From positions 1 through 64,000 of the forward strand of contig CAOKWI010000013.1 of NCBI GenBank assembly GCA_948473115.1: 64,000 nucleotides of DNA. Direction: 5' to 3'. The position numbers were made by a program, and so were the translations under genes. The stretch is from an uncultured Lachnospiraceae bacterium (GTDB lineage: Bacteria > Bacillota > Clostridia > Lachnospirales > Lachnospiraceae). Within the stretch, counting starts at the first letter, position 1. Each line of letters starts with the position of its first letter. Of this stretch, positions 1 to 64,000 are shown piece by piece. The notes beneath the pieces were generated by a model that was not told where the DNA came from, made no database searches, and was given only the letters and a program-made list of their open reading frames with translations.

Positions 1-30
1 TTACTTAAACCTTCTAAGATTTGTGAGGTT

Positions 31-57
31 TTAGAAAATTGATTTCCGTGGCCGCAC
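31..57 (-). CDS. Possible 8-residue leader ORF with strong RBS
   Basis: On the minus strand an AAGGAGG site (64-70) stands six bases before a GTG that opens an eight-codon ORF (VRPRKSIF, TAA stop). No longer frame with a start codon was found before the left edge. The arrangement suits a leader peptide or the 5' untranslated region of a gene lying off the left edge, transcribed away from the XRE repressor. The RBS and ORF are seen directly; the leader role is inferred. Confidence 0.3.
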   Translation of the reverse strand: MRPRKSIF

Positions 58-136
58 CGTTTTCCTCCTTTCCTTTTCCCGCCGTTTGTGGTATGATTTA
101 GGTTGATTTATGGTTAAATCCCAATACATAGTATAA

Positions 137-189
137 CTCGTAAATACGCAAGTGTCAATATATTTACGAGAATTATTTGCGTAAATCCG
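137..189. promoter_or_regulatory. Operator-like repeats between divergent transcripts
   Basis: CTCGTAAAT (137-145) and ATTTACGAG (162-170) form a perfect 9-bp inverted repeat. A further related copy, GCGTAAATCCGAG, starts at 180. They lie directly upstream of the XRE repressor gene and between it and the leftward transcript. This is the usual layout for autorepression by a phage or ICE type repressor. Binding by this repressor is inferred. Confidence 0.5.
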
Positions 190-203
190 AGAGGAGGATG
201 TTT

Positions 204-635
204 ATGTTTGCCAGCCTACTAAAACAGTTACGAGCTAAAAAGGGCGTCTCTCAGCTGGAGCTTGCCAAAGCCATTGGTGTTTCCAATGGGAATGTGGGTG
301 ACTGGGAAAGGGGGAGGAGTAAGCCCGGCTATGATGCCTTAATCGCACTATCTCGTTTTTTCGAGGTCAGTGCGGGACGGCTTCTTGAAATTCCCGAAGT
401 CAGTGACTTGGTTTGTGATGGAGTGCCTCTATCAGAAGCAGAGGCCGATTTAATAGCGATGTACCGCATACTTGATGATCGTGGGCGGGAAGATGTTTTT
501 GATTTTGTAACCATGAAGTATGAAAAGGCCACCGGGGAAAAAGGCTCTATTTACTCAACATATATCGAAGACGAAAACGCGCGGAAAAAAAGCGGCCCAC
601 CTCTGGGCCTTGATACCCGAGATGGAACCGCTTAA
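204..635 (+). CDS. XRE-family (Cro/CI-type) transcriptional regulator
   Basis: This 143-residue DNA-binding protein has an N-terminal helix-turn-helix (about residues 4-58) that reads as a textbook HTH_3 domain, with QLELAKAIGVS followed by VGDWERG. A C-terminal region of about 80 residues, with an acidic middle (SEAEADLIAMYRILDD) typical of repressor dimerisation tails, follows. The start is the ATG at 204, six bases after GAGGAGG (191-197); an ATG at 198 and a TTG at 177 are in frame but badly placed. It is probably the maintenance or immunity repressor of a mobile element whose other genes lie off the left edge. The upstream repeats suggest autoregulation. The domain is certain; the role is inferred from context. 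Confidence 0.9.
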   Translation: MFASLLKQLRAKKGVSQLELAKAIGVSNGNVGDWERGRSKPGYDALIALSRFFEVSAGRLLEIPEVSDLVCDGVPLSEAEADLIAMYRILDDRGREDVFDFVTMKYEKATGEKGSIYSTYIEDENARKKSGPPLGLDTRDGTA

Positions 636-926
636 TTTTTGGTCTTTTTTGATTTAGTTGTAAATCTTTTCTTGTCCCTTTGCTTTTTTGGGGGAAGGGG
701 ACTACTTCGATGCCCCAAAAGCCCTTGAAATGGGCAATGGGACAGGGTCTTTCGATTTTGGGCGATTTGTCCCATTGCAATCCGCCGTAAAGCTGTGTAG
801 TGGAGATACCCCCCTTGCACGCCTCGCACGCAGTCCGCACGCCCTTCCGGGGCGAATACTCCCCTAAAACGCCGGTTTCCCACAAAATTCGCACGCTATA
901 ACGCAGCGTTAGCACGCTGGCCCCCC
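636..926. other. Non-coding region with oriT-like inverted and GCACGC repeats
   Basis: No convincing gene is present. An 11-bp perfect inverted repeat, GCAATGGGACA (734-744) and TGTCCCATTGC (768-778), encloses a 23-base loop. To its right GCACGC occurs five times between about 813 and 918, and a TAACGC-A-GCGTTA palindrome lies near 898-910. Inverted repeats plus short iterated motifs beside a repressor are typical of transfer origins or replication/excision control regions of integrative elements. No relaxase is in the window, so the assignment is inference. Confidence 0.35.
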
Positions 927-955
927 TTGTTATTTGAAGGCGGGTCTGCTATACT
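927..955 (+). promoter_or_regulatory. Sigma-A promoter for a small RNA
   Basis: TTGTTA (927-932), a 17-base spacer and TATACT (950-955) make a near-consensus vegetative promoter. Initiation is expected at about 961-963, exactly at the base of the long hairpin that follows. Confidence 0.7.
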
Positions 956-961
956 TTACTC

Positions 962-1083
962 ATGGGCCGGGTGGCTCGTCTTCAAGGGTCTGCTGCTGTG
1001 ACTTCCGGGACGATGCCATCCGGCTCATTTTATACCACAAGCCCCCAGGAATGGCCTGCCTGCGCCGTTTCTGGGGGCTTTCG
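962..1083 (+). ncRNA. Structured small RNA candidate, about 120 nt
   Basis: The transcript expected from the promoter at 927-955 begins with a long hairpin. Bases 964-975 pair with 1015-1026 (including GU pairs), and after a small internal loop CGTC (977-980) pairs with GACG (1009-1012). An unpaired stretch follows, and then a 10-bp perfect stem AAGCCCCCAG (1039-1048) with CTGGGGGCTT (1071-1080) that ends in U-rich sequence, like an intrinsic terminator. No good ORF with an RBS lies inside. I do not recognise the family. Its position inside mobile-element DNA suggests a regulatory RNA, for example antisense or protein-titrating control of transfer. Confidence 0.6.
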
Positions 1084-1377
1084 TATGCTTGGGCATCGTC
1101 GCCCGCCGCACCGCTTGTGGGGCCTCCTGGGGCCTTTCTGGGCGCAAAAAAAGCGCCGACCGCAGCCGACGCCGTTTTTCTCAAAATAACTGCGACATCC
1201 CGCCCCTGTACCGGGGCCGTCCCGCCGCAAAACCGCCTAAAATCGGGCCTTTTCCACACTTGCCCCCGCCAGTCCCGCCCTTTCCCGCATTTCTCAGATA
1301 TGTTGTCCCCGTACACAATTGCGAAGCACTGTTCATCCGACAGCCGGTCTTTCACCTTTGCCTGCTTCTGCCTTCAG
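1084..1377. other. GC-rich stretch without a supported gene
   Basis: Open frames exist on both strands here, but none has a convincing RBS or recognisable domain. Their composition, rich in Pro, Arg and Gly, is what GC-rich non-coding DNA gives. It may be the outer end of the mobile element; no target-site duplication could be identified. Confidence 0.4.
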
Positions 1378-1428
1378 CAAAAGGGACTGCCGCTTATCGG
1401 ATTTTCATTCCAGAAAGCGACAGTCCCT
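1378..1428 (-). terminator. Intrinsic terminator, probably of the pgi transcript
   Basis: AGGGACTGCCGCTT (1382-1395) and AAGCGACAGTCCCT (1415-1428) pair over 14 bp with one mismatch around a 19-base loop. Read on the minus strand, the stem is followed by TTTT. It lies about 175 bases downstream of the pgi stop. Confidence 0.6.
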
Positions 1429-1494
1429 CATTTGAGTCCCTGTATATCACACACTGCTGCGCACGCGAATCCCAAAGCCTACAAGCTGGCCTGC

Positions 1495-1603
1495 GGGAAA
1501 CGCTTTCGTCAGCGTTTCCCTAATGAGGCGCACGGATTTGCAGGGGTAAATGTTGCTTCGCAACACAAATCCAGCGCGGGAAACGCTTTCATCAGCGTTT
1601 CCC
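1495..1603. repeat. Two copies of the GGGAAACGCT palindrome
   Basis: Arms GGGAAACGCT and AGCGTTTCCC flank a six-base loop at 1495-1520 and again at 1578-1603; the second copy touches the pgi stop codon. Between them, GGATTTG (1534-1540) and CAAATCC (1566-1572) enclose a GTTGC-TTC-GCAAC hairpin. Related copies occur at 4766-4791 and 53308-53333, so this is a dispersed family resembling REP elements. They may also act as 3'-end stabilisers. Confidence 0.75.
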
Positions 1604-3183
1604 TAAATATTCAATAACTCGCTGTATGCCTTCAGCGCTCCGTCCGTTTCATGGGCAAGCACTTTCTTCGCCAGAACCTTGCCAAGCTGTACGCCCTCCT
1701 GGTCGAAGCTGTTGATATTCCACACAAAGCCCTGGAACATTACCTTATTCTCAAAATGGGACAAAAGAGCGCCCAGTGCCTGGGGGGTCAGCTGTCCGCC
1801 GGTTATGATACTGGAGGGGCGGCCGCCCTCAAAGTTCTTATTGCGGTTCTCATCGGCTTTGCCGCAGGCAAACGCCACGATCTGCGCGGCCACATTGGCG
1901 CAAAGCTTCTGCTGGCTGGTGCTGTCCTGAATCACCACATCCCTGCCCATCTGGTTATTCTGAAAGCCCACAAACTGCAGGGGGACAATGTCCGTTCCCT
2001 GATGGAGCAGCTGATAGAAGGAATGCTGCCCGTTGGTGCCCGGCTCGCCGAAGATCACAGGGCCTGTGGAATAATTCACAGGCTCACCGAAACGGTTCAC
2101 TGACTTTCCGTTGGATTCCATGTCAAGCTGCTGCAGATGCGCGGGGAAACGGCTCAGCGCCTGGGAATAAGGCAGCACAGCCGTATTCCGGTAGCCAAGG
2201 ACATTTCTCTCATATACTCCTATCAGGGCATCCAGCATGGCAGGGTTTGTAAGCATATCCTTATTCTGTGCCAGCTTATCCTCCTCTGCCGCGCCCTCAA
2301 GGAACTTTGCAAACACCTCAGGACCAAATGCCAGGGACAATACCGCCCCGCCCACACCTGATGTGGAGGAGAACCGTCCGCCGATATAATCGTCCATGAA
2401 GAATGCCGCCAAATAATCATCGCTCTTTGCCAGGGGCGATGTCTCACTGGTAACGGCTATCATATGCCTGGAAGCGTCCAGTCCCGCATTTTTTAACGCA
2501 TCCTTCACGAAGGACTCGTTTGTCAATGTCTCCAGGGTCGTGCCGGATTTGGATACCAGCACAAACAGGGAGTGCGCCACGTCAATGGTGTTCAATACGG
2601 CGGCGGCATCGTCCGGATCCACATTGCTGATGAATCTCGCCTCCATCTTAAAAGTGTTGTTTGCCTTCGCCCAGTTTTCCAGGGCCAGATACATCGCCCG
2701 GGGTCCCAGGTCGCTTCCGCCGATACCGATCTGTACGACGGTGGTAAATTTCTCTCCTGCCGCGTTTGTGATCTCGCCGTTATGTACCTTATTCGCCAGT
2801 TCCGCGATCTTTTTCTGCTGCTCCACGTAAAAACTGCGCTTGTCCACGCCGTCAGCTACAACCGCCTCGCCCAGCTGCCCGCGGGTCATATGATGGAGCA
2901 CCATGCGTTTCTCCCCGGTATTGATCACCTCACCGTTGTAGAGCGCTTCAAATTTCTCCACAAGCTGGGTCTCTTCCGCCAATTTGGCAAGAGCCGCCAG
3001 GATCCCGTCATCCACCTGCTTTGCCGCATAATTGAAAGTAAGTCCCGCCGCCATGGGAACGCTGTATTTCTTCACACGTTCTGCGCCGTTCTCCCCGGCC
3101 ATTGCCTCCACAAGCTTTACGGGCACGGTCTTCTGCAGCTCCTGATATGCAGAAATGGTATCCAGATTTTTCCAGGTAATCAT
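1603..3183 (-). CDS. pgi: Glucose-6-phosphate isomerase
   Basis: Interconverts glucose 6-phosphate and fructose 6-phosphate in glycolysis and gluconeogenesis, in the cytoplasm. The 526-residue length is normal for the large bacterial form. Both family signatures are visible: DYIGGRFSSTSGVG in mid-protein and SFDQEGVQLGKVLAKK near the C terminus. The conserved active-site segment FGEPGTNGQHSFYQ and the SIS-domain motif IGIGGSDLGPRA (about residues 152-163) are also present. The ATG at 3183 follows AAGGAGGTGGG at slightly long spacing. It is a single-gene unit, with palindromic repeats and a terminator downstream. Nothing is missing; the assignment is secure. Confidence 0.97.
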   Translation of the reverse strand: MITWKNLDTISAYQELQKTVPVKLVEAMAGENGAERVKKYSVPMAAGLTFNYAAKQVDDGILAALAKLAEETQLVEKFEALYNGEVINTGEKRMVLHHMTRGQLGEAVVADGVDKRSFYVEQQKKIAELANKVHNGEITNAAGEKFTTVVQIGIGGSDLGPRAMYLALENWAKANNTFKMEARFISNVDPDDAAAVLNTIDVAHSLFVLVSKSGTTLETLTNESFVKDALKNAGLDASRHMIAVTSETSPLAKSDDYLAAFFMDDYIGGRFSSTSGVGGAVLSLAFGPEVFAKFLEGAAEEDKLAQNKDMLTNPAMLDALIGVYERNVLGYRNTAVLPYSQALSRFPAHLQQLDMESNGKSVNRFGEPVNYSTGPVIFGEPGTNGQHSFYQLLHQGTDIVPLQFVGFQNNQMGRDVVIQDSTSQQKLCANVAAQIVAFACGKADENRNKNFEGGRPSSIITGGQLTPQALGALLSHFENKVMFQGFVWNINSFDQEGVQLGKVLAKKVLAHETDGALKAYSELLNI

Positions 3184-3321
3184 AATTGATTCCCACCTCC
3201 TTGATTTTTTTCCGATCCAAAGAACCTTACCTTAAAATTATACTATTAAAGGGATGCAAATTCAAGCATAGGATTGGTTCCGAAACATTTCGAAACATTT
3301 CCTCGTTACAGTTTGGTCGAA

Positions 3322-3335
3322 GGCTGAACTGTTAC
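3322..3335 (-). repeat. Copy of the GTAACAGTTCAGCC motif
   Basis: GGCTGAACTGTTAC on the plus strand is the exact complement of a motif that recurs in intergenic DNA at 19688, 51042 and 51226, and degenerately at 4797, 4894, 45979 and 46146. Here it forms a short hairpin with GTTACAGTT just to its left, between the lipoprotein stop and the pgi start. Confidence 0.5.
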
Positions 3336-3340
3336 TTTCT

Positions 3341-4669
3341 TCAATACTCCAGCACGGTAACCTTATACCTGTAATTGCCGTCCTCCATGTATTCCTCCCC
3401 CCAGAACATCACCGCCTGATCCCCCAACACAGTCAGCTGCTCCATGCTCTCATAGCTTTCCTTATACAGGACCACAGGCTGGCTTTCGGCCTCTCCGTCC
3501 ACGATACGGATCCCGCTGATCTGGTAGGTGGAGTAATCCACCCACTCCATGAAAAACACGTGATCCCCGTTGACGCACACATAGGGGACAGGATCAAAGG
3601 AACCCGGATTGCCCTGCGCCAGTTCCCTTTTCACCGGCTGCGAACGGATATCCTCAATCAGATAAAGGGTTCCGTTCTCCTCCTGGACAAACAGGCCTGC
3701 GGGGGTATACCTGACGGGATAGACAGACTCCCGGGAATATTCCGTCAGTTCCACCATTGCGGCGGTATCCGGCAGAAGCAGCCAGTTGGAGTTATCCGGA
3801 TTTTCACCCGGAACCATCCCATTCTCCATTCCGCTCCCGGCCACATTGCTGCTCATCCGGTTTGTGCCCTCTCCCATTCCATCCCCGGCCACATAATCGT
3901 TGTCCGCCGGGATTCCGTTCTCCTCCAGTTCCCCCTCGGAGCCGGAATCCCCGAAAACGCTGACCTGATCCCGCACATAAACCTCGGAGCCGTCCTCGTT
4001 GGGAAGCACGCTTCTCCATGCCCGTCCGTTCCCTTTCATCTGAAACTGGATCTCCCGGCTCTGAAAAACTCCCTCCGCATCGACCTCCATCTCATAGCGG
4101 GTCACCTGCCATTCCCCGTAAGGATCACCTGTATCGCCATTCTGCCAGGAAAATAATTTTCCACCGTCCCCACTCCATACATAGGAAAAGGTTTCCTCAG
4201 GATTCTCCCACATACGGAGGGTCAGCCTGGTCTCCTGTTCCGGGGAAAAGACAATCAGCGCCATGTCCTCCCCCTCCTGTACTTCATAGGAGAGATACCG
4301 CCCTCCCGGAGCGATCCGCACATTCGCCATGAATCTTTCTTCCACAAGGATGCTGCTTATGACGGTATCCTCTCCTGTGTCAATGGTCTGATAGAAATAC
4401 TGGTCCTGATCCCTTTTCAAAAGATAGAGGATGTCCGTCCCCGGTTCTCCCCAGGACGCGCTGAGCACTTCCTCGAAATAGGAATATCCGCTTCCCACAT
4501 ACTCCTGGATATGCTCGATACGGAGTATCCCCGTATCCGCCGTAGGATACCCCGATGAGGGAAGTATGATTGTTTTATCCTGCTCCCTGTTTCCACAGCC
4601 CGCGAAGACCGAAACCACCATGAGTCCTTCCAGAATACATATAACGATAGCTTTTTTTCCCAGATTCAT
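3341..4669 (-). CDS. Lipoprotein of unknown function, downstream of a two-component system
   Basis: This is a secreted, membrane-anchored protein of 442 residues. The N terminus is a lipoprotein signal (MNLGKKAIVICILEGLMVVS, then VFAGC), with the lipidated cysteine at residue 25. The rest is rich in beta-strand-like segments with recurring WSGDGGKLFSW- and YLSYEVQEGED-like stretches, as in TolB or propeller-type folds, but no family is certain. The frame is open further upstream to 4783, yet that extension reads through a tandem GTGCCCTTTCCCTTCC repeat and a palindromic element, so the ATG at 4669 before the lipoprotein signal is preferred. It follows the sensor kinase gene and may be a regulated output or an accessory sensor of that system. 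Confidence 0.8.
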   Translation of the reverse strand: MNLGKKAIVICILEGLMVVSVFAGCGNREQDKTIILPSSGYPTADTGILRIEHIQEYVGSGYSYFEEVLSASWGEPGTDILYLLKRDQDQYFYQTIDTGEDTVISSILVEERFMANVRIAPGGRYLSYEVQEGEDMALIVFSPEQETRLTLRMWENPEETFSYVWSGDGGKLFSWQNGDTGDPYGEWQVTRYEMEVDAEGVFQSREIQFQMKGNGRAWRSVLPNEDGSEVYVRDQVSVFGDSGSEGELEENGIPADNDYVAGDGMGEGTNRMSSNVAGSGMENGMVPGENPDNSNWLLLPDTAAMVELTEYSRESVYPVRYTPAGLFVQEENGTLYLIEDIRSQPVKRELAQGNPGSFDPVPYVCVNGDHVFFMEWVDYSTYQISGIRIVDGEAESQPVVLYKESYESMEQLTVLGDQAVMFWGEEYMEDGNYRYKVTVLEY

Positions 4670-4687
4670 AGGTCCATCCCTGTTCCT

Positions 4688-4727
4688 TCCGTGCCCTTTC
4701 CCTTCCGTGCCCTTTCCCTTCCGTGCC
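4688..4727. repeat. Short tandem repeat, period 16
   Basis: The unit CCGTGCCCTTTCCCTT occurs about two and a half times immediately upstream of the lipoprotein start. It probably lies in the untranslated leader. Confidence 0.6.
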
Positions 4728-4765
4728 TTGGGAACCGTTATCCCATAACCAACAAGTTGGCTTGC

Positions 4766-4791
4766 GGGAAACGCTTTCATCATCGTTTCCC
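4766..4791. repeat. GGGAAACGCT palindrome, copy 3
   Basis: The left arm is GGGAAACGCT and the right arm ATCGTTTCCC (one mismatch against the family). It is preceded by CCAACAAGTTGGCTTGC, the same 17-base flank found beside the copy at 53308. It separates the kinase gene from the lipoprotein gene. Confidence 0.7.
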
Positions 4792-4796
4792 TAATT

Positions 4797-4909
4797 TTTA
4801 ACAGTTCCTTACGAAGAGAACTCTCTTTTGCTGCGCTATCAAAGCCTGCTGTGCCAACAAAGCCAGCTGCGCTGTCAAAGCCAGCTGCGCTGGCTTAACT
4901 GTTACCTGC
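4797..4909. repeat. Small element with TAACAGTT ends and an 18-bp tandem repeat
   Basis: TAACAGTTCC on the left and GGCTTAACTGTTACC on the right are inverted. Between them an 18-bp unit related to CAGCTGCGCTGTCAAAGC is repeated about three to four times (4832-4895). The right end overlaps the kinase stop codon. It resembles the TAACAGTTCAGCC-ended elements elsewhere in the window. Confidence 0.45.
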
Positions 4910-6469
4910 GGGAATGTACTGGTTCGCTGCCGGGAAACAGACCGTAAATGTGGTTGTCCCGCCGGGAATACTGTCCGCCGAGATCCGTCCCCCATGCTCC
5001 TCCATGATCCTGGCGACAATAGAAAGACCCAGACCGGAACTGCCCAGTTCCCTTGACCGTCCCTTATCCACCCTGTAAAATGGTTCGAAAATCGTTTCCA
5101 ATTCCTCCTGCCGGATTCCCTCCCCCTGGTTGGATACGGTAATCCATACCCAGCCGTCCTGATTTTCCTGCACTGTGGTTTCCATATGCCCATGGTTTCC
5201 CGGTTCTCCCTGCACTGCGATACGAATAAGGATCGGCTTCCCCGGCTCCCCGTACTTGATGGCATTGTCAATAATATTGATCAGCACCTGCCGGATCCTG
5301 TCCTCTTTTCCAAGCACGGGAAAATGCCCGTTGATCCCCTCCGTCACCAATGTATTGCCATACCGCCCTGCCTTGATCCCCATGGTCTCGCAGACACTTT
5401 TCAGAATCTGTGCCAGATCCAGCAGCCCCACCTCCTCCATGTCCGTCCTGTTCTGTAGTTCCAGCAGCTGCACCACCATCCGGTGAAGCCGGGTGCTCTC
5501 CCGCAGGATATGCTCCGTCCCGGTATAAAACAGATCTTCGTCCCCGGGACCGTTTTTTTCCATCAGCTGCGCAAATCCTGAAATGGTGGTAAGGGGCGTC
5601 TTCAACTCATGGGTCACATTATTATAAAATTCCTGCCGGCTGCTCCACAGCGCAAGGATGCGGTTCCTGTCCTCCTGGATCTTCCTGAACTGTTCCTCTA
5701 TCACACGGAGCATTTCCATGTCATTTAAATACAGTTCGCCGATCTCGTCCTTCCTCCCCTCCAACTGTAGCTTTCCCAGTATCGCACTGCCCTGCTGCCC
5801 TCCGGTAAGGTGGGCAGATATCTCGTTTGCCGCACGGCTGAGACTCCGGATGGGCGACAGGATCCGGTAGACCGTGAACCAGATCACCAGACAGATCAGG
5901 GTGAAAACCGCCACGGTGATCCCGATCATCCGCCTGATGGTATCCAGCTGTCCCCCGTACAGTTCCCCGTAGTCAAAGGTACTGCTGATAATGCCGACAG
6001 GCTGCTCTTTCCATATCACCGGCATGGAAAAATATACCTGGCACTGTCCGCCGCTTCCATAATGAACCGTAAAGGCTCCCGCCTGCTTTTGCGCCTGCAT
6101 GAAATCCTCCTGCACCCTGCGCGTTTCAAAGCTTTCCTCCTCTCCTGCCAACAGTTCCCCATCAGGACCGCAGAGAAAGACCTCCCGGTAACCGGCGCCC
6201 TTCAGCTGCCTTGCAATTTCCTCCCGATACTGTGCAAAGCCTGCGGCATCTACCCTGCTGTCGTTCAGCAGCAGCGTCTGCCGCACATAGAGCAGGCCGT
6301 TGTCGCGCACCCGCTGCATCTCTTCCGTGATCTGCCTTTCGATATGGTACTGCATCTGTATCCTTACAAAATATGCGGTAAAAAGCATCCCGACGATTCC
6401 GGGCATCAGGATCCAGAAGCTGATCCGGAACAGAATGCTGTGCACAAAGCTATGTTTCTTCCGGTACAT
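4895..6469 (-). CDS. Sensor histidine kinase (HAMP-HisKA-HATPase)
   Basis: A membrane-bound kinase of 524 residues that phosphorylates the response regulator encoded just upstream. Transmembrane segments at about 11-33 and 179-201 bracket an extracytoplasmic sensor region. A HAMP linker follows, then the H-box NVTHELKTPLTT with His287, the N-box IIDNAIKYG (Asn402), the G1 box VSNQGEG (446-451) and the G2 box GSSGLGLSI (476-484). All catalytic boxes are intact. The ATG at 6469 overlaps the end of the regulator gene by 20 bases, so the two are translationally coupled; the longer open frame to 6655 only shadows the regulator. The ligand cannot be told from sequence. Confidence 0.95.
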   Translation of the reverse strand: MYRKKHSFVHSILFRISFWILMPGIVGMLFTAYFVRIQMQYHIERQITEEMQRVRDNGLLYVRQTLLLNDSRVDAAGFAQYREEIARQLKGAGYREVFLCGPDGELLAGEEESFETRRVQEDFMQAQKQAGAFTVHYGSGGQCQVYFSMPVIWKEQPVGIISSTFDYGELYGGQLDTIRRMIGITVAVFTLICLVIWFTVYRILSPIRSLSRAANEISAHLTGGQQGSAILGKLQLEGRKDEIGELYLNDMEMLRVIEEQFRKIQEDRNRILALWSSRQEFYNNVTHELKTPLTTISGFAQLMEKNGPGDEDLFYTGTEHILRESTRLHRMVVQLLELQNRTDMEEVGLLDLAQILKSVCETMGIKAGRYGNTLVTEGINGHFPVLGKEDRIRQVLINIIDNAIKYGEPGKPILIRIAVQGEPGNHGHMETTVQENQDGWVWITVSNQGEGIRQEELETIFEPFYRVDKGRSRELGSSGLGLSIVARIMEEHGGRISADSIPGGTTTFTVCFPAANQYIPAGNS

Positions 6470-7160
6470 ACTTATACCCCACGCCAAACACCGTCTCAAT
6501 GGCCTCCCCTGCAAGAAGCTTCTTCCGAAGCCTCCGGACATGGATATCCACCGTCCTGGTGTCTCCCACATAATCATATCCCCAGACAGCATCCAGCAGT
6601 CTCTCCCTGGTGAAGACCTGTCTGGGATGCTGCACCATCCACAACAGCAGGTCATATTCCTTGGGTGTCAGCGCCACCACCTCGCCGTTCTGGAGCACCG
6701 TCCGCTCCTCCTCACAGATCACTCCCTCCGGAATCCTGATCTGCTCCCTTCCCCCTTTCCACGACGCTTTCCGAAACCGCCTGAGGACGGTCTGGATACG
6801 GATGTTGACCTCCCTTAGGTCAAAGGGCTTGGTGATGTAATCATCGGCCCCGCAGGACATCCCGTATACCTTGTCCTCAATGGCTCCCCGGGCTGTCAGC
6901 ATGATCACCGGGATATCGTAGCGTTCCGTAAAATACCGCAACAGATCCACGCCGCTCAGGTCAGGAAGCATCCAGTCCAGAAGCACGATCTGAGGCCTGA
7001 ATTTCTCCGCCGCGCGCATCCCATCCGCCCCGGTATAGGCACATTTTATTGCGTACCCCTCCCGGCACAGGTCATATTTCAGAATATCCGCAATGGGCTT
7101 CTCATCCTCTATGATCAGGATCTTGATCTGACCGTCTTCTGTCCGTTCCCCTTGTTCCAT
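6450..7160 (-). CDS. OmpR/PhoB-family response regulator
   Basis: This 236-residue transcription factor has an N-terminal receiver domain with an acidic pair in IIEDE, the phospho-acceptor Asp62 in LLDWMLPDLSG and the conserved Lys111 in TKPFD. The C-terminal winged helix (about 135-232) carries LTPKEYDLLLWMV and the recognition-helix region DTRTVDIHVRRLRKKL. It forms one unit with the sensor kinase that follows and the lipoprotein beyond. The start at 7160 follows AAGGGGTATGG. The target genes are unknown; the adjacent lipoprotein is the obvious candidate. Confidence 0.96.
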   Translation of the reverse strand: MEQGERTEDGQIKILIIEDEKPIADILKYDLCREGYAIKCAYTGADGMRAAEKFRPQIVLLDWMLPDLSGVDLLRYFTERYDIPVIMLTARGAIEDKVYGMSCGADDYITKPFDLREVNIRIQTVLRRFRKASWKGGREQIRIPEGVICEEERTVLQNGEVVALTPKEYDLLLWMVQHPRQVFTRERLLDAVWGYDYVGDTRTVDIHVRRLRKKLLAGEAIETVFGVGYKYVPEET

Positions 7161-7437
7161 TGTCCATACCCCTTATGTTTCCTGACACATACCAGTCCAT
7201 ATTTGGAAAGCCCACCTGTGCAGTTGCAATTCAACGGCCTGTCTGTATGCCATTTATGTAATGCAGACATGGCCCGCACAGGTGGAATCCGTTTCCATAC
7301 TTCCCGCCATGCCGCCTCCGGCGGCACAAACAATCAATGGGAAGAACGCCCTCCCGGCGGCACAGGCATTCCGTGGCAGGAACACTTCTTTTGCGTTCTT
7401 TCACAAAAATTTCATATGCATACAAATGTCTATGTAT
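7161..7437. other. Intergenic region upstream of the two-component operon
   Basis: The 277 bases between the regulator start and the asnB stop hold no supported gene. The promoter of the two-component operon should lie here; no consensus promoter stood out. Confidence 0.4.
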
Positions 7438-9270
7438 CTATGAAAAGTATATCCGATGCCACAGCAGAAAGCAATAAACCGTCCATATTTTCCTGCTGTG
7501 GTCCTCCTTTCCACTACGGTGCTCTTCCAACAGTTGTAAGAGATACTCCGTATGAAAATAGGCGGAAGCCGTCTCCCCGGAAAAGGCTTCCCTGACCTGC
7601 CTGTACCAGTCCTCTTCCCTGAGCCAGTTGCGGATGGGGACGGGAAAACCCAGCTTTCTCCGGGCGGACGCCTGTCCCGGCAGGATGCCTGCGGCAGCCT
7701 TCCTCAGGGCATATTTGGTGATTCCATGATGGAATTTCATCCGGTGGGGAAGCCTCCTTGCCGTCTCATAGACATCCAGATCCAGGAATGGCACCCTGAC
7801 CTCCAGGGAATGGGCCATGCTCATGCGGTCCGTCTTTTTTAAGATATCCCCGGGCAGCCAATACAGCAGGTCAATACCCTGCATCTGGTCGGAATCCTTC
7901 AGGTATCCCATACGGTCATAATCCCGGCGCAGCAGCTGCGCCGGTTCCACCCCTGTCCTGTGCTTCAGCAGCCGCTCCTTTTCTTTCCGGCGGAAGATAT
8001 ATGCATTCCCTATGTAACGCTGCCGCAGGGACAGCGCGCCCCGCATCAGATAGCCTTTTCCCTTCGGATGGCCGGGAAGCCTGCGGGCGATGGCCGCCGC
8101 CCTCCTGCGGATTCCACCGGGAAGCCACTGGACATACCGCAGCATTTCCGGCTCCAGGTAAATGTTATAACCGCCGAACAGCTCGTCCGCGCCCTCCCCG
8201 GATAACACGGTCTTCACCTTCCCGGAGGCCTCCCTGGAAAGGAAATAAAGAGCTACGGCGGAAGCGTCCCCAAAAGGCTCCTCCAGGTAATAGGCCACGC
8301 TGGGAAGCACCTCCATGAATTCCTCCTTCGAAATATATTTACAATGGTTCTCGATCCCCAGGTTTCCTGCCAGCTTCCGGGCAAAAGCAGTCTCGTCATA
8401 CAGGCTTCCCTCATTCCGGAACCCCACGGTAAATGTCTCGCCACAGCCGGAAACGGCAGCAAGCAGTCCCGAATCCACCCCGCCGGACAGAAAGCTTCCC
8501 ACCTTCACGTCGCTGACCAGGTGCCTTTCCACCGACTGTCCCAGGACCTGCCTCACTTTCCGGATCCATTCCTTGCGCTTTCCCCGGCAGGCCGGAAGAA
8601 GCTCCGGCCTGAAATACCGGGTCACCTTAAGTTCCCGTTTCCCGCAATGATATGTAAGATAGTGCCCCGGCAGCAGCTGGAAGATTCCCCGGAAAAATGT
8701 CTCAGGCAGGACAGAGTACTGGAAGGAAAGGTACTGCTCCAGTGCTTCCTCGTTGACCTCCCTCCGGTATCCCGGATATTCCAGGATGCTCTTGATCTCG
8801 GAGGCAAACACCAGGACGTCCCCAACCATGGCATAATAGAAAGGCTTGACGCCGAAAAAATCCCTGGCCGCAAACAGTTCCTCCCTTTCCCCATCCCAGA
8901 CGGCGAAGCTGAACATCCCGCGGAGTTTCCCAAGGAGACCCGCACCGTACTCCTCATATCCGTGGAGCAGCACCTCCGAATCGGAACGGGTTTTGAATTG
9001 ATGTCCCCTCCGTACCAGTTCCTCCCGCAGTTCCCGGTAATTATAGATCTCCCCGTTGAATACCAGCACCCTGTCCCCTGTCTCATTGCGCATGGGCTGC
9101 ATGCCCTGCTCCAGGTCGATGATGCTCAGCCTCTGGAACCCCAGGGCGGCCTTTCCGTCCAGAAAGACACCGCTGCCGTCAGGCCCCCGGTGCCTGATCG
9201 CCTGCATCATACGTTCCAGCACCGGTTCCCTTTCCACGGCATCCCCGATGAATCCGCATATCCCGCACAT
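7438..9270 (-). CDS. asnB: Asparagine synthase (glutamine-hydrolysing)
   Basis: Makes asparagine from aspartate, ATP and the amide nitrogen of glutamine. The mature N terminus MCGICGFIGD puts the glutaminase nucleophile at Cys2. RLSIIDLEQGMQPM and the NGEIYNYREL segment (72-81) complete the class II amidotransferase domain (about 1-210). The synthetase half has the PP-loop SGGVDS at 262-267, SGEGADELFGGY further on, and the DRMSMAHSLEVRVPFLD motif. At 610 residues it is full length. The start follows AGGAGAGGGAG. It appears monocistronic. Some homologues amidate cell-wall or secondary metabolites, but nothing nearby argues for that. Confidence 0.95.
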   Translation of the reverse strand: MCGICGFIGDAVEREPVLERMMQAIRHRGPDGSGVFLDGKAALGFQRLSIIDLEQGMQPMRNETGDRVLVFNGEIYNYRELREELVRRGHQFKTRSDSEVLLHGYEEYGAGLLGKLRGMFSFAVWDGEREELFAARDFFGVKPFYYAMVGDVLVFASEIKSILEYPGYRREVNEEALEQYLSFQYSVLPETFFRGIFQLLPGHYLTYHCGKRELKVTRYFRPELLPACRGKRKEWIRKVRQVLGQSVERHLVSDVKVGSFLSGGVDSGLLAAVSGCGETFTVGFRNEGSLYDETAFARKLAGNLGIENHCKYISKEEFMEVLPSVAYYLEEPFGDASAVALYFLSREASGKVKTVLSGEGADELFGGYNIYLEPEMLRYVQWLPGGIRRRAAAIARRLPGHPKGKGYLMRGALSLRQRYIGNAYIFRRKEKERLLKHRTGVEPAQLLRRDYDRMGYLKDSDQMQGIDLLYWLPGDILKKTDRMSMAHSLEVRVPFLDLDVYETARRLPHRMKFHHGITKYALRKAAAGILPGQASARRKLGFPVPIRNWLREEDWYRQVREAFSGETASAYFHTEYLLQLLEEHRSGKEDHSRKIWTVYCFLLWHRIYFS

Positions 9271-9383
9271 GACTCCCTCTCCTTTTGTTCACGGTTTTAT
9301 GCGGATATTGTATCGGGTTCTGTTTTCAGGAATGCGAAAAAAATGTTTCCAAAGTGTAAAAATTCAAAATCTTTTCCATTTTT

Positions 9384-9413
9384 GAAAAAAGTCTCCTGCT
9401 CTTTTCAGGAAAC
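9384..9413 (-). terminator. Intrinsic terminator
   Basis: Read on the minus strand, GTTTCCTG and CAGGAGAC form an 8-bp stem with a seven-base loop, followed by six T. It closes the transcript of the HEAT-like gene and the remnant below it. Confidence 0.75.
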
Positions 9414-9423
9414 CGGCCGACGC

Positions 9424-9603
9424 TTACATCTCTGTGTCCAAAAGACGCTGCGTCAGCTGTTCCCGGTGGTTGATGAACATCTCCATGACCTGGTAACTCT
9501 CCGTCTCCTCGTAGCCGCAGCGGGTCACTGTCCCGTTGTCAAAGGAAACAATGTCCGCCCCGGGAATCCCTGCCGGGAAGCCGATATCCGGCCTTCCCGA
9601 CAT
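9424..9603 (-). pseudogene. Remnant of an unidentified gene, frameshifted
   Basis: A 59-codon frame with good codon character (SFDNGTVTRCGYEETESYQV, then a helical tail) sits between the HEAT-like gene and the terminator. It has no RBS. The bases just upstream read sensibly in a neighbouring frame (VNGTASLKYVG), as though one protein had been split by a frameshift near 9600. It looks like the surviving C-terminal end of a deleted gene. I do not recognise the family, and a genuine small ORF is not excluded. Confidence 0.4.
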
Positions 9604-9631
9604 ATTTCAGGGACGCGGTTCCGTTGACCGC

Positions 9632-11263
9632 CTATAAAAATTTCAAATCATACAAAATGCCCTTTTCCACTCCCTCCGGAAGCCGCCCACCGTTTTCCTC
9701 CAGCGCGCGGAAAATATCCTGCCGCAGCGGCTGTGACAATCTGCCGTACATAAACCGGCAGGAGATTCCGCCCAGGATCTTACGTTTTCTCTCCTCGGGC
9801 AGATTCCTGCGGTACAGGCGTATCAGCCAAGGCAGACGGTTCCAGGAGCCTTCCCTGAGCAGAAGCTCCAGGAGGTACCGCCTCCTGTGATCCTCCCCTG
9901 CCTGCCCATAAGCGTCATAGATTCTTTCCGCCCCGGGGTGTAAGTCCCTTTTCCGCATGGAAAGATAAGCTGCCTTGGATATGTCGTTTCGTTCGTCCAG
10001 CAGATACGCCCACAGCAACTCCCCGTCCTGGAAATCCTCCTGATATCCCAGCGCCAGAAGAGTGCTTTTCAGGATTTTCCTCTCCGGCCTTCCCAGACAT
10101 TCCGTCAGCTTTTCCAGATTGCCCCGCCTGCTGTACTCCCCAAGTCCCAGGATCGCATACTCCGGTCTCTCATCCACCAGGTGCTCCAGGTAATATCCCC
10201 GAATATCCAGATTCCCGTGGCGCTCCAGGATATAAACGGCATATCCCCTCACTCCCCTGCCGCTGTCCAGAAGCATCCTCTCCAGTCCCGGCCAGCTGTC
10301 ACGCAGATGCTCATATTTATATTCCACCGCCATTCTGCGGATCACAGCGGAAGAATCCGCAAGATATCCCTCCACCCGCTCCGGCGTACAGTCAGGCCGC
10401 CCAAGGATTCCCCCGGTCAATATTCTTTTCAAAGAGGAAATGTTCTCCCGCTGTAATAAAGCATCCATCTCCTGGAGGGTAAGGGAACCGGAGCGTACCA
10501 TCAGTCTGTACAGGACTGACCGTACACAGGGCTCCATATGGGGTATCTCACGGATCTCAATCTCCCCAAGGGCCATGGTCATCCTGTACTCCACCTGTTC
10601 CCACAGCCTCCCCATCTGTGCCTCGGTGCGGCGACGGCAGTTCTGTAGACGCTCAAAGGCGGGCAGCCCATCAAACAGCTCCCCGGCATCGGCCTTTCTC
10701 AGATAAGCCTCCAGTATCCTACAGGCTCCCTCCCGGATTTCCTGAACCCAGTCGTTGACCCGAAAGAACAGCCAGAAAAGCATCCCCCCATACCCGGCCA
10801 TCTCATACATGCACTTCTCCCGGAAATAGCCGTTGGGATGGAAAGACCCCAGAATCAGCACATACCTGTATGCCTCTTCTTCCAATACACTCTTAAGGAA
10901 CTCCGGCGAGACCTCCGCCCAGTCCACCGTCCACTCCATGGAAGTACAGTCCCGGAATTGTCCGCAAAGCTTCAGAAGCTGCGCCCGGTCCATTCCCCGG
11001 AGCATTCCCCCGACAGCTTCCCCGGCACAGCTGATCAGCGCCGCATCGTCCGTGGCAAAGGCACCGTATACAACCCGCAGCGCCGTCAGATCTCCTGCCG
11101 TAAGCTTTTCCAGCCACTCCCCGGTCTGATTCCGCATCCACTCCGTATACTGTTCCTTCTGCCACAGCCCCGCCTTCTCCACGGCCTGCAGGCAGCTTTC
11201 CCTTTCCGTTTCTGTCCCTTTGATCTTATTCAGGATACCGCTGATTCTGCCTGTATGTCGCAT
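9632..11263 (-). CDS. HEAT-repeat-like alpha-helical protein, unknown function
   Basis: A 543-residue protein with no signal peptide, made almost entirely of paired amphipathic helices of about 35-40 residues, such as LLDSGRGVRGYAVYILERHG and DERPEYAILGLGEYSRRGNL. This is the pattern of HEAT or Armadillo-like solenoids that act as protein-binding scaffolds. Frequent Trp, Tyr and Arg residues line the repeats. GGAGG precedes the ATG at 11263. A divergent membrane-protein gene starts on the other side of the promoter region. A shorter protein of similar architecture is encoded at 22385-23551. No enzymatic motif was seen; the partner is unknown. Confidence 0.75.
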   Translation of the reverse strand: MRHTGRISGILNKIKGTETERESCLQAVEKAGLWQKEQYTEWMRNQTGEWLEKLTAGDLTALRVVYGAFATDDAALISCAGEAVGGMLRGMDRAQLLKLCGQFRDCTSMEWTVDWAEVSPEFLKSVLEEEAYRYVLILGSFHPNGYFREKCMYEMAGYGGMLFWLFFRVNDWVQEIREGACRILEAYLRKADAGELFDGLPAFERLQNCRRRTEAQMGRLWEQVEYRMTMALGEIEIREIPHMEPCVRSVLYRLMVRSGSLTLQEMDALLQRENISSLKRILTGGILGRPDCTPERVEGYLADSSAVIRRMAVEYKYEHLRDSWPGLERMLLDSGRGVRGYAVYILERHGNLDIRGYYLEHLVDERPEYAILGLGEYSRRGNLEKLTECLGRPERKILKSTLLALGYQEDFQDGELLWAYLLDERNDISKAAYLSMRKRDLHPGAERIYDAYGQAGEDHRRRYLLELLLREGSWNRLPWLIRLYRRNLPEERKRKILGGISCRFMYGRLSQPLRQDIFRALEENGGRLPEGVEKGILYDLKFL

Positions 11264-11434
11264 TGGATTTCCTCCCTCTGGATTTTCCGGAAACGTCGGA
11301 GTGTTGTACGTAACGATGTACTAATCGGCCAGCTTAACATACCGCCTGTACACCGGTATGCAGTGCAATATATCCAGCAGACTGTATATTTTTCACACGG
11401 CTTCATATACTTTTTTCAAACAGAAAGGCAAAAG

Positions 11435-11454
11435 TTTGGAAGTACACTTCCAAA
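11435..11454. promoter_or_regulatory. Perfect palindrome upstream of the DUF6512-like gene
   Basis: TTTGGAAGTACACTTCCAAA has two 9-bp arms around AC. It lies 41 bases before the start codon, in the divergent intergenic region, and has the size and symmetry of an operator for a dimeric repressor. No regulator gene is adjacent, so the cognate factor is unknown. Confidence 0.5.
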
Positions 11455-11495
11455 TATTGAATCAATGTCCGCTGAAGCGGACAGAGGATGTAATC

Positions 11496-12002
11496 ATGAA
11501 ACAATTAAAGCCCCTTACCGTCATCGGAATCATTACAGTATTACTCACAGGCTTCCTCGCCCACTTCCTGTACGAATGGAGCGGTAACAGCCGTATTGTG
11601 GGGCTCTTCACGCCGGTCAATGAATCTGTCTGGGAACACATGAAACTGCTGTTTTTCCCCATGCTGGCCTATTCCCTGTTCCTGATTCCCTGGCTGCGGA
11701 AAGAATATCCCTGTATCGTCTCCGCCCTCTGCCTTGGAATCCAGACCGGTACATGGCTGATCCCAGCTTTTTACTATGCTTATACCTCTGTTCTTGGGAA
11801 AAATGTTTTCCTTCTGGACATCGGCACATTTGTGCTGAGCATCCTGGCCGCTTTCCTGCTCTCCTACAGACTGACCCTGTCCTGCAGACTGAAAAGCCAT
11901 ACCATTATACTGTCCATCCTGGTCTGCATTCTCCTTGCCTGCTTTATCCGGTTCACCTACAGCCCGCCGGACCTTGAGCTCTTCCGTGCCCCTGCCCCTT
12001 AA
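11496..12002 (+). CDS. DUF6512-like integral membrane protein
   Basis: A 168-residue protein with five or so hydrophobic segments. The N-terminal core HFLYEWSGNSRIVGLFTPVN followed by ESVWEHMKLLFFPML is the most recognisable part and matches what I know of the DUF6512 family; the function is not established. The ATG at 11496 follows AGAGGATG and replaces a longer open frame from 11358 that would cross the promoter and palindrome. It converges with the HAD phosphatase gene, the two stops overlapping by a few bases. Assignment to the family is from memory of its conserved motif. Confidence 0.8.
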   Translation: MKQLKPLTVIGIITVLLTGFLAHFLYEWSGNSRIVGLFTPVNESVWEHMKLLFFPMLAYSLFLIPWLRKEYPCIVSALCLGIQTGTWLIPAFYYAYTSVLGKNVFLLDIGTFVLSILAAFLLSYRLTLSCRLKSHTIILSILVCILLACFIRFTYSPPDLELFRAPAP

Positions 12003-12814
12003 CACTGAAAATGTTCATACAGCCATCTGGCAACGCTGTCCCGGTCATTGGGTCCGATGATGCCGGTGGCGGCCGCTTTCAGCTCCGGGGCTGCATTTTC
12101 CACAGCATATGCCTCGTCCGCGATATGGAACATATCCAGGTCATTCATGCCGTCGCCGAAGACCACCAGGCGGCTGCAGTCCAGCAGTGTCTTCAGCTGC
12201 CGTATGGCTGTCGCCTTAGCTGCATCCGCAGGCATGATCTCCAGCCACTGGTCCCCGGAATAGATATCTCGCTGATACACGCAATGATACCTTGAAACGT
12301 ACTTGTCCAGTACAGGCTTCAGCTTCCCAGGCTCGTCAATACAGGTAACGTAAAAGATATCCCCTTTCAGCAGTCCGTCCAGATTCTCCACAGGCCTGTC
12401 ACGCACATCCCCTTTCCGCGACAGGACAAAGTCCTGGATCCCACGGTTCATTGTCCGGGCCATATAGGAGAACTTTTCCTCTCCATCCACAAAGGCGTAA
12501 ACTATGGGCCAGATCCCATTGTCCACCAGATCCCTGACCAGGGCCGTCCCCTCCCCCGGCGGAAAGAAATTCCGAAGGAGCATCTCCCCGGTGGCATTGT
12601 CCCTGACAAAGGCGCCATTGTAAATGATCAGTGGAAAGGGCGCCACCAGGCCCTCCGTGACCTTCCGTGCCGTGATATAGGAGCGGGCGGTGGCATAGGA
12701 AAAGATCATTCCCCTCCCCACCAGTTCATTGATCACCCTGTTTGTATATTCCGACGTCCGCTGGTCGCTGCGCAGCAGCGTGCCGTCCAGGTCAGAAACG
12801 TATAATGTGCGCAT
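11999..12814 (-). CDS. Cof-type HAD-superfamily phosphatase
   Basis: A cytoplasmic phosphatase of 271 residues, probably acting on sugar phosphates or similar small metabolites. Motif I is VSDLDGTLL, with the nucleophile Asp at residue 8. Motif II lies at the ATAR segment, and motif III/IV is FGDGMNDLDMF near the C terminus, followed by the family's usual EAYAVENAAPELKAAA. A C2-type cap occupies the middle. The ATG at 12814 with AGGAAGAG upstream is chosen over an in-frame ATG at 12868. The substrate cannot be deduced. Confidence 0.92.
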   Translation of the reverse strand: MRTLYVSDLDGTLLRSDQRTSEYTNRVINELVGRGMIFSYATARSYITARKVTEGLVAPFPLIIYNGAFVRDNATGEMLLRNFFPPGEGTALVRDLVDNGIWPIVYAFVDGEEKFSYMARTMNRGIQDFVLSRKGDVRDRPVENLDGLLKGDIFYVTCIDEPGKLKPVLDKYVSRYHCVYQRDIYSGDQWLEIMPADAAKATAIRQLKTLLDCSRLVVFGDGMNDLDMFHIADEAYAVENAAPELKAAATGIIGPNDRDSVARWLYEHFQC

Positions 12815-12908
12815 AGGTTCTCTTCCTTTCATGTCGGCTTGCAAAATTTCCGTTCTGCGAAACCACATATCCCATGGCCACCGACTTGGCTCATGTAAAA
12901 TGCCGTGC

Positions 12909-13072
12909 TAGAGCGTGTTTGAAAAATGCTTTCCGTCAGCTGTGCGTCACAATTTGTGGCAGATTTGACCCGAATGAGGGAGGCGTAGTGGGCTACGTTG
13001 ACCGAATGAGGGGCAAAGATGCCGCAAAGTGGGGCGTGCAGATGGCGGGAATGAATTTTCAAACACGCTCTA
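12909..13072. mobile_element. MITE-like element with 18-bp terminal inverted repeats
   Basis: The ends TAGAGCGTGTTTGAAAA(A)T (from 12909) and ATTTTCAAACACGCTCTA (to 13072) are inverted copies. The 164-bp interior has no coding capacity beyond noise but contains further self-complementary stretches. It lies between the HAD and YdeI-like genes and ends eight bases from the latter's stop. TA at both outer ends fits a TA target duplication as made by Tc/mariner-like or IS630-like transposases. No transposase is in the window. Confidence 0.75.
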
Positions 13073-13079
13073 AGGCGTT

Positions 13080-13640
13080 TTACATGGGTTTCAAATTCTG
13101 ATTGAGCCTGTCCACCATCCAGGCAATCCGCTTTTCCCGTCCAGCATCTGTCTTTGCGTCAAAATATGCCCGGGTATACGTTCTCTTTACCGATGGGGAC
13201 ATGGCCTGGAAATTTGTATAGGCAGGCTCATACTCCTCCAGCAGTGCGGACAGACAGGCAATCTGCTCCTCTGTGACCGGCGCGGAGCCGGATGCGTCCC
13301 ACTGTCCGTTTTTCCGGGCTTCCTCTATTTTCCTCCTGCCAAAGTCGGTCATAAGTCCCCGCTCTTCCAGTTTTCCCGCCAATGCCTTGTTCTTCTCTGA
13401 CCACTTGCTGTTGACCCTGCGCATGGAAAAATACTTCTTATAGGTTTTGTCGTCAATGCTCTGCATCTGTCCATCGATCCACCCGAAACAGAGCGCTTCC
13501 TCCAACGCCTCCCCGGCCTTTATTGTCTTGGGTCCTCCCGCCTTCCCAAACAGAAGCCACACACCGTCATCCGACATACAATGGGCGGAAAGCCATTTCC
13601 TGAATGCTTCCCTGTCGGCAAATTCCATGATATCGCTCAT
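13080..13640 (-). CDS. YdeI/OmpD-associated family protein
   Basis: A 186-residue cytoplasmic protein. The pattern KWLSAHCMSDDGVWLLFGK, then EALCFGWIDGQ followed by YFSMRRVNSKWSEKN, is characteristic of the YdeI (bacteriocin-protection/OmpD-associated) family, whose biochemical role is poorly defined. The ATG at 13640 has AAAGGAGGAG correctly spaced; the longer frame to 13706 lacks an RBS. The stop lies just beyond the MITE-like element. Confidence 0.85.
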   Translation of the reverse strand: MSDIMEFADREAFRKWLSAHCMSDDGVWLLFGKAGGPKTIKAGEALEEALCFGWIDGQMQSIDDKTYKKYFSMRRVNSKWSEKNKALAGKLEERGLMTDFGRRKIEEARKNGQWDASGSAPVTEEQIACLSALLEEYEPAYTNFQAMSPSVKRTYTRAYFDAKTDAGREKRIAWMVDRLNQNLKPM

Positions 13641-13771
13641 GATACGCTCCTCCTTTATGCACGATTCCAATATGGCCTGCCATATTCCTTTTTTCTCCGC
13701 TGTCACCGATCAGGAATGAATTACTATGATAGAAAACCAATAACAATTCGCTCTGCCAAACGGAGACTTAC

Positions 13772-14461
13772 CTATGCCTTTTTGAACACGCATACATACA
13801 AATAGCTGCTCTCCCACATTTGATTATCCACAATGTTCTCCCCTTTACGTAAATCTACAACCTCAAATTTTTCTCCCCAAAACGCTTTCAATCTTTCTTC
13901 TGTGAACGCAGTTCCTGTCTGTCTGCTCCTGTAAAACTCATAATCATCCACTTCATCAGCGCCGTCTTCCCCTGCCGCAAAACACAACAAAATAAAATAA
14001 CCGTTTTCCGCCAATATGCCTGATACAATCTCTCTGTATTGTAAACGCCTGTGTGGTGTCAAATGATGGAAAACACCGCTGTCTATTACCAGGTCAAACT
14101 TCCGATCCATGAAATCTAACGCAAAAAGATTCTCCGCCTTAAAGACTGCTTTTTCCGCCTTGCTTTCTGCTGCGTTCCTTTTTGCATTTTCTATTGCAAT
14201 TTCTGACAGATCATATGCTTCCGTATCAACGTCGTTTTGAGCAAGGTAAATTGCGTTTCGCCCTTCTCCACATCCAAATTCGCAGGCATTTTTAATATTA
14301 TGCTCTCTTATGAAATCAACAACGCATTTATCCGGCAGCTTATTATATTTCAAAAATGGGGCAGGCTTATCCCGCTTAAGATAAAAGGCGTCCCAATCCA
14401 CTCCCTCCGCATATCGATCCAGCATATGAAATAAATCATCCATTGTATTAATATAATTCAT
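13772..14461 (-). CDS. Class I SAM-dependent methyltransferase
   Basis: A 229-residue Rossmann-fold methyltransferase. Motif I is ACEFGCGEGRNAIYLA, the acidic end of beta-2 is AYDLSE, and motif IV is FDLVIDSGVFHHL. The ending resembles thiopurine or SmtA-like small-molecule methyltransferases rather than RNA or protein enzymes, but the substrate is not identifiable. The ATG at 14461 follows GGAGG with seven bases of spacing; the frame extends to 14506 without a better site. It is a stand-alone gene at the start of the accessory stretch. Confidence 0.88.
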   Translation of the reverse strand: MNYINTMDDLFHMLDRYAEGVDWDAFYLKRDKPAPFLKYNKLPDKCVVDFIREHNIKNACEFGCGEGRNAIYLAQNDVDTEAYDLSEIAIENAKRNAAESKAEKAVFKAENLFALDFMDRKFDLVIDSGVFHHLTPHRRLQYREIVSGILAENGYFILLCFAAGEDGADEVDDYEFYRSRQTGTAFTEERLKAFWGEKFEVVDLRKGENIVDNQMWESSYLYVCVFKKA

Positions 14462-14544
14462 GCGCATACCTCCAACCATCCCTGTTTGGCATTCCACTTT
14501 TCGCAAATGTGCCTCCTATGAATCCATTTTCCCAGTTGCCTGCT

Positions 14545-15807
14545 TTACAGGTTTTCCAGCTTCTCGATTGTGCATGTGTGAACCTTTGTCCTGGGATTAT
14601 AGTTGATCCCCACCAGCACGACCTCCCCGCCGTAACCCTGTAATACCGCCGGATAATTCCTCTCCCTGATCTGGCCCAGGGCTCCCTCCGACGATTTGTC
14701 CCATTTCAGTTTCACCACCAATGCCGGAAACAGCGACCTCCTCCTGGGTAGGTATACCACGTCCGCAATCCCTTTTCCCGAAGGCAGCTCCTCCACCTTA
14801 AGATACTGGTCCAGGGCGGCAATATACGCGAACTTGACCACATACCGGAGAGCCTGCTCGTCATTCATGACAATAGAATTCTCGCGAAGCGGAATTCTAT
14901 TGTAGCAGAATGCAGGCGCGTACTGCGTCATGCGAACCGCCTCGATGGCCTCCGCCACCGCCCCCGAGTCCCCCGCGATGGTGCTCTCCAGAAGCTTCCG
15001 GGAACGCCCGATCAGTTCCATCCACTTCGTGTTCACATCCGTGCCTTCCAGGATTCTCCTGAATTCGTCCCGTATCTCTTCATTCGGAATCCTGGCCGTC
15101 TTTTCTGTCCTGTCCCAGGTCAGATATCCCAGATGGATGAGCAGGGTCAGCACATCGTCCCTGCTCCTGAAGGTTTCAAAGTCATTCTCGAAGCCATTCG
15201 TGCTGACCTCGATCTCCTCCCCTGATATCAACCGTGAGATGACTTCCTGCAGTCCCTCGAAATCCATGTTGATATAGGTCATCAGCGATTCCGCCGCGGA
15301 GGTCTTCCTCCAGTAGGACTGGAATTCCCCCGACCTGACCGCACACATGACCGAATACGGGTTATAGACCGGGCCAACCTTCGGGAAGTCATAGCCGTCA
15401 TACCATCTCTTTGTCTCTTCAAAACTCATTCCAAGCTTCCTACATAGGTTCCTCACTTCCTCTTCCGTAAAGCCGGTATACTCGGCGAATCCCCCCGGGT
15501 TAAGGATCGGATACTCCGTAAAATCCGATATGGCGGACTGGGAACCGTCTTTCTTGATCGGCAGGATCCCTGTCATGTAAGCAGCTGCCACCACCTTCGG
15601 GGTAAAGCTGTTGTTCTTGAACCATTCCCTGAGCAGGTTCAGGTAGGCCAGCTGGATTTTCCCGTCATGCTTCGCCTCGCGGATCAGCGCATCCCACTCG
15701 TCAATGATGAACACGACTTTTCTTCCCGTTTCCTCCACATAATGAACCAGGTTCTGATTCCCATACAATCTCCTTCCCAGGGCAGACCCTAATGACATGA
15801 TCCACAT
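14545..15807 (-). pseudogene. AAA-ATPase-like / PD-(D/E)XK protein lacking its N terminus
   Basis: Members of this family (AAA-ATPase_like plus a C-terminal PDDEXK_9 nuclease-like domain) begin with about 150 residues holding the YVDKT segment and a Walker A motif. That part is absent here. The 420 codons start directly before the Walker B-like strand VVFIIDEWDAL, continue through the WYDGYDF motif, and end with the nuclease-like core (GKGIADVVYLP, then ALVVKLKWDKSSEGALGQI). The frame begins at an ATG that overlaps the stop codon of the small upstream ORF, with no independent RBS apparent. A non-functional remnant fits best. The intact family is common in gut bacteria and its function is unknown. 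Confidence 0.7.
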
Positions 15808-16079
15808 CAGTTTGCCTCCAGCAACTCCCCAAACACATCCGTCAAAGTCTTTGTTGGAATTTCATGTTCTGTTGCTTCATAAAATGATGCTGTCAGTTCC
15901 TCCCACTTTTCCTTCCCTACATCCACACCATTGATATCATAATAATATGGTTCAGTATAACCACGTTCAAGTTCTAAAACAGTTTCCCATCCTCCATCAC
16001 TGTTTAATACTACATACCAAGATCTTTTAACCCATGCATGCTGAACATCATGCTCCCACATTTTACCAACTACTAACAA
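15807..16079 (-). CDS. Small hypothetical protein
   Basis: Ninety codons from a TTG at 16079, six bases after GAAGG; an ATG at 16061 is an alternative. The product is acidic and aromatic, with SWYVVLNSDGGWETVLELERG and YYYDINGVDVGKEKWEEL, and has no membrane segment. The frame stays open for some 15 codons upstream of the TTG, overlapping the next gene, but without a start. Its stop overlaps the first codon of the truncated ATPase gene. I do not recognise the family. Confidence 0.5.
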   Translation of the reverse strand: MLVVGKMWEHDVQHAWVKRSWYVVLNSDGGWETVLELERGYTEPYYYDINGVDVGKEKWEELTASFYEATEHEIPTKTLTDVFGELLEAN

Positions 16080-16096
16080 ACCTTCAAAATAGATGC

Positions 16097-16405
16097 CTAA
16101 TCCACAATAGGATATGCTACATGCGCTTCCCTGTATGCCCTGTCTTCCTCTTCAGACAGTTCCATATGTGGTTGTTCCACAGTAAAATCCATTGCCTGTA
16201 TCATTTCACACACTGCTGTCACATCATCCTCTTCCTCTACACTTCCAACCCTTACGTTTCCAACCGAAGTCCCTCTTTCATCCTTATCATCCTGAACAAT
16301 CATCAAAGTCCCCGGCTGAACAATCAAAGCCCCCTCTTCCGCCCGACGTATAACAGCATAAAGGTATATCAGTAAAGACATAACAATTAGTATTCCAGAT
16401 ATCAT
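16097..16405 (-). CDS. Small single-span membrane protein, unknown
   Basis: One hydrophobic segment at residues 3-20 (GILIVMSLLIYLYAVIRR) is followed by an acidic cytoplasmic tail of about 80 residues (EEEDDVTAVCEMIQAMD). The start codon lies inside a 28-bp sequence that is repeated perfectly at 19091-19118. It follows the metallopeptidase-like gene by ten bases and may share its transcript. No family is recognised. Confidence 0.5.
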   Translation of the reverse strand: MISGILIVMSLLIYLYAVIRRAEEGALIVQPGTLMIVQDDKDERGTSVGNVRVGSVEEEDDVTAVCEMIQAMDFTVEQPHMELSEEEDRAYREAHVAYPIVD

Positions 16406-16429
16406 GCATGAACCGTCAATCTCCCTGGA
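16402..16429. repeat. 28-bp direct repeat, copy 1
   Basis: The sequence beginning TCATGCATGAACCGTCAATC and ending CTCCCTGGA is identical at 19091-19118. This copy spans the end of the HEIxH-protein gene (last codons YIQGD) and the start of the small membrane protein. Presumably it is the original copy, with 19091 a fragment left by recombination. Confidence 0.85.
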
Positions 16430-17198
16430 TATATTTTGTCAATAACAGGTATGCATCCTCCAAGAAGCATTCTATCGTATCACTCTTATCGTAAATCTGC
16501 TGTACACGGTCTGTCAACGGAATCCCCCATACCATGGTTTCCTCCAGGGACGCATACGCACGGTGCCTGATCGGAAGTATCTTCTGTATGCGGCTGTCAT
16601 TCAGGGTCGGCGCAATCGCCAGTTCCTCCAGAAACCAGAGCGGATCCGGAAACTCCGGCTCCCTGCGGTCACGGCAGCCGTGCATGCTATTCCATTTGTC
16701 AAACAGAATCATATGATTGATTTCATGCAGGGATGCCCGCAGAAAGACTTCATCCGAGACAGCAAAATGCAGCGCGTACTCTTTTCCCAAAACGCTTCTT
16801 GGAAAAGGGTTGTATATGCCCAGACAACAGATAAAATGCGGCAGCTCCGGATATTCCATCCCAAACAGCCGCATCAGTTCTGCTATGGCTTCAGTCAGCC
16901 GCTGCTTGGCGATACCGTAAAAGTAGTCTGTTTTCTCCTCAATATGGCTCTTGTCCCTCAATACCTGCTGTTCCACCAGCCGTTCCACAATGCCATATAT
17001 TTCTTCATAAGACATCTCTTTACATACAAGGCCTGCAATTCCCGGCAGGATTTTCTCAAGCCGCTCCATGTAGGGCAGCATTGCATTATTCTCGTCAAAC
17101 GCCTGCAAAACGGTATCCGCTATGGCCTTTGCATTCTCTTTAACAGGCGCTTCCTTGATTGTAAGGACAAACTGCTCCGTCGTCAAAATCCTCTCCAT
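16416..17198 (-). CDS. Putative zinc metallopeptidase-like protein (HEIxH)
   Basis: A 260-residue protein without signal peptide. LRASLHEINHMILFDKW contains an HExxH zinc-binding motif, and downstream WFLEELAIAPTLN supplies a glutamate suited as third ligand, the arrangement of gluzincin-like families. The N-terminal half is helical and acidic. The ATG at 17198 follows GGAGGGAGCA. Upstream the frame remains open into a DUF262 remnant, but that join looks accidental because this gene has its own RBS at the junction. The substrate is unknown; proteolytic activity is inferred from the motif alone. Confidence 0.6.
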   Translation of the reverse strand: MERILTTEQFVLTIKEAPVKENAKAIADTVLQAFDENNAMLPYMERLEKILPGIAGLVCKEMSYEEIYGIVERLVEQQVLRDKSHIEEKTDYFYGIAKQRLTEAIAELMRLFGMEYPELPHFICCLGIYNPFPRSVLGKEYALHFAVSDEVFLRASLHEINHMILFDKWNSMHGCRDRREPEFPDPLWFLEELAIAPTLNDSRIQKILPIRHRAYASLEETMVWGIPLTDRVQQIYDKSDTIECFLEDAYLLLTKYIQGD

Positions 17199-17464
17199 TG
17201 CTCCCTCCGATCCTGGTTGCCCGTCCAAGATTTCCAACTGCCCTTTTTCATTCCGAAATGCATAGATTGGCGGTATAGGAAATTGCCTGATCAAAGATGT
17301 AGCCAATTGTTCTACTTGCGTTTTACTCCATCGATACTTTCTCTGGTATTCCGGAATCACAAATAAATTATCATGTACCCCTCTACCAACGCCTTAAAGC
17401 CCATATCCGCCTTATATTGTTGAACGCTGATATTATTATATATTTCAAGAATCGACTTTTTCAT
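17199..17464 (-). pseudogene. DUF262 (GmrSD/ParB-like N-domain) remnant, frameshifted and truncated
   Basis: From the ATG at 17464 the sequence reads MKKSILEIYNNISVQQY and on to ALVEG, then hits a stop. Shifting frame at the GGGG run near 17370 restores VHDNLFVIPEYQRKYRWSKT and continues to LEILDGQ. This is the standard N terminus of DUF262 proteins, up to their DGQQR motif. The gene stops being DUF262 exactly there (about 17216) and runs in frame into the next gene. One lost G plus a deletion explains it. DUF262 domains occur in type IV restriction and other defence nucleases, so this may be a ruined defence gene. Confidence 0.75.
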
Positions 17465-17796
17465 ACGATGTCTCTTCTGCAAAGGATTAAATGATTATAT
17501 TACACCTTCTTCAATGTATGGCATCGTCTCATTTCCATGCATATCATCTCTAATAGCATACTATGAAACTTTACGCTTCGCAATGGTTTTTCCTTCACTT
17601 CCCTCAATCCTACCACAGATCTGATTACTTGCTTTCACTAATGTAACCATAAATGAGGAAAACCAAAATATGAAATATGTATTCCCGTCCTGTACTCAAC
17701 GTTTGTTCACGTGCGCGCTGTCGCTTTTTGGACATACACTGGACATGACGCTATTTCCTAATTTATCCTGCCGACCTATTCCATGACACATCCCCC
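17465..17796. other. AT-rich intergenic region
   Basis: About 330 bases between the DUF262 remnant and the MATE gene. I see no supported gene, RNA or strong terminator, only an unsupported 28-codon minus-strand frame near 17651. Confidence 0.35.
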
Positions 17797-19077
17797 TCAG
17801 CTTCTCCCCAGGACACCGGAGCGTTTCCTGTATAAAGTAAAGCAGACCACGCTACAGCACAAATGGATGACCATTCCGAAACCGAACATCATACATATGA
17901 AGGTCATATCCGGCATAAGTATCCCTTTTGAAACCAGCCCATACAGGATCGGGTAATATACCAGATTCACAATCACTGATATGGCAAAGCAATACTGCGT
18001 TTTCCCATAGCCGATCAGTATGTTATCAAACAGAACGGTATATCCGTATGCAAAATAAAACGGTATTAAAATCAATAGAATATGCCTGATCACAGCATAA
18101 TTTCCTATTCCCATGACATACTTCAGAAACGGGTTCAACAACGGGATAAAGCACAGCCATATCACAAATGTTGCAACAAGAACAGCATTATAGTGTTTCA
18201 TTTTTGTTGAGGTTAATTCCTCCTTACAATCCTTTTTAATAATCTCCGCCAACGCCCCTATCGGGATCAACAGCAATCCCCATATGATATTGTTTGCCAC
18301 CCAATAATTACCCTGTTCTTCCACCTCATTAACCATTTTACACACTATGACAGAATAGACAATATTATCCAACGCAATCTGAAATCCACTGAATATCCCG
18401 ATACGCAGATACTCCCTGATCAATGAGCCGTCAAACCGAACAGGAGCCGCAATCAGTTTTTCCTTCCATACAACGATCAGGCATAATATGACACATACTA
18501 CATTGACAGCTATGTTAGAATATGCAACACCATTTACCCCCAGTTTCGGAATCAGACACAAATCACCTATGACAGTGAATATCGTTCTCAGTACAATCAT
18601 CACATATATGTAGAACGACTTTTCCAGAACGACAAACAGCACATTCACAAAAGAAACAACGTTTGCAACAATAAATCCTATCGTTTCTAATCTGAGGTAT
18701 CTTGTCACTTCATATGTGCGGTCTGAGACCATTGATAAAACAATAGCATTGCATCGCGCATAAACTGCTACTGAAAACAAGATGTAAACAACATTGACGA
18801 TCAGGAATGTCTGAAGTATTCTCCCTGAAAATTTCTCTTTATCCTTTATGCAGCCATTCAACAAAGCGTACAAAGGCACAATCAAGAACGCCTGTATCGT
18901 CTCGTTAATCAGGTCAAACCATTCCATATGGCCTGCAATACCCAATCCATCTGTCGTCGGACTGTTCACAATCAGATTTGTCCGCACAAGCGTATATACA
19001 AACGGTATAAAGCTTAACAGCATCAGGCTGCAATACAAATTAACCGGAAATCTGCTTCGTCTTTTGTCCAAATCCAT
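17797..19077 (-). CDS. MATE-family multidrug/toxin efflux transporter
   Basis: An integral membrane protein of 426 residues with about twelve hydrophobic segments arranged as two bundles. The pattern LIPKLGVNGVAYSNIAVN in the first half and a matching late segment is typical of MATE (MOP superfamily) transporters, which expel cationic drugs or metabolites in exchange for Na+ or H+. The length is slightly short for the family (about 440-460). The ATG at 19077 follows AAAGGAG; the upstream seven codons overlap the 28-bp repeat. A polysaccharide flippase role is a weaker alternative. Confidence 0.85.
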   Translation of the reverse strand: MDLDKRRSRFPVNLYCSLMLLSFIPFVYTLVRTNLIVNSPTTDGLGIAGHMEWFDLINETIQAFLIVPLYALLNGCIKDKEKFSGRILQTFLIVNVVYILFSVAVYARCNAIVLSMVSDRTYEVTRYLRLETIGFIVANVVSFVNVLFVVLEKSFYIYVMIVLRTIFTVIGDLCLIPKLGVNGVAYSNIAVNVVCVILCLIVVWKEKLIAAPVRFDGSLIREYLRIGIFSGFQIALDNIVYSVIVCKMVNEVEEQGNYWVANNIIWGLLLIPIGALAEIIKKDCKEELTSTKMKHYNAVLVATFVIWLCFIPLLNPFLKYVMGIGNYAVIRHILLILIPFYFAYGYTVLFDNILIGYGKTQYCFAISVIVNLVYYPILYGLVSKGILMPDMTFICMMFGFGMVIHLCCSVVCFTLYRKRSGVLGRS

Positions 19078-19090
19078 TTCCGTACTCCTT

Positions 19091-19118
19091 TCATGCATGA
19101 ACCGTCAATCTCCCTGGA
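19091..19118. repeat. 28-bp direct repeat, copy 2
   Basis: Identical to 16402-16429. Here it lies immediately upstream of the MATE gene, with no copy of the HEIxH gene attached, so it looks like a recombination scar or a fragment of a duplicated 3' end. The two copies bound a 2.7-kb segment. Confidence 0.85.
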
Positions 19119-19163
19119 AATCAGGCATGAGAAAGCCTGCTGCGCCATCCACTCCCTCAATAG

Positions 19164-19625
19164 CTATCTGCTTTCCAGATCCTTTCCCATGCACAATGAT
19201 TCCGGCATACCCTCATACGGACCATAATTAGGAATCACCTGAAAACCCAGCTTTTTATACACAGCGCAGGATTCAACCAATAACTCCCCTGTTTCCAGGA
19301 CCATTTTCTTATATCCCAGTTCCACAGCCCATTCCATTAACAGAGAAACAAGCCTGCTCCCAATGCCCCGTCCCTGATATTCCGTATGTACAAACACCCG
19401 CTTCAATTCCATGGTTTCATCATCATATCTCCTGATGGCTCCGCCGCCAATTACCCGGTTCTCTTCACACACAACAATTGCCTCCTGAATTTCATCCAAC
19501 AGGTTATATTGTTTGTATTTGTCACGTTGTATCTTTCTCCCGACACGTCTGTCCAGATCCAGGTCAAGAAGCCTGCAATTCTTTATAAAATCTTTATCCC
19601 TACCACCTGTTCTGTGAAATTCCAT
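19164..19625 (-). CDS. GNAT-family N-acetyltransferase
   Basis: A 153-residue acetyl-CoA-dependent acyltransferase. The acetyl-CoA loop is [21 protein letters not shown], preceded by the beta-4 strand [12 protein letters not shown], and the final beta-strand region [17 protein letters not shown] is typical of small-molecule GNATs. The start follows AAGGGGGA. It is one of several unrelated GNATs in this accessory stretch. The substrate is unknown. Confidence 0.9.
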
Positions 19626-19687
19626 AAAAAAATCCCCCTTCCCCCCTTCAGCAGGGAATACATTTTCGTATCAATCCCTTTCCCATT

Positions 19688-19720
19688 GTAACAGTTCAGC
19701 CCTCACATTCCCAACAAGGT
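19688..19720. repeat. GTAACAGTTCAGCC motif with adjacent hairpin
   Basis: The motif (19688-19701) is followed by CAAGGTGGGCAAGCCCCC. The same order is seen at 45979-46027 (AACAGTTCATCCC, then CAAGGAGGCGGGCACGCCC), so the two intergenic regions share a common repeated element. Confidence 0.5.
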
Positions 19721-19853
19721 GGGCAAGCCCCCTCCTCAGCGTCTGCTTCGCATTCAACGCCGCTGTGCGGCTCACCTTTTATTTCATGTTCCTTCTGATT
19801 TGAAAGAGCCGCATAACAGACTCTATCATACAGCATAATGAATTAACGGGATT

Positions 19854-20807
19854 CTACCGCTTCATCAGGAATGCAATGATATTTTCACTTATTGCTTCGT
19901 ACTCGTAATCGTGAACATAATGCGGGCAGTTTAATTCCATGTATTCCCCTTCGGCAACCTGTGATATATATTCTATTGGGATCTTCCTCCATGCTTCCTG
20001 GTCAAAGCCTGTTCCGCCGGAACCGTCTGAAATGAATAATAGCATGGGAAGCTGCGGAACACCCATACTGTCTACTTTTGCAGCATTTTCCTTGACTCGC
20101 TCTGTCTCGTTTATCATTGTCACAGTTGCCGTCCGACTATAGAAAACGGCTCTGTAGATTTCCTTTTCATCCTCTGACAATGTGCCATGCTTTATGGCGT
20201 CACTGTCCGAAATACCTGGTATCAAACGGGTGATGCCTATATCAGCCGCCCAGCCTGCAGCCCGCATCAGTGGCATGTTTATTTTCATGCTGCCATAATA
20301 CTCCGGCACCGCCATATCAAGCCCAATAATTGCAGATACCTCATCAGGATATTTCTGCGCCCAATACAGGGCTTCCAGCCCTGACATGGAATGGGGGCAA
20401 AGGACATAGGGCGCATGTAATCCTGCGGCAGCAAGGGCAGTTCTTGTGTCTTCAAGTATGGAATCAATATCCCTGTCCTTATCGACGACATCGCTGAAAC
20501 CGTATCCGAATTTCTCTACAACTGCAATCTGATATTTGTCACTCAGAAGAGAATAAAGTGACTTAAAATCCAGTATGGGAGAACAGGTACCCCCGCCTGA
20601 CATGAAAACAAGCGTTGTATCGCCGGTTCCTTCAACATAGATACTCATATTGTGTCCGTCTACTTCTACCATCTGTCCCAGGGGCAAACGCAATTCCGTT
20701 TCCTCCTTTAAATGGAGTTGATGATTGATGGATACGATAAGCAACAGTATAATCACTGCAACCATCACAATAAGAATTATGTTTATCATTCTTTTCCTCT
20801 TTCTCAT
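19854..20807 (-). CDS. Membrane-anchored alpha/beta-hydrolase
   Basis: A 317-residue protein with an N-terminal membrane anchor (about 6-27, NIILIVMVAVIILLLIVSI) and an extracytoplasmic alpha/beta-hydrolase fold. The oxyanion strand is LVFMSGGGTCSP, the nucleophile elbow reads CPHSMSGLEALYW (a variant of GxSxG) and CPHYVHDYE at the C terminus supplies the catalytic His. The ATG at 20807 was chosen because it begins the charged-then-hydrophobic anchor; the 54 upstream codons have no RBS. It is probably an esterase or lipase-like enzyme of unknown substrate. Confidence 0.88.
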   Translation of the reverse strand: MRKRKRMINIILIVMVAVIILLLIVSINHQLHLKEETELRLPLGQMVEVDGHNMSIYVEGTGDTTLVFMSGGGTCSPILDFKSLYSLLSDKYQIAVVEKFGYGFSDVVDKDRDIDSILEDTRTALAAAGLHAPYVLCPHSMSGLEALYWAQKYPDEVSAIIGLDMAVPEYYGSMKINMPLMRAAGWAADIGITRLIPGISDSDAIKHGTLSEDEKEIYRAVFYSRTATVTMINETERVKENAAKVDSMGVPQLPMLLFISDGSGGTGFDQEAWRKIPIEYISQVAEGEYMELNCPHYVHDYEYEAISENIIAFLMKR

Positions 20808-21006
20808 AGTGTTTCCCGTCCCACATAAAAGCTTCGATTTGCTGGATGATTCAACGCTGCTATTGTACCACAAAAAAGCAAACGATTCCAGTAAAACAGC
20901 CCCAGACATGGCTATTTCCCTCATTGCCCAACGGGCAATGTTTGCCCAGCGGGAATAAAATCTCCCCAATTTCCCCTTGCCTTATTACCATACATGACAA
21001 TCCAGA

Positions 21007-21035
21007 TTGACACGCCCTGCTTTCTATAGTATCCT
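21007..21035 (+). promoter_or_regulatory. Sigma-A promoter of the Cys-rich protein gene
   Basis: TTGACA (21007-21012), a 17-base spacer, then TATCCT (21030-21035). The start codon lies 43 bases further on. Confidence 0.65.
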
Positions 21036-21077
21036 ATACTTCACAAAGAGAAATCACCAATAACAGGAGGAAGCAGT

Positions 21078-21530
21078 ATGGCAGAAGAACATAAGAAGGG
21101 ATTAAATGCGGAACTGGTCATCAACGATTTGAGCAATTGCTGTAAGAGTGAAGCCGCATGTATTCAATGCCAAAAGACAGCCTGCGTCATAGGCTATGCA
21201 AAAGAATGTATGAAGGAGTACCAAAAAGAGCCGAAAAAAATGGTTCCAGATGGTACAAAAAATATCCCTGCCCTGGATTATAAGACCTTTGATGAAGCAA
21301 GCCTGGAAACTGCAATTGCCCATATTCTGAAAGAATGTAAGGACTGTAAAGAAGACCATGTTGAGGACTGCATCATCAATGTGATACGCAATTGCTATGA
21401 GGTAGGTCTTCTGGGTGAGGTTCAGCCCTATGAGGGGAGCAGCTTACAGTACCTGGTTCATCTGGAATCTGATTTTCCTGACAAAGCCGCACATGTTGCC
21501 GAGGCTTACAGGAATTTAAACGGACTGTGA
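21078..21530 (+). CDS. Conserved cysteine-rich protein of unknown function
   Basis: A 150-residue soluble protein with eleven cysteines clustered as NCC, CIQCQKTAC and a second group CKDCKEDHVEDC further on. Clustered CxxC pairs of this kind usually bind zinc or an iron-sulphur cluster, but I cannot say which. I believe close relatives are widespread in Lachnospiraceae as uncharacterised proteins. AGGAGG stands correctly spaced before the ATG, and a good promoter lies upstream. It is the only plus-strand gene between 12002 and 51280, which suggests independent expression. Confidence 0.85.
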   Translation: MAEEHKKGLNAELVINDLSNCCKSEAACIQCQKTACVIGYAKECMKEYQKEPKKMVPDGTKNIPALDYKTFDEASLETAIAHILKECKDCKEDHVEDCIINVIRNCYEVGLLGEVQPYEGSSLQYLVHLESDFPDKAAHVAEAYRNLNGL

Positions 21531-21554
21531 CGCGCAGTCTCTTTAAAGAAAGAT

Positions 21555-21594
21555 GCTGTCAGACAGGATCATCCTTTCATTCCTGTCCGGCAGC
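21555..21594 (+). terminator. Hairpin after the Cys-rich protein gene
   Basis: GCTGTCAGACAGG (21555-21567) and CCTGTCCGGCAGC (21582-21594) form a strong imperfect stem 25 bases after the stop codon. No T-run follows directly, so termination is probable but not certain. Confidence 0.5.
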
Positions 21595-21720
21595 TCATCA
21601 GCATGTATAATCTTTTCACCACTTCATTGAACATATATTTCCATACACCCCCGCGTACTTAATACACCTCCTCTTGCACGCACACCAATCCATATTCGAA
21701 AGGAACTCCCGTACTTCCCG

Positions 21721-22341
21721 TCAATCCAAATCCAGGTACACTTTGCGCTTTATCTCCCTCAGCTCACTTAGCTCAAGTCTGATTGCTTTCGCGTTTTCGA
21801 TATCCAGGACCGCATAAGATGTGGCAAAATCCAGATCATTTTTCACTGTCAACAGTGACATCAGCACGGCGCCGTGGGTCAGGAGCAAAATATCTCCGCC
21901 TGAAGCAATCCCATCATTTACATCCCCCAGAATCCGGTCCAAAGAGGCAAAAAACCTTTCCAGCACATCCTGGTAGGATTCCCCTCCCGGCGTCCTATGG
22001 CAGCGTTTGTCAGACTCCCATTCTTTCAGTTCATCCTGATACAGGGTCGCTATTTCCTCCCAGGTATGTCCCTCAAATAATCCAAAATTCATTTCCTCCA
22101 ATCCGGAAACCGTCTCCACCGGCACATGGTATCCCGCCCCGACTATCCTGGCTGTTGTCAATGCCCTTTTTTGACGGCTGCTGTAGATCCGGCATAGATC
22201 AATATTATCTTTTTTCAGGTTCTGATAGAGGCGTTCTGCCTGCCTTATACCATTCTCGTTCAAAGAAGTATCCGTTGTCCCCTGTACCCTTTTCGCAATA
22301 TTCCAATCGGTCTCCCCATGCCTTGCAAGGTAAATGTCCAT
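21721..22341 (-). CDS. Histidine phosphatase (phosphoglycerate mutase-like)
   Basis: A 206-residue member of the histidine phosphatase superfamily. The phospho-accepting motif YLARHGETDWN is at the N terminus (RHG with His at residue 8). YSSRQKRALTTA supplies a substrate Arg, GLEEMNFGLFEGHTWEEI the proton-donor Glu, and LLLTHGAVLMSLL the second His. It resembles broad-specificity phosphatases (PhoE, CobC) more than glycolytic mutase. The ATG at 22341 follows AAGGAGAAAAA; 34 in-frame upstream codons overlap the preceding gene and are rejected. It lies 43 bases after the HEAT-like gene and is likely cotranscribed with it. Confidence 0.92.
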   Translation of the reverse strand: MDIYLARHGETDWNIAKRVQGTTDTSLNENGIRQAERLYQNLKKDNIDLCRIYSSRQKRALTTARIVGAGYHVPVETVSGLEEMNFGLFEGHTWEEIATLYQDELKEWESDKRCHRTPGGESYQDVLERFFASLDRILGDVNDGIASGGDILLLTHGAVLMSLLTVKNDLDFATSYAVLDIENAKAIRLELSELREIKRKVYLDLD

Positions 22342-22384
22342 TACCGTTTTTCTCCTTCGATTGCCTGTTTCCAAAAAGCTCTGC

Positions 22385-23551
22385 TTATTGTGTTTCCTTA
22401 ATCCGCTTTCGTGCATAGCTTCTGACCTCATAATTACTGTCATGCAGGCACTCCCGCAAAAGTTCCTCCGTTACCATATGTCTCCGCCCCATTTCCCTCA
22501 CGATATATTCTCTGCACATCGAGCATAGGGTATGCTCATAAAGGTATGGCAGCAGTTCCTTCGGGGCTGCTTTTATCCCTTTTGTTTTCAACAGATCAAG
22601 CACCGTAGAGTATACGCCATGCCAGTCTTCCCTGTCATCATAGGTGACGGGAATGCTCTTTACCAGCCTGACAAGCAATTCCCTGTCTTCCTTCTGATAA
22701 TGATTCGCCAGCAGGGAAACCGCCTCTGAAACGTTCCCATTCCCTTCCGCCAGTTCCAGCGCAAACTGATGTACTTTTTCATGGCGCACGTTTTCCAGGG
22801 CGTAAAATGCCGCCTCCCTCAGTGTTTCATCTCCTGCCCTGGCATCCTGGATCAGCGGCTCCGGCGACAGGGGAAAGGGACAGTCCGAACCAAAAATAAA
22901 AAGCAGTTTTGCCCTCTCCAGGGAATCTTGTTCCGTCAGATATCTTTGTGCCAGGACAGAGAGCGCTTCTGTATTTCCCGTTTTCTTGATCCATGCGCGA
23001 ACCCTGAGTCCCAGCCTCCGGACCTGCCAACCCGAGCATCCCGACTCCTGGTCCCTTTTCTTCTCCTCATCAATGCTTTTCAGCATGTCTTCCGTTGTCT
23101 GCGGAACAGGCTGACGGGATTTTTCCCTTGACATTTCAGTGTCTCTCGCTATTCCATCCTCGAAATACCGGCTTACCGCCGGAGAAGCCAATATTCCATA
23201 CAATTCATCATATTTTCTTGCCAACGCCATAAACGCTTCTCTATGCCCCTCCTGCGCGAACAGCCCCAGCAGCTCACAGTAATAGGAAAATGCCCATCCG
23301 CCATTTGGGCGGTACTGCAGCAGCTTCTGAATCACAGCCTCCACAAAGGAGTTTTCCTCCTGGAACCGGCGCACCAGTTCCCGCATATACCATGCCCTTG
23401 TGCCCTCGCATTGAGTATCATAAGAAAGATCATGTGTACATCCCCACAGGACAACCTCGCGATACCATTCCGTGTCCTCCGTGCTTTCCAGCTCCAAAAC
23501 ACACCTTCCAAGACCACGCATCATGGCCTCCCTGAATCCCTTTTTTGTCAC
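22385..23551 (-). CDS. HEAT-like helical repeat protein
   Basis: A 388-residue alpha-helical protein of unknown function. Helical pairs such as AREDEGTL-type turns with REAAFYALENVRHEKVHQFA and LLRECLHDSNYEVRSYARKR have the HEAT-repeat look; the final repeat is especially clear. It begins at GTG (23551), seven bases after AGGAGG; a TTG two codons earlier is too close to the RBS. Its general make-up resembles the larger protein at 9632-11263 but the two do not look like close paralogues. A phosphatase gene follows in the same direction. Confidence 0.7.
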   Translation of the reverse strand: MTKKGFREAMMRGLGRCVLELESTEDTEWYREVVLWGCTHDLSYDTQCEGTRAWYMRELVRRFQEENSFVEAVIQKLLQYRPNGGWAFSYYCELLGLFAQEGHREAFMALARKYDELYGILASPAVSRYFEDGIARDTEMSREKSRQPVPQTTEDMLKSIDEEKKRDQESGCSGWQVRRLGLRVRAWIKKTGNTEALSVLAQRYLTEQDSLERAKLLFIFGSDCPFPLSPEPLIQDARAGDETLREAAFYALENVRHEKVHQFALELAEGNGNVSEAVSLLANHYQKEDRELLVRLVKSIPVTYDDREDWHGVYSTVLDLLKTKGIKAAPKELLPYLYEHTLCSMCREYIVREMGRRHMVTEELLRECLHDSNYEVRSYARKRIKETQ

Positions 23552-23649
23552 CCGCAATCCTCCTGTCCTGGAAACCTTATACCCCTTTCCCCGGAAAGCC
23601 TCATTCTCCCGTCCCCGAGAAGCCTTGTCTTGTTCCCCTGCGCCTGCGA

Positions 23650-24228
23650 TTATTCCAATCCGCTTCCGTCCAATATCTCCATAACCTTATCAAATTTGCT
23701 GCTGTAATATTTCTTACTTTCCTCAGATAATTTCCGATAACTTCTGATCAGCTTGTTTTTTACAAATTCCCGGCCGCCTTCCAGATCCATCCCTTTCTCA
23801 ACAAACGCTAAATACAACAGACCGGGCACATTATCAAAATGCGATATGGCATCGGCGTCTGCCACACACAATTCTTCCATGCTGCTTTTCTCAAGGCACA
23901 TACTCCCCCTGTGGTTTCTAATGCTCCTCTGTATTAATTTTGTCCTCTCATTGTCATAACCATAGCCTTTTAAAATATCCTCGGCCATTTGTGCACCATG
24001 AATATGATGCTTTTCATACAGACTGTAATCCGTAATGGAGGCAATGTCATGCAGCCATGCCGCTATCATTACCACTTCCTTGTCCGCCCCATATTGTCCT
24101 GCAAGTATTTCCGCATTTTTTACTACAGCCTCAATATGATAATAGCAGCCCATTCCAAATTTATTTGTTTCCTTTAAACATCGACCGTATATTTCTTTCT
24201 GAAGCCCTGCCAAAATATCTTCCCGCAT
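23650..24228 (-). CDS. HD-domain metal-dependent phosphohydrolase-like protein
   Basis: A 192-residue cytoplasmic protein with an HD domain: YHIEAVVKNAEILA, then WLHDIASITDY holding the His-Asp pair, an additional His in HHIHGAQMAEDIL, and DADAISHFD downstream. This is the YedJ-like uncharacterised branch, thought to hydrolyse phosphate esters of nucleotides. The ATG at 24228 has AAGGAAGGAAAT before it. Stand-alone gene; the substrate is unknown. Confidence 0.88.
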   Translation of the reverse strand: MREDILAGLQKEIYGRCLKETNKFGMGCYYHIEAVVKNAEILAGQYGADKEVVMIAAWLHDIASITDYSLYEKHHIHGAQMAEDILKGYGYDNERTKLIQRSIRNHRGSMCLEKSSMEELCVADADAISHFDNVPGLLYLAFVEKGMDLEGGREFVKNKLIRSYRKLSEESKKYYSSKFDKVMEILDGSGLE

Positions 24229-24276
24229 ATTTCCTTCCTTATCTATCGCAATCCCGCCATATGCCACACTGTCGTT

Positions 24277-24627
24277 TCACAAATTGCAGGTGCTCGATTT
24301 CAACGCATTTATGGCTTGGATATCCAATCCCTCTCCGGCAAAAGAGACCACATCATGGTGATTAAAACCTACAATCCATTTGTATTTCTTTGAAACAAGA
24401 TAATAGTCCGGCAAGCCCAGATCCAACCAAAAAGTTTGATTTAACAGCGTAAGTATCTTTATTAATTCGGGAATATAACTCTCAAAAATCCTGAATTTTT
24501 CACCAATATACCAGTCACCTCCGCAATCTATCAGGAAATATACCATTTCCTCTCGTGGTACGATCTGAGACAGCTGCTGAAACCATGTCCTATAATCGAC
24601 CGGATAACAGCCCAAATGTTTTTTCAT
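24277..24627 (-). CDS. Hypothetical protein
   Basis: 116 residues, soluble, with a compact alpha/beta look: EEMVYFLIDCGGDWYIGEK, then DLGLPDYYLVSKKYKWIVGF followed by NHHDVVSFAGEG. Its style recalls immunity or SMI1/DUF6756-like small proteins, but I cannot confirm that. The RBS is weak. The start codon lies just beyond the stop of the truncated GNAT frame. Confidence 0.6.
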   Translation of the reverse strand: MKKHLGCYPVDYRTWFQQLSQIVPREEMVYFLIDCGGDWYIGEKFRIFESYIPELIKILTLLNQTFWLDLGLPDYYLVSKKYKWIVGFNHHDVVSFAGEGLDIQAINALKSSTCNL

Positions 24628-24637
24628 GACTTGGGGA

Positions 24638-24883
24638 CTATATCCATTTGTATTTGCCCAATGCAGCCCGTTTTTCCATGTCTTTAATCAAATAACAGCA
24701 CTCCTCACATTCTCCAAGCCCCTCCAACATTTTTATATATTCAGGATCAATTTCTTCTTTTGTCTCGTCGGGCAGATACTCGCCCATCTCAGGATCATTC
24801 CATATGCGATAGACCCATAAAGCGTCTTCTTTCATAAATCCCCGCAGCATGAGCCTTGAAGTCTCAATCGGTTTGATTTTCAT
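24638..24883 (-). pseudogene. N-terminal half of a RimJ/RimL-type GNAT
   Basis: The 81 codons begin as a normal GNAT (ETSRLMLRGFMKEDALWVYR, then a WNDPEM segment), with an RBS AAGGGAACC. The frame ends at KYKWI before the acetyl-CoA-binding half of the domain, which normally continues for another 90 or so residues. The same ATCCATTTGTATTT stretch occurs here and in the next gene near 24372, a possible recombination point. It is probably non-functional. Confidence 0.65.
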
Positions 24884-25171
24884 TCCGGTTCCCTTTTCCT
24901 GTCAGAATATTGTTATTATTTGCATGTCCTGCCAGCCAGACAGCAATGCAGAATCTGACACAATTATATTTTCAATTATACTCGTGAACGCATTTAATTG
25001 CCGCTTTCACCTCTGGATTACCGATGCGTTCACTCGTTATACTGTGCAGACGGCAGTTAATTACGTTTGTGGGTATAAATTTTTTTCACTCTCAAATGAG
25101 CAAAACGTGGATGCGTAGGCAGACGCAGAAGCATGTAAGCGTGGGGTTTGTGAATATGAAAGTCAGGAAAA
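24884..25171. other. Intergenic region, AT-rich
   Basis: No supported gene or RNA was seen in these 288 bases. A minus-strand frame crossing it (25057-25272) mostly shadows the metallophosphoesterase gene. Confidence 0.35.
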
Positions 25172-26116
25172 TCACAGAACAAATCCATCCCAAAGTTCAT
25201 ACGCCTTTTCCCAGGCAGCAACAGAAAAAGGCCGCTGCACATCTCCTGTCCTTGCGGCATATTCTTCTGCAAATCTTAAAAAGAAAGATATATGTTCCCT
25301 CCTTGTTTTCAATTCCCTGACAACCACCTTGCTCCAGACATTTGCCCGGACATATTGATCACTTTGCCGCAGGATTTCAATGTATTCATCCACCTGAAAC
25401 GGAACACGCCTTTCCTCTACCACGATATTATCCCTATCCGAAATATCAAGAACGGTATAAGGAATACCCGCATCTATACAGTCCAAAGGCAATCCGCAGG
25501 AACCGGGATTGATTAAGATTTTTCTGCCGTCATCTGTTCGATAATGCCACTGAATATGTGAGTGTCCAAAAATGTATATCCCATTTTCCAGTTCACCCAA
25601 AGTCCTTTGAAACTGCTGATCCTCATCAAGGTACTTATAGATATCAGCATGAAAGACCTCCTGTGTAATCCTTCTGTCCTTATACCTCATGGCAACCTTC
25701 GCAGACGCCCATTCCCTGTGTTCGCAATCCGCTATGAACGCTTCGGATGAATGCGCTATATACAATGTGATGCCGCGAAAGACAAGCTCCATCTGTTCCG
25801 GCAATGACAGTAAATAATCCATATTGTCAGGACTTATTTTCTGATAGCAATAATAAGAAATCTGCATCTGCCCGTCAGTCCAGGTGCTCTGGTCTTTACC
25901 GGCCAGTCTTTCCAGATAACTCTCTTCATTCCCGCGTATACTATATTGCTTATCCAAGTTTCTGATTCTGGAGATACACTGATCCGGATATGGATTGCTG
26001 AGACAGTAATCGCCGGCAAAAATGAAGCTGTCAATATTGCTTTTTTCGGCATCTGCAATTATGGCATTTAATGCCGGCAAATTGCCATGTATATCTGAAA
26101 CAATTGCAAATTTCAT
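25172..26116 (-). CDS. Metallophosphoesterase (calcineurin-like)
   Basis: A 314-residue binuclear-metal phosphoesterase. The motifs run in order: FAIVSDIHGNLPAL (Asp and His), FAGDYCLS (GD), IRGNEESYL (GN), YIAHSSEAF (His) and IFGHSHIQWHY (GHxH). This is the YfcE/MJ0936-like class, often a phosphodiesterase for cyclic or simple diesters. A C-terminal helical extension of about 80 residues follows the catalytic core. The ATG at 26116 has AGGAGAG upstream. Stand-alone in the accessory stretch. Confidence 0.9.
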   Translation of the reverse strand: MKFAIVSDIHGNLPALNAIIADAEKSNIDSFIFAGDYCLSNPYPDQCISRIRNLDKQYSIRGNEESYLERLAGKDQSTWTDGQMQISYYCYQKISPDNMDYLLSLPEQMELVFRGITLYIAHSSEAFIADCEHREWASAKVAMRYKDRRITQEVFHADIYKYLDEDQQFQRTLGELENGIYIFGHSHIQWHYRTDDGRKILINPGSCGLPLDCIDAGIPYTVLDISDRDNIVVEERRVPFQVDEYIEILRQSDQYVRANVWSKVVVRELKTRREHISFFLRFAEEYAARTGDVQRPFSVAAWEKAYELWDGFVL

Positions 26117-26134
26117 AAATTTCTCTCCTGATAA

Positions 26135-26611
26135 TCATCTGTTTCCCTGCCTGTCAATGGACATGATATAAATCTGGCATGGATTCCGTTCATCCCACAA
26201 GGTTGGAAGAACCTCCAATTCCTGGAACCCAAGTGAAAGGTAGAATCTGTTGGTGTCATCATAAATATCGTATCTGCCCATCTGGACGGTCTTTACCTGC
26301 ATGAAAGAATATCCCATCTCCCTGGCTTTTTCTGCTGCCTCTTCGAAGAGTTTTCGGCCAATTCCCTGTCTGTGATATTCCCTCAGCACGCCCATTACTG
26401 CCAGTTCAACAGTATGCCGGCCGGTTTCTTTCAGATAGAGGAATCCCACAGGCTTATCCCCATCAAATGCGCAGAAGAAAGGCTTCCCGCTGCTGTCAGA
26501 ACTGTATTCCTCCACGGCTTCCGGAATACCGAACCAATCCGGAAGCTGTTCCAATATACACTTTGTAATACTTTCTTTCATTTGATCACAGTTAATATGC
26601 TTTATTATCAT
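26135..26611 (-). CDS. GNAT-family N-acetyltransferase
   Basis: A 158-residue acetyltransferase with an intact acetyl-CoA loop: ELAVMGVLREYHRQGIGRKL then FEEAAEKAREMGY, and the C-terminal FYLSLGFQELEVLPTLW. The ATG at 26611 follows GGAGGACACA. It lies 19 bases upstream of the metallophosphoesterase start and could be cotranscribed with it. The substrate is unknown. Confidence 0.9.
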   Translation of the reverse strand: MIIKHINCDQMKESITKCILEQLPDWFGIPEAVEEYSSDSSGKPFFCAFDGDKPVGFLYLKETGRHTVELAVMGVLREYHRQGIGRKLFEEAAEKAREMGYSFMQVKTVQMGRYDIYDDTNRFYLSLGFQELEVLPTLWDERNPCQIYIMSIDRQGNR

Positions 26612-26690
26612 TGTGTCCTCCATTTTGTTATAGGAACACTCTCAGAAACTTCCCTGCACCCATCTTTGCGGCTGATTTTCCGAGACCGCT

Positions 26691-27311
26691 CTACGGATCC
26701 CGCCTGACCTTGATTCCGTTTTCCCGCAAATCATTCCTGAGTTCCTTTATGTCACCATAATACACACAGCCCTTCATGCCCAGGTTTCCCGCGGCCTCTA
26801 TATTTGCCGGCGAATCATCGATAAAAAAACTCTCCTCGGGCTTGATGGAGAATGTCTTAAAAAAATCAAGGTATGCCTCCGGTTCCGGTTTGAGCAGGCC
26901 ATGCTCGCAGGAAATCCAGATACCCTTCATATACCGGATCGGCCTGATATCCCGGCTGAATATCCGGAAACGGTGGGAAGTGTTGGACATCAGATACAGA
27001 TCGTATCCGTTTCTGTGCAATTCCTCCACCAGTTCTTCCATGGGCGGATTGGGCGGCTGCACCATACGGTACTCACTGATGAACCGCTTCACCACAGCGT
27101 GCAGATGCTCCGGCACTCTCCTGCATACGGAGTCCGCAGCTTCCTCATCCGTGATCGTTCCCCTGTCCATCTGCAGCCATTCCACCGATCCACAGAGATG
27201 ATTTTTTATCCAGCGGAAGTCCTCCTCGCTGCCTACGTAACCATAAATGTATTCCCTTGCATTATATACTGTAAGAACATTTCCCATATCAAAAACGATA
27301 TTTTTAATCAT
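26691..27311 (-). CDS. HAD-superfamily hydrolase (subfamily IA-like)
   Basis: 206 residues with motif I VFDMGNVL (the second acidic residue after the nucleophile is replaced, as in many IA members with DxGxV), motif II LYLMSNTSH, the motif III Lys in GLLKPEPEAY and motif IV FFIDDSPANIEAA. An alpha-helical C1 cap occupies residues 20-85. The start follows AAAGGGGGA. A small-molecule phosphatase or dehalogenase-like activity is expected. Confidence 0.92.
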   Translation of the reverse strand: MIKNIVFDMGNVLTVYNAREYIYGYVGSEEDFRWIKNHLCGSVEWLQMDRGTITDEEAADSVCRRVPEHLHAVVKRFISEYRMVQPPNPPMEELVEELHRNGYDLYLMSNTSHRFRIFSRDIRPIRYMKGIWISCEHGLLKPEPEAYLDFFKTFSIKPEESFFIDDSPANIEAAGNLGMKGCVYYGDIKELRNDLRENGIKVRRDP

Positions 27312-27337
27312 AAATCCCCCTTTATACTCCTGTCAGA

Positions 27338-27439
27338 TCATTCTTTTGTACAGTATCTTATATAGCTCGTAAATTTCAGGTTTACTCCCAGCGAACGCGC
27401 CAGATCCGCAATCGTACTGTCGTCATCGTCAGTGAAATG
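27338..27439 (-). pseudogene. C-terminal coding remnant
   Basis: Directly after the stop of the next gene upstream, and in the same frame, a further 33 codons read like real protein (DDDSTIADLARSLGVNLKFT then SYIRYCTKE) before a stop. There is no start or RBS. It looks like the tail of a deleted gene joined behind the GNAT. Confidence 0.3.
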
Positions 27440-27886
27440 TTACATCCTCTTTAAGCAGGAATGCTTCTTGTCTATTTCAAACCCGTTCTTCTGATAAAAA
27501 TTCAAGGTACTTTCTTTATTGGAACCGGTTTCCAGAAAAACCTTATAGCATCTGTGTTCCCTGGCGATTTCCGATGCTTTCTCCAGCAATGCCGACGCAT
27601 ATCCCTTATTTCTGTAATCTGCATGCGTCACAACATTTTCAATGACCGCAAAGGGTCTGACATTATGCGTTAAGCTTTCAATGATTGCCATTTGCACAGA
27701 AGAAACAATTTTCCCACCTTCTTCCATCACCAGCAAGTACATGTTTTCATCTTTCTCGAACTTCTCAAGAAGATGTTCCCACAAGTTCATATCCTGTTCT
27801 TCTTTGGGCGGGAAATGTGTCAGATATTCAAAATATAAAATTTTTAAATCATTTGCATCTGTACGTTTTGCTTTCCTGATATACAT
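27440..27886 (-). CDS. GNAT-family N-acetyltransferase
   Basis: 148 residues from the ATG at 27886, which follows GGAGGAAGG. Core motif: VIENVVTHADYRNKGYASAL then LEKASEIARE, and the C-terminal FYQKNGFEIDKKHSCLKRM. This resembles the PaiA/aminoglycoside-like small GNATs; the substrate is unknown. Confidence 0.9.
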   Translation of the reverse strand: MYIRKAKRTDANDLKILYFEYLTHFPPKEEQDMNLWEHLLEKFEKDENMYLLVMEEGGKIVSSVQMAIIESLTHNVRPFAVIENVVTHADYRNKGYASALLEKASEIAREHRCYKVFLETGSNKESTLNFYQKNGFEIDKKHSCLKRM

Positions 27887-27960
27887 GATATTCCTTCCTC
27901 CATTCCCAGTTTTTCTTGCTCTGCCGCCAAGTAAAATTTTTCTCGTCTCCTGAATTGGAA

Positions 27961-28857
27961 TCATCGCAATATCTTTTCCCAATCCATTATCTCAGGCTCT
28001 ATGGATACACCATTCCACTGTCGGCCAACAATCCCCACATCTTCAGGTGTGATAGCCTGATATCCACTTTTTGTCCCGCGTATTTTTATATTTGTCTCTT
28101 CTATCTCAACGATACAGTAAAGAGGTGTTCTATATAAAATTACATTCTTTAAAAACGGATATTTATGATGTACATCTTTTGAATAGGCATATGATTCCCT
28201 TCCATGCCAAATGTATGATGTGGAGTTAACTGTAAAATATGGAATATTATTTATTGTTTTTAAGTCATTGCCATGATCGTGGCCATTCATGGCCAAAAGA
28301 GTTTTATTATTCTCCAATATACTTCTTATTTCCTCTCTATTTACAACCCCTCTAAAAGCAAAATCATTTGCCAGACTATGATGTGAAAAAACCACATATT
28401 TCAAATCTTTTTCGGACATTTCTTCCAACAGCCACTCTATTTCACATTGAGGAATGATTGGATATAAATCTGTATTTTTTTTAAAAATATCTTTTTGATA
28501 CAACATTTCTTTCTGTCCATGAACCATAAAGCAAGTGTTCAATACTATAAACTTTATTCCATCCATAACAAACGAGTAATATGGCTTTCTAATTTCCGCA
28601 AAGTTTTTGATCGCTTGCCAATTACTGTTCTCACAATCATGATTTCCTACACAATAATAAAAAGGTATTCCCATGTTATAGAGTTTTCTAACAATCGTTT
28701 TATTTTCACTGACAGGGCAACATAAATCCCCAAGAGAAACTACGAAATCCAGATGTAAAGAACTATCACTGCTTTTGTCTATTAATGCGTCAAGACGATT
28801 CTCTGCATCAAAAATATGATCATAATGTAAATCCGAAAACGCCAAAAAACGAACCAT
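27961..28857 (-). CDS. Metallophosphoesterase, calcineurin-like
   Basis: A 298-residue phosphoesterase with LAFSDLHYDHIF, VVSLGDLCCP, CVGNHDCEN (the GNHD box), VVFSHHSLAND and MNGHDHGNDL, the complete five-block metal site of the calcineurin superfamily (class III cyclic phosphodiesterase style). The gene is noticeably more AT-rich than its neighbours, suggesting recent transfer. The ATG at 28857 after AAGGAAAG is preferred to the GTG one codon earlier. Confidence 0.9.
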   Translation of the reverse strand: MVRFLAFSDLHYDHIFDAENRLDALIDKSSDSSLHLDFVVSLGDLCCPVSENKTIVRKLYNMGIPFYYCVGNHDCENSNWQAIKNFAEIRKPYYSFVMDGIKFIVLNTCFMVHGQKEMLYQKDIFKKNTDLYPIIPQCEIEWLLEEMSEKDLKYVVFSHHSLANDFAFRGVVNREEIRSILENNKTLLAMNGHDHGNDLKTINNIPYFTVNSTSYIWHGRESYAYSKDVHHKYPFLKNVILYRTPLYCIVEIEETNIKIRGTKSGYQAITPEDVGIVGRQWNGVSIEPEIMDWEKILR

Positions 28858-29055
28858 CACTCGCCACTTTCCTTTTCTTTAATAAATCATTCTCTATTTT
28901 CTACATCCAGGTATTTTATGCCCTTTAGATAAAATGCAATTATCACATCTGTTCCGTTTCCTGGCAAAATCTCGTCTTTCGCCTTTACTTGCGATATGGC
29001 TCTCCATCACCTATATAAACCGCATTCCCATTAACAAATCCGGAATATCTGTTTA

Positions 29056-29490
29056 TCACGTCAGCGGCATTTCCATGACAATCTCATTCCCGTCCCTGTC
29101 GGTCTTCACAAAACCGAATTGCTCATACAGCCTCCTGGCGGCATTGTTCCCTTCAATATAGCACAAGACTACCCTGTCGTACCGGCTCTCCTTCTGCATT
29201 TCATCCAACACCAGTTTTACCGCAGCCCTACCATACCCACGCCCCTGGTAACGCTGGTCGATAAACAGTTGGCTGAAATCATAGCTGTCCAGTTCCGGAC
29301 AGTCATAGTACAGCCCCATACCCACAGGTGTTTCGTCATTATAAACCAAAAAGGCTCGGCTGTTCTGATGCCGATAGGCATAGGCTCTTGCCAACAGAGC
29401 CGCAGGATTCGCCACCCAGGTTTTCTGCGACTCAGCCACACTCAATTCCAGTCTCCAGTTATCAGGTGTGATTTCAACGAGACAGACCAT
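29056..29490 (-). CDS. GNAT-family N-acetyltransferase
   Basis: 144 residues. Acetyl-CoA loop: YDFSQLFIDQRYQGRGYGRA then AVKLVLDEMQK; closing segment NNAARRLYEQFGFVKTDRDG. It resembles diamine (spermidine) acetyltransferases of the BltD type, with the early ITPDNW and DETPVGMGLYY segments. AAGAGGGAA precedes the ATG. Confidence 0.9.
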   Translation of the reverse strand: MVCLVEITPDNWRLELSVAESQKTWVANPAALLARAYAYRHQNSRAFLVYNDETPVGMGLYYDCPELDSYDFSQLFIDQRYQGRGYGRAAVKLVLDEMQKESRYDRVVLCYIEGNNAARRLYEQFGFVKTDRDGNEIVMEMPLT

Positions 29491-29579
29491 TTTTTTCCCT
29501 CTTCCTTTTAGCCAGCGGAAGTCCTCCTTGTATTCGTTCAGCTGCTCTTTCCCTCCCCTATAGCTGTTCCTGTTCGCCC

Positions 29580-30059
29580 TTACTTATGGTACGGCGTCCC
29601 GTTATTGATACAGAATGCCCTGTAAATCTGCTCCGCCAGGATCACCCGCATGAGCTGGTGGGGAAAGGTCATGTCCGAAAAGCTGAGCGCCAGGTCAGCC
29701 CGTTCCCGCACGGAGCCATGGAGGCCCAGGGAGCCTCCTATCACAAAGACTATATGACTGGTGCCGTTTACCGCCAGTTTCCCCATCCATCCGGCAAATT
29801 CCTCCGAGGAAAACTTTTTCCCACCGATCTCCAGGGTACAGACAAAGGCGCCTTCCCGGAGTTTGTCCAGAATACGCCCTGCCTCCTTTTCCCTGATCTG
29901 CTCCGTCACGGCAGCGCCCGCCCCCTCAGGGGTCTTCTCGTCCGGCACTTCCACGATTTCCAGCTTACAATATCGGGAAAGCCGTTTCGAATACTCCGCA
30001 ACGGCTTCCCTGAAAAAACTTTCCTTCAATTTTCCCACACATACGATAGTGATCCTCAT
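29580..30059 (-). CDS. rlmH: 23S rRNA (pseudouridine1915-N3)-methyltransferase
   Basis: A SPOUT methyltransferase that modifies position 1915 in helix 69 of 23S rRNA on assembled 70S ribosomes. The 159 residues match the family exactly: MRITIVCVGKLKE start, EKTPEGAG, the SAM-binding knot FVIGGSLGL, LALSFSDMTFPHQLMRVILA then EQIYRAF, and the invariant YHK C terminus. Its start overlaps the stop of the upstream zinc-ribbon gene (ATGA), indicating translational coupling. Confidence 0.97.
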   Translation of the reverse strand: MRITIVCVGKLKESFFREAVAEYSKRLSRYCKLEIVEVPDEKTPEGAGAAVTEQIREKEAGRILDKLREGAFVCTLEIGGKKFSSEEFAGWMGKLAVNGTSHIVFVIGGSLGLHGSVRERADLALSFSDMTFPHQLMRVILAEQIYRAFCINNGTPYHK

Positions 30060-30916
30060 TTCCCTTCAAACACCATCCCATATACCTGATCGTCAATAAA
30101 CTGATCCAGAAAGTCCTGATCCAGATTGACAAACTGGTGGTTCAGTTTCTCCCGAAGATATGCGGTGCGGTTAAAATAGCGCACCTCCTCAGAGTCGTCC
30201 GCAATGCCGATCTCCCTGTCTATCTCCTGCCCGTCAAGATTCTGTCTGCACCACTCCAGCATGGTGCTCCGCAGGGAGTTTTCAGACTCTGCCTTTCCGG
30301 CAAATATCTTTGCATTCTTCATGGAAATCACGCCGGCTACCACGAACAGGACAAAGATCGCCCCCATGACTCCGTAAAACAAATATGGATTTCCCAGATT
30401 GAGGGGAAGTATGCCTGCAATTCCAAGTATCACCACGATCAGTCCCAGAATGCCCACAAACAGCAGCACCCATGCGGAAGACCTGTTTTCATCGGCACGC
30501 TGGGAACTGTCCTGATACAGGGAGCCGCTCCTGAAAGCCCTGCGGGCAGTGGCAGCCTCTCTCAGCTGCTCCTCTGCCTCCTCCGCATCAACCTGCTCTC
30601 CTGCAGCCTTTCGGGTTTCCTCCGTCCGCCGGTTCTCCTGCACAATGAATACCTGCATCGCACTCAGCGCCTTCTGTTTGCTCCTCCGTTCCACCAGCAG
30701 TTCACAGAGCCCGTCACTTTCATCCTGCTGCAGTTCCACTCCCAGGATCTGATTGCTTTTCAGAAAAGCCTCCAGCGCCTTCATCTGCTCTTCATCGCCA
30801 AAGGTCAGCGTTACACGCTCATCCGTCTGCTCTTCCTCTACCAGCGCGCAGCCGCAGTCAGCGCAGACCGTGAATCCTTCCCGATACTCGCTCCTACACT
30901 TCGGACACCATGGCAT
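30056..30916 (-). CDS. Zinc-ribbon membrane protein
   Basis: 286 residues. An N-terminal zinc ribbon (CPKC at 4-7, CADC at about 18-21) is followed by a DUF2007-like domain (VTLTFGDEEQMKALEAFL) and an acidic helical linker. Two transmembrane segments lie near 148-172 and 178-199, with a cytoplasmic C-terminal domain beyond. It overlaps the start of rlmH by four bases, so it is cotranscribed with it. The function is unknown; zinc ribbons of this kind often occur in membrane-associated accessory proteins. Confidence 0.8.
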   Translation of the reverse strand: MPWCPKCRSEYREGFTVCADCGCALVEEEQTDERVTLTFGDEEQMKALEAFLKSNQILGVELQQDESDGLCELLVERRSKQKALSAMQVFIVQENRRTEETRKAAGEQVDAEEAEEQLREAATARRAFRSGSLYQDSSQRADENRSSAWVLLFVGILGLIVVILGIAGILPLNLGNPYLFYGVMGAIFVLFVVAGVISMKNAKIFAGKAESENSLRSTMLEWCRQNLDGQEIDREIGIADDSEEVRYFNRTAYLREKLNHQFVNLDQDFLDQFIDDQVYGMVFEGK

Positions 30917-30931
30917 ACAATTACCCTCTTT

Positions 30932-32320
30932 CTACGCTTTTGTGCTCAAATACTCGTCAATCCCCTTTGCAGCCGCTTTCCCCGCTCCCATGGCAAGGAT
31001 CACCGTAGCCGCACCGGTAACAGCGTCGCCGCCGGCATAGACTCCCTCTTTGGTGGTCTGTCCGTTCTCTTCCTCCGCAACAATACATTTCCACTTATTG
31101 GTTTCCAGCCCCTCCGTGGTAGACGAAATCAAAGGATTCGGGGAAGTGCCCAGTGACATGATGACCGTATCCAGATCCATCACAAATTCCGAACCGGGAA
31201 TCTCCACGGGACGGCGTCTGCCGGAAGCATCCGGCTCCCCCAGTTCCATGCGGATACATCTCATGCCTGTGACCCAGCCCTTCTCGTCCGCAAGAACCTC
31301 CACCGGATTGGTCAGCAGGTCGAAGATAATGCCTTCCTCCTTCGCATGGTGAACCTCCTCCACCCTGGCGGGAAGCTCCTCCTCACTCCTGCGGTATACA
31401 ATGTGTACCTCCGCTCCCAGGCGCAGCGCTGTTCTCGCCGCATCCATGGCCACGTTGCCGCCGCCCACCACGGCAACCTTCTTACTCTGCATGATGGGCG
31501 TGTTGGAATTGCCGTCAAAGGCTTTCATTAAATTGCTCCTGGTCAGGTATTCGTTGGCGGAAAATACACCGTTGGAATTTTCCCCGGGAATCCCCATGAA
31601 CTTGGGAAGTCCCGCGCCGGAGCCGATAAATACGGCGTCAAATCCCTCCTCCTCAATCAGCTCGTCGATGGTCACAGCCTTGCCCACCACCACGTTTGTC
31701 TCAATCTTTACGCCCAGCGCCTTTACGTTCTCAATCTCCTTGGCTACCACATCCTGCTTCGGCAGACGGAACTCGGGAATACCATATACCAGCACTCCGC
31801 CGGGCTCATGCAGCGCCTCGAAAATGGTCACGTCATAGCCCATCTTGGCCAGGTCGCCTGCACAGGTCAGGCCTGCGGGGCCGGAGCCGATCACGGCGAC
31901 GCTTTTCCCCTTCTTTTCCGCCGCGCCCTGGGGCTTGATGCCATTCTCCCTTGCCCAGTCCGCCACAAATCTCTCCAGCTTGCCGATGGAAATGGGATCT
32001 CCCTTGATCCCCCTGATACATTTCCCCTCACACTGGCTCTCCTGTGGGCAGACGCGGCCACACACCGCAGGCAGCGCGCTGGAATTGCTGATAATCCGAT
32101 ACGCCTCCTCGATATTTCCATTCTTCACCTGCTCGATAAAAGCCGGAATGTCGATGGCCACGGGGCAGCCCTTGACGCACTGTGCATTCTTGCAGTTGAT
32201 ACACCTCGCCGCCTCGTTCATCGCCTCTTCTTTATTGTAACCCAGGCACACCTCGTCAAAATTGGTGGCGCGCTCCTTCGCATCCTGCTCCCTCACAGGA
32301 ACCTTCGTCAATACATCCAT
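30932..32320 (-). CDS. nfnB: NADPH-binding subunit of NfnAB transhydrogenase (GltA-like)
   Basis: 462 residues with two 4Fe-4S cysteine sets (CINCKNAQCVKGCP and CGRVCPQESQCEGKC), an FAD Rossmann motif VIGSGPAGLTCAGDL and an NADPH Rossmann motif VVGGGNVAMDAARTA. This architecture is shared by glutamate synthase small subunit and by NfnB. No glutamate synthase large subunit is present, and an NfnA-type gene sits directly upstream. The pair is therefore read as the electron-bifurcating NADH-dependent reduced ferredoxin:NADP+ oxidoreductase of anaerobes. A GltA name in databases would be the alternative. Confidence 0.9.
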   Translation of the reverse strand: MDVLTKVPVREQDAKERATNFDEVCLGYNKEEAMNEAARCINCKNAQCVKGCPVAIDIPAFIEQVKNGNIEEAYRIISNSSALPAVCGRVCPQESQCEGKCIRGIKGDPISIGKLERFVADWARENGIKPQGAAEKKGKSVAVIGSGPAGLTCAGDLAKMGYDVTIFEALHEPGGVLVYGIPEFRLPKQDVVAKEIENVKALGVKIETNVVVGKAVTIDELIEEEGFDAVFIGSGAGLPKFMGIPGENSNGVFSANEYLTRSNLMKAFDGNSNTPIMQSKKVAVVGGGNVAMDAARTALRLGAEVHIVYRRSEEELPARVEEVHHAKEEGIIFDLLTNPVEVLADEKGWVTGMRCIRMELGEPDASGRRRPVEIPGSEFVMDLDTVIMSLGTSPNPLISSTTEGLETNKWKCIVAEEENGQTTKEGVYAGGDAVTGAATVILAMGAGKAAAKGIDEYLSTKA

Positions 32321-32339
32321 CTATTTTCTTCCTCCATTC

Positions 32340-33215
32340 TTAGCAATTTCCGCAGCCGCCGTGGTGGGTGTCCCCCTCCTCCAGCGCAAGCATGGCCCTT
32401 CCTTCCGCCGTCTTATAGATCTGCTGGCGTCTCATGGCCTCGTCAAAATTCACCCCATGGCCGTCAAATTCAGGGCCGTCCACACAGGCGAACTTCACCT
32501 GGCCGTTTACCGTCACACGGCAGGCCCCGCACATCCCCGTGCCGTCCACCATGATGGGGTTCAAGCTGACCACGGTGGGAAGTCCCAGTTCCTTCGTCAG
32601 CAGGCAGACAAATTTCATCATGATCATGGGGCCGATGGCAATGCATACATCATACTGCTTCCCCTCCGCCACCAAATCCTTGATGGTCTGGGTCACCATG
32701 CCGCTCCTGCCATAGGAGCCGTCGTCCGTGGTCACATAAAGATTCCCGGCAACCGATTCCATCTCCTTCTCCAGGATCAGCAGGTCTTTGGTCTTGCTGC
32801 CCACAATCACGTCTGCCGCCACGCCCTGCTCATGGAGCCATTTCACCTGGGGATATACCGGCGCCGCTCCCACGCCGCCCGCCACAAACAGGATCTTCTT
32901 CGTCTTCAGGCTCTCCACATCCTCGTCCACCAGCTCGGAAGGGCGTCCCAGGGGACCCACGAAATCCCGGAAGGAATCTCCCTCATTCAATTCCGCCATC
33001 ATTTTCGTGCCGGCGCCCACACACTGGAACACAATGGTCACAGTGCCCTTTTCCCGGTCATAGTCGCAGATGGTCAGGGGAATCCTTTCCCCCTCGTCAT
33101 CCATCCTGACAATGACGAACTGCCCCGGCATGCACCTCTTCGCCACCCTCTTTGCCTCTACTTCCATCAGGTAGATGTTTGTGGTAAGTTCACTCTTTTT
33201 CATGATCTGATACAT
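32340..33215 (-). CDS. nfnA: NfnA: FAD/NAD and 2Fe-2S subunit of the transhydrogenase
   Basis: 291 residues of the ferredoxin-NADP reductase superfamily (also annotated sulfide dehydrogenase subunit SudB or PyrK-like). The FAD-binding barrel holds GQFVIVRMDDEGERIPLTI, the NAD domain FVAGGVGAAPVYPQ, and the C-terminal 2Fe-2S loop MCGACRVTVNGQVKFACVDG plus the family tail EFDGHGVNFDEA. It precedes nfnB by 19 bases in the same operon. Together they move electrons between NADH, reduced ferredoxin and NADP+ in the cytoplasm. Confidence 0.93.
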   Translation of the reverse strand: MYQIMKKSELTTNIYLMEVEAKRVAKRCMPGQFVIVRMDDEGERIPLTICDYDREKGTVTIVFQCVGAGTKMMAELNEGDSFRDFVGPLGRPSELVDEDVESLKTKKILFVAGGVGAAPVYPQVKWLHEQGVAADVIVGSKTKDLLILEKEMESVAGNLYVTTDDGSYGRSGMVTQTIKDLVAEGKQYDVCIAIGPMIMMKFVCLLTKELGLPTVVSLNPIMVDGTGMCGACRVTVNGQVKFACVDGPEFDGHGVNFDEAMRRQQIYKTAEGRAMLALEEGDTHHGGCGNC

Positions 33216-33291
33216 ATTTTTCCACCTCTCTATTCTTCAGACAATTGCGAGATCTTCATTTTTCAGACAGACTTTGGGCAATTGCCTATTT

Positions 33292-34746
33292 CTATTCTTC
33301 ATCTTCGGAGTCATCCTCCTGGGGCTCTTGCACAACCGGCTGCTCTAATTCCGTGAGACTAAGCCTCTCATAACGATCCTGCTGCAGCTTGAATATCGCT
33401 CCTGTATATGCGTTCACGGCAAAATGATTGCCCGTCTTGGTCAGGCTGCCGTCCGCACCGCAGTAAATCTCTGAGATCACATAAAAATCATCTATCGAGT
33501 TGATATTGGTTACGTACTGATACTCATATTGATACCGGTCCCAGTTTTCATTGAAATGCCCGTCCGCATCGAATACCTTTCCGGTATTCAGGGCGTACTG
33601 CATAACGGCGTCCACCGCCTGCTGGGGAGTAAAATCCGTATTCATGACCAGGTTGTAGGACCGCTCCGTCACATCACCCGTCACCCCGTTTTCAATCCTG
33701 GCAAACTTGAAATTACTCTTCCCAAGCGGCATGGGGATGGGCCTTGAATAAAGCTGCGATGAATAGGTGGGCACAGAGCCGTCTGTCGTATAGTAAACCT
33801 CCTCCGTGTCCTCCACCACCTCAATATTCATGGGGAAATTATAGTTCCCGCTGTATAAGTTGATGTTCGGCGCGGGAATCTCCTCAAATTCCACATGGAA
33901 CTCCCCCGACGTCACCGTACTGACAATGCCGTTGTCATTGATAAACAGCGCCTTGACGATATAGTCACCGTCCTCCAGGATGATCGGAGCGGTATACTGG
34001 GTGCTCTCCTCACTGGGTTCGCTGCCGTCCAATGTATAATAGATCTTCCCGCTGCCAAAGGCTGACAGCTTCAGAGGCTGGACCATCGTATAATAACCCG
34101 GCTTAATGCTGAATTCCGGCGGCCTTGCCAGATATTTCTGGTATGTGGATATCAGGGTCGCGTTTTCGCTGGCCAGCAGCAGGTCGTTGATCGTCTGATA
34201 GTCCTCCCTGGCGCTGTAGATCGCGATCAGCTTGCCGTATGCCCGCTCCAGCTGTTCGCTGGTGGCATAGGTATCCCTGGCAATCTCCCGCAGGAGGAAT
34301 TCATATTCTATTTTATTATTCTTCAGAAAATATACCTCTGCCAGACTGAATTTTAATTCTATATTGTCTTCATCCAATTCCAATGCACGGCTGTAGCATC
34401 GGATGGCCCTGTCATACTTCTGGCTCTCCGCGTAATCCGCTCCCCTCCTGATCTGCCATTCGAGGGAATTATACTGATACACAAGGAGACCGGATACAGC
34501 GGCCATCACCGCCAGTACTGCACCACATACCGCCCACGGCCTCCAGGACTTCCTCCGCCTTGGAGGCTTTTCATCCTCCTTTGGCGTCTCCTGTCCGCCG
34601 ATATCCTCCAGCATACCACTGATGGTAAGCTCTATATCCTGCTCCAATTCGGGATCAAAGTCAGGAACAATATGGATATCTTCGCCACAATGCTCACAAT
34701 ATAGGGATCCGTCTGCCATTTCCGCTCCACAGCTGGGACACTTCAT
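33292..34746 (-). CDS. Zinc-ribbon, TPR and chitobiase-C-like repeat membrane protein
   Basis: 484 residues. A zinc ribbon (CPSCGAEM, then CEHCGEDI) is followed by an acidic linker and one transmembrane segment (about 70-92). Next come a TPR pair (AESQKYDRAIRCYSRALELD) and two beta-rich repeats with the CHB_HEX_C_1 signature (YYTLDGSEPSEEST and YYTTDGSVPTYSSQ). An extracellular globular end and an acidic tail complete it. The DGS(E/V)P motif occurs in the C-terminal domain of chitobiases and in many Gram-positive surface proteins. No catalytic domain is visible; an envelope-associated scaffolding or sensing role is a guess. Confidence 0.8.
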   Translation of the reverse strand: MKCPSCGAEMADGSLYCEHCGEDIHIVPDFDPELEQDIELTISGMLEDIGGQETPKEDEKPPRRRKSWRPWAVCGAVLAVMAAVSGLLVYQYNSLEWQIRRGADYAESQKYDRAIRCYSRALELDEDNIELKFSLAEVYFLKNNKIEYEFLLREIARDTYATSEQLERAYGKLIAIYSAREDYQTINDLLLASENATLISTYQKYLARPPEFSIKPGYYTMVQPLKLSAFGSGKIYYTLDGSEPSEESTQYTAPIILEDGDYIVKALFINDNGIVSTVTSGEFHVEFEEIPAPNINLYSGNYNFPMNIEVVEDTEEVYYTTDGSVPTYSSQLYSRPIPMPLGKSNFKFARIENGVTGDVTERSYNLVMNTDFTPQQAVDAVMQYALNTGKVFDADGHFNENWDRYQYEYQYVTNINSIDDFYVISEIYCGADGSLTKTGNHFAVNAYTGAIFKLQQDRYERLSLTELEQPVVQEPQEDDSEDEE

Positions 34747-34783
34747 AGCTTACGCCTCTTTTCTCTTGTGAAAGATCAAACGC

Positions 34784-36454
34784 TCAAAACAGCCCCGTTA
34801 TAACCCCGTTATCATTTACATCGATCCGATATGCCGCAGGCTGCTTCGGAAGTCCCGGCATGATCATCACGTCCCCTGTCAGGGCCACCACAAATCCGGC
34901 CCCGGCCGAAACATAAGCCTCCCTGACATTCAGTTCAAATCTCTCCGGCCTCCCCAAAAGCGTCGGATCGTCAGACAGGGAATACTGGTTCTTTGCCATA
35001 CACACCGGCAGCCTTCCAAATCCCAGTTCCGTAAGCTTTTGCAGCTGCCTTTTCGCCGCCGCGGAAAAGTTCACTCCGGCCGCACCGTAAATATCCCTGG
35101 CCACTGTGACAATCTTTTCCTCCAGGGAAGCGGCGTCATCATAGAGCACATGGAAATGGCTCTCTCTGTTCTCCAGCGTTTCCAGCACTTTCCGCGCCAG
35201 GTCGGTCCCGCCCTCTCCGCCCTTTTCCCATACCCGGGAGAGCGCAAATTCACAGCCCCGCTGACTGCAGAACTTCCTGACATATTCCACTTCGGCCTCT
35301 GTGTCCGTGGCGAAGGAATTGAGCGTCACCACCACCGGCACATCATATTTCTGCAGATTTTCCATATGCTTTTCCAGATTCACAATGCCCTTTTCCAAGG
35401 CCTTCAGATCCTCTCTGTCCAGCTCCGCCCTGGGCACGCCCCCATTATACTTCAAGGCTCTGACCGTTGCCACCAAGACCACGGCATCGGGCGCAAGCCC
35501 TGCCATCCGGCACTTGATATCAAAGAATTTCTCCGCTCCCAGATCGGCTCCAAAACCCGCCTCGGTAATGCAGTAATCCGCCATTTTTAGGGCCGCCTTT
35601 GTGGCCCGCACGGAATTACAGCCGTGGGCAATATTGGCAAAAGGCCCGCCGTGCACCAGCGCCGGCGTGTGCTCCAGGGTCTGGATCAGGTTGGGCTTCA
35701 TGGCATCCTTCAAAAGCGCCGCCATCGCGCCCACTGCCTGTAAGTCCGCGGCTGTCACAGGCTCCCCGGCATAATTGTACGCCACAATGATACGCCCCAG
35801 GCGCTCCTTCAGATCCTGCATATCCTCCGCAAGACAGAGGATCGCCATGATCTCGCTTGCCACCGTAATGACAAAATGATCCTCCCGCACAAATCCGTCC
35901 GTCTTGTTTCCCAGACCCACCACAATATTCCGCAGCGCCCTGTCATTCATATCCTCGCAGCGTTTCCAGACAATCTGCCTGGTGTCGATCTGCAGCGCAT
36001 TCCCCTGATGGATATGATTGTCAAGCAATGCCGCCAACAGGTTGTTTGCCGATGTGACGGCATGGAAATCCCCTGTGAAATGCAGGTTCAGATCCTCCAT
36101 GGGAACCACCTGGGCATGCCCCCCTCCGGCGGCTCCGCCCTTGATGCCGAAACAGGGACCCAGGGACGGCTCCCTCAGGGCAATCACCGCTTTCTTCCCA
36201 AGCTTTCCAAATGCCTGCCCCAGGCCTACGCTGACGGTAGTCTTCCCCTCCCCCGCTGGAGTGGGATTGATCGCCGTCACCAGGATCAGTTTTCCGTCCG
36301 GCCTGCCCTTTAAGCCCTCCAGGTACTCTTCGGTCAGCTTCGCTTTATATTTTCCGTAAGACTCCAGGTCATCCTGGGTCATACCCAGCTGCCCCGCCAC
36401 ATTGACAATGGGCTCCAATACCGCCTCCTGTGCGATTTCAATATCTGACTTCAT
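34784..36454 (-). CDS. fhs: Formate--tetrahydrofolate ligase
   Basis: Joins formate to tetrahydrofolate with ATP to give 10-formyl-THF. It feeds purine and formyl-Met synthesis and, in acetogens, the methyl branch of the Wood-Ljungdahl pathway. The 556-residue length is standard. Recognisable features are the P-loop [40 protein letters not shown], and the C-terminal [17 protein letters not shown]. The start follows AGGAAAGGA. No other methyl-branch gene is in the window, so autotrophy cannot be judged. Confidence 0.97.
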
Positions 36455-36469
36455 AAGGGATATCCTTTC

Positions 36470-36652
36470 CTGTTTTTAATCTGTGCTGATCTGTTATTTC
36501 TTCTCTTTTCCTTTTGTTCTCTTTTCCTTTTGTTCTTTTCTCTTTGCTATTTACTCATTTTTTGCCGTTAGCCTTTTGTTCTTCTGCTTCTTTCTGTTCT
36601 TTTCTCTTTACTATTTACCTTCTGCTCTTTTGGTTTTATGCTTTCTGCCCTT
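36470..36652. repeat. Low-complexity polypyrimidine spacer
   Basis: The plus strand is almost entirely C and T, with recurring CTCTTTTCCTTTTGTT and TTCTCTTTACTATTTA-like blocks. The ftsK-fhs transcript is therefore purine-rich here. No gene is present; it is a degenerate repeat tract separating ftsK from fhs. Confidence 0.6.
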
Positions 36653-39526
36653 TTATATCTGTTCTTCGATCAGCTGCTCAAACTGCTCCGGGCTCATCAG
36701 TATCTTTCTGGGTTTTGTGCCTTCCTCTTCGCCCACTACGCCAAACTCACAGAGTTGATCCATGATTCTTGCCGCCCGGTTGAAACCGATCTTCAGGACA
36801 CGCTGCAGCATGCCGATGGAAGCTTTATCCTTCTCAATGAGAAACCGCCCCGCCTTCTCAAACAGTTCGTCGATCTCGCTGCCGCCATCCGAGGCGCCGC
36901 CGTTCCCGGAGCCTGAACCCATGCTTTTGATCTTCTCTTCGACCTCTGGTGCATAGGTATTTCCCAGGGTCTGGTTTTTCAGGAAGTCCACCACATCCGA
37001 TACTTCCTTGTCGGACACAAAGGCTCCCTGTACCCGGGCCGGCTTGCTGTAGCCCTGGGGATAGAAAAGCATGTCTCCCTTCCCCAAAAGCTTCTCCGCA
37101 CCGTTCATATCCAGGATCGTCCTGGAATCCACGCCGCTGGAAACGGAAAATGCCACACGGCTGGGCATGTTTGCCTTGATCAGGCCGGTAATGACGTCCA
37201 CACTGGGACGCTGGGTGGCAATGATCAGATGGATTCCCGCCGCCCTTGCCAGCTGCGCCAGACGGCAGACGGATTCCTCCACCTCCCCGGGACATACCAT
37301 CATCAGGTCCGCCAACTCATCCACGATAATGACGATCTGCGGCATCTTTTTCGGCGCATCCTCCTGCCCGCCCTGCTGCATGGACTCGACTTTCTTATTA
37401 TATCCTTTCAGGTCACGTACATTGTAATCCGCAAATTTGCGGTATCTGTCCTCCATCTCCGACACTCCCCAGTGGAGCGCCGCGGAAGCTTTTTTCGGAT
37501 CCGTCACCACAGGGATCAGCAGATGGGGGATTCCGTTATATACGCTCAGTTCCACCACCTTGGGATCCACCATGATCAGTTTCACATCATCAGGGTGCGC
37601 CTTGTACAGGATACTCATGATCAGGGTATTGATGCACACCGACTTACCGGAACCGGTGGCGCCTGCAATCAGCATATGGGGCATCTTCGCGATATCCGTC
37701 ACCACCACCTGCCCCGCAATATCCTTTCCCACCGCAAAAGCGATATTGGAGGGAAAATCCTTAAATTCCTTGTTCTCCAGCAGATCCCGGAGGGCAACCG
37801 GCATGGTCTCCTTATTGGGCACTTCAATGCCAATAGCTGCCTTTCCGGGGATGGGCGCTTCGATCCTGATATCCGTAGCCGCCAGGTTCAATTTAATATC
37901 ATCTGACAGCCCCACGATCTTAGACACTTTGACGCCCTGTTCCGGCTGCAGTTCATACCGTGTGACGCTGGGACCCTGGCTGATATCCGTTATCATGACC
38001 TTCACACCAAAGGTACTTAAGGTCTGCTGAAGACGCATGGCTGTCTCCTTCAGTTCCCTCGTGGTATCCCCCGACACGGCAGCGCCCTTCTGTAATAAAC
38101 TGATGGGAGGGAAGCAGTATTTCTTTGGTATCTGCTTTTCCGCCCGGTTGACTTCCCTCTGAATACCAGGCTCCACACTGCTTTCCTCCGGCGCAGGCCT
38201 TGCCGCCGGGCGCTGCCGCCCTGCGGAAGGTTCTTCCACGTCTTCCTTATGTATCCGGATGTCCTGATCCGGAAAACTTATTTCAGGAGAATCCGCTTCG
38301 GGAGAATCCATTTCAGGGACTTCCGTCCCCAGATCCTCCATCCATTCAGATTTCATATCTTCCGTGGTCGGTTCGAAGCCTGTGCCTGCATACAAAGTCC
38401 CACCCGATGTGAACCCGGTGTTTCCTGTCCTTGAGCCTGATACCACACCGGCCGCCATTGCCGGCATGCTTTCCGTTTCCGGCTCCCGATAAGGCTCCTG
38501 CTCCTCTTCCGGAAAAGCCTCCTCGTTCAGGCGAACCTGATGCATGGTCCTGATCTGTATTCTCTCAAAGTCAAATGCCGGGGCAGACACTGTCTCTGTC
38601 TCCATTTCCGGCTCTTCCGACACAGTCTCCACAGGGTACAGGTCGTCCCCCTGCTCCTCCGTATAGATGATCTCATGGACGTCTTCGCTGTGATGCTCCC
38701 CGGAGGGTCTGACAAGGGCTGTATCCATCATAACGCCGGAAACCTTCTTTTCCATGCGCAGGATCTTTTCATTTTCCTTCTCTTCGGCCTTTAAACGGCG
38801 CTCCTCTTCCCTTCTGGCACGTTCCTCTTCCCTCCTGACGCGCTGTTCCTCCTGCTCCTCACGGCGCCTGCGGTTCATCTCCCTGCGGCGCAGGGCATCC
38901 TCCCTGGACAGTTCCCTGACACGGCTTCCGCCCTTTTTCACACTGCTGAGCAGGGACTTCTCTGTCAGCAGGATCAGGCTGACCACAGAGCACAAAAGCA
39001 CCACCAGTACCGTACCTATTGTCTCCAGATAATGCTGCAGCAGATAGCTGATACTGCCGGACAGCACGCCGCCGCCGGTCTTATTGTCGCGGCTGTTCTC
39101 ATAGAGCGTCTTGATACTATAGGTCTCCAGGGTGCCCGCCCCTTTCGTCAGCAGGTCGCACAGCACACCCACCATAATACAGAGCACCACTCCGGAAACC
39201 AGCTTTCTTACCGCATTGGGATTCCCCTCATTGGCAAACCAGAAAGATGCCGCAAAAAAAATCAGCAGGGGAAGCACATAGGTAATCAGCCCAAACAGAC
39301 CAAAAAGCACTCCGCTGACAGCATTCCCCACAGGACCTACAATACCGAAATTACAGCAGAACAGCAGAACCATTACAACAAACAGGGCGATCAATCCAAT
39401 CTCATGAAACAGCGCGCTGTCCTGCGCCTCCTGGATCTCCTCCTGCTTCCTTTTTCTGGAAGCCGTTCCCGCCGCCCTTTTACCTGCACTTTTATTTGAA
39501 GATGATGATCTCTTAGAAGAAGCCAT
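36653..39526 (-). CDS. ftsK: DNA translocase FtsK/SpoIIIE
   Basis: A 957-residue DNA pump that clears chromosomal DNA across the closing septum or into the forespore. The N terminus has four transmembrane segments (about 45-190). A charged coiled region (MNRRRREEQEEQRVRREEER) and an acidic linker follow, then the alpha-beta motor with Walker A GATGSGKSVCINTL, Walker B IVIIVDELADLMM and ATQRPSVDVITG. The C-terminal gamma winged helix (ASIGMLQRVLKIGFNRAARI) recognises polar sequences. The ATG at 39526 starts MASSKRSS; the GTG five codons earlier lacks an RBS. The neighbouring TepA-like gene is conserved in Bacillus too. Confidence 0.96.
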   Translation of the reverse strand: MASSKRSSSSNKSAGKRAAGTASRKRKQEEIQEAQDSALFHEIGLIALFVVMVLLFCCNFGIVGPVGNAVSGVLFGLFGLITYVLPLLIFFAASFWFANEGNPNAVRKLVSGVVLCIMVGVLCDLLTKGAGTLETYSIKTLYENSRDNKTGGGVLSGSISYLLQHYLETIGTVLVVLLCSVVSLILLTEKSLLSSVKKGGSRVRELSREDALRRREMNRRRREEQEEQRVRREEERARREEERRLKAEEKENEKILRMEKKVSGVMMDTALVRPSGEHHSEDVHEIIYTEEQGDDLYPVETVSEEPEMETETVSAPAFDFERIQIRTMHQVRLNEEAFPEEEQEPYREPETESMPAMAAGVVSGSRTGNTGFTSGGTLYAGTGFEPTTEDMKSEWMEDLGTEVPEMDSPEADSPEISFPDQDIRIHKEDVEEPSAGRQRPAARPAPEESSVEPGIQREVNRAEKQIPKKYCFPPISLLQKGAAVSGDTTRELKETAMRLQQTLSTFGVKVMITDISQGPSVTRYELQPEQGVKVSKIVGLSDDIKLNLAATDIRIEAPIPGKAAIGIEVPNKETMPVALRDLLENKEFKDFPSNIAFAVGKDIAGQVVVTDIAKMPHMLIAGATGSGKSVCINTLIMSILYKAHPDDVKLIMVDPKVVELSVYNGIPHLLIPVVTDPKKASAALHWGVSEMEDRYRKFADYNVRDLKGYNKKVESMQQGGQEDAPKKMPQIVIIVDELADLMMVCPGEVEESVCRLAQLARAAGIHLIIATQRPSVDVITGLIKANMPSRVAFSVSSGVDSRTILDMNGAEKLLGKGDMLFYPQGYSKPARVQGAFVSDKEVSDVVDFLKNQTLGNTYAPEVEEKIKSMGSGSGNGGASDGGSEIDELFEKAGRFLIEKDKASIGMLQRVLKIGFNRAARIMDQLCEFGVVGEEEGTKPRKILMSPEQFEQLIEEQI

Positions 39527-39739
39527 CTCATCCAACCTCACTTCTCATAGTCTCATAAACATACTGTTGAAATTATAACATTTTTATGTGTACTTGTCAC
39601 CATGGTTTTTTCTCTCGCTTTCTCTCTCCATTCTTTAACACGCTCTAAGTCTTTATCCGCCAGATTCCTCTATATAATTATCAATCGGATAAAACCACAT
39701 TTATCCCTGCAGGATGTGCCATTGTATTTCCAGCCGTTA

Positions 39740-39773
39740 TAAAAGGCACTGACGGATGTTTCCGCCAATGCCT
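39740..39773 (-). terminator. Intrinsic terminator downstream of the TepA-like gene
   Basis: Arms at 39744-39756 and 39761-39773 pair over 13 bp, with two GU pairs on the minus strand and a four-base loop, followed by TTTTA. It closes the upstream transcript before ftsK. Confidence 0.7.
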
Positions 39774-39840
39774 CTCATACCACATACTTTGGTTTATTGT
39801 GCCGATCCAATAACATTATATTTTATCCGTCCATCCCTCC

Positions 39841-39933
39841 TTAATCATCTTCCAGACCATCCTGGGCGTCTTTTAAAAGTTCATCAATAATCCTTTTAGC
39901 TTCTTCTGCATTTCCCGCGTCAAAAATTTTCAA
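39841..39933 (-). pseudogene. Short coding remnant between the TepA-like gene and ftsK
   Basis: Thirty codons from a TTG (GNAEEAKRIIDELLKDAQDG then LEDD) read like the helical C terminus of a protein. The frame has no RBS, and immediately after its stop a GGAGGG precedes a further 13-codon fragment. It is probably decayed gene debris; a genuine micro-protein is possible. The rest of the 422 bases between 39527 and 39948 holds the terminator and a half MITE end (ACACGCTCTAAG, 39638-39649). Confidence 0.3.
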
Positions 39934-39948
39934 GCAAGATAATAAAAT

Positions 39949-40632
39949 CTAAATCAATTCATGCAGCTTCGCAATGGCCTTATCGATTCCTCCCACCTCG
40001 TCAATGATCCCGTACTTTACAGCGTCCTCCCCCACCAGGATCGTTCCCACATCCTTGGTCAGGATCCCGGTCTCTGTCATCAGTTCCTCATAGACCTGCT
40101 TATTTGCCCTGCAATGATTGCAGACAAAGCTTGTGATCCGGTCCTGGATCAGCTTGAAATATTCGAAGGTCTGGGGAACGCCGATCACAGTCCCGTTCAT
40201 CCGCACCGGATGGATCACCATGGTTCCTGTGGGGACAATATAAGAATAATCCGTGCTGACTGCGATGGGCACACCGATAGAGTGGCTTCCGCCAAGTACC
40301 AGGGATACCGTGGGCTTGCTCAGGGAGGCGATCATTTCCGCGATGGCCAGTCCGGCCTCCACGTCTCCACCCATGGTGTTCAGAAGGACTAAAACCCCGT
40401 GAATATCCTTACTGTCCTCTATCGCCGCCAGGCTGGGCAGGATATGTTCATATTTTGTGGTTTTGGAATTGTTGGAAAGATTCTCATGCCCCTCTATCTC
40501 CCCGATAATGGAAATCAGATGGATATCCTCCATCTTGCCGTTTTCGTTTAATTCCGCCTGACCTGTTTTTTCAATCCGCTCGTCCTTCTTTTCCTCTATC
40601 TCCAGCTTTTCTTTTTTCTTTTCCTCTGACAT
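39949..40632 (-). CDS. ClpP-family serine protease (TepA/YmfB-like)
   Basis: A 227-residue cytosolic protease-like protein of the ClpP/crotonase fold. An acidic, lysine-rich N terminus precedes the core. Oxyanion segment LNTMGGDVEAG is followed by the nucleophile Ser118 in GGSHSIGVP and His141 in MVIHPVRM. In Bacillus the relative YmfB/TepA is encoded near spoIIIE and was linked to protein translocation and spore-coat or SASP processing. The same pairing with ftsK is kept here. Confidence 0.92.
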   Translation of the reverse strand: MSEEKKKEKLEIEEKKDERIEKTGQAELNENGKMEDIHLISIIGEIEGHENLSNNSKTTKYEHILPSLAAIEDSKDIHGVLVLLNTMGGDVEAGLAIAEMIASLSKPTVSLVLGGSHSIGVPIAVSTDYSYIVPTGTMVIHPVRMNGTVIGVPQTFEYFKLIQDRITSFVCNHCRANKQVYEELMTETGILTKDVGTILVGEDAVKYGIIDEVGGIDKAIAKLHELI

Positions 40633-40834
40633 AGCCCGTTCCTTTCCTGATTATCACAAGCAGGCAATTGCAAAAGTCCGAATTAGCGTGACGCCTTTGT
40701 TCCATCCGAACAAAAACGAAGCGAAGGTCGTTTTGGAATCGTTTCCTATTTTGTGCGAATTACTGAAAGACTGTTTGTCAAATGCGCTTTTCGCAATTAC
40801 CTATTATCACAAGACGGGTCTGCAAATGATGAAA
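40633..40834. other. Intergenic region with GCAATTGC-like repeats
   Basis: No gene. AGGCAATTGC (near 40672) and CGCAATTACCTAT (near 40794) are inverted, imperfect copies of a motif also present at 33285-33294 (CAATTGCCTAT). They are probably the ends of another small dispersed element. Confidence 0.35.
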
Positions 40835-40870
40835 AGCAAAAAAGAGAACAGCCCGCCCTGACTGCTCTCT
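40835..40870 (-). terminator. Intrinsic terminator of the GT-C-like gene
   Basis: On the minus strand AGAGAGCAG and CTGTTCTCT (one GU pair) enclose a ten-base GC-rich loop and are followed by TTTTTTGCTTTT. It stands 43 bases after the stop at 40913. Confidence 0.85.
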
Positions 40871-40912
40871 TATAATTCCCGATTTTTGATACATCATTCA
40901 AAATACAGGCTT

Positions 40913-42706
40913 TTAATGGTCAAAATCATCATCGTCCGCCACATATACATCATAACCGCCAAGTTCTTTGTCGGAATCCAGCCTGTAGTCCATCACGCGC
41001 TTCTCATGTTTTTTGGGCAGAGGCAGCGGATTCTCCAGGAACTCGACCCTGCGTTCCTTCCCCGGCTGTTCTTCCGCCTCTACACCTTGTCCTTCGATCC
41101 TTGTTTCTTTCTCCATGTTTTCTCCTGTCTCCATACTCCCTGCTTCGGGCATTTCTCCTGTCGCCATGTATTCCTTTTCAGGTGTTATCCCTGTCTCCGG
41201 GCTTTCTTTTTCGGGTATTTTCCCCGCCTTCAGGCTTTCCTTTTCAGGCATTTTCCCTGTCTCCATGTTTTCCTTTTTGGGTGTTATCCCTGTCTCCGGG
41301 CTTCCTTTTTCGGGTATTTTCCCTGTCTCCATGTTTTCCTTTTTGGGCATTTCCCCCGTCTCCCCGCTCTTTCCCTTCATCACTTCCGTCCTTCCGGTCC
41401 CTGCTATCGCTATGATTTCCAGGTCATCTGTCTCGTCATTACCGACCGCTGTTTCCTTCCCTTTCCTTTTGCCCGATCCCTTCTCCGCAGGGTAGACCGC
41501 CATACTCTCCTGGATTCCCAGCCCCGCCAATATGGTACTGAAAAGGAAAATATAACCGAACCCGTTCATCTCCTCCGCAAACACCCCGGATAATTGCAAG
41601 AGAACAGCCATACCGAGACAGAAGATCCACACGGTGAACCTTTCCACGCCTCTGCCACACCAGAAACCGAAAACGCCCCATGTCATAAAACAGAGTATCA
41701 GGGCGATCATCCACATCACATCAAATCCGGAAATTTTAATGAAAAGCTGTAGATCACCCCACCGGTATAGCTCTATCCATGCCCCGATGATCTCCGAGAC
41801 CGGCTTGCCGCTGCCAGCCACATCCGCCAGAATGCATCCAAAGGCTCCCATCAGAACTCCTGCCAGACTGCCCAAAAATCCCTGGAGAATCTTGCGTCCG
41901 GCCCCCTGTCTCCTCATAACAATGACGCCGAATATCAAAGGCAGCAGCAAAAAACCCGCCACATCCAGATAACACAGGACAGCAGACATTACACCTGCCA
42001 CCAGCCAGAATCCCCATTTGGGGACAAAACGCACGCCCTGGGAAATAAAGTACAATACAAGTGAGAAAAGGAGCAGATACAGCATTTCCGGAGAAAGTAC
42101 CAGCGATTTTTTCACCATATAAGGGGAAAGCATGAAAAAAGATACCATCACGACAGCGGGAATCCTGCCCGCCATTTTACGGACCGCCATGTGAAGCAGC
42201 AGCACACCGGACAACTGCAGCGCGACCTGCAGCCAGACTGCCACCGCCGCTTTATTTCCAAGCAGAATAAAACACAGACGCAGCAGACAGACATACAGAT
42301 ATACAGCTCCATGAACGAACTGGGGAATCCCCTGCCCGTCCGCGGAAAGAAACGCCAGTTCCAGATAAACCGGTTCCTCCGCCTGTGCCAGTCCTTCCGG
42401 CCGCAATTGCGCCACCCGAAGAAAGATCCCAGCCGCAAACAGAGCAAGGACCAGAAGCTTCTCCAGCCATGCCAGATCCTTACCCGCTCTCCCCGCGCCC
42501 ACATTCAGCTTCACCGCCATCTGATGAAGGCCGAATACCAGGGCTCCGGTAAGCGCCAGGTATGCTGCCGGTATTGCAAATTCAAAGTATTGAGCCATCC
42601 CGAGGGAATCACAGACTGCCCTGCAGGTAAATACCATGGCGGCTCCCACCATAAACAGGTAGGCCGCCCACATCAGACAGCTGACCGCGTTCTTCTTCCA
42701 AATCAT
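40913..42706 (-). CDS. Polytopic GT-C-like membrane protein with repeat tail
   Basis: 597 residues. About eleven hydrophobic segments fill residues 5-425. An early extracytoplasmic loop with RPEGLAQAEEPVYLELAFLS resembles the first loop of PMT/ArnT-type (GT39) glycosyltransferases, though the usual DE pair is unclear. The cytoplasmic C terminus carries about eight tandem copies of an 11-residue unit near ETGKMPEKESP, then an acidic end (DVYVADDDDFDH). It follows a GtrB/DPM1-like glycosyltransferase gene by 32 bases. The pair suggests transfer of a lipid-linked sugar to an envelope polymer or protein. Confidence 0.8.
   Translation of the reverse strand: MIWKKNAVSCLMWAAYLFMVGAAMVFTCRAVCDSLGMAQYFEFAIPAAYLALTGALVFGLHQMAVKLNVGAGRAGKDLAWLEKLLVLALFAAGIFLRVAQLRPEGLAQAEEPVYLELAFLSADGQGIPQFVHGAVYLYVCLLRLCFILLGNKAAVAVWLQVALQLSGVLLLHMAVRKMAGRIPAVVMVSFFMLSPYMVKKSLVLSPEMLYLLLFSLVLYFISQGVRFVPKWGFWLVAGVMSAVLCYLDVAGFLLLPLIFGVIVMRRQGAGRKILQGFLGSLAGVLMGAFGCILADVAGSGKPVSEIIGAWIELYRWGDLQLFIKISGFDVMWMIALILCFMTWGVFGFWCGRGVERFTVWIFCLGMAVLLQLSGVFAEEMNGFGYIFLFSTILAGLGIQESMAVYPAEKGSGKRKGKETAVGNDETDDLEIIAIAGTGRTEVMKGKSGETGEMPKKENMETGKIPEKGSPETGITPKKENMETGKMPEKESLKAGKIPEKESPETGITPEKEYMATGEMPEAGSMETGENMEKETRIEGQGVEAEEQPGKERRVEFLENPLPLPKKHEKRVMDYRLDSDKELGGYDVYVADDDDFDH
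41103..41365. repeat. 33-bp in-frame minisatellite, about 8 copies
   Basis: Within the tail of the GT-C-like gene a 33-bp unit is repeated about eight times with substitutions, giving units such as ETGKIPEKGSP, ETGITPKKENM, KAGKIPEKESP and ETGITPEKEYM. Some non-adjacent units are nearly identical at the DNA level, a sign of expansion by slippage or recombination. Confidence 0.8.
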
Positions 42707-42738
42707 CCGTAGTTTAATCCTCTGTATTCAGACCATTG

Positions 42739-43680
42739 TCACACGACCTTCTCAATATTATAGCGCGGCCGCTGTTTCACCTCTATATAAATCTTTCCGA
42801 TATACTGCCCTACCAGGCCGATGGCCAGAAGCTGCAGACCGCCCAGGAACCAGATGGACAAAATCATGGATGTCCAGCCCTGCACCACATGGCCGGTAAA
42901 GTAGGATACAAAAGCATAAATGGCAGCCAGGACAGCGGCAAAGATAATGATCAGACCCATTCCCAGGATCAGGCTGATGGGCTTGACGCTGAAAGAAGAG
43001 ATCCCGTTAAAAGCAAGCGCCATCATCTTCTTAAACGGATACTTGGACTCTCCCGCCACACGTTCCTTGCGGTCATAGTAGACACTGTCCGTCTGATAGC
43101 CGATGAGGGGCATCATGCCGCGGAGAAACAGGTTGGTCTCCTTATACTTGGAAAATTCCTCCACCGCGCGCTTGGACATCAGACGGAAATCCGCATGATT
43201 ATACACCGTCTTGACACCCATGAGGCTCATGAGCCTGTAAAAAGCCTGTGCCGTGGTCCTCTTAAAGAAGGTGTCCGTCCTGCGCTCCCTCCTGACGCCG
43301 TACACAATGTCATTTCCGGCGTGGAACTTATCGATCATCTCCTCGATGACCGCCACGTCGTCCTGAAGATCCGCGTCTATGGAGATGGTCACATCACTCA
43401 TGTCCTTCGCCGTGATCAGCCCGGCTGTCAGGGCGAACTGGTGCCCCACATTACCCGCCAGCTTCACGCCGTGCACCCTGGCAGGATACATACTGTGCTC
43501 TTCCTCGATCAGTTCCCATGTGCGGTCCCTGCTTCCGTCGTTGACAAACAGGATAAAACTGTCTTCCGCGATCTTTCCCTTCTGAACCAGATCAGCCAGC
43601 ACCTCCCTCAGTGCCTTGGAAGCGATCTTCAGAACCTCCTCCTCATTATAACAGGGCACAACAATAGCCAGTTTGTCCAT
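42739..43680 (-). CDS. GT2 glycosyltransferase (GtrB/DPM1-like)
   Basis: 313 residues. The GT-A domain has VVPCYNEEEVL at the start, FVNDGSRDRTW and the metal-binding DADLQDD. Two C-terminal transmembrane helices (about 230-255 and 268-290) anchor it. This is the form that loads a sugar from a nucleotide sugar onto undecaprenyl or polyprenyl phosphate. The ATG at 43680 follows AAGGAAGG; eight earlier codons lack an RBS. The membrane protein encoded next would use the lipid-linked sugar. Confidence 0.94.
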   Translation of the reverse strand: MDKLAIVVPCYNEEEVLKIASKALREVLADLVQKGKIAEDSFILFVNDGSRDRTWELIEEEHSMYPARVHGVKLAGNVGHQFALTAGLITAKDMSDVTISIDADLQDDVAVIEEMIDKFHAGNDIVYGVRRERRTDTFFKRTTAQAFYRLMSLMGVKTVYNHADFRLMSKRAVEEFSKYKETNLFLRGMMPLIGYQTDSVYYDRKERVAGESKYPFKKMMALAFNGISSFSVKPISLILGMGLIIIFAAVLAAIYAFVSYFTGHVVQGWTSMILSIWFLGGLQLLAIGLVGQYIGKIYIEVKQRPRYNIEKVV

Positions 43681-43747
43681 ACATACCTTCCTTTCATACA
43701 ATCCCCCCGCCGTACAGTATCACACCTTCAGCTATGCCTGCACGCGA

Positions 43748-44476
43748 TCATTCATCCCAGTTATGGTACACTGCCTGGACATCGTCATCCTCCTCCAGCA
43801 TATCCAGGGTTCTTTGGAGATTCTTGATCGCCGTCTCATCGGTCAGCGTCACATAATTCTGGGGAATCATGGTCACTTCCGCACTCAGCATGGGAATTCC
43901 CGCGTCCTCCAGCGCCTTGCGCACCTCCTCAAAACCGTCGGGATCCGTCAGCACTTCAAAGCTGTCCTCTTCCTCGTTGAAGTCCTCCGCACCCGCATCC
44001 AGCGCCGTCATCATCAGGTCATCCGCCTCCAGGTCACACTCTTCCCTGTCAATGATGATCTGCCCCTTCTTATCGAACATGAAAGACACACAGCCGGGAG
44101 TGCCGATATTGCCCTGTCCCTTGGTAAACGCGCTCCTCACATTGGCTGCGGTACGGTTCTTATTGTCTGTCAGCGTATCCACAATGATAGCGATGCCGCT
44201 GGGACCGTATCCCTCATACGTCATATACTCATAGTTGACATTGCCCACGTCGCCGGCTGCCTTCTTGATTCCTCTCTCAATGGTATCATTGGGCATATTG
44301 TTCGCCTTTGCCTTGGCGATCACGGTCGCCAGCTTGAAGTTATTGTTGGGATCAGGGCCGCCCTCCTTTACTGCAACCGCGATCTCCCTGCCGATGATGG
44401 TAAATATCTTACCCTTTGCGGCATCGTTTTTTTCCTTCTTATGCTTGATATTTGCAAATTTTGAATGTCCTGACAT
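43748..44476 (-). CDS. yebC: YebC/PmpR family protein
   Basis: 242 residues of the conserved YebC family: [21 protein letters not shown] start, [20 protein letters not shown], and [20 protein letters not shown]. Members were called transcriptional regulators, and recent work links them to translation of difficult (proline-rich) sequences. The start follows AAAGGAG. The gene directly follows the CNNM-type gene, whose last codons overlap its open frame. Confidence 0.95.
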
Positions 44477-44490
44477 GGTAAATACTCCTT

Positions 44491-45867
44491 TCACTTTGTT
44501 TCTTCCGACGTTTCCTTCGGCATTTCATTGTTATGAGTCACCAGCACACTGTTGATCATCTTGTTTTCCACTGACAAGATCTTAAAATTATATCCCTTGT
44601 AATCCACATCAAACTGCTCGTCCGGCTCCGGGATCCTGTCCATCCTGGAGATCAGGAAGCCGTTAATGGTCTCAAATTCCTCCTCCTCGAAGGAGATGCC
44701 GAAGCGCTCCTCCAGCTCCTCCAGGGGCGTCTTTCCATCTATTACATACTCGTCGTTTCCCTTATCCTCGATGTACTCCTTGTCCTCGTCATATTCATCC
44801 AGGATATTGCCCACGATTTCTTCCAGGATATCCTCCATGGCAAGAAGCCCGTCAGTCTGCCCGTATTCATCCACCACAATGACCATTTGCAGCTTGTCTG
44901 CCTGCATCTCCCGGAACAACTCATTGATATTCTTTGTCTGGGGCACAAAATAGGGCTCCCGCATCAGTCCCTCCAGCTCCCGCAGGGGACAGTTCAGTTT
45001 CTCCCCGTCCGCGTGGAAACGCATGGCGTCCTTCAGATGCAGGATTCCAATGATATGGTCGATGTTCTCCTCAAAGACAGGATAACGGCTGTTTTTCCCC
45101 TCCAGCATGAAGTTTATGGCGTCGCTGAGCACCGTATCCGCATCGATGGCAACCACATTTTTCCTGTGTGTCATGATGTCCTGCGCTTCCTTGTCGCCCA
45201 GCTCGAAGATATTGGTGATCATCTCCGCCTCGCTTGCCTGGATCACACCCTGCTCATGACCCTCGTTGACCATGTTGATGATTTCTTCTTCGGTGACGTC
45301 CGTCTCCCCCGACTTATCCCGGATACCGAACAGCCGCAGGATAACACCTGTGGTCACCGTGACAAGCCCCGTAAAAGGAGACAGTATCCTGGTCACGAAG
45401 AACACCGGGGTAATACAGGCATATGCCCAGCGCTCCGGGACTCTCGCCGCCACCTTCTTGGGCAGCAGCACCCCCAGAGTCAACACTATGTATAACAGCA
45501 GCAATGTGGACAGGACTGCCGCCAGGACCAGGATCGCTCTCGCAGGCACCCAGTCAAGCTTTAACTGCCGCTCCGTCAGGGAGGACAGCCATCGGGACAT
45601 GTATCCAAGCATGGTGCTCAAATGTACCGCTCCCAGGATCACATTGATCAGGGTGGTGATCAGCTGCACCGTGTTGACATACTCTGTGGGATTCCCGATG
45701 ATCTTTTCCAGCCGGAGGGATCTCTTATCCTTATCCTCCTGCGCCCGCCTTTCTATCTCCTTGGTGTTCAGCGCCGTGATCGCCGCGCCGAACCCGTAAA
45801 AAAACATGTCTACAAACAGTAATACAAAAAATATGATAATACTGGCCGTAGGTCCGTCGTCATCCAT
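44491..45867 (-). CDS. CNNM/CorC-family (hemolysin C-like) membrane protein
   Basis: 458 residues. An N-terminal CNNM transmembrane domain (DUF21, four helices) is followed by a CBS pair (about 205-330; [20 protein letters not shown] and [20 protein letters not shown]) and a C-terminal CorC_HlyC domain ([20 protein letters not shown]). The family mediates Mg2+/Co2+ efflux or Na+/Mg2+ exchange. All domains are complete. Confidence 0.93.
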
Positions 45868-45976
45868 AAGTCTGTTCCTCTTTCTTCCTTCCTTTGTTTT
45901 TTTATAACATTCCTAAATATACCATTTTGATCTCTTTTCGTCAAGAACCGCATTGATAACACTTATGTATCAAATA

Positions 45977-46159
45977 ACAGTTCATCCCACGCCATTCACA
46001 AGGAGGCGGGCACGCCCCTCCTGGCCGCACCTGCGGTGCTTTCCGCTGCTTTGCAGCTGCCTTTGCCCATAAAATGGCGTTCCCTCAGCCGATATAATCA
46101 GCCGAAAATTCGTGCGGACACGCTTTTCGTCTGCTCACATCGGCTGGCTGAACTGTTCC
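45977..46159. repeat. Element with AACAGTTCA(G/T)CC ends reaching into mazF
   Basis: AACAGTTCATCCC at the left (near 45979) and GGCTGAACTGTTCC at the right (46146-46159) are inverted. The interior has strong hairpins, including AGGAGGCGGGC with GCCCCTCCT near 46003-46023. The right 75 bases are translated as the last residues of MazF. The ends match those of the element at 51042-51239. Confidence 0.5.
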
Positions 46160-46498
46160 TGTATCAAGCTCCAGACTGATCATCAGGGCTCTGTCCACTT
46201 TTCTCATGATATCGCCGTCCAGATGGCATACTTTATCCTTCAGCCGCTTCTTGTCTATGGTGCGGAGCTGCTCCAGCAGAACTACGGAATCCTTATCCAT
46301 ATCGTAAAGGGACGCGTTCAGTTCTATGTGGGTGGGCAGCTTCGCCTTATTCATCTTTGAAGTAATGGCGGCGCAGATAATCGTCGGGCTGTGCTTGTTC
46401 CCCACATCGTTCTGCACGATCAGGACCGGTCTGATCCCGCCCTGTTCAGACCCCACCACAGGCCTTAAATCCGCGTAATATACATCTCCTCTTCTCAT
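46085..46498 (-). CDS. mazF: MazF/EndoA-type endoribonuclease toxin
   Basis: An mRNA interferase of 137 residues. [20 protein letters not shown] then [14 protein letters not shown] is the family signature, with conserved Arg and Thr in [11 protein letters not shown] and the closing [11 protein letters not shown]. Relatives end there, at about 111-116 residues; this protein has 26 more ([13 protein letters not shown] and on), encoded by a repeat element. The ATG at 46498 follows GGAGG. It sits 57 bases after alr, as endoA does in Bacillus, but no antitoxin gene lies between them. Confidence 0.94.
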
Positions 46499-46555
46499 AC
46501 TGCCTCCATGTACGTTTTTCATCTATGTATGGTAGTATAGACACTTTCAGGGAGG

Positions 46556-47749
46556 CTATTCAGACGATTCATCGCTCAAGCTATATAATTCCCCTGCCTT
46601 CCGGTAAATTCTGGGAATCCGTTTCCCAAGGTCACAGACCAGTTCATAATGAAATCTTCCCGACAGTTCCCCCAGCCGTTCCGCGCTGATCCGTTCCCCG
46701 CCGTCGGCGCCCAGAAGCGCCACCCTGTCGCCTTCTGCCGCCTCGGGAATATGGCTTACATCCACCATGAACTGATCCATACAGATCCTTCCCAGAACGG
46801 GCGCCTTCTTCCCGTGAAGCAGCACATATCCCTTATTCGAAAGACTTCTGGGATAGCCGTCCCCATATCCCACGGGCACTGTGGCGATGCGCATATCCTC
46901 CCTGGCGGTAAACGTGCCGCCATAGCTTACGGACTGCCCTTTGCGGAGCGTCTTCACGCAGACCAGATGGCTGTACAGCGACAGCGCAGGCTGCAGAGAC
47001 ACCGCTTCCCTGCTGACCTCCTCCGAGGGATACAATCCATATAAGGCAATCCCGGCCCTTACCGCATCCATATTTGCCTGGGGCAGTTCCAGGATCCCCG
47101 CGCTGTTGGAGCAATGCTTTACCGGAATGGTCAGCCCAAGCTTCTCTTTTATCATATGGATGAATCCCTGAAATGTTTCCAGCTGTCTCAGGGCGTCAGC
47201 CTTATCGCGCTCGTCCGCCCTGGCAAAGTGGGTGAAGATACCCTCGATCTCAATTCCCGCCTGCTCCATCAGGGCTTCCACAAAGCGAAGCCCCTCCCCG
47301 TCCGGCGCCACGCCGATACGATTCATCCCCGTATCCACCTTCACATGTACCCTCACCGGCTTTCCCGTCCGCTCCGCCGCTTCCCCCAGCAGGGGAACGG
47401 TATCCATGCGGAATACTGCCGGCCTCAGTTCCTCCTCCGCCAGCTGTCCATAGCAATAGGGAAATGTGTAACCCAGGATCAGGAGGGGCTTCCTGATACC
47501 TGCCTTCCGCAGTATGTGCGCCTCCTCATAAGATGCCACCGCAAAGCCGGACACAAAGTCCAGCGGCTCCAGTGTTTCCGCGATAGGCACGCTGCCATGG
47601 CCGTAGCCGTCTGTCTTGATGACGGCGATCATCTTCGTCCCCGCGGCGATCCTCCGCTTCATATTCTGCATGTTTGCAGCGATGGCGTCCAGGTCTACTT
47701 CCGCATATCCCCTCTGATAACGCTCTAAGGTTTCTTCCCGTTTCATCAT
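46556..47749 (-). CDS. alr: Alanine racemase
   Basis: A PLP enzyme giving D-alanine for peptidoglycan. The 397 residues include the PLP lysine Lys45 in AVIKTDGYGHG, the HCSNSAGIL segment, the VSYGGTF tyrosine that acts from the partner subunit, and PVGYGDGYPRSL. Fold: N-terminal TIM barrel, then C-terminal beta domain. An RBS-like GGAAAAT precedes an ATG-ATG start. It follows nnr and precedes mazF in one minus-strand run. Confidence 0.96.
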   Translation of the reverse strand: MMKREETLERYQRGYAEVDLDAIAANMQNMKRRIAAGTKMIAVIKTDGYGHGSVPIAETLEPLDFVSGFAVASYEEAHILRKAGIRKPLLILGYTFPYCYGQLAEEELRPAVFRMDTVPLLGEAAERTGKPVRVHVKVDTGMNRIGVAPDGEGLRFVEALMEQAGIEIEGIFTHFARADERDKADALRQLETFQGFIHMIKEKLGLTIPVKHCSNSAGILELPQANMDAVRAGIALYGLYPSEEVSREAVSLQPALSLYSHLVCVKTLRKGQSVSYGGTFTAREDMRIATVPVGYGDGYPRSLSNKGYVLLHGKKAPVLGRICMDQFMVDVSHIPEAAEGDRVALLGADGGERISAERLGELSGRFHYELVCDLGKRIPRIYRKAGELYSLSDESSE

Positions 47750-47828
47750 GGTATTTTCCTCGATTCCAGTTCCGTCTTTATTCCAGTTCCGTTTCTACAC
47801 TTCAATGCCACTTGTGCTGAAAGAAATT

Positions 47829-49376
47829 TCATCTGCACAGACCGCAGCTGTAAATTTCTTTCGGGCATTTCCGTTTCGAAACTGGTTGATATTCCAGTTC
47901 CGCCAATGCCTCCGCGATGTCCCCCGCCATACAGCCCCGCCGGCCTTTCCGGGCCGCGGCCGCATCGCCAGCCCTCCCGTGTAGATAGACCGCCAGCGCC
48001 GCCGCCGTGAAAGCATCCTCCACCTGGGTCAGCAGTGCACCCGTGACCCCTGACAGCACATCTCCGCTCCCTGCCGTAGCCATGCCGCTGTTTCCGCAGA
48101 GATTACAATATGCGGAGCCGCTTTCCCTGCACACAAAAGTCCTGGCATCCTTTGCCGCAACGATCACATGGAACCGTTTCGCCAGTTCCGTCCCGTATGT
48201 GATCAGGGAACGTTTCAGTTCCTGCACAGGCACACCTGTCAGGCGGGAGAGCTCTCCCACATGGGGCGTCAGCACCACTTTCCGGCCCTTCCTTCCCTGT
48301 TCCTCCAGAAGCTGCTGCAGTTCGATGCTTTCCGCAAGCAGGTTCAGGCCGTCCGCGTCAATGACCAGGGGCTTATCCCCGTACTTTAAGACCTGGCAGA
48401 GATTGCTGGCCGCAGACTGACTTCTCCCGATCCCCGGGCCGATCACCACCGCATCCGCCCATTCCAGACCCTCTGCCAGCTCCCACTGGGTTCCGAACAG
48501 CACCTCCGGAACCGCCGTCTGGAGGATCGGCCTGTTTTCCTCCGGCGTAATGACCTTTACCATGCCCGCACCTGTGCGGTACGCGGCCTTTGCCGCCAGG
48601 ACGGCGGCGCCTGCCATGTTGACGCTGCCCGCCGCCAGCAGTATTTTCCCGAAAGTGCCCTTGTTGCCGTCCTCAGCCCTGTCCGGCAGCAGCGCCTCCG
48701 GCTCCCCGGCAAAGGTAAAGGTTTCCGGCTCCCTGCCGAAGAAGCTCTTCTCCGTGATCCCGATGTCCGCCAGGGCCACCTCTCCCGCCCACCGACAGCC
48801 CGGATACAGGCAAAGCCCTCTCTTCAGGAAGCCAAAGGTAACCGTGGCATCCGCCTTCACGGCAGTTCCCCAGATGCTTCCGGTATCGGAGTCGATGCCG
48901 CTGGGGATATCCAGGGCCAGCTTGAATCCCTGGCGGCTTTGAAATTCCGTGACCGCCCGGGCATACTCTCCCGTGATTTCCCTGGTGAGTCCTACCCCGA
49001 ATAAAGCATCCACCATAATAGTATATTCCGTTCTCCCGGGAATGCTACTGAAATCCACCGGAAAGCTTTCCAAAATGTGCCTCTGTGCCGTCCACTGCCC
49101 GGATGCCTTCTCCGGATCCCCCACACACCAGACCTCCACCTGCCAGCCCTTTTCCGCCAACAGCCGTGCCAGGGCAAGGCCGTCTCCTCCGTTATTTCCC
49201 ATACCGGCAAGGATCAGCGCGTTCCCCTTCTCCCAGCGCTTCAAAATATAGTCCCGTGCGGCCAGGGCTGCACGCTCCATAAGCACCATGCCCGGAATCC
49301 CGATCCTGTCTATGGTGTTACTGTCATACTCCTTCATCTCCCCCGCCGTAACAAGATAACGAACCTTTCTGTCCAT
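47829..49376 (-). CDS. nnr: Bifunctional NAD(P)H-hydrate epimerase/dehydratase
   Basis: Repairs hydrated NADH and NADPH. The 515 residues combine a YjeF-N epimerase (about 1-215; AGMGNNGGDGLALARLL and ALDIPSGIDSDTG) with an ADP-dependent dehydratase (about 225-505; VLTPHVGELSRLTG and the nucleotide-binding TAGSGDVLSGVTGALL). The ATG at 49376 follows AAAGGTATGG and begins MDRKVRYLVTAGEM. Head-to-tail order with alr is common in Firmicutes. Confidence 0.95.
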   Translation of the reverse strand: MDRKVRYLVTAGEMKEYDSNTIDRIGIPGMVLMERAALAARDYILKRWEKGNALILAGMGNNGGDGLALARLLAEKGWQVEVWCVGDPEKASGQWTAQRHILESFPVDFSSIPGRTEYTIMVDALFGVGLTREITGEYARAVTEFQSRQGFKLALDIPSGIDSDTGSIWGTAVKADATVTFGFLKRGLCLYPGCRWAGEVALADIGITEKSFFGREPETFTFAGEPEALLPDRAEDGNKGTFGKILLAAGSVNMAGAAVLAAKAAYRTGAGMVKVITPEENRPILQTAVPEVLFGTQWELAEGLEWADAVVIGPGIGRSQSAASNLCQVLKYGDKPLVIDADGLNLLAESIELQQLLEEQGRKGRKVVLTPHVGELSRLTGVPVQELKRSLITYGTELAKRFHVIVAAKDARTFVCRESGSAYCNLCGNSGMATAGSGDVLSGVTGALLTQVEDAFTAAALAVYLHGRAGDAAAARKGRRGCMAGDIAEALAELEYQPVSKRKCPKEIYSCGLCR

Positions 49377-49504
49377 TCCGATACCATACCTTTCTGTCAT
49401 TTCTCCACGCATCTTCCGTCAACGCCTTCGCGGCATTCGCAAGCCATAATCCATGGCTTCAATATACATGCAGGCAAGTCTGCCTGGTTCATTCCCGCAG
49501 GAAT

Positions 49505-49535
49505 CAAAACGACTGCCCTTTTCCTGGGGGCAGTC
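49505..49535 (-). terminator. Intrinsic terminator of the coiled-coil gene
   Basis: GACTGCCC (49511-49518) and GGGCAGTC (49528-49535) form a perfect 8-bp stem, followed on the minus strand by GTTTTG. Confidence 0.65.
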
Positions 49536-49548
49536 CTGCGCGTGTTCT

Positions 49549-50241
49549 TTATTCCGTCTTCTTTTCCTTCTCTTTCGGTTCCTGCTTCTCCGCAGCGCCG
49601 GCCTTCGGCATCACGGGATGCTGCTCCCCGGGGTCATACTCCAGGTCGAACATATCCATGACGTCCGCCCCGAAAAGGTCATTCATATAAGAATACATGG
49701 CATGGTTCTTCTGTTCCATCTCCTGTTTCCTGATCAGGCGCTTTTTCAATTCAATGCGGATCTTCGTCACCCATCGGGCGATCTCCTGAATCTGCTCCGT
49801 GTTCTCCTGCATATCCGCATAACAGAATTCCATGGTTGCCAGCATGAGCTGGATATTCAGCTGGTCGATCTGCTTCGGAAGATCCAGCAGCTCATCCTCG
49901 TATTCCTCCAGCTTCTCATTGCTCTCCTCTATTTTCTGTTTATGCTGCTCAATCTTTTTGGTCTGGGCACCGGTGGGATGGTCCCCTGCCGCATCCACCA
50001 TGGTAACAATCTCGCCCATAAGCTTTTTCTTCAGCTTTTTGAGTTCCTTTTTCTCAGTGTTCAGCTTGCCCTGACGTTTCAGAAGCGCATTCATCTGATC
50101 CTCGATATCCCTGACCGCTTTCCGCTCTTCCTCGTCCAGCAGACGATACCACTTGTTGTCCAGCGTCAGTATCGGTATGTTTTTCCCCTGAAGCGCCGCC
50201 GTAAAAAGCTCTCTTTTTTCTTTATCAACACTACGCTTCAT
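49549..50241 (-). CDS. Coiled-coil protein, unknown function
   Basis: 230 residues, highly charged, with heptad-like helices from about 50 to 175 (LLKRQGKLNTEKKELKKLKK and HKQKIEESNEKLEEYEDELL). A conserved-looking end, MYSYMNDLFGADVMDMFDLE, precedes a Lys/Glu/Pro tail. There is no membrane segment. The ATG at 50241 follows AGGAGGTGTCT; an in-frame GTG two codons earlier overlaps the RBS. It lies 12 bases after rex and is cotranscribed with it. The function is unknown. Confidence 0.8.
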   Translation of the reverse strand: MKRSVDKEKRELFTAALQGKNIPILTLDNKWYRLLDEEERKAVRDIEDQMNALLKRQGKLNTEKKELKKLKKKLMGEIVTMVDAAGDHPTGAQTKKIEQHKQKIEESNEKLEEYEDELLDLPKQIDQLNIQLMLATMEFCYADMQENTEQIQEIARWVTKIRIELKKRLIRKQEMEQKNHAMYSYMNDLFGADVMDMFDLEYDPGEQHPVMPKAGAAEKQEPKEKEKKTE

Positions 50242-50253
50242 AGACACCTCCTG

Positions 50254-50916
50254 CTATGCCTCTCCGTTCTCTTTCATGTAACGGCTGATATTATAGGAAA
50301 GCTTCATCAGGCTGTCAGACAGATGGACATTCTCCACCTGGATCCCCTCCGGTACATTCAGGTCGACATGGGCGAAATTCCAGATGGCACGGATGCCATT
50401 CTTCACTAATTTCTCCGCCACTTCCACAGCGCCTGTCTTGGGAATGGTCAGCACGGCGATATCAATGTCATTGTCCCTCACAAACTGTTCCAGCTGTTCC
50501 ATGGGCATGACCTTGACGCCCCTGATCTCCCTGCCGGCCAACTGGGGATCGATATCGAATACCCCTTTAAAAATGAAGCCCCTTCTCTCAAAATTCAGAT
50601 AATTTCCCAGCGCCTGTCCCAGGTTTCCCGCGCCCACAATGATAAAATTATGTTTGCGGTTCAGTCCCAGTATTTTCCCTATCTCGTGGTATAAGTACTC
50701 CACATTATATCCGTATCCCTGCTGTCCAAAGCCCCCGAAGTTATTAAAATCCTGCCGGATCTGGGATGCCGTCACTTTCATCAGTCCACTCAGGTCCTGG
50801 GACGATATCCTCTCAATTCCCTGATCCTTCAATTCTCCAAGATATCGGAAGTATCTGGGCAGACGGCCGATAACCGCCTGTGATATTTCTTTCTCTTCCA
50901 AGGGTATTACCTCCAA
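50254..50916 (-). CDS. rex: Redox-sensing transcriptional repressor Rex
   Basis: A 220-residue repressor that senses the NADH/NAD+ ratio and controls fermentation genes. An N-terminal winged helix (IGRLPRYFRYLGELKDQGIE, then SSQDLSGLMKVTASQIRQDF) is followed by a Rossmann domain with VGAGNLGQALGNY and the C-terminal domain-swapping helix (LMKLSYNISRYM). It is complete. Its promoter overlaps palindromes discussed below. It heads the minus-strand run that ends at the coiled-coil gene terminator. Confidence 0.97.
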   Translation of the reverse strand: MEVIPLEEKEISQAVIGRLPRYFRYLGELKDQGIERISSQDLSGLMKVTASQIRQDFNNFGGFGQQGYGYNVEYLYHEIGKILGLNRKHNFIIVGAGNLGQALGNYLNFERRGFIFKGVFDIDPQLAGREIRGVKVMPMEQLEQFVRDNDIDIAVLTIPKTGAVEVAEKLVKNGIRAIWNFAHVDLNVPEGIQVENVHLSDSLMKLSYNISRYMKENGEA

Positions 50917-50962
50917 AATTGTAACAAGCAGGCTGTTATGCCTGCAAAGTAAATTAAGAAAT

Positions 50963-51002
50963 TTATCAATGTAATGATAACACCGTGTTAAAAGTTTGTC
51001 AA
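50963..51002 (-). promoter_or_regulatory. rex promoter with two palindromes
   Basis: On the minus strand TTGACA (50997-51002), a 17-base spacer and TATCAT (50974-50979) form a good promoter. TAACACCGTGTTA (50978-50990) overlaps the spacer and -10 box, and TTATCAATGTAATGATAA (50963-50980) covers the -10 box. Autoregulation is likely, but the half-site order does not match the usual Rex box closely. Confidence 0.6.
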
Positions 51003-51006
51003 TGAA

Positions 51007-51035
51007 TTGACAGGAGATTTTAAATAAAGTACACT
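51007..51035 (+). promoter_or_regulatory. Sigma-A promoter of the ABC-F gene
   Basis: TTGACA (51007-51012), a 17-base spacer and TACACT (51030-51035). The expected start, about 51042, coincides with the left end of the inverted-repeat element. Confidence 0.7.
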
Positions 51036-51041
51036 ATTTGT

Positions 51042-51239
51042 GCAACAGTTCAGCCATGCATCAATTTACAAATTGCGCGTGGGTGCCTGCACACAAAGCG
51101 CGATATGTATACTGCATAACGCTGAATATTGCCTAATATAATCGTGCGATTGAACCGGTCAGCGTTATGCAGTCTGGTTTCACGGCAGATGAAATCGTTA
51201 AGCAGTGTAAATTGCTGCATGAGAGGGCTGAACTGCTAC
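51042..51239 (+). repeat. Inverted-repeat element forming the ABC-F leader
   Basis: The outer ends CAACAGTTCAGCCATGCA and the complement of GCATGAGAGGGCTGAACTGC pair imperfectly over about 30 bases. Inside, ACTGCATAACGCTGA (51111-51125) and TCAGCGTTATGCAGT (51159-51173) are a perfect 15-bp inverted repeat. The whole element lies between the promoter and start codon of the ABC-F gene. It is both a copy of the dispersed family and a possible regulatory leader. Confidence 0.6.
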
Positions 51240-51279
51240 TTATTTGTTGTAGTTTTTAGGAAACAAGAGGAAAAGAAAT

Positions 51280-53205
51280 ATGATACTTTCATGCCAGAAT
51301 ATCTGTAAAGCCTTCAGCGAAAAAAAGGTGCTGGAGCATATCAGCTTCCATATCGAAGATTATGAAAAAGCGGCGATCGTCGGGATCAACGGCGCGGGGA
51401 AAACCACCCTCCTGCGCATCATCATGGGTGAAATGCAGGCTGATGAAGGCTCTGTCACCCTCTCCAGGGACAGAACCATGGGCTACCTGGCGCAGAATGA
51501 CGCCGTGGACACCGCCAATACCATCTATGGCGAACTGCTCAGCGTAAAACAGGATCTGGTAGACCTGGAAGAACAGATCAGGGCCTGCGAGCTTTCCATG
51601 CAGTCTGCGGAGGGCGCAGCGCTGGAGGCGCTGATGAAAAAGTATGCCAATCTCACCCACGCCTTTGAAACGGGGGACGGCTATGCCTATCGGAGCGAGC
51701 TTGTGGGTGTGTTGAAGGGGCTGGGCTTTACGGAGGACGAATTTACCAAATCCGTCGCCACCCTCTCCGGCGGACAGAAGACGCGGGTGGCCCTGGGAAA
51801 ACTGTTGCTGCAAAAGCCTGACCTCATCATACTGGACGAGCCTACCAACCATCTGGACATGAACTCCATCGCCTGGCTGGAATCCTATCTGATGAATTAT
51901 AAGGGCGCTGTGGTCATTGTTTCCCATGACCGCTATTTTCTGGACAGGATCGCCGGTAAGATCATTGAGATCGACCAGACCAGGGCAACCGTATTTACAG
52001 GCAATTATTCCGATTATGCCGTGAAAAAGGAGCAGCTTCGTGCCGCTGCCATGAGCGCCTACCTGAACCAGCAGAGGGAGATCCGGCATCAGGAGGAGGT
52101 CATTGAAAAGCTGAAATCCTTCAACCGGGAAAAATCAATCCGGCGGGCGGAAAGCCGCGAGAAAATGCTGGATAAGATGGAAGTCATCGAAAAGCCCACG
52201 GAAGTACGGGCTGATATGCGTCTGAAGCTCACTCCCAGGATCTGCAGCGGCAACGACGTCCTCACAGTGGAAAACTTAAGTAAATCCTTTGGCTCCCAGC
52301 TGCTGTTCCGGGATGTGAATTTCGAGATCAAGCGGGGGGAGCACGTGGCTGTCATCGGCGACAACGGCACCGGCAAGACCACTCTGCTCAAAATATTGAA
52401 CCGCCTTGTTCCTGCGGACAGCGGCGTTTTCCGCCTGGGCACCAAGGTGGAGATCGGTTATTACGACCAGGAGCATCATGTGCTCCACGGCGAGAAGACG
52501 CTTTTTGAGGAAATATCCGATGACTACCCCACCCTCACCAACACGGAAATCCGCAACACCCTGGCTGCATTCCTCTATACCGGTGATGATGTATTCAAAA
52601 GAATAGACGATCTCAGCGGCGGGGAGCGGGGGCGCGTGTCCCTGGCAAAGCTGATGCTCAGCAACGCCAATTTCCTGATCCTGGACGAACCTACCAACCA
52701 TCTGGATATCCTGTCAAAGGAGATCCTGGAGGACGCCCTGAACAGCTATGAGGGCACGGTGCTGTATGTGTCCCATGACCGTTACTTTATCAACAGGACC
52801 GCGCACCGCATCCTGGATCTTGCGGCCCATACTTTTGTCAATTATATCGGGAACTATGACTACTATCTGGAGAAGCACGACACCGTTATGGCTTCCGTGG
52901 AATCTGTTTCCTCCGCGGATCCCGCGGCTGCCGCCCCTTCCGCACAGGCCGAATCCGGGGTAAAGCAGGACTGGAAGGCACAGAAGGAGGAGCAGGCCCG
53001 GATCCGCAAGAGGGAAAATGACCTGAGAAAGTGCGAGGAAAAGATCGCCGCCCTGGAAGCCCGCAATGCAGAACTGGAGAAAGAAATGTCCGATCCCATC
53101 GTAGCCACCCAGTCTGTAAGACTTCAGGAACTGGCCGCAGAGCAGGGGCGGAACAATGAAGAATTAGAAAAACTGTATGATGAGTGGGAGGTTCTGGCAG
53201 GATAA
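51280..53205 (+). CDS. ABC-F family ATP-binding protein
   Basis: 641 residues, two ABC domains and no membrane segment. Walker A motifs: GINGAGKTTLLR and GDNGTGKTTLLK; signatures LSGGQKTRVAL and LSGGERGRVSL; each Walker B is LILDEPTNHLD. The interdomain linker (about 240-310) is the ribosome-contacting P-site tip motif, and a C-terminal coiled coil (about 575-640) follows. ABC-F proteins act on the ribosome as translation factors or antibiotic-resistance factors. YdiF/Uup-like housekeeping members have this length and tail. RBS: AGAGGAAAAG. The structured leader may control it. Confidence 0.94.
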   Translation: MILSCQNICKAFSEKKVLEHISFHIEDYEKAAIVGINGAGKTTLLRIIMGEMQADEGSVTLSRDRTMGYLAQNDAVDTANTIYGELLSVKQDLVDLEEQIRACELSMQSAEGAALEALMKKYANLTHAFETGDGYAYRSELVGVLKGLGFTEDEFTKSVATLSGGQKTRVALGKLLLQKPDLIILDEPTNHLDMNSIAWLESYLMNYKGAVVIVSHDRYFLDRIAGKIIEIDQTRATVFTGNYSDYAVKKEQLRAAAMSAYLNQQREIRHQEEVIEKLKSFNREKSIRRAESREKMLDKMEVIEKPTEVRADMRLKLTPRICSGNDVLTVENLSKSFGSQLLFRDVNFEIKRGEHVAVIGDNGTGKTTLLKILNRLVPADSGVFRLGTKVEIGYYDQEHHVLHGEKTLFEEISDDYPTLTNTEIRNTLAAFLYTGDDVFKRIDDLSGGERGRVSLAKLMLSNANFLILDEPTNHLDILSKEILEDALNSYEGTVLYVSHDRYFINRTAHRILDLAAHTFVNYIGNYDYYLEKHDTVMASVESVSSADPAAAAPSAQAESGVKQDWKAQKEEQARIRKRENDLRKCEEKIAALEARNAELEKEMSDPIVATQSVRLQELAAEQGRNNEELEKLYDEWEVLAG

Positions 53206-53307
53206 GACAAAGCCCGGCGGATGCGCACGGATTTGTAATCGAACAAAGTTCGATTTGGTGGATGGTGCTTTGCAACGCAGAATTTCAAGGCCAACAAGTT
53301 GGCTTGC

Positions 53308-53333
53308 GGGAAACGCTTTAATCAGCGTTTCCC
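53308..53333. repeat. GGGAAACGCT palindrome, copy 4
   Basis: Arms GGGAAACGCT and AGCGTTTCCC with a six-base loop, preceded by CCAACAAGTTGGCTTGC as at 4749. Further left, GCGCACGGATTTG (53222-53234) repeats bases found beside copies 1-2 at about 1528-1540. It lies between the convergent ABC-F and icd genes, where it may also end both transcripts. Confidence 0.75.
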
Positions 53334-53364
53334 TAAAACAGATTCTACAGCAGTCCCAACTCTA

Positions 53365-54570
53365 TCAAATGCTATCCAGTGTCTCCCTGATCGCCTTAAT
53401 GAAGTCAAGGCTGTTTAAGATCACAGGGTTCTCGCAGGTGGAGATCAGGGAAAGGCTCTTCGTCATCTTCCCGTCTTCCACCGTCCTGATGCAGGCTTTT
53501 TCCAGCTTATCCGCGAAAGCCTGGAGTTCTTTGTTGTTGTCCAGTTCCCCCCTCTTTCTCAGGGCGCCGGTCCAGGCGAAGATGGTGGCAATGGAATTGG
53601 TGGAGGTCTCCTCCCCCTTCAGGTGCTTATAGTAATGGCGCTGTACCGTACCGTGAGCCGCCTCATATTCATACACGCCGCTGGGAGATACCAGCACGGA
53701 AGTCATCATGGACAGATCGCCGTAGGCGGTGGCTACCATGTCAGACATGACATCCCCGTCATAATTCTTGCAGGCCCAGATAAAGCCGCCTTCCGAGCGG
53801 ATCACACGGGCTACGGCATCATCGATCAGGGTATAGAAATACTCAATGCCAAGTTCCTCGAATTTCGCCTTGAACTCCCTGTCATAAATGTCCTGGAAGA
53901 TATCCTTGAATGTGTGGTCGTATTTTTTCGAGATCGTATCCTTCGTGGAGAACCACAGATCCTGCTTCGTGTCCACCGCATAGGAAAAGCACGCCCTGGC
54001 AAAGCTGGAAATGGACTGCTCCGTATTGTGGATCCCCTGCAGGATTCCCGCCCCGTCAAAGTCATGGATCAGTTCCCTTGTTTCCGTGCCGTCAGCCGCC
54101 GTGAAAACCAGTTCCGCCTTTCCGGCGCCGGGCACTTTGATCTCCGTATTTTTATAAACATCGCCGTAGGCATGACGGGCAATGGTAATGGGTTTCGTCC
54201 AGTTCTTCACATAAGGTACAATACCCTTCACCAGAATGGGTGCCCGGAAAACCGTACCGTCCAGGATGGCTCGGATGGTGCCGTTAGGGCTCTTCCACAT
54301 CTCCTTCAGGTCATACTCTTTCATGCGGGCGCCGTTGGGTGTGATGGTGGCGCATTTTACGGCAACACCATATTTTAACGTGGCATTTGCGGAATCCACA
54401 GTGACCTGATCATCCGTGGCATTCCTGTGCTCCAGTCCCAGGTCATAGTACTCCGTCTTTAAGTCTATGTAGGGAAGCAGCAGTTCCTCCTTGATCATCT
54501 GCCACAGGATCCTTGTCATCTCGTCTCCGTCCATTTCCACAAGAGGGATGGTCATTTTAATTTTTTCCAT
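53365..54570 (-). CDS. icd: NADP-dependent isocitrate dehydrogenase
   Basis: Oxidatively decarboxylates isocitrate to 2-oxoglutarate. At 401 residues, with [20 protein letters not shown], the substrate-phosphate segment [17 protein letters not shown], the metal-binding [20 protein letters not shown] then NYDGDVMSD, and [15 protein letters not shown], it belongs to the eukaryote-like homodimeric type II branch rather than the E. coli type. The ATG at 54570 has AAGGAG seven bases upstream. It is last in an operon with Re-citrate synthase and a GntR regulator, which together supply 2-oxoglutarate for glutamate synthesis. Confidence 0.96.
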
Positions 54571-54617
54571 TTGCATTCTCCTTTTCCGGTAATTCTATTC
54601 TGGATATTCTGTCACGG

Positions 54618-55328
54618 TTATTCTGAACTGGTTACTAATGTGTGATTACCGTATGCCTCATGCAGCCCGTTTTTCACCATGTTGTCGTAGGCGTTTATCA
54701 TATGCTGATGAGCCAGGTTTTCCGCCAGATCTGCATCCCTGGCCTTGATCGCCTCCATGATCCGCTTGTGCTCTTCATTGGATTTCGGGCCTCTGTTGGC
54801 ATTGGCAAGGGTCTTTTTCCTTACCCGCAGCACATATTGGTGGAAGTCCTTCAGCTGATGCTCCAGCATCTTACTGTCACAGGCCTCATAGAGGATGTCA
54901 TGAAAACGGTTATCCAGCTCCGCAAGCTGTTCCAGATGGCCTTTCTTTGCATGAAATTCCGCCAGATACACGTTCTCCTCCATCTCGTCCATCTGTTCCG
55001 GGGTGATATGCTCCGTGGCCCATCTGGCACAGAGCCCCTCCAGCAGAGAACGGATCATATAGATGTCCTTCACATCCTTTTCCGTGATACCGGTCACATA
55101 GGCGCCCTTGTTGGGGATGATCTGAATCAGCCCCTCCAGTTCCAGCTGCCGGAACGCCTCCCTCACCGGGGTGCGGCTGACACCCAGTTCCTCGCCGATA
55201 GCCACTTCCTTGAGTTCCTCATGTTCCTCATATTTCCCGCTTAGGATGTCCTCTCTCAGCTTGTGGAACACCCGTCCGCGCAGGGAGTACTTGTCCGTTA
55301 CCTCCTGCTTCACATCATAATTTCCCAT
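54618..55328 (-). CDS. GntR-family regulator (FadR/FCD subfamily)
   Basis: 236 residues. N-terminal winged helix (about 18-82): FHKLREDILSGKY, LGVSRTPVREAFRQLELEGL and IIPNKGAYVTG. The C-terminal FCD ligand domain (about 90-215) has the metal/carboxylate-binding histidines in LDNRFHDILYEA and the later HKRIMEAI and LAHQHM segments. FCD proteins sense organic acids. Placed between Re-citrate synthase and icd, it is the likely citrate- or 2-oxoglutarate-responsive controller of this operon. A matching palindrome overlaps the operon promoter. Confidence 0.93.
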   Translation of the reverse strand: MGNYDVKQEVTDKYSLRGRVFHKLREDILSGKYEEHEELKEVAIGEELGVSRTPVREAFRQLELEGLIQIIPNKGAYVTGITEKDVKDIYMIRSLLEGLCARWATEHITPEQMDEMEENVYLAEFHAKKGHLEQLAELDNRFHDILYEACDSKMLEHQLKDFHQYVLRVRKKTLANANRGPKSNEEHKRIMEAIKARDADLAENLAHQHMINAYDNMVKNGLHEAYGNHTLVTSSE

Positions 55329-55517
55329 TTTGCTTCCATGCCTCTCTCATGCAACATTTCTGCATCCATATTCTGAAACCCTGTCCGACAGTCCCACCGC
55401 AGGCAAAATGCATCCAAAGAACGCTACGGTAGAGTCTCTCAGCATTCGTCACGTTTTCACGGATATCATCATCCGGGACTTTTGCACATTGCCTACAGAG
55501 ATCATTGCCGCCAAAGT

Positions 55518-56945
55518 TCAGGCCATTGCTGCTTCCTGGCCGATCACAATTCCTTTCTCCTCACAGATACGCTCCAGGCACGCGACGATCTCGTCATCCG
55601 TCAGCACGGTCACGCGCCCGCCTGCATACTCCTCATCCACCCACAGCTTGATCTCCTTTACAAGCTCGGAAGTCTTGTCGATCTGTTTCTCACCTTTCAG
55701 CTTGTAATAGGTATTGATCCAGTGTGCAATACCCGCCAGGCCGGAAGTATTGGAAATCGCGCAGAGCACAGGGCGGTTCAGGAATTTCTCCGTATCAAAG
55801 ATATTGTAGATCTCCTCGTTTTTTAACAGCCCGTCGGCGTGTATGCCTGCTCTGGTCACATTGAAATTCTTTCCCACAAAAGGCGTGCGGGGCGGGATCT
55901 GATATCCGATCTCCCTCTCGTAGTACTCCGCCAGCTCCGTGATCACCGTGGTGTCCATTCCGTTCAGATTGCCCTTCAACTGGGCATACTCAAATACCAT
56001 AGCCTCAAGAGGCGTATTGCCCGTCCTCTCGCCAATGCCGAACAGGGAGGTATTGATACCGGAACAGCCGTAGAGCCATGCCGTGGTGGAATTTGACACC
56101 GCCTTGTAAAAGTCATTGTGTCCATGCCACTCGATCAGTTCATGAGGCACCCCCGCATGGGTATGTATGGCATAGATAATGCCCTGTACGCTCCGGGGGA
56201 TCACCGCGCCGGGATAGTTGACGCCGTATCCCATGGTATCGCAGGCACGGACCTTGATGGGAATCTGGTATTCCTCCATCAGCTTCATCAGTTCCAGGCA
56301 GAAAGGCACCACGTAACCGTAAATATCCGCCCTGGTGATATCCTCCAGATGGCACCGGGGACTGATCCCCTCCTCCAGGCACTCCCTGATCACACTCAGA
56401 TAATGATCCATGGCCTGGCGCCTCGTCATCTTCAGTTTCAGGAAAATATGATAATCCGAACAGCTTACCAGAATACCTGTCTCTTTCATGCCGATCTCTT
56501 TCACCAGCTTGAAATCCTCCTTGCTGGCACGGATCCAACTGGTCACCTCCGGGAACTCATACCCCCGCTCCATACATTTATAGACTGCGTCGCGGTCCTT
56601 CTTACTGTACAGGAAAAACTCACTGGCACGGATCATGCCGTTTGGCCCTCCCAGCCTGTGCAGATAATCGAAGATAGTCACGATCTGATCCGTGGTGTAA
56701 GGCGCCCTTGATTGCTGCCCGTCCCGGAAGGTGGTATCAGTAATCCAGATATCCCTGGGCATATTGTGAGGCACGATCCTGTCATTAAAAGGAATCTTGG
56801 GAATCTCGGAGTACGGGAACATATTGCGGAAAACATTGGGCTTTTCCACATCATCCAATATATACATATGCTCCTCGATCTCCAGAAGATTATTCTTCTG
56901 GTTCATCGACACCGGACGATTCTGAAATGCTTCATTATCTCTCAT
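55518..56945 (-). CDS. Re-face citrate synthase (HMGL/isopropylmalate synthase-like)
   Basis: 475 residues of the DRE-TIM metallolyase group. The signature TDTTFRDGQQSRAPYT opens the barrel, RCHLEDITRADIYG carries an acidic active-site pair, and ELIEWHGHNDFYKAVSNSTT supplies the HxH metal ligands. GTNTSLFG-like GINTSLFGIGERTGNTPLEA follows. Length and the NMPRDIWITDTTF start match clostridial Re-citrate synthases (often misnamed in databases). With icd downstream the role is citrate formation from oxaloacetate and acetyl-CoA. Homocitrate or isopropylmalate synthase is less likely given this context. The ATG at 56945 follows AAGGAGG; the frame to 57032 crosses the leader. Confidence 0.88.
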   Translation of the reverse strand: MRDNEAFQNRPVSMNQKNNLLEIEEHMYILDDVEKPNVFRNMFPYSEIPKIPFNDRIVPHNMPRDIWITDTTFRDGQQSRAPYTTDQIVTIFDYLHRLGGPNGMIRASEFFLYSKKDRDAVYKCMERGYEFPEVTSWIRASKEDFKLVKEIGMKETGILVSCSDYHIFLKLKMTRRQAMDHYLSVIRECLEEGISPRCHLEDITRADIYGYVVPFCLELMKLMEEYQIPIKVRACDTMGYGVNYPGAVIPRSVQGIIYAIHTHAGVPHELIEWHGHNDFYKAVSNSTTAWLYGCSGINTSLFGIGERTGNTPLEAMVFEYAQLKGNLNGMDTTVITELAEYYEREIGYQIPPRTPFVGKNFNVTRAGIHADGLLKNEEIYNIFDTEKFLNRPVLCAISNTSGLAGIAHWINTYYKLKGEKQIDKTSELVKEIKLWVDEEYAGGRVTVLTDDEIVACLERICEEKGIVIGQEAAMA

Positions 56946-57004
56946 GCGTTTTCCTCCTTGCAAAACAAGCCATAATGGTCGCGTACATGGAAAAACACAT
57001 AATG

Positions 57005-57046
57005 CACGCCCCGTATTATTGTATACAATCATACGGGGCGTGTCAA
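57005..57046 (-). promoter_or_regulatory. Promoter with nested GntR-like operator
   Basis: On the minus strand TTGACA (57041-57046) and TACAAT (57018-57023) are spaced by 17 bases, a consensus promoter. The -10 box lies inside ATTGTATACAAT (57018-57029), a perfect 12-bp palindrome of the type bound by FCD-family GntR proteins. This palindrome is itself framed by 11-bp arms CACGCCCCGTA and TACGGGGCGTG. A repressor bound here would block the Re-citrate synthase operon directly. Confidence 0.8.
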
Positions 57047-57078
57047 TGCATTTTTTCTGTTCCTGACTGCCACAATAT

Positions 57079-57122
57079 AAAAAAGGTGTAACTCCCTTTC
57101 TGATTCAAGAGACATTACACCC
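57079..57122 (-). terminator. Intrinsic terminator of the 62-residue protein gene
   Basis: On the minus strand GGTGTAATGTCTC pairs with GGGAGTTACACC around a 12-base loop and is followed by TTTTTT. Confidence 0.85.
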
Positions 57123-57148
57123 TGGATCTTATCTTACAAAGATGATTG

Positions 57149-57337
57149 TTACTGTTTTATCTTATCCATTTCGGCAAGATCAACCCCCAGACTTGACAAT
57201 GTAACTTTTAATTCAATATATCTGTCATACATCGAATTGTAAGTTTCCGGATTCGTATCTTTGATAGCTATCATCCAGTTTTGAAGCCTTGAAAATTCAC
57301 TGACATAATCTTTTATGATTTCCGCAGCATTTGGCAC
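57149..57337 (-). CDS. Small helical protein, unknown function
   Basis: 62 residues beginning at GTG (57337), forming two or three amphipathic helices (VSEFSRLQNWMIAIKDTNPE, then YDRYIELKVTLSSLGVDLAE). It has its own strong promoter and an intrinsic terminator, so it is a real monocistronic gene in spite of its size. The helical hairpin recalls small regulatory or phage-type proteins, but I recognise no family. Confidence 0.75.
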   Translation of the reverse strand: MPNAAEIIKDYVSEFSRLQNWMIAIKDTNPETYNSMYDRYIELKVTLSSLGVDLAEMDKIKQ

Positions 57338-57386
57338 ACAATCACCCGCTTTCTACTATTATGATCCACCTGACTGTTACACCCTA

Positions 57387-57415
57387 AGTATAGCAAAACG
57401 GGTATAAACTGTAAA
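57387..57415 (-). promoter_or_regulatory. Sigma-A promoter of the 62-residue protein gene
   Basis: TTTACA (57410-57415), a 17-base spacer and TATACT (57387-57392) on the minus strand, starting about 45 bases before the GTG start. Confidence 0.75.
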
Positions 57416-57421
57416 GTATTT

Positions 57422-58336
57422 TCAAAAGTCAACACGGAGTAAACGCTCCACATTCACCATCCCCCAGCCTTGCTGGTTCCAGGGCAGGTGAAGGTCCGTG
57501 GCGGTATACTGCAGTTTCTGTTTACATTCCGCATTGGTCATCTGTGGGAATTTCTGCAGGGCAAGTGCGGCGGCGCCGGACACGATTGGCGTCGCCATGG
57601 AGGTGCCGCTCTTTGCCACATAAGCGTTGCGGAACTTCCCACGAAGCCTGTAATAATGCACATTGCAGGATACAATATCTGTCCCCGGCGCCACCAGGTC
57701 CGGCTTGCGGAAAGCGGCGCCCTCCACGCCCCTGCCGGAGTAAGTCTCACATCTCCCGGGAGAATCCAGTGCATAGCTTCCGTCATGGCATCCCACTGTC
57801 ACTGCCTTATTACTCCCTCCCACCGCAGAGATCGACCCTGGCTCAGGCCCCTTATTTCCGGCGGCACAGATCACCAGGACTCCGCTGTCCCATACTCTTT
57901 CTATCATCTCTCTCAGCTGTTTTTCCTTCCCTGCCTCATCCAGCGTTCCAATTCCCACGGAAATATTCAGGATCCTGATCCTGCACTGCTCCCTTATTCT
58001 TAAGACCCACTCCAATCCTTTCAGCATACTCTCTGTGGAGCCGTCTCCCTTCTCGTCCAGCACTTTACCTACCACAAGCCGGATTCCCGGCGCCACTCCC
58101 ATATATTTCCCCTGGGACAGGGAACCGTTTCCACAGAGGATACCACATACATGGGTTCCATGTCCATTGTCATCATACATCTGGATTCTACGCCCTACAA
58201 AATCCTGGAACCGGATCAGCCTGCCCGCCAGATCGGGGTGCTGCCCGATACCGGTATCCAGCACAGCCGCTGTGATCCCGCTTCCGTCTTCCTCCCCCAG
58301 GGAAGAAATCTTTAATTGTTCCCGCACTCGCTGCAT
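57422..58336 (-). CDS. S8 subtilisin-family serine peptidase without signal peptide
   Basis: 304 residues, all peptidase domain. Asp27 in AAVLDTGIGQHPDLAG, His59 in NGHGTHVCGI, oxyanion Asn161 in CAAGNKGPEPGS and Ser246 in SGTSMATPIVSGAAAL form the complete catalytic set. It lacks both a secretion signal and a propeptide, as in intracellular subtilases (Isp-like). It lies downstream of two LRR surface-protein genes but is separated from them by hairpins; a link is speculative. Confidence 0.93.
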   Translation of the reverse strand: MQRVREQLKISSLGEEDGSGITAAVLDTGIGQHPDLAGRLIRFQDFVGRRIQMYDDNGHGTHVCGILCGNGSLSQGKYMGVAPGIRLVVGKVLDEKGDGSTESMLKGLEWVLRIREQCRIRILNISVGIGTLDEAGKEKQLREMIERVWDSGVLVICAAGNKGPEPGSISAVGGSNKAVTVGCHDGSYALDSPGRCETYSGRGVEGAAFRKPDLVAPGTDIVSCNVHYYRLRGKFRNAYVAKSGTSMATPIVSGAAALALQKFPQMTNAECKQKLQYTATDLHLPWNQQGWGMVNVERLLRVDF

Positions 58337-58349
58337 AATAATAAGCGCC

Positions 58350-58466
58350 CCGGCATATACTTATTACATTCTATGCCGAGACGTTTTCTTGGTTCCTTAT
58401 TATTCCCGCGAGCAAACATTGCTCGTTGAGCAATGAGGAAACCATCCATGTTTACATGGATGGTTT
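58350..58466. repeat. Three consecutive hairpins
   Basis: CGGCATA and TATGCCG (about 58353-58376), CATTGCTC and GAGCAATG (58417-58424 and 58428-58435), and a perfect 12-bp stem AAACCATCCATG with CATGGATGGTTT (58439-58450 and 58455-58466, four-base loop). The last is the most likely 3' end of the LRR gene transcript. The first lies in the leader of the subtilase gene. Confidence 0.6.
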
Positions 58467-58489
58467 ACAAATGTTTTCCTCTAAGTTTT

Positions 58490-60649
58490 CTACAAGCGTT
58501 TACTGCGCTGGATCGTCCCCATCACGATCAACAGGATTCCCAGCGCCAGCGCCAGTCCGCTGGCAATCATCTTGGAAACAGTCCCCACACCGCCGCCCTT
58601 CACAGCAGGGCCTTCACTCTGGCTGGTCAGTTCCACACTGATCTCCTGCAATCCCTCCTGGGAATCGTCCATGCCTAAACCATAAATTCCAAAAGGCGAC
58701 AAATGATTTGTCCGGAATCTCACCGATTCCACACCCTCCATCATCACCCGCTCCGCCGCCAGCAATTCCGGCTGACCGTTTCTGTCCAGGGTCAGTACCT
58801 GCAGCCTCTGGCCGCTTAAATGCTCCGGCAGGGGCAGGATCACCGTCAGGGTCTGTCGTCCCAGTTTTGTGATCGGTACTGCGCCGGAATCAAGCAAGGT
58901 CAGATCATAAGCAGCCATATTCTCCGGCAGAGAAGCCTTAAAAGACCTGACGCAGGCCTGCTCCAGGGCGGAAGTATCATCAATATGAGTCACCGCCAGG
59001 GTATAGCTTCTGGCCGCTCCCTCCAGTTCCGCATAAGCACCGTCCATACCGACCACCGTCACACCTGCTTCTCCCGGCTCGCCTGAAGGATTTCTGTAAT
59101 CTTCATTGGAAAGACGCGTTGCCGTGGTTTCATAACTGTTGGGGATTTCAAATGCCTCCCCCGCAAAACTTACCTCCGCATTTCCAAACGCCCGGATTCC
59201 TACTTCCTGGACGGATTCCGGCAGCGTTATCTGCTGCAGGCCACAGCCTTCAAAGGCCCGGTCCTTGACCTGATATACCTTGCTCCCCAATGAAACCGCA
59301 GTCAGATTACCGCAGCCCTCGAAGGCGCCCTCTCCGATCACCGTCACGCTGTCCGGTACCATAACACTCTCCAGCTCCCCATGATCCCGGAAAGCGTCCG
59401 CCGCAATCACCCTGACGCCATCAGGAATCACCGCCTGGGAATCCGTCCCGCGGTATGCCACAAGGACACCTCCGCTGATCAGGTAATTCCCATCACTGCT
59501 CTCGTTACCTTCCACAGGCATTCCGCCGAGGAAATTCTCCAACCAGGGCGTATAGGAAAAAGCCTTCGGTTCCACCAACGTAATACTGGTCGGAAGAGAT
59601 ACCCTCTCCAGGCCGTCGCAGTGGTAAAAGGCACCATAAGAGATCTTCTTCACTCCAACCGGAACAGTAACGCCCGTTATAGAACTTCTGGCAAAGGAAA
59701 ACTGTCCCAGTTCCTCAATCCCCAGCGGAATTGCCGCCTCACCCAGTTCTTTATTTCGATAATACGCCTGATCCGCAATGATCCGATTATCCACTATGGT
59801 GTACTTCGAAGTACTCCCTGCCGCCTGCATCAGGTCTCCCACAGGCACAAGGGTATCCGCCGATGACGGCAGACCTTCCATGCTGCTCATCACTGTTGGC
59901 AGTTTATTATCAATGAAAAATACCGCATGGTTGCCCACAATCTGCGTGCTTCCCAACACATTTCCGGGAACCGGCGTGGTGGAAGGCTCGCTGGGAACCG
60001 TATTATCAGGAACAGGTGTTACGGAATTTTCTCCATTATTATCCTCCTCGGGATATTCCGGCACATCCTGATATTCCGGCATTTCTTTCTGACGCTCATA
60101 AAATTCCTGTGCATATTTATCGGCCACAGATCCCGGCTCACAGTGGATTGTCAGCCTGTAGCAGCCGTCAAAGGCCGAGGCATCAATATCCGTGGTCTCC
60201 GACGCAATGCTGATATCCCTCAGGTTCACACAATCCGCAAAGGCTGAGGCACCGATGGAGCGGATATTGGAGGGAATGGTCATCTGCACCAGGCCGCTGC
60301 AGCCGGCAAAGGCAAAATTCTCCACCTCTGTCAGTCCCTTCCCCAACACCACCGTATCCAGATTGTCACAGCCCCAGAACGCATAGGCCTCAATCCTTTT
60401 GACAGAATTAGGAACGACCACCAGTTCCACCCTTGTATTGTCCTCAAAGGCGCCTTCACCGATGACCTCCACCGTGTCAGGGATCGAGACATTTGTCTCC
60501 GTTCCACGATATTTTACAAGTACGCCGCTCTCAATTTTAAAATCGGAAGCAGATGACGATGCCGCATCTGCCTCCGATACAGGGAGCTGCATAATGATCA
60601 GCGCTGCTATGATCAGCAGGATTCCGCTTAAACGTTTCCTTTTTCTCAT
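58490..60649 (-). CDS. LRR_5 (BspA-like) surface protein with C-terminal membrane anchor
   Basis: 719 residues. Signal peptide at 1-29 (GILLIIAALIIMQLPVSEAD). Two blocks of LRR_5 repeats (about 40-190 and 310-500) have the IPDTVEVIGEGAFEDN, LVVVPNSVKRIEAYAFWGC type unit; an acidic Pro/Thr-rich linker (about 195-235) separates them. A beta-rich region and a C-terminal transmembrane segment (about 693-713) with a QRSKRL end follow. There is no sorting motif, so it is membrane-held. BspA-like proteins bind host or bacterial surfaces. The ATG at 60649 follows AGGGAAAG. It is one of a tandem pair of such genes. Confidence 0.92.
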   Translation of the reverse strand: MRKRKRLSGILLIIAALIIMQLPVSEADAASSSASDFKIESGVLVKYRGTETNVSIPDTVEVIGEGAFEDNTRVELVVVPNSVKRIEAYAFWGCDNLDTVVLGKGLTEVENFAFAGCSGLVQMTIPSNIRSIGASAFADCVNLRDISIASETTDIDASAFDGCYRLTIHCEPGSVADKYAQEFYERQKEMPEYQDVPEYPEEDNNGENSVTPVPDNTVPSEPSTTPVPGNVLGSTQIVGNHAVFFIDNKLPTVMSSMEGLPSSADTLVPVGDLMQAAGSTSKYTIVDNRIIADQAYYRNKELGEAAIPLGIEELGQFSFARSSITGVTVPVGVKKISYGAFYHCDGLERVSLPTSITLVEPKAFSYTPWLENFLGGMPVEGNESSDGNYLISGGVLVAYRGTDSQAVIPDGVRVIAADAFRDHGELESVMVPDSVTVIGEGAFEGCGNLTAVSLGSKVYQVKDRAFEGCGLQQITLPESVQEVGIRAFGNAEVSFAGEAFEIPNSYETTATRLSNEDYRNPSGEPGEAGVTVVGMDGAYAELEGAARSYTLAVTHIDDTSALEQACVRSFKASLPENMAAYDLTLLDSGAVPITKLGRQTLTVILPLPEHLSGQRLQVLTLDRNGQPELLAAERVMMEGVESVRFRTNHLSPFGIYGLGMDDSQEGLQEISVELTSQSEGPAVKGGGVGTVSKMIASGLALALGILLIVMGTIQRSKRL

Positions 60650-60654
60650 ACGCT

Positions 60655-60790
60655 TTCCCTTTTCAACTTTATGCTTTCGCTTCGCGCATTTCGTTTCGCT
60701 TTATGCTTTCACTTTACGCATTTCAATTCACTTTGTGCTTCCACTTAATGCATTTCGTTTCGCCTTGCGTTTTCACTTTGCGCATTTCAT
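60655..60790. repeat. Degenerate tandem repeat between the two LRR genes
   Basis: A unit of roughly 32-36 bp, near GCATTTCGTTTCGCTTTATG followed by CTTTCACTTTAC, is repeated about four times from the LRR start codon to the stop of the next gene. On the transcript it is purine-rich (GAAAGCG/TGAAA). The last codons of the larger LRR protein (KVKVKAKAK) are part of it. Confidence 0.65.
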
Positions 60791-63700
60791 TTCGCTTTCG
60801 CTTTTACCTTCACCTTTTGCGGCTTTCTCTTATCCTTCTGCATGAACATTACGAAGGACAGACATGCCAGGCCTACTGACAGGAACCACTTGGGATGGAT
60901 ACCGTCCCCCGTCTTAGGCGTGGAATCGGCACTTCCCCCGGCGGACAAATTCGCAGTGTCCACATAAATCACATAAGGTGAAAAATGCTCTGCCCTGAAG
61001 GTGATACAGGAAACTCCCGAAATTGTGGTAAACTTGGCATTCAATTTATCCAGCCTGTCATTTACCACGCCCGCCACCTTGTTATTACCCGCGTAAGTGA
61101 TCAGGGAATCAGGCAGCGGCAGCGTAATATCAACAGATAATCCCGTAGTATCCGTAATCTTATTCGTGCCCGTGGAATCATACAGTGAGATATCCATGGG
61201 GAAATACTTAATATTATCCAGGCTGCCATACTCAGCCATCAACGCCCTTACTGCCGCTTCTGATGCTTCGGCACTCTCCGTGATCTTGATCACGAAATTA
61301 TCCGATGAACCGTTTACCGTAGCCGCCACCACTCCGGTGTTGGAAATACCGTTCTTATCAATGACTACCGTGGTACCTCCATTGGACACGGTGCCGGTAT
61401 TATTGGGCCGTCTTCCCGAGTTAGCGCTGGAAGAAGTACCGCTTCCGTTGGAGCTTGATGATCTCGCCCTGTAGTGTGCCGTCACGGTAACATTTCCTTC
61501 CGGCATTGTGATCACCGTTGCGGAAAGTACCTTGCTGGCAATCGTCGTATTCTCCGGATCAATCGTCCAATGGCTGAACTCCTGGGTGGAGCTGGGATCA
61601 TTCGCGATTACAATAGGCTGTGCCCCCGCCACATAACTGCCGGATCCGCTTCCGTTCTGTACCGTCAGCGTATAAAATTTCGAATTGCTGCCATTACCGC
61701 TTCCATTGCCGCTGGTGGTTCCACCCGGATTATTGGGGTTATTCGGGTTGTTCGGGTTGTTTGGATCATTCGGGTCGTTCGGGTTACCGGAATTACCACC
61801 ACCCTGGATATACTGTGCATATACATCCAGATCCTTCGTCACATTCGTAGGGGAAGGAAGCCACTTTTCAAAAGTATAGCCCTCACGCACAGGATCCCTC
61901 GGAATAATGGCATCCTTTCCGTCATCCACTCTCTGGATAGAGAGCACCGTCTCATTCCAGTCAAGGAAACGGACTACATGCTGACCGGAAGTGGAATCAA
62001 TCTTCTCATATGTCGCCATGATGGTCAGATCTTTCTGCACATTTTCAATTCTGCCATCCACGACTTTAGTGGGTTCCTCGATGGGGGTAATAAAATTCCA
62101 GCCGGTAAATATATAACCGTCGCGGGCAGGGTCACGGGGAAATTCTACGCTCTCACCTTTAGCAACCCTCACTTCCTTGAGTACTTTGTTGTCATGGTCA
62201 AGAAAGGTAACCGTCACCTTTTGGGTCTCAGGGTCAATGGGGTCATACATCGCCGTGGTCGTGGTTGGCTCTGTAATGCAGTCCACAGGAGGATTCCACC
62301 TTGAAAAAGTATAACCCTCTCTCTCTGGTATCTCAAAAGTAGGCACCGCCGCCTTTCCTTCTTCCACGTCCATGGTTCCCAGTATTTTACCATCCCACCC
62401 GAAGAATGTCACTTTATGGTAGATAGGCTCCAGATAATCCTTCCGTGTAATATTATTCTCTTTTGCAAAGATAGCAGCCACACTATCCTCCGGAGTATGA
62501 AATACTAATTTGCCCAGATCTGTCAGATCTTCGTAATCACCACCATCCACATTTCCAAAGGCCTCGTTGTGTATCACACTGACACTTCTGGGAATCGTAA
62601 TCAGAGTAAGATAACTGTCCGTAAAAGCTCCCTTACTAATACTCTTGCAAGTGCCTGGCAGATCCACCCTGAACAAAGACTTGGTTCTCCTAAAAGCATT
62701 TTCCGGCACACTCTCGATCTGTGTCTGGCTGAGATCCACCGAACTTATGTCCGTATCCATAAACGCCTCGGGATAAATTGATTTCACTCCCGTAAGTTCT
62801 TCGGCTTCGATCATAGGAATACCCCGCTTGCACAGGTACTCTACAAGCACCTCCTTTTTTCCACTGGAACCCGATGCGTAAATAATGGAATCTTCACAGG
62901 TAAAATGCTCGCTTCCATTAAAATTCACAGCCGCCAGGCTGGTACATTTCGTAAAAGGACGAAGTCCCAATTCGCTGGTTGACTCGGAGACACTCACAGC
63001 AGACAGATTGTCGCATCCTTCAAAGGCATAATTGCCAATAGATTTCAGGGGACCGTTTAGCGTAACACCCGTAAGGGTATCACACTCCCTGAATGCACCT
63101 GCATTGATAGCCAGCAATCCGTTCGTTTCCAATGTCTTGTATGCTTTGGGAAGCCATACCCGATCCTGCTGCTCCTTGTATGCAAACAAGCCCATATAAC
63201 CGGAAGTCCCATCGCCATCGCTGACAGAACCGGAATCACCACCAGCATTCGGATCCGCCACAAGATTGCCCGCAGAGTCCACTGTGGCAATGGATTCAAT
63301 ACCGTCCGGCAGCCTCAGCGCCAAGACTGCATTAATGATCTGCTTCTGGTAGTCAGTCAGGTTACTGCCCGCAGTATAATCGGTTACCGCACCGGTCATT
63401 GCATTTGCCAGTTCATCCGTCATATACGCATATTTATACCCGCCGTCAAGATCCTTCTGTATATATACCCCGTTCTTAAGGTCATTAAGGGTAGGATAAT
63501 TAATCAGTTCATTTAGTCCCGTAGTTTCATTATACCTGACCTCCAGGTTGGTGGGCCACCCGCTGTTATAAGTAATATAAGTCCTGTACTGTGATCCCGT
63601 GTTAATATATTCGGAGGGCGTCATTGCATAAGTAAACGGACGGCTGGCAGAAGAAATCGTGCCAATAAAATTCAAATGAGAATCCTGACCCGCCTGGCCG

Positions 63701-64000
63701 GGACAAGTGCTCAAGTGGCCTGCAGTTATCTCCTGCGTATTGAACGCGCCTGCCCCAATGGTCTCCACGTTCTCCGCATTTGTGAAAATTACATTTTCCA
63801 GATGATGGCTGCCCCTGAATGCATTTTCCGCAATGTAAGTCACGGATGCAGGAATGGTAATCGTCTTTAAATTACACTTGTTCTGGAAAGTGCCGGAGTC
63901 TATGCCAACAATCCCTTTAGGTCCCACGACCTCCGGAAGTGTGACTGTCTCCATCTTGCCGCCATTTTCCATTTCACACTTTACGATCTTTCCCTCTTCG
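60787..64000 (-). CDS. Large LRR_5/InlB-repeat cell-wall protein, 5' end outside window
   Basis: 1070 codons are visible and the frame is still open at the right edge, so the N terminus is missing. LRR_5 repeats (to about residue 510 counted from the ATG at 63972) are followed by three InlB-B/Listeria-Bacteroides repeats (such as VTFLDHDNKVLKEVRVAKGE and REGYTFEKW). An NDPNNPNN spacer, a divergent InlB repeat, a C-terminal domain, STPKTGD, a membrane helix and a basic tail follow. PKTG is the sorting signal of clostridial (S/N/P)PxTG sortases, so it is probably wall-linked. The role is presumably adhesion. Confidence 0.93.
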   Translation of the reverse strand, partial: EEGKIVKCEMENGGKMETVTLPEVVGPKGIVGIDSGTFQNKCNLKTITIPASVTYIAENAFRGSHHLENVIFTNAENVETIGAGAFNTQEITAGHLSTCPGQAGQDSHLNFIGTISSASRPFTYAMTPSEYINTGSQYRTYITYNSGWPTNLEVRYNETTGLNELINYPTLNDLKNGVYIQKDLDGGYKYAYMTDELANAMTGAVTDYTAGSNLTDYQKQIINAVLALRLPDGIESIATVDSAGNLVADPNAGGDSGSVSDGDGTSGYMGLFAYKEQQDRVWLPKAYKTLETNGLLAINAGAFRECDTLTGVTLNGPLKSIGNYAFEGCDNLSAVSVSESTSELGLRPFTKCTSLAAVNFNGSEHFTCEDSIIYASGSSGKKEVLVEYLCKRGIPMIEAEELTGVKSIYPEAFMDTDISSVDLSQTQIESVPENAFRRTKSLFRVDLPGTCKSISKGAFTDSYLTLITIPRSVSVIHNEAFGNVDGGDYEDLTDLGKLVFHTPEDSVAAIFAKENNITRKDYLEPIYHKVTFFGWDGKILGTMDVEEGKAAVPTFEIPEREGYTFSRWNPPVDCITEPTTTTAMYDPIDPETQKVTVTFLDHDNKVLKEVRVAKGESVEFPRDPARDGYIFTGWNFITPIEEPTKVVDGRIENVQKDLTIMATYEKIDSTSGQHVVRFLDWNETVLSIQRVDDGKDAIIPRDPVREGYTFEKWLPSPTNVTKDLDVYAQYIQGGGNSGNPNDPNDPNNPNNPNNPNNPGGTTSGNGSGNGSNSKFYTLTVQNGSGSGSYVAGAQPIVIANDPSSTQEFSHWTIDPENTTIASKVLSATVITMPEGNVTVTAHYRARSSSSNGSGTSSSANSGRRPNNTGTVSNGGTTVVIDKNGISNTGVVAATVNGSSDNFVIKITESAEASEAAVRALMAEYGSLDNIKYFPMDISLYDSTGTNKITDTTGLSVDITLPLPDSLITYAGNNKVAGVVNDRLDKLNAKFTTISGVSCITFRAEHFSPYVIYVDTANLSAGGSADSTPKTGDGIHPKWFLSVGLACLSFVMFMQKDKRKPQKVKVKAKAK
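61727..61788. repeat. 9-bp coding repeat (Asn-Pro-Asn/Asp)
   Basis: ATTCGGGTT-type units repeated about seven times encode the PNDPNDPNNPNN spacer of the large surface protein. Slippage in this tract would vary spacer length between strains. Confidence 0.8.

What the first reader, a model, noticed from the sequence alone, without database searches (positions are those of the whole stretch)
927..1083. Unannotated structured small RNA in mobile-element DNA
A near-consensus promoter (TTGTTA, 17 bases, TATACT) leads straight into a 60-base hairpin. Its arms at 964-980 and 1009-1026 pair almost completely, and a 10-bp GC-rich terminator-like stem at 1039-1080 follows. Nothing in it looks coding. 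Promoter, fold and terminator in 150 bases are hard to get by chance. I do not recognise a known family.
Basis: partly seen in the sequence, partly recalled or inferred. Interest (0 to 1): 0.7.

Follow-up and report, generated by a model that had tools for sequence, protein, structure and literature searches.

The report
Phage antisense RNA against transposition gene
A Mu-like virus lodged in a gut bacterium's chromosome carries a conserved hairpin that is predicted to be made as a small RNA; in 17 related viruses the loop of this hairpin is complementary to the first codons of the virus's own transposition helper gene (mub), so it would likely block that gene's translation and help keep the virus quiet.

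Summary
Window 1-1315 is the left end of a Mu-like prophage (named relative: Mushuvirus mushu). At 927-1080 lie a promoter, a long hairpin (z -7.8) and a weak terminator-like stem. Relatives keep the promoter spacing (17 in 31 of 32 RNAs), show compensating changes in the hairpin arms and share no open reading frame. No Rfam family matches.

The hairpin loop (987-1006) is antisense to the start of mub, the B transposition ATPase gene, encoded about 6.6 kb away in Mushu. In 17 related phages 13-23 pairs form, from the end of the start codon. With the loop as query, mub is the best site in 4 of 5 phages; with the mub start as query, the RNA locus is the best site in 13 of 16. Loop and mub start also change together (an added CUG stretch in one lineage; a new loop in another, found only from its mub start). 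One lineage (L130, L080, L116) pairs weakly.

Conclusion: likely a new trans-encoded antisense RNA that represses MuB translation in a clade of Clostridia phages. Transcription and repression are inferred. The window phage's own mub is absent from the assembly.

The parts
1..1315 (+). Left end of a Mu-like prophage in reverse orientation, cut by the contig start; outer terminus at 1315 (..CCCCGTACA)
   Evidence: Two copies in the genome stop matching after 1315; 809-1172 is 70% identical to the Mushuvirus mushu left end
204..635 (+). Phage HTH repressor-like gene, upstream of the RNA on the same strand
   Evidence: Pfam HTH_3 52.9 bits, PHROG transcriptional regulators; same order in 25 of 33 RNA loci
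899..916 (+). Inverted repeat TAACG-CAG-CGTT-AGCACG directly upstream of the promoter; operator-like, factor unknown
   Evidence: Seen upstream of most RNAs listed; at one place in each of three phage genomes scanned
927..955 (+). Promoter: TTGTTA, 17 bases, TATACT, extended -10
   Evidence: Scan; spacer 17 in 31 of 32 RNAs
962..1028 (+). Hairpin of the predicted small RNA, two stacked helices with a small apical stem
   Evidence: Fold z -7.81 (for 955-1090); arms co-vary
987..1006 (+). Loop GGTCTGCTGCTGTGACTTCC, predicted to pair with the mub start of the same phage
   Evidence: Complementarity to mub starts in 17 related phages; the own mub is not in the assembly
1039..1080 (+). Terminator-like GC stem with a short T run
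   Evidence: Part of the fold; not scored by the terminator scan; stems of this kind follow the hairpin in about 10 of 22 RNAs, judged by eye

Best explanation
Window 962-1080 likely encodes a small trans-acting antisense RNA of a Mu-like prophage: in 17 related phages the loop of this RNA is complementary to the start of mub, so it would likely block translation of the transposition ATPase MuB. Shown from sequence: the prophage end; a promoter with fixed spacing; a hairpin with compensating arms; its place downstream of the repressor and on the strand opposite to tnpA and mub; and complementarity of the loop to the mub start, with matched changes in several lineages. Inferred: the RNA is made in the lysogen; its loop pairs with mub mRNA from the last base of the AUG to about codon 7; this keeps the 30S subunit off (perhaps with cleavage by RNase III); and low MuB keeps replicative transposition off when the early promoter leaks or a related phage enters. 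For the window's own phage the target is a prediction, because its mub is not in the assembly.
For: Structure: own arms bind better than re-paired arms in 16 distinct RNAs (mean -30.4 against -21.1 kcal/mol, none of 20000 permutations as good); 97.0% of cells paired, 6 of 15 pairs changed on both sides. Promoter spacer 17 in 31 of 32 RNAs. Target: 17 phages, 13-23 pairs, -20.5 to -41.7 kcal/mol, shuffled targets as good in 0-6 of 2000. With the loop as query mub is first in 4 of 5 phages; with the mub start as query the RNA locus is first in 13 of 16 loci. Matched changes: 100 of 40320 re-pairings of 8 representatives do as well; L081's RNA, missed by the RNA model, was found from its mub start. 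Codons: Thr is ACA and the next Ala is GCA in 11 of 11 mub starts of the two main classes, though these codons make up 17% and 20% of Thr and Ala codons in the 14 gene bodies pooled.
Against: No transcript or reporter data. The own mub is missing. In L130 mub is not among the first six sites for the loop; L130, L080 and L116 pair weakly and hardly prefer their own partner; L053 has an A-C mismatch and is not in the top three. Part of the codon bias is general: in Mushu's other 49 genes on the tool's list, codons 2-8 use GCA in 9 of 25 and ACA in 8 of 29. The phages are related, so permutation numbers are indicative. A good terminator is missing in about half of the RNAs. L029 and L026 lie outside a Mu-like context.
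Confidence: 0.8

Rival explanations
1. The RNA pairs with mub mRNA but activates or stabilises it, or only tunes the ratio of A to B protein.
For: The complementarity alone does not give the direction of the effect.
Against: The duplex lies on the start codon and codons 2-7 with the Shine-Dalgarno just upstream, where pairing usually blocks initiation (general knowledge).
Confidence: 0.08
2. The RNA's main partner is another phage or host RNA, and the match to mub is secondary.
For: The loop is rich in CUG; host RNAs were not scanned by energy; mub is not a top site in L130.
Against: mub is the top site in 4 of 5 phages scanned and changes with the loop. In the own genome a pattern scan for the mub start with up to 2 mismatches found the two RNA genes and one site without an AUG (the reversed control pattern also gave one).
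Confidence: 0.06
3. A DNA element: the palindrome is a transposase or repressor binding site and is not transcribed.
For: It lies about 290-350 bases from the prophage terminus, where Mu-like phages bind transposase; a conserved inverted repeat stands beside it.
Against: It does not explain the fixed 17-base promoter spacing, the compensating but divergent arms or the match of the loop to mub.
Confidence: 0.04
4. A short protein-coding gene.
For: Open frames cross the region in the window, up to 227 aa, and FP_Mushu has an ORF annotated across it on the other strand.
Against: Each frame is closed by a stop in 5 to 16 of 16 distinct RNAs, and indels shift frames.
Confidence: 0.02

Closest known systems
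IS10/Tn10 RNA-OUT and IS200 art200
   Same: Antisense RNAs that lower transposition by acting on transposase mRNA (passages of PMC4963395)
   Different: Those act on the transposase and, as recalled, are encoded opposite their target; here the RNA gene lies 6.6 kb from its target in Mushu, and the target is the B ATPase gene
Phage P22 sar RNA (and, as recalled, P4 CI and P1 c4 RNAs)
   Same: Small phage RNA that pairs with an early phage mRNA and interferes with initiation, supporting lysogeny (sar: passages of PMC12197685)
   Different: sar acts on the antirepressor mRNA; here the target is a transposition gene in Mu-like phages. No Rfam match
Phages Mu, BalMu-1 and phiRTG5
   Same: Repressor, transposase A, then B gene; B proteins distantly similar to Mushu's
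   Different: No RNA-model hit in the left stretches searched, and the B starts have no outstanding partner near the left end
Mushuvirus mushu (Faecalibacterium phage FP_Mushu)
   Same: Same RNA, promoter and mub complementarity
   Different: RNA not among the annotated features of the two records shown; 70% DNA identity at the left end

Membership tests
Any Rfam 15 family | Covariance-model score at or above the gathering score | tested here: not met
   0 matches in the window; at E up to 1 in 600-1650 only a weak miRNA hit at 1378-1431, outside the element
Cis-encoded antisense RNA of transposons (RNA-OUT type) | Gene lies opposite its own target | tested here: not met
   RNA at 277-353, mub at 6907 in Mushu
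Cis-encoded antisense RNA of transposons (RNA-OUT type) | Target is the transposase start | tested here: not met
   Best site is the B gene start in 4 of 5 phages; tnpA start not among the listed best sites
Phage trans-acting antisense sRNA (sar type, by function) | Loop complementary to a phage translation start | tested here: met
   17 related phages; for the window's own phage not testable
Phage trans-acting antisense sRNA (sar type, by function) | Transcribed, and represses its target | not testable with these tools
   No transcript or reporter data held
Mu-like prophage (host element) | Terminus joined to unrelated host DNA in different copies | tested here: met
   Two copies match up to 1315 and differ after it
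Mu-like prophage (host element) | DDE transposase A followed by B ATPase | tested here: inconclusive
   Second copy has the tnpA start, then its contig ends; present in the relative Mushu

The most novel reading that the evidence does not exclude
A repressor-independent immunity RNA: one shared small RNA lets a lysogen silence MuB of any incoming Mushu-type phage, whatever its repressor type. Two prophages in this genome have repressors only 39% identical but the same RNA, and loop and mub start co-evolve as an immunity-specificity pair across gut Clostridia phages.
Probability: 0.3. Interest if true: 0.88.

Novelty: new variant of a known kind. Interest (0 to 1): 0.73.

Why it matters
Lysogeny of Mu-type phages is explained by a protein repressor (general knowledge). 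An antisense RNA aimed at MuB would add an RNA layer to the lysogeny and transposition control of gut phages, and the natural loop/start variants give a ready-made test of it. It would also be a new RNA family for phage annotation.

Tried and rejected
Rfam: nothing. Plasmid collection: no match. DNA search of 146 related genomes: only the own genome. RNA model in 297 genomes of the family of G149: 1 hit, G149 itself; in 391 genomes of the class: 2 with hits, the own genome and G507 (filters strict, 12-16 candidates scored per genome). B protein at E <= 1e-60: 4 of 394 genomes of the order of G151. The element is rare in these samples.

Exact 18-mer of the loop: of 11 viral loci 5, and of 29 genome loci 16, were kept by eye for hairpin and promoter; L026 is partial; the other 6 and 12 were dropped as unrelated. 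L015 (cut) and L029 were left out of the training alignment A3 (22 of 24 rows of A2).

Coding, DNA-element and other-target readings: see rivals. Mu, BalMu-1, phiRTG5: no equivalent found in the left stretches. L126 (G1009 phage; L112 has the same mub start): no model hit; a promoter and a stretch complementary to its mub start lie at the expected place, but that site ties for about third in the scan of 11.5 kb, so it is not counted. No structure prediction or large protein search was used.

Papers: searches listed none on such an RNA (judged from the listings); one listed Mushu papers, 82 transposon antisense papers. Only passages were seen of PMC11792537, PMC10805732, PMC5883640, PMC12197685 and PMC4963395.

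Full report
What is there. Window 927-1080 holds TTGTTA-17-TATACT, a long hairpin (962-1028) and a second GC stem (1039-1080). The fold of 955-1090 is -76.5 kcal/mol, z -7.81, none of 200 shuffles as good. The promoter is the only one scored in 640-1320; the second stem is not scored as a terminator. Rfam 15 has no match.

Where it lies. Region 809-1172 is about 70% identical to the left end of Mushuvirus mushu, a Mu-like phage of Faecalibacterium. A second copy lies in the same genome on C69. The two copies have no mismatch from 943 to 1288, one at 1289, and differ from 1316 on, which places the prophage terminus at 1315. The window copy is cut at the contig start and carries an HTH repressor (204-635). 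The second copy has a repressor of another type (39% identity) and the start of tnpA before its contig ends. The RNA is thus identical in two prophages with different repressors.

Relatives. An exact 18-mer of the loop gave 11 viral and 29 genome loci; I kept 5 and 16 for hairpin and promoter. A model R1 built from 22 sequences added L064, L066, L078, L080, L084, L103, L104, L116, L127, L128; L064, L084 and L130 carry the same RNA. In one search, 31 of 32 sources gave a hit; the miss, L081, was found by another route (below). The promoter spacer is 17 in 31 of 32 RNAs (these 31 and L081); L040 lacks this promoter. An inverted repeat TAACGnnnCGTTnGCACG stands upstream of most of them; it occurs at one place in each of three phage genomes scanned. 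Of 33 RNA loci other than the window, 25 have a homologue of the repressors on the same strand 327-647 bp upstream. L015 and L023 are cut; L081, L116 and L130 show no near homologue to the queries used; L026, L029 and L040 show none.

Structure is selected. On the model alignment A5 (29 distinct rows) 97.0% of cells pair and 6 of 15 pairs have changes on both sides. In four of five measures 0 of 500 shuffles reach the observed value, in the fifth 14 of 500; sliding the partner by one column drops pairing to about 51%. That alignment is fitted to the model, so I made a separate test: 5' and 3' arms of 16 distinct RNAs (of 32) bind their own partner at -30.4 kcal/mol on average against -21.1 for re-paired arms, none of 20000 permutations did as well, and the own arm is the best in 8 of 16. 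Each of the six frames has a stop in 5 to 16 of the 16.

The target. Weak model hits just behind tnpA in several phages led to the finding that the loop is complementary to the first codons of mub, which follows tnpA. In Mushu this gene is PHROG 296 (DNA transposition protein), has an AAA_22 domain and is distantly similar to phage Mu B (21.5% over 88%, E 2e-6). In 17 phages holding both, 13-23 pairs form with -20.5 to -41.7 kcal/mol; shuffled targets do as well in 0-6 of 2000 trials each. L104 and L127 share one pair of sequences. Scanning both strands of each locus with the mub start, the RNA locus is first in 13 of 16 RNA-bearing loci reached before the script timed out (12 of 15 without L081, whose RNA this scan found). 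L080 is third, L053 is not in the top three (an A-C mismatch), and L116 had its start set wrongly. Scanning with the RNA loop, the mub start is first in Mushu, G147, G146 and L081; in L130 it is not among the first six.

Loop and target change together. The common form GUCUGCUGCUGUGACUUCC meets GGAAGTCACAGCAGC. In L066 and L103 mub has extra bases after GGAAGTCA, and the RNA has an extra CUG-rich stretch. In L081 mub begins ATGGAAGCATTAGCAGCAAGAG and the RNA reads CUCUAUGCUGCUGAGGCUUCC; its arms differ in sequence but keep the plan and the 17-base spacer. In L066 and L081 the own pair is the best of its row and column among 8 representatives, and 100 of 40320 re-pairings of all 8 are as good as the real one. 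This test includes L081, found by complementarity, and the phages are related, so it is indicative. The lineage L130/L080/L116 pairs weakly, without clear preference for its own partners. On the target side, Thr is ACA and the next Ala GCA in 11 of 11 mub starts of the two main classes, while the 14 gene bodies pooled use ACA and GCA in 17% and 20% of cases. Part of that is a general early-codon bias: codons 2-8 of 49 other Mushu genes use GCA in 9 of 25 and ACA in 8 of 29.

How it would work. Inference: the RNA is made from the prophage; its exposed loop meets the mub start; the duplex from the AUG to about codon 7 keeps ribosomes off and MuB stays low, so leaky early transcription does not lead to replicative transposition. 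As it acts in trans it could also act on an incoming relative. None of these steps has been measured.

What is known. Antisense RNAs control IS10 and IS200 (passages of PMC4963395) and the antirepressor of phage P22 (passages of PMC12197685; the words bacteriophage Mu do not occur there). In the main texts of PMC11792537 and PMC10805732 the terms small RNA and antisense do not occur; in PMC5883640 antisense does not occur and RNA occurs once, in a methods passage on RNase. Keyword searches listed no paper on such an RNA. Subscription papers are not held, so absence from print is not shown. Mu, BalMu-1 and phiRTG5 show no equivalent in the left stretches examined. The RNA works like sar or RNA-OUT but is encoded away from its target, aims at the B gene and matches no Rfam family, so I file it as a new variant of a known kind.

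Limits. No transcript data; the own mub is missing; a GC terminator stem with A/T runs is seen in about 10 of 22 RNAs, judged by eye; L029 and L026 show copies outside a Mu-like context.

Noticed in passing
window 204-635 and L005 2879-3307: Two Mu-like prophages in one genome with repressors only 39% identical but an identical RNA.
   Followed up: partly
window 899-916: Inverted repeat TAACGnnnCGTTnGCACG beside the RNA promoter, kept in phages with very different repressors and found at one place per phage in three phages; the factor that binds it is unknown.
   Followed up: partly
L029 3389-3465 and L026 near 7690-7707: Two RNA-like copies in one MAG (ABMPRH_155_1) without a repressor homologue nearby; neighbouring frames look like insertion-sequence genes by eye.
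   Followed up: partly
L126 3050-3830: A promoter and a stretch complementary to this phage's own, different mub start (GGAAGGAACAG) sit where the RNA is expected, with another fold: a possible far-diverged relative.
   Followed up: partly
window 1378-1431 and 1490-1610: Outside the prophage, beside a gene that looks by eye like glucose-6-phosphate isomerase (1603-3183, minus strand): a stretch with a weak miRNA-model hit, and near it the motif GGGAAACGCTTTCrTCAGCGTTTCCC twice.
   Followed up: no
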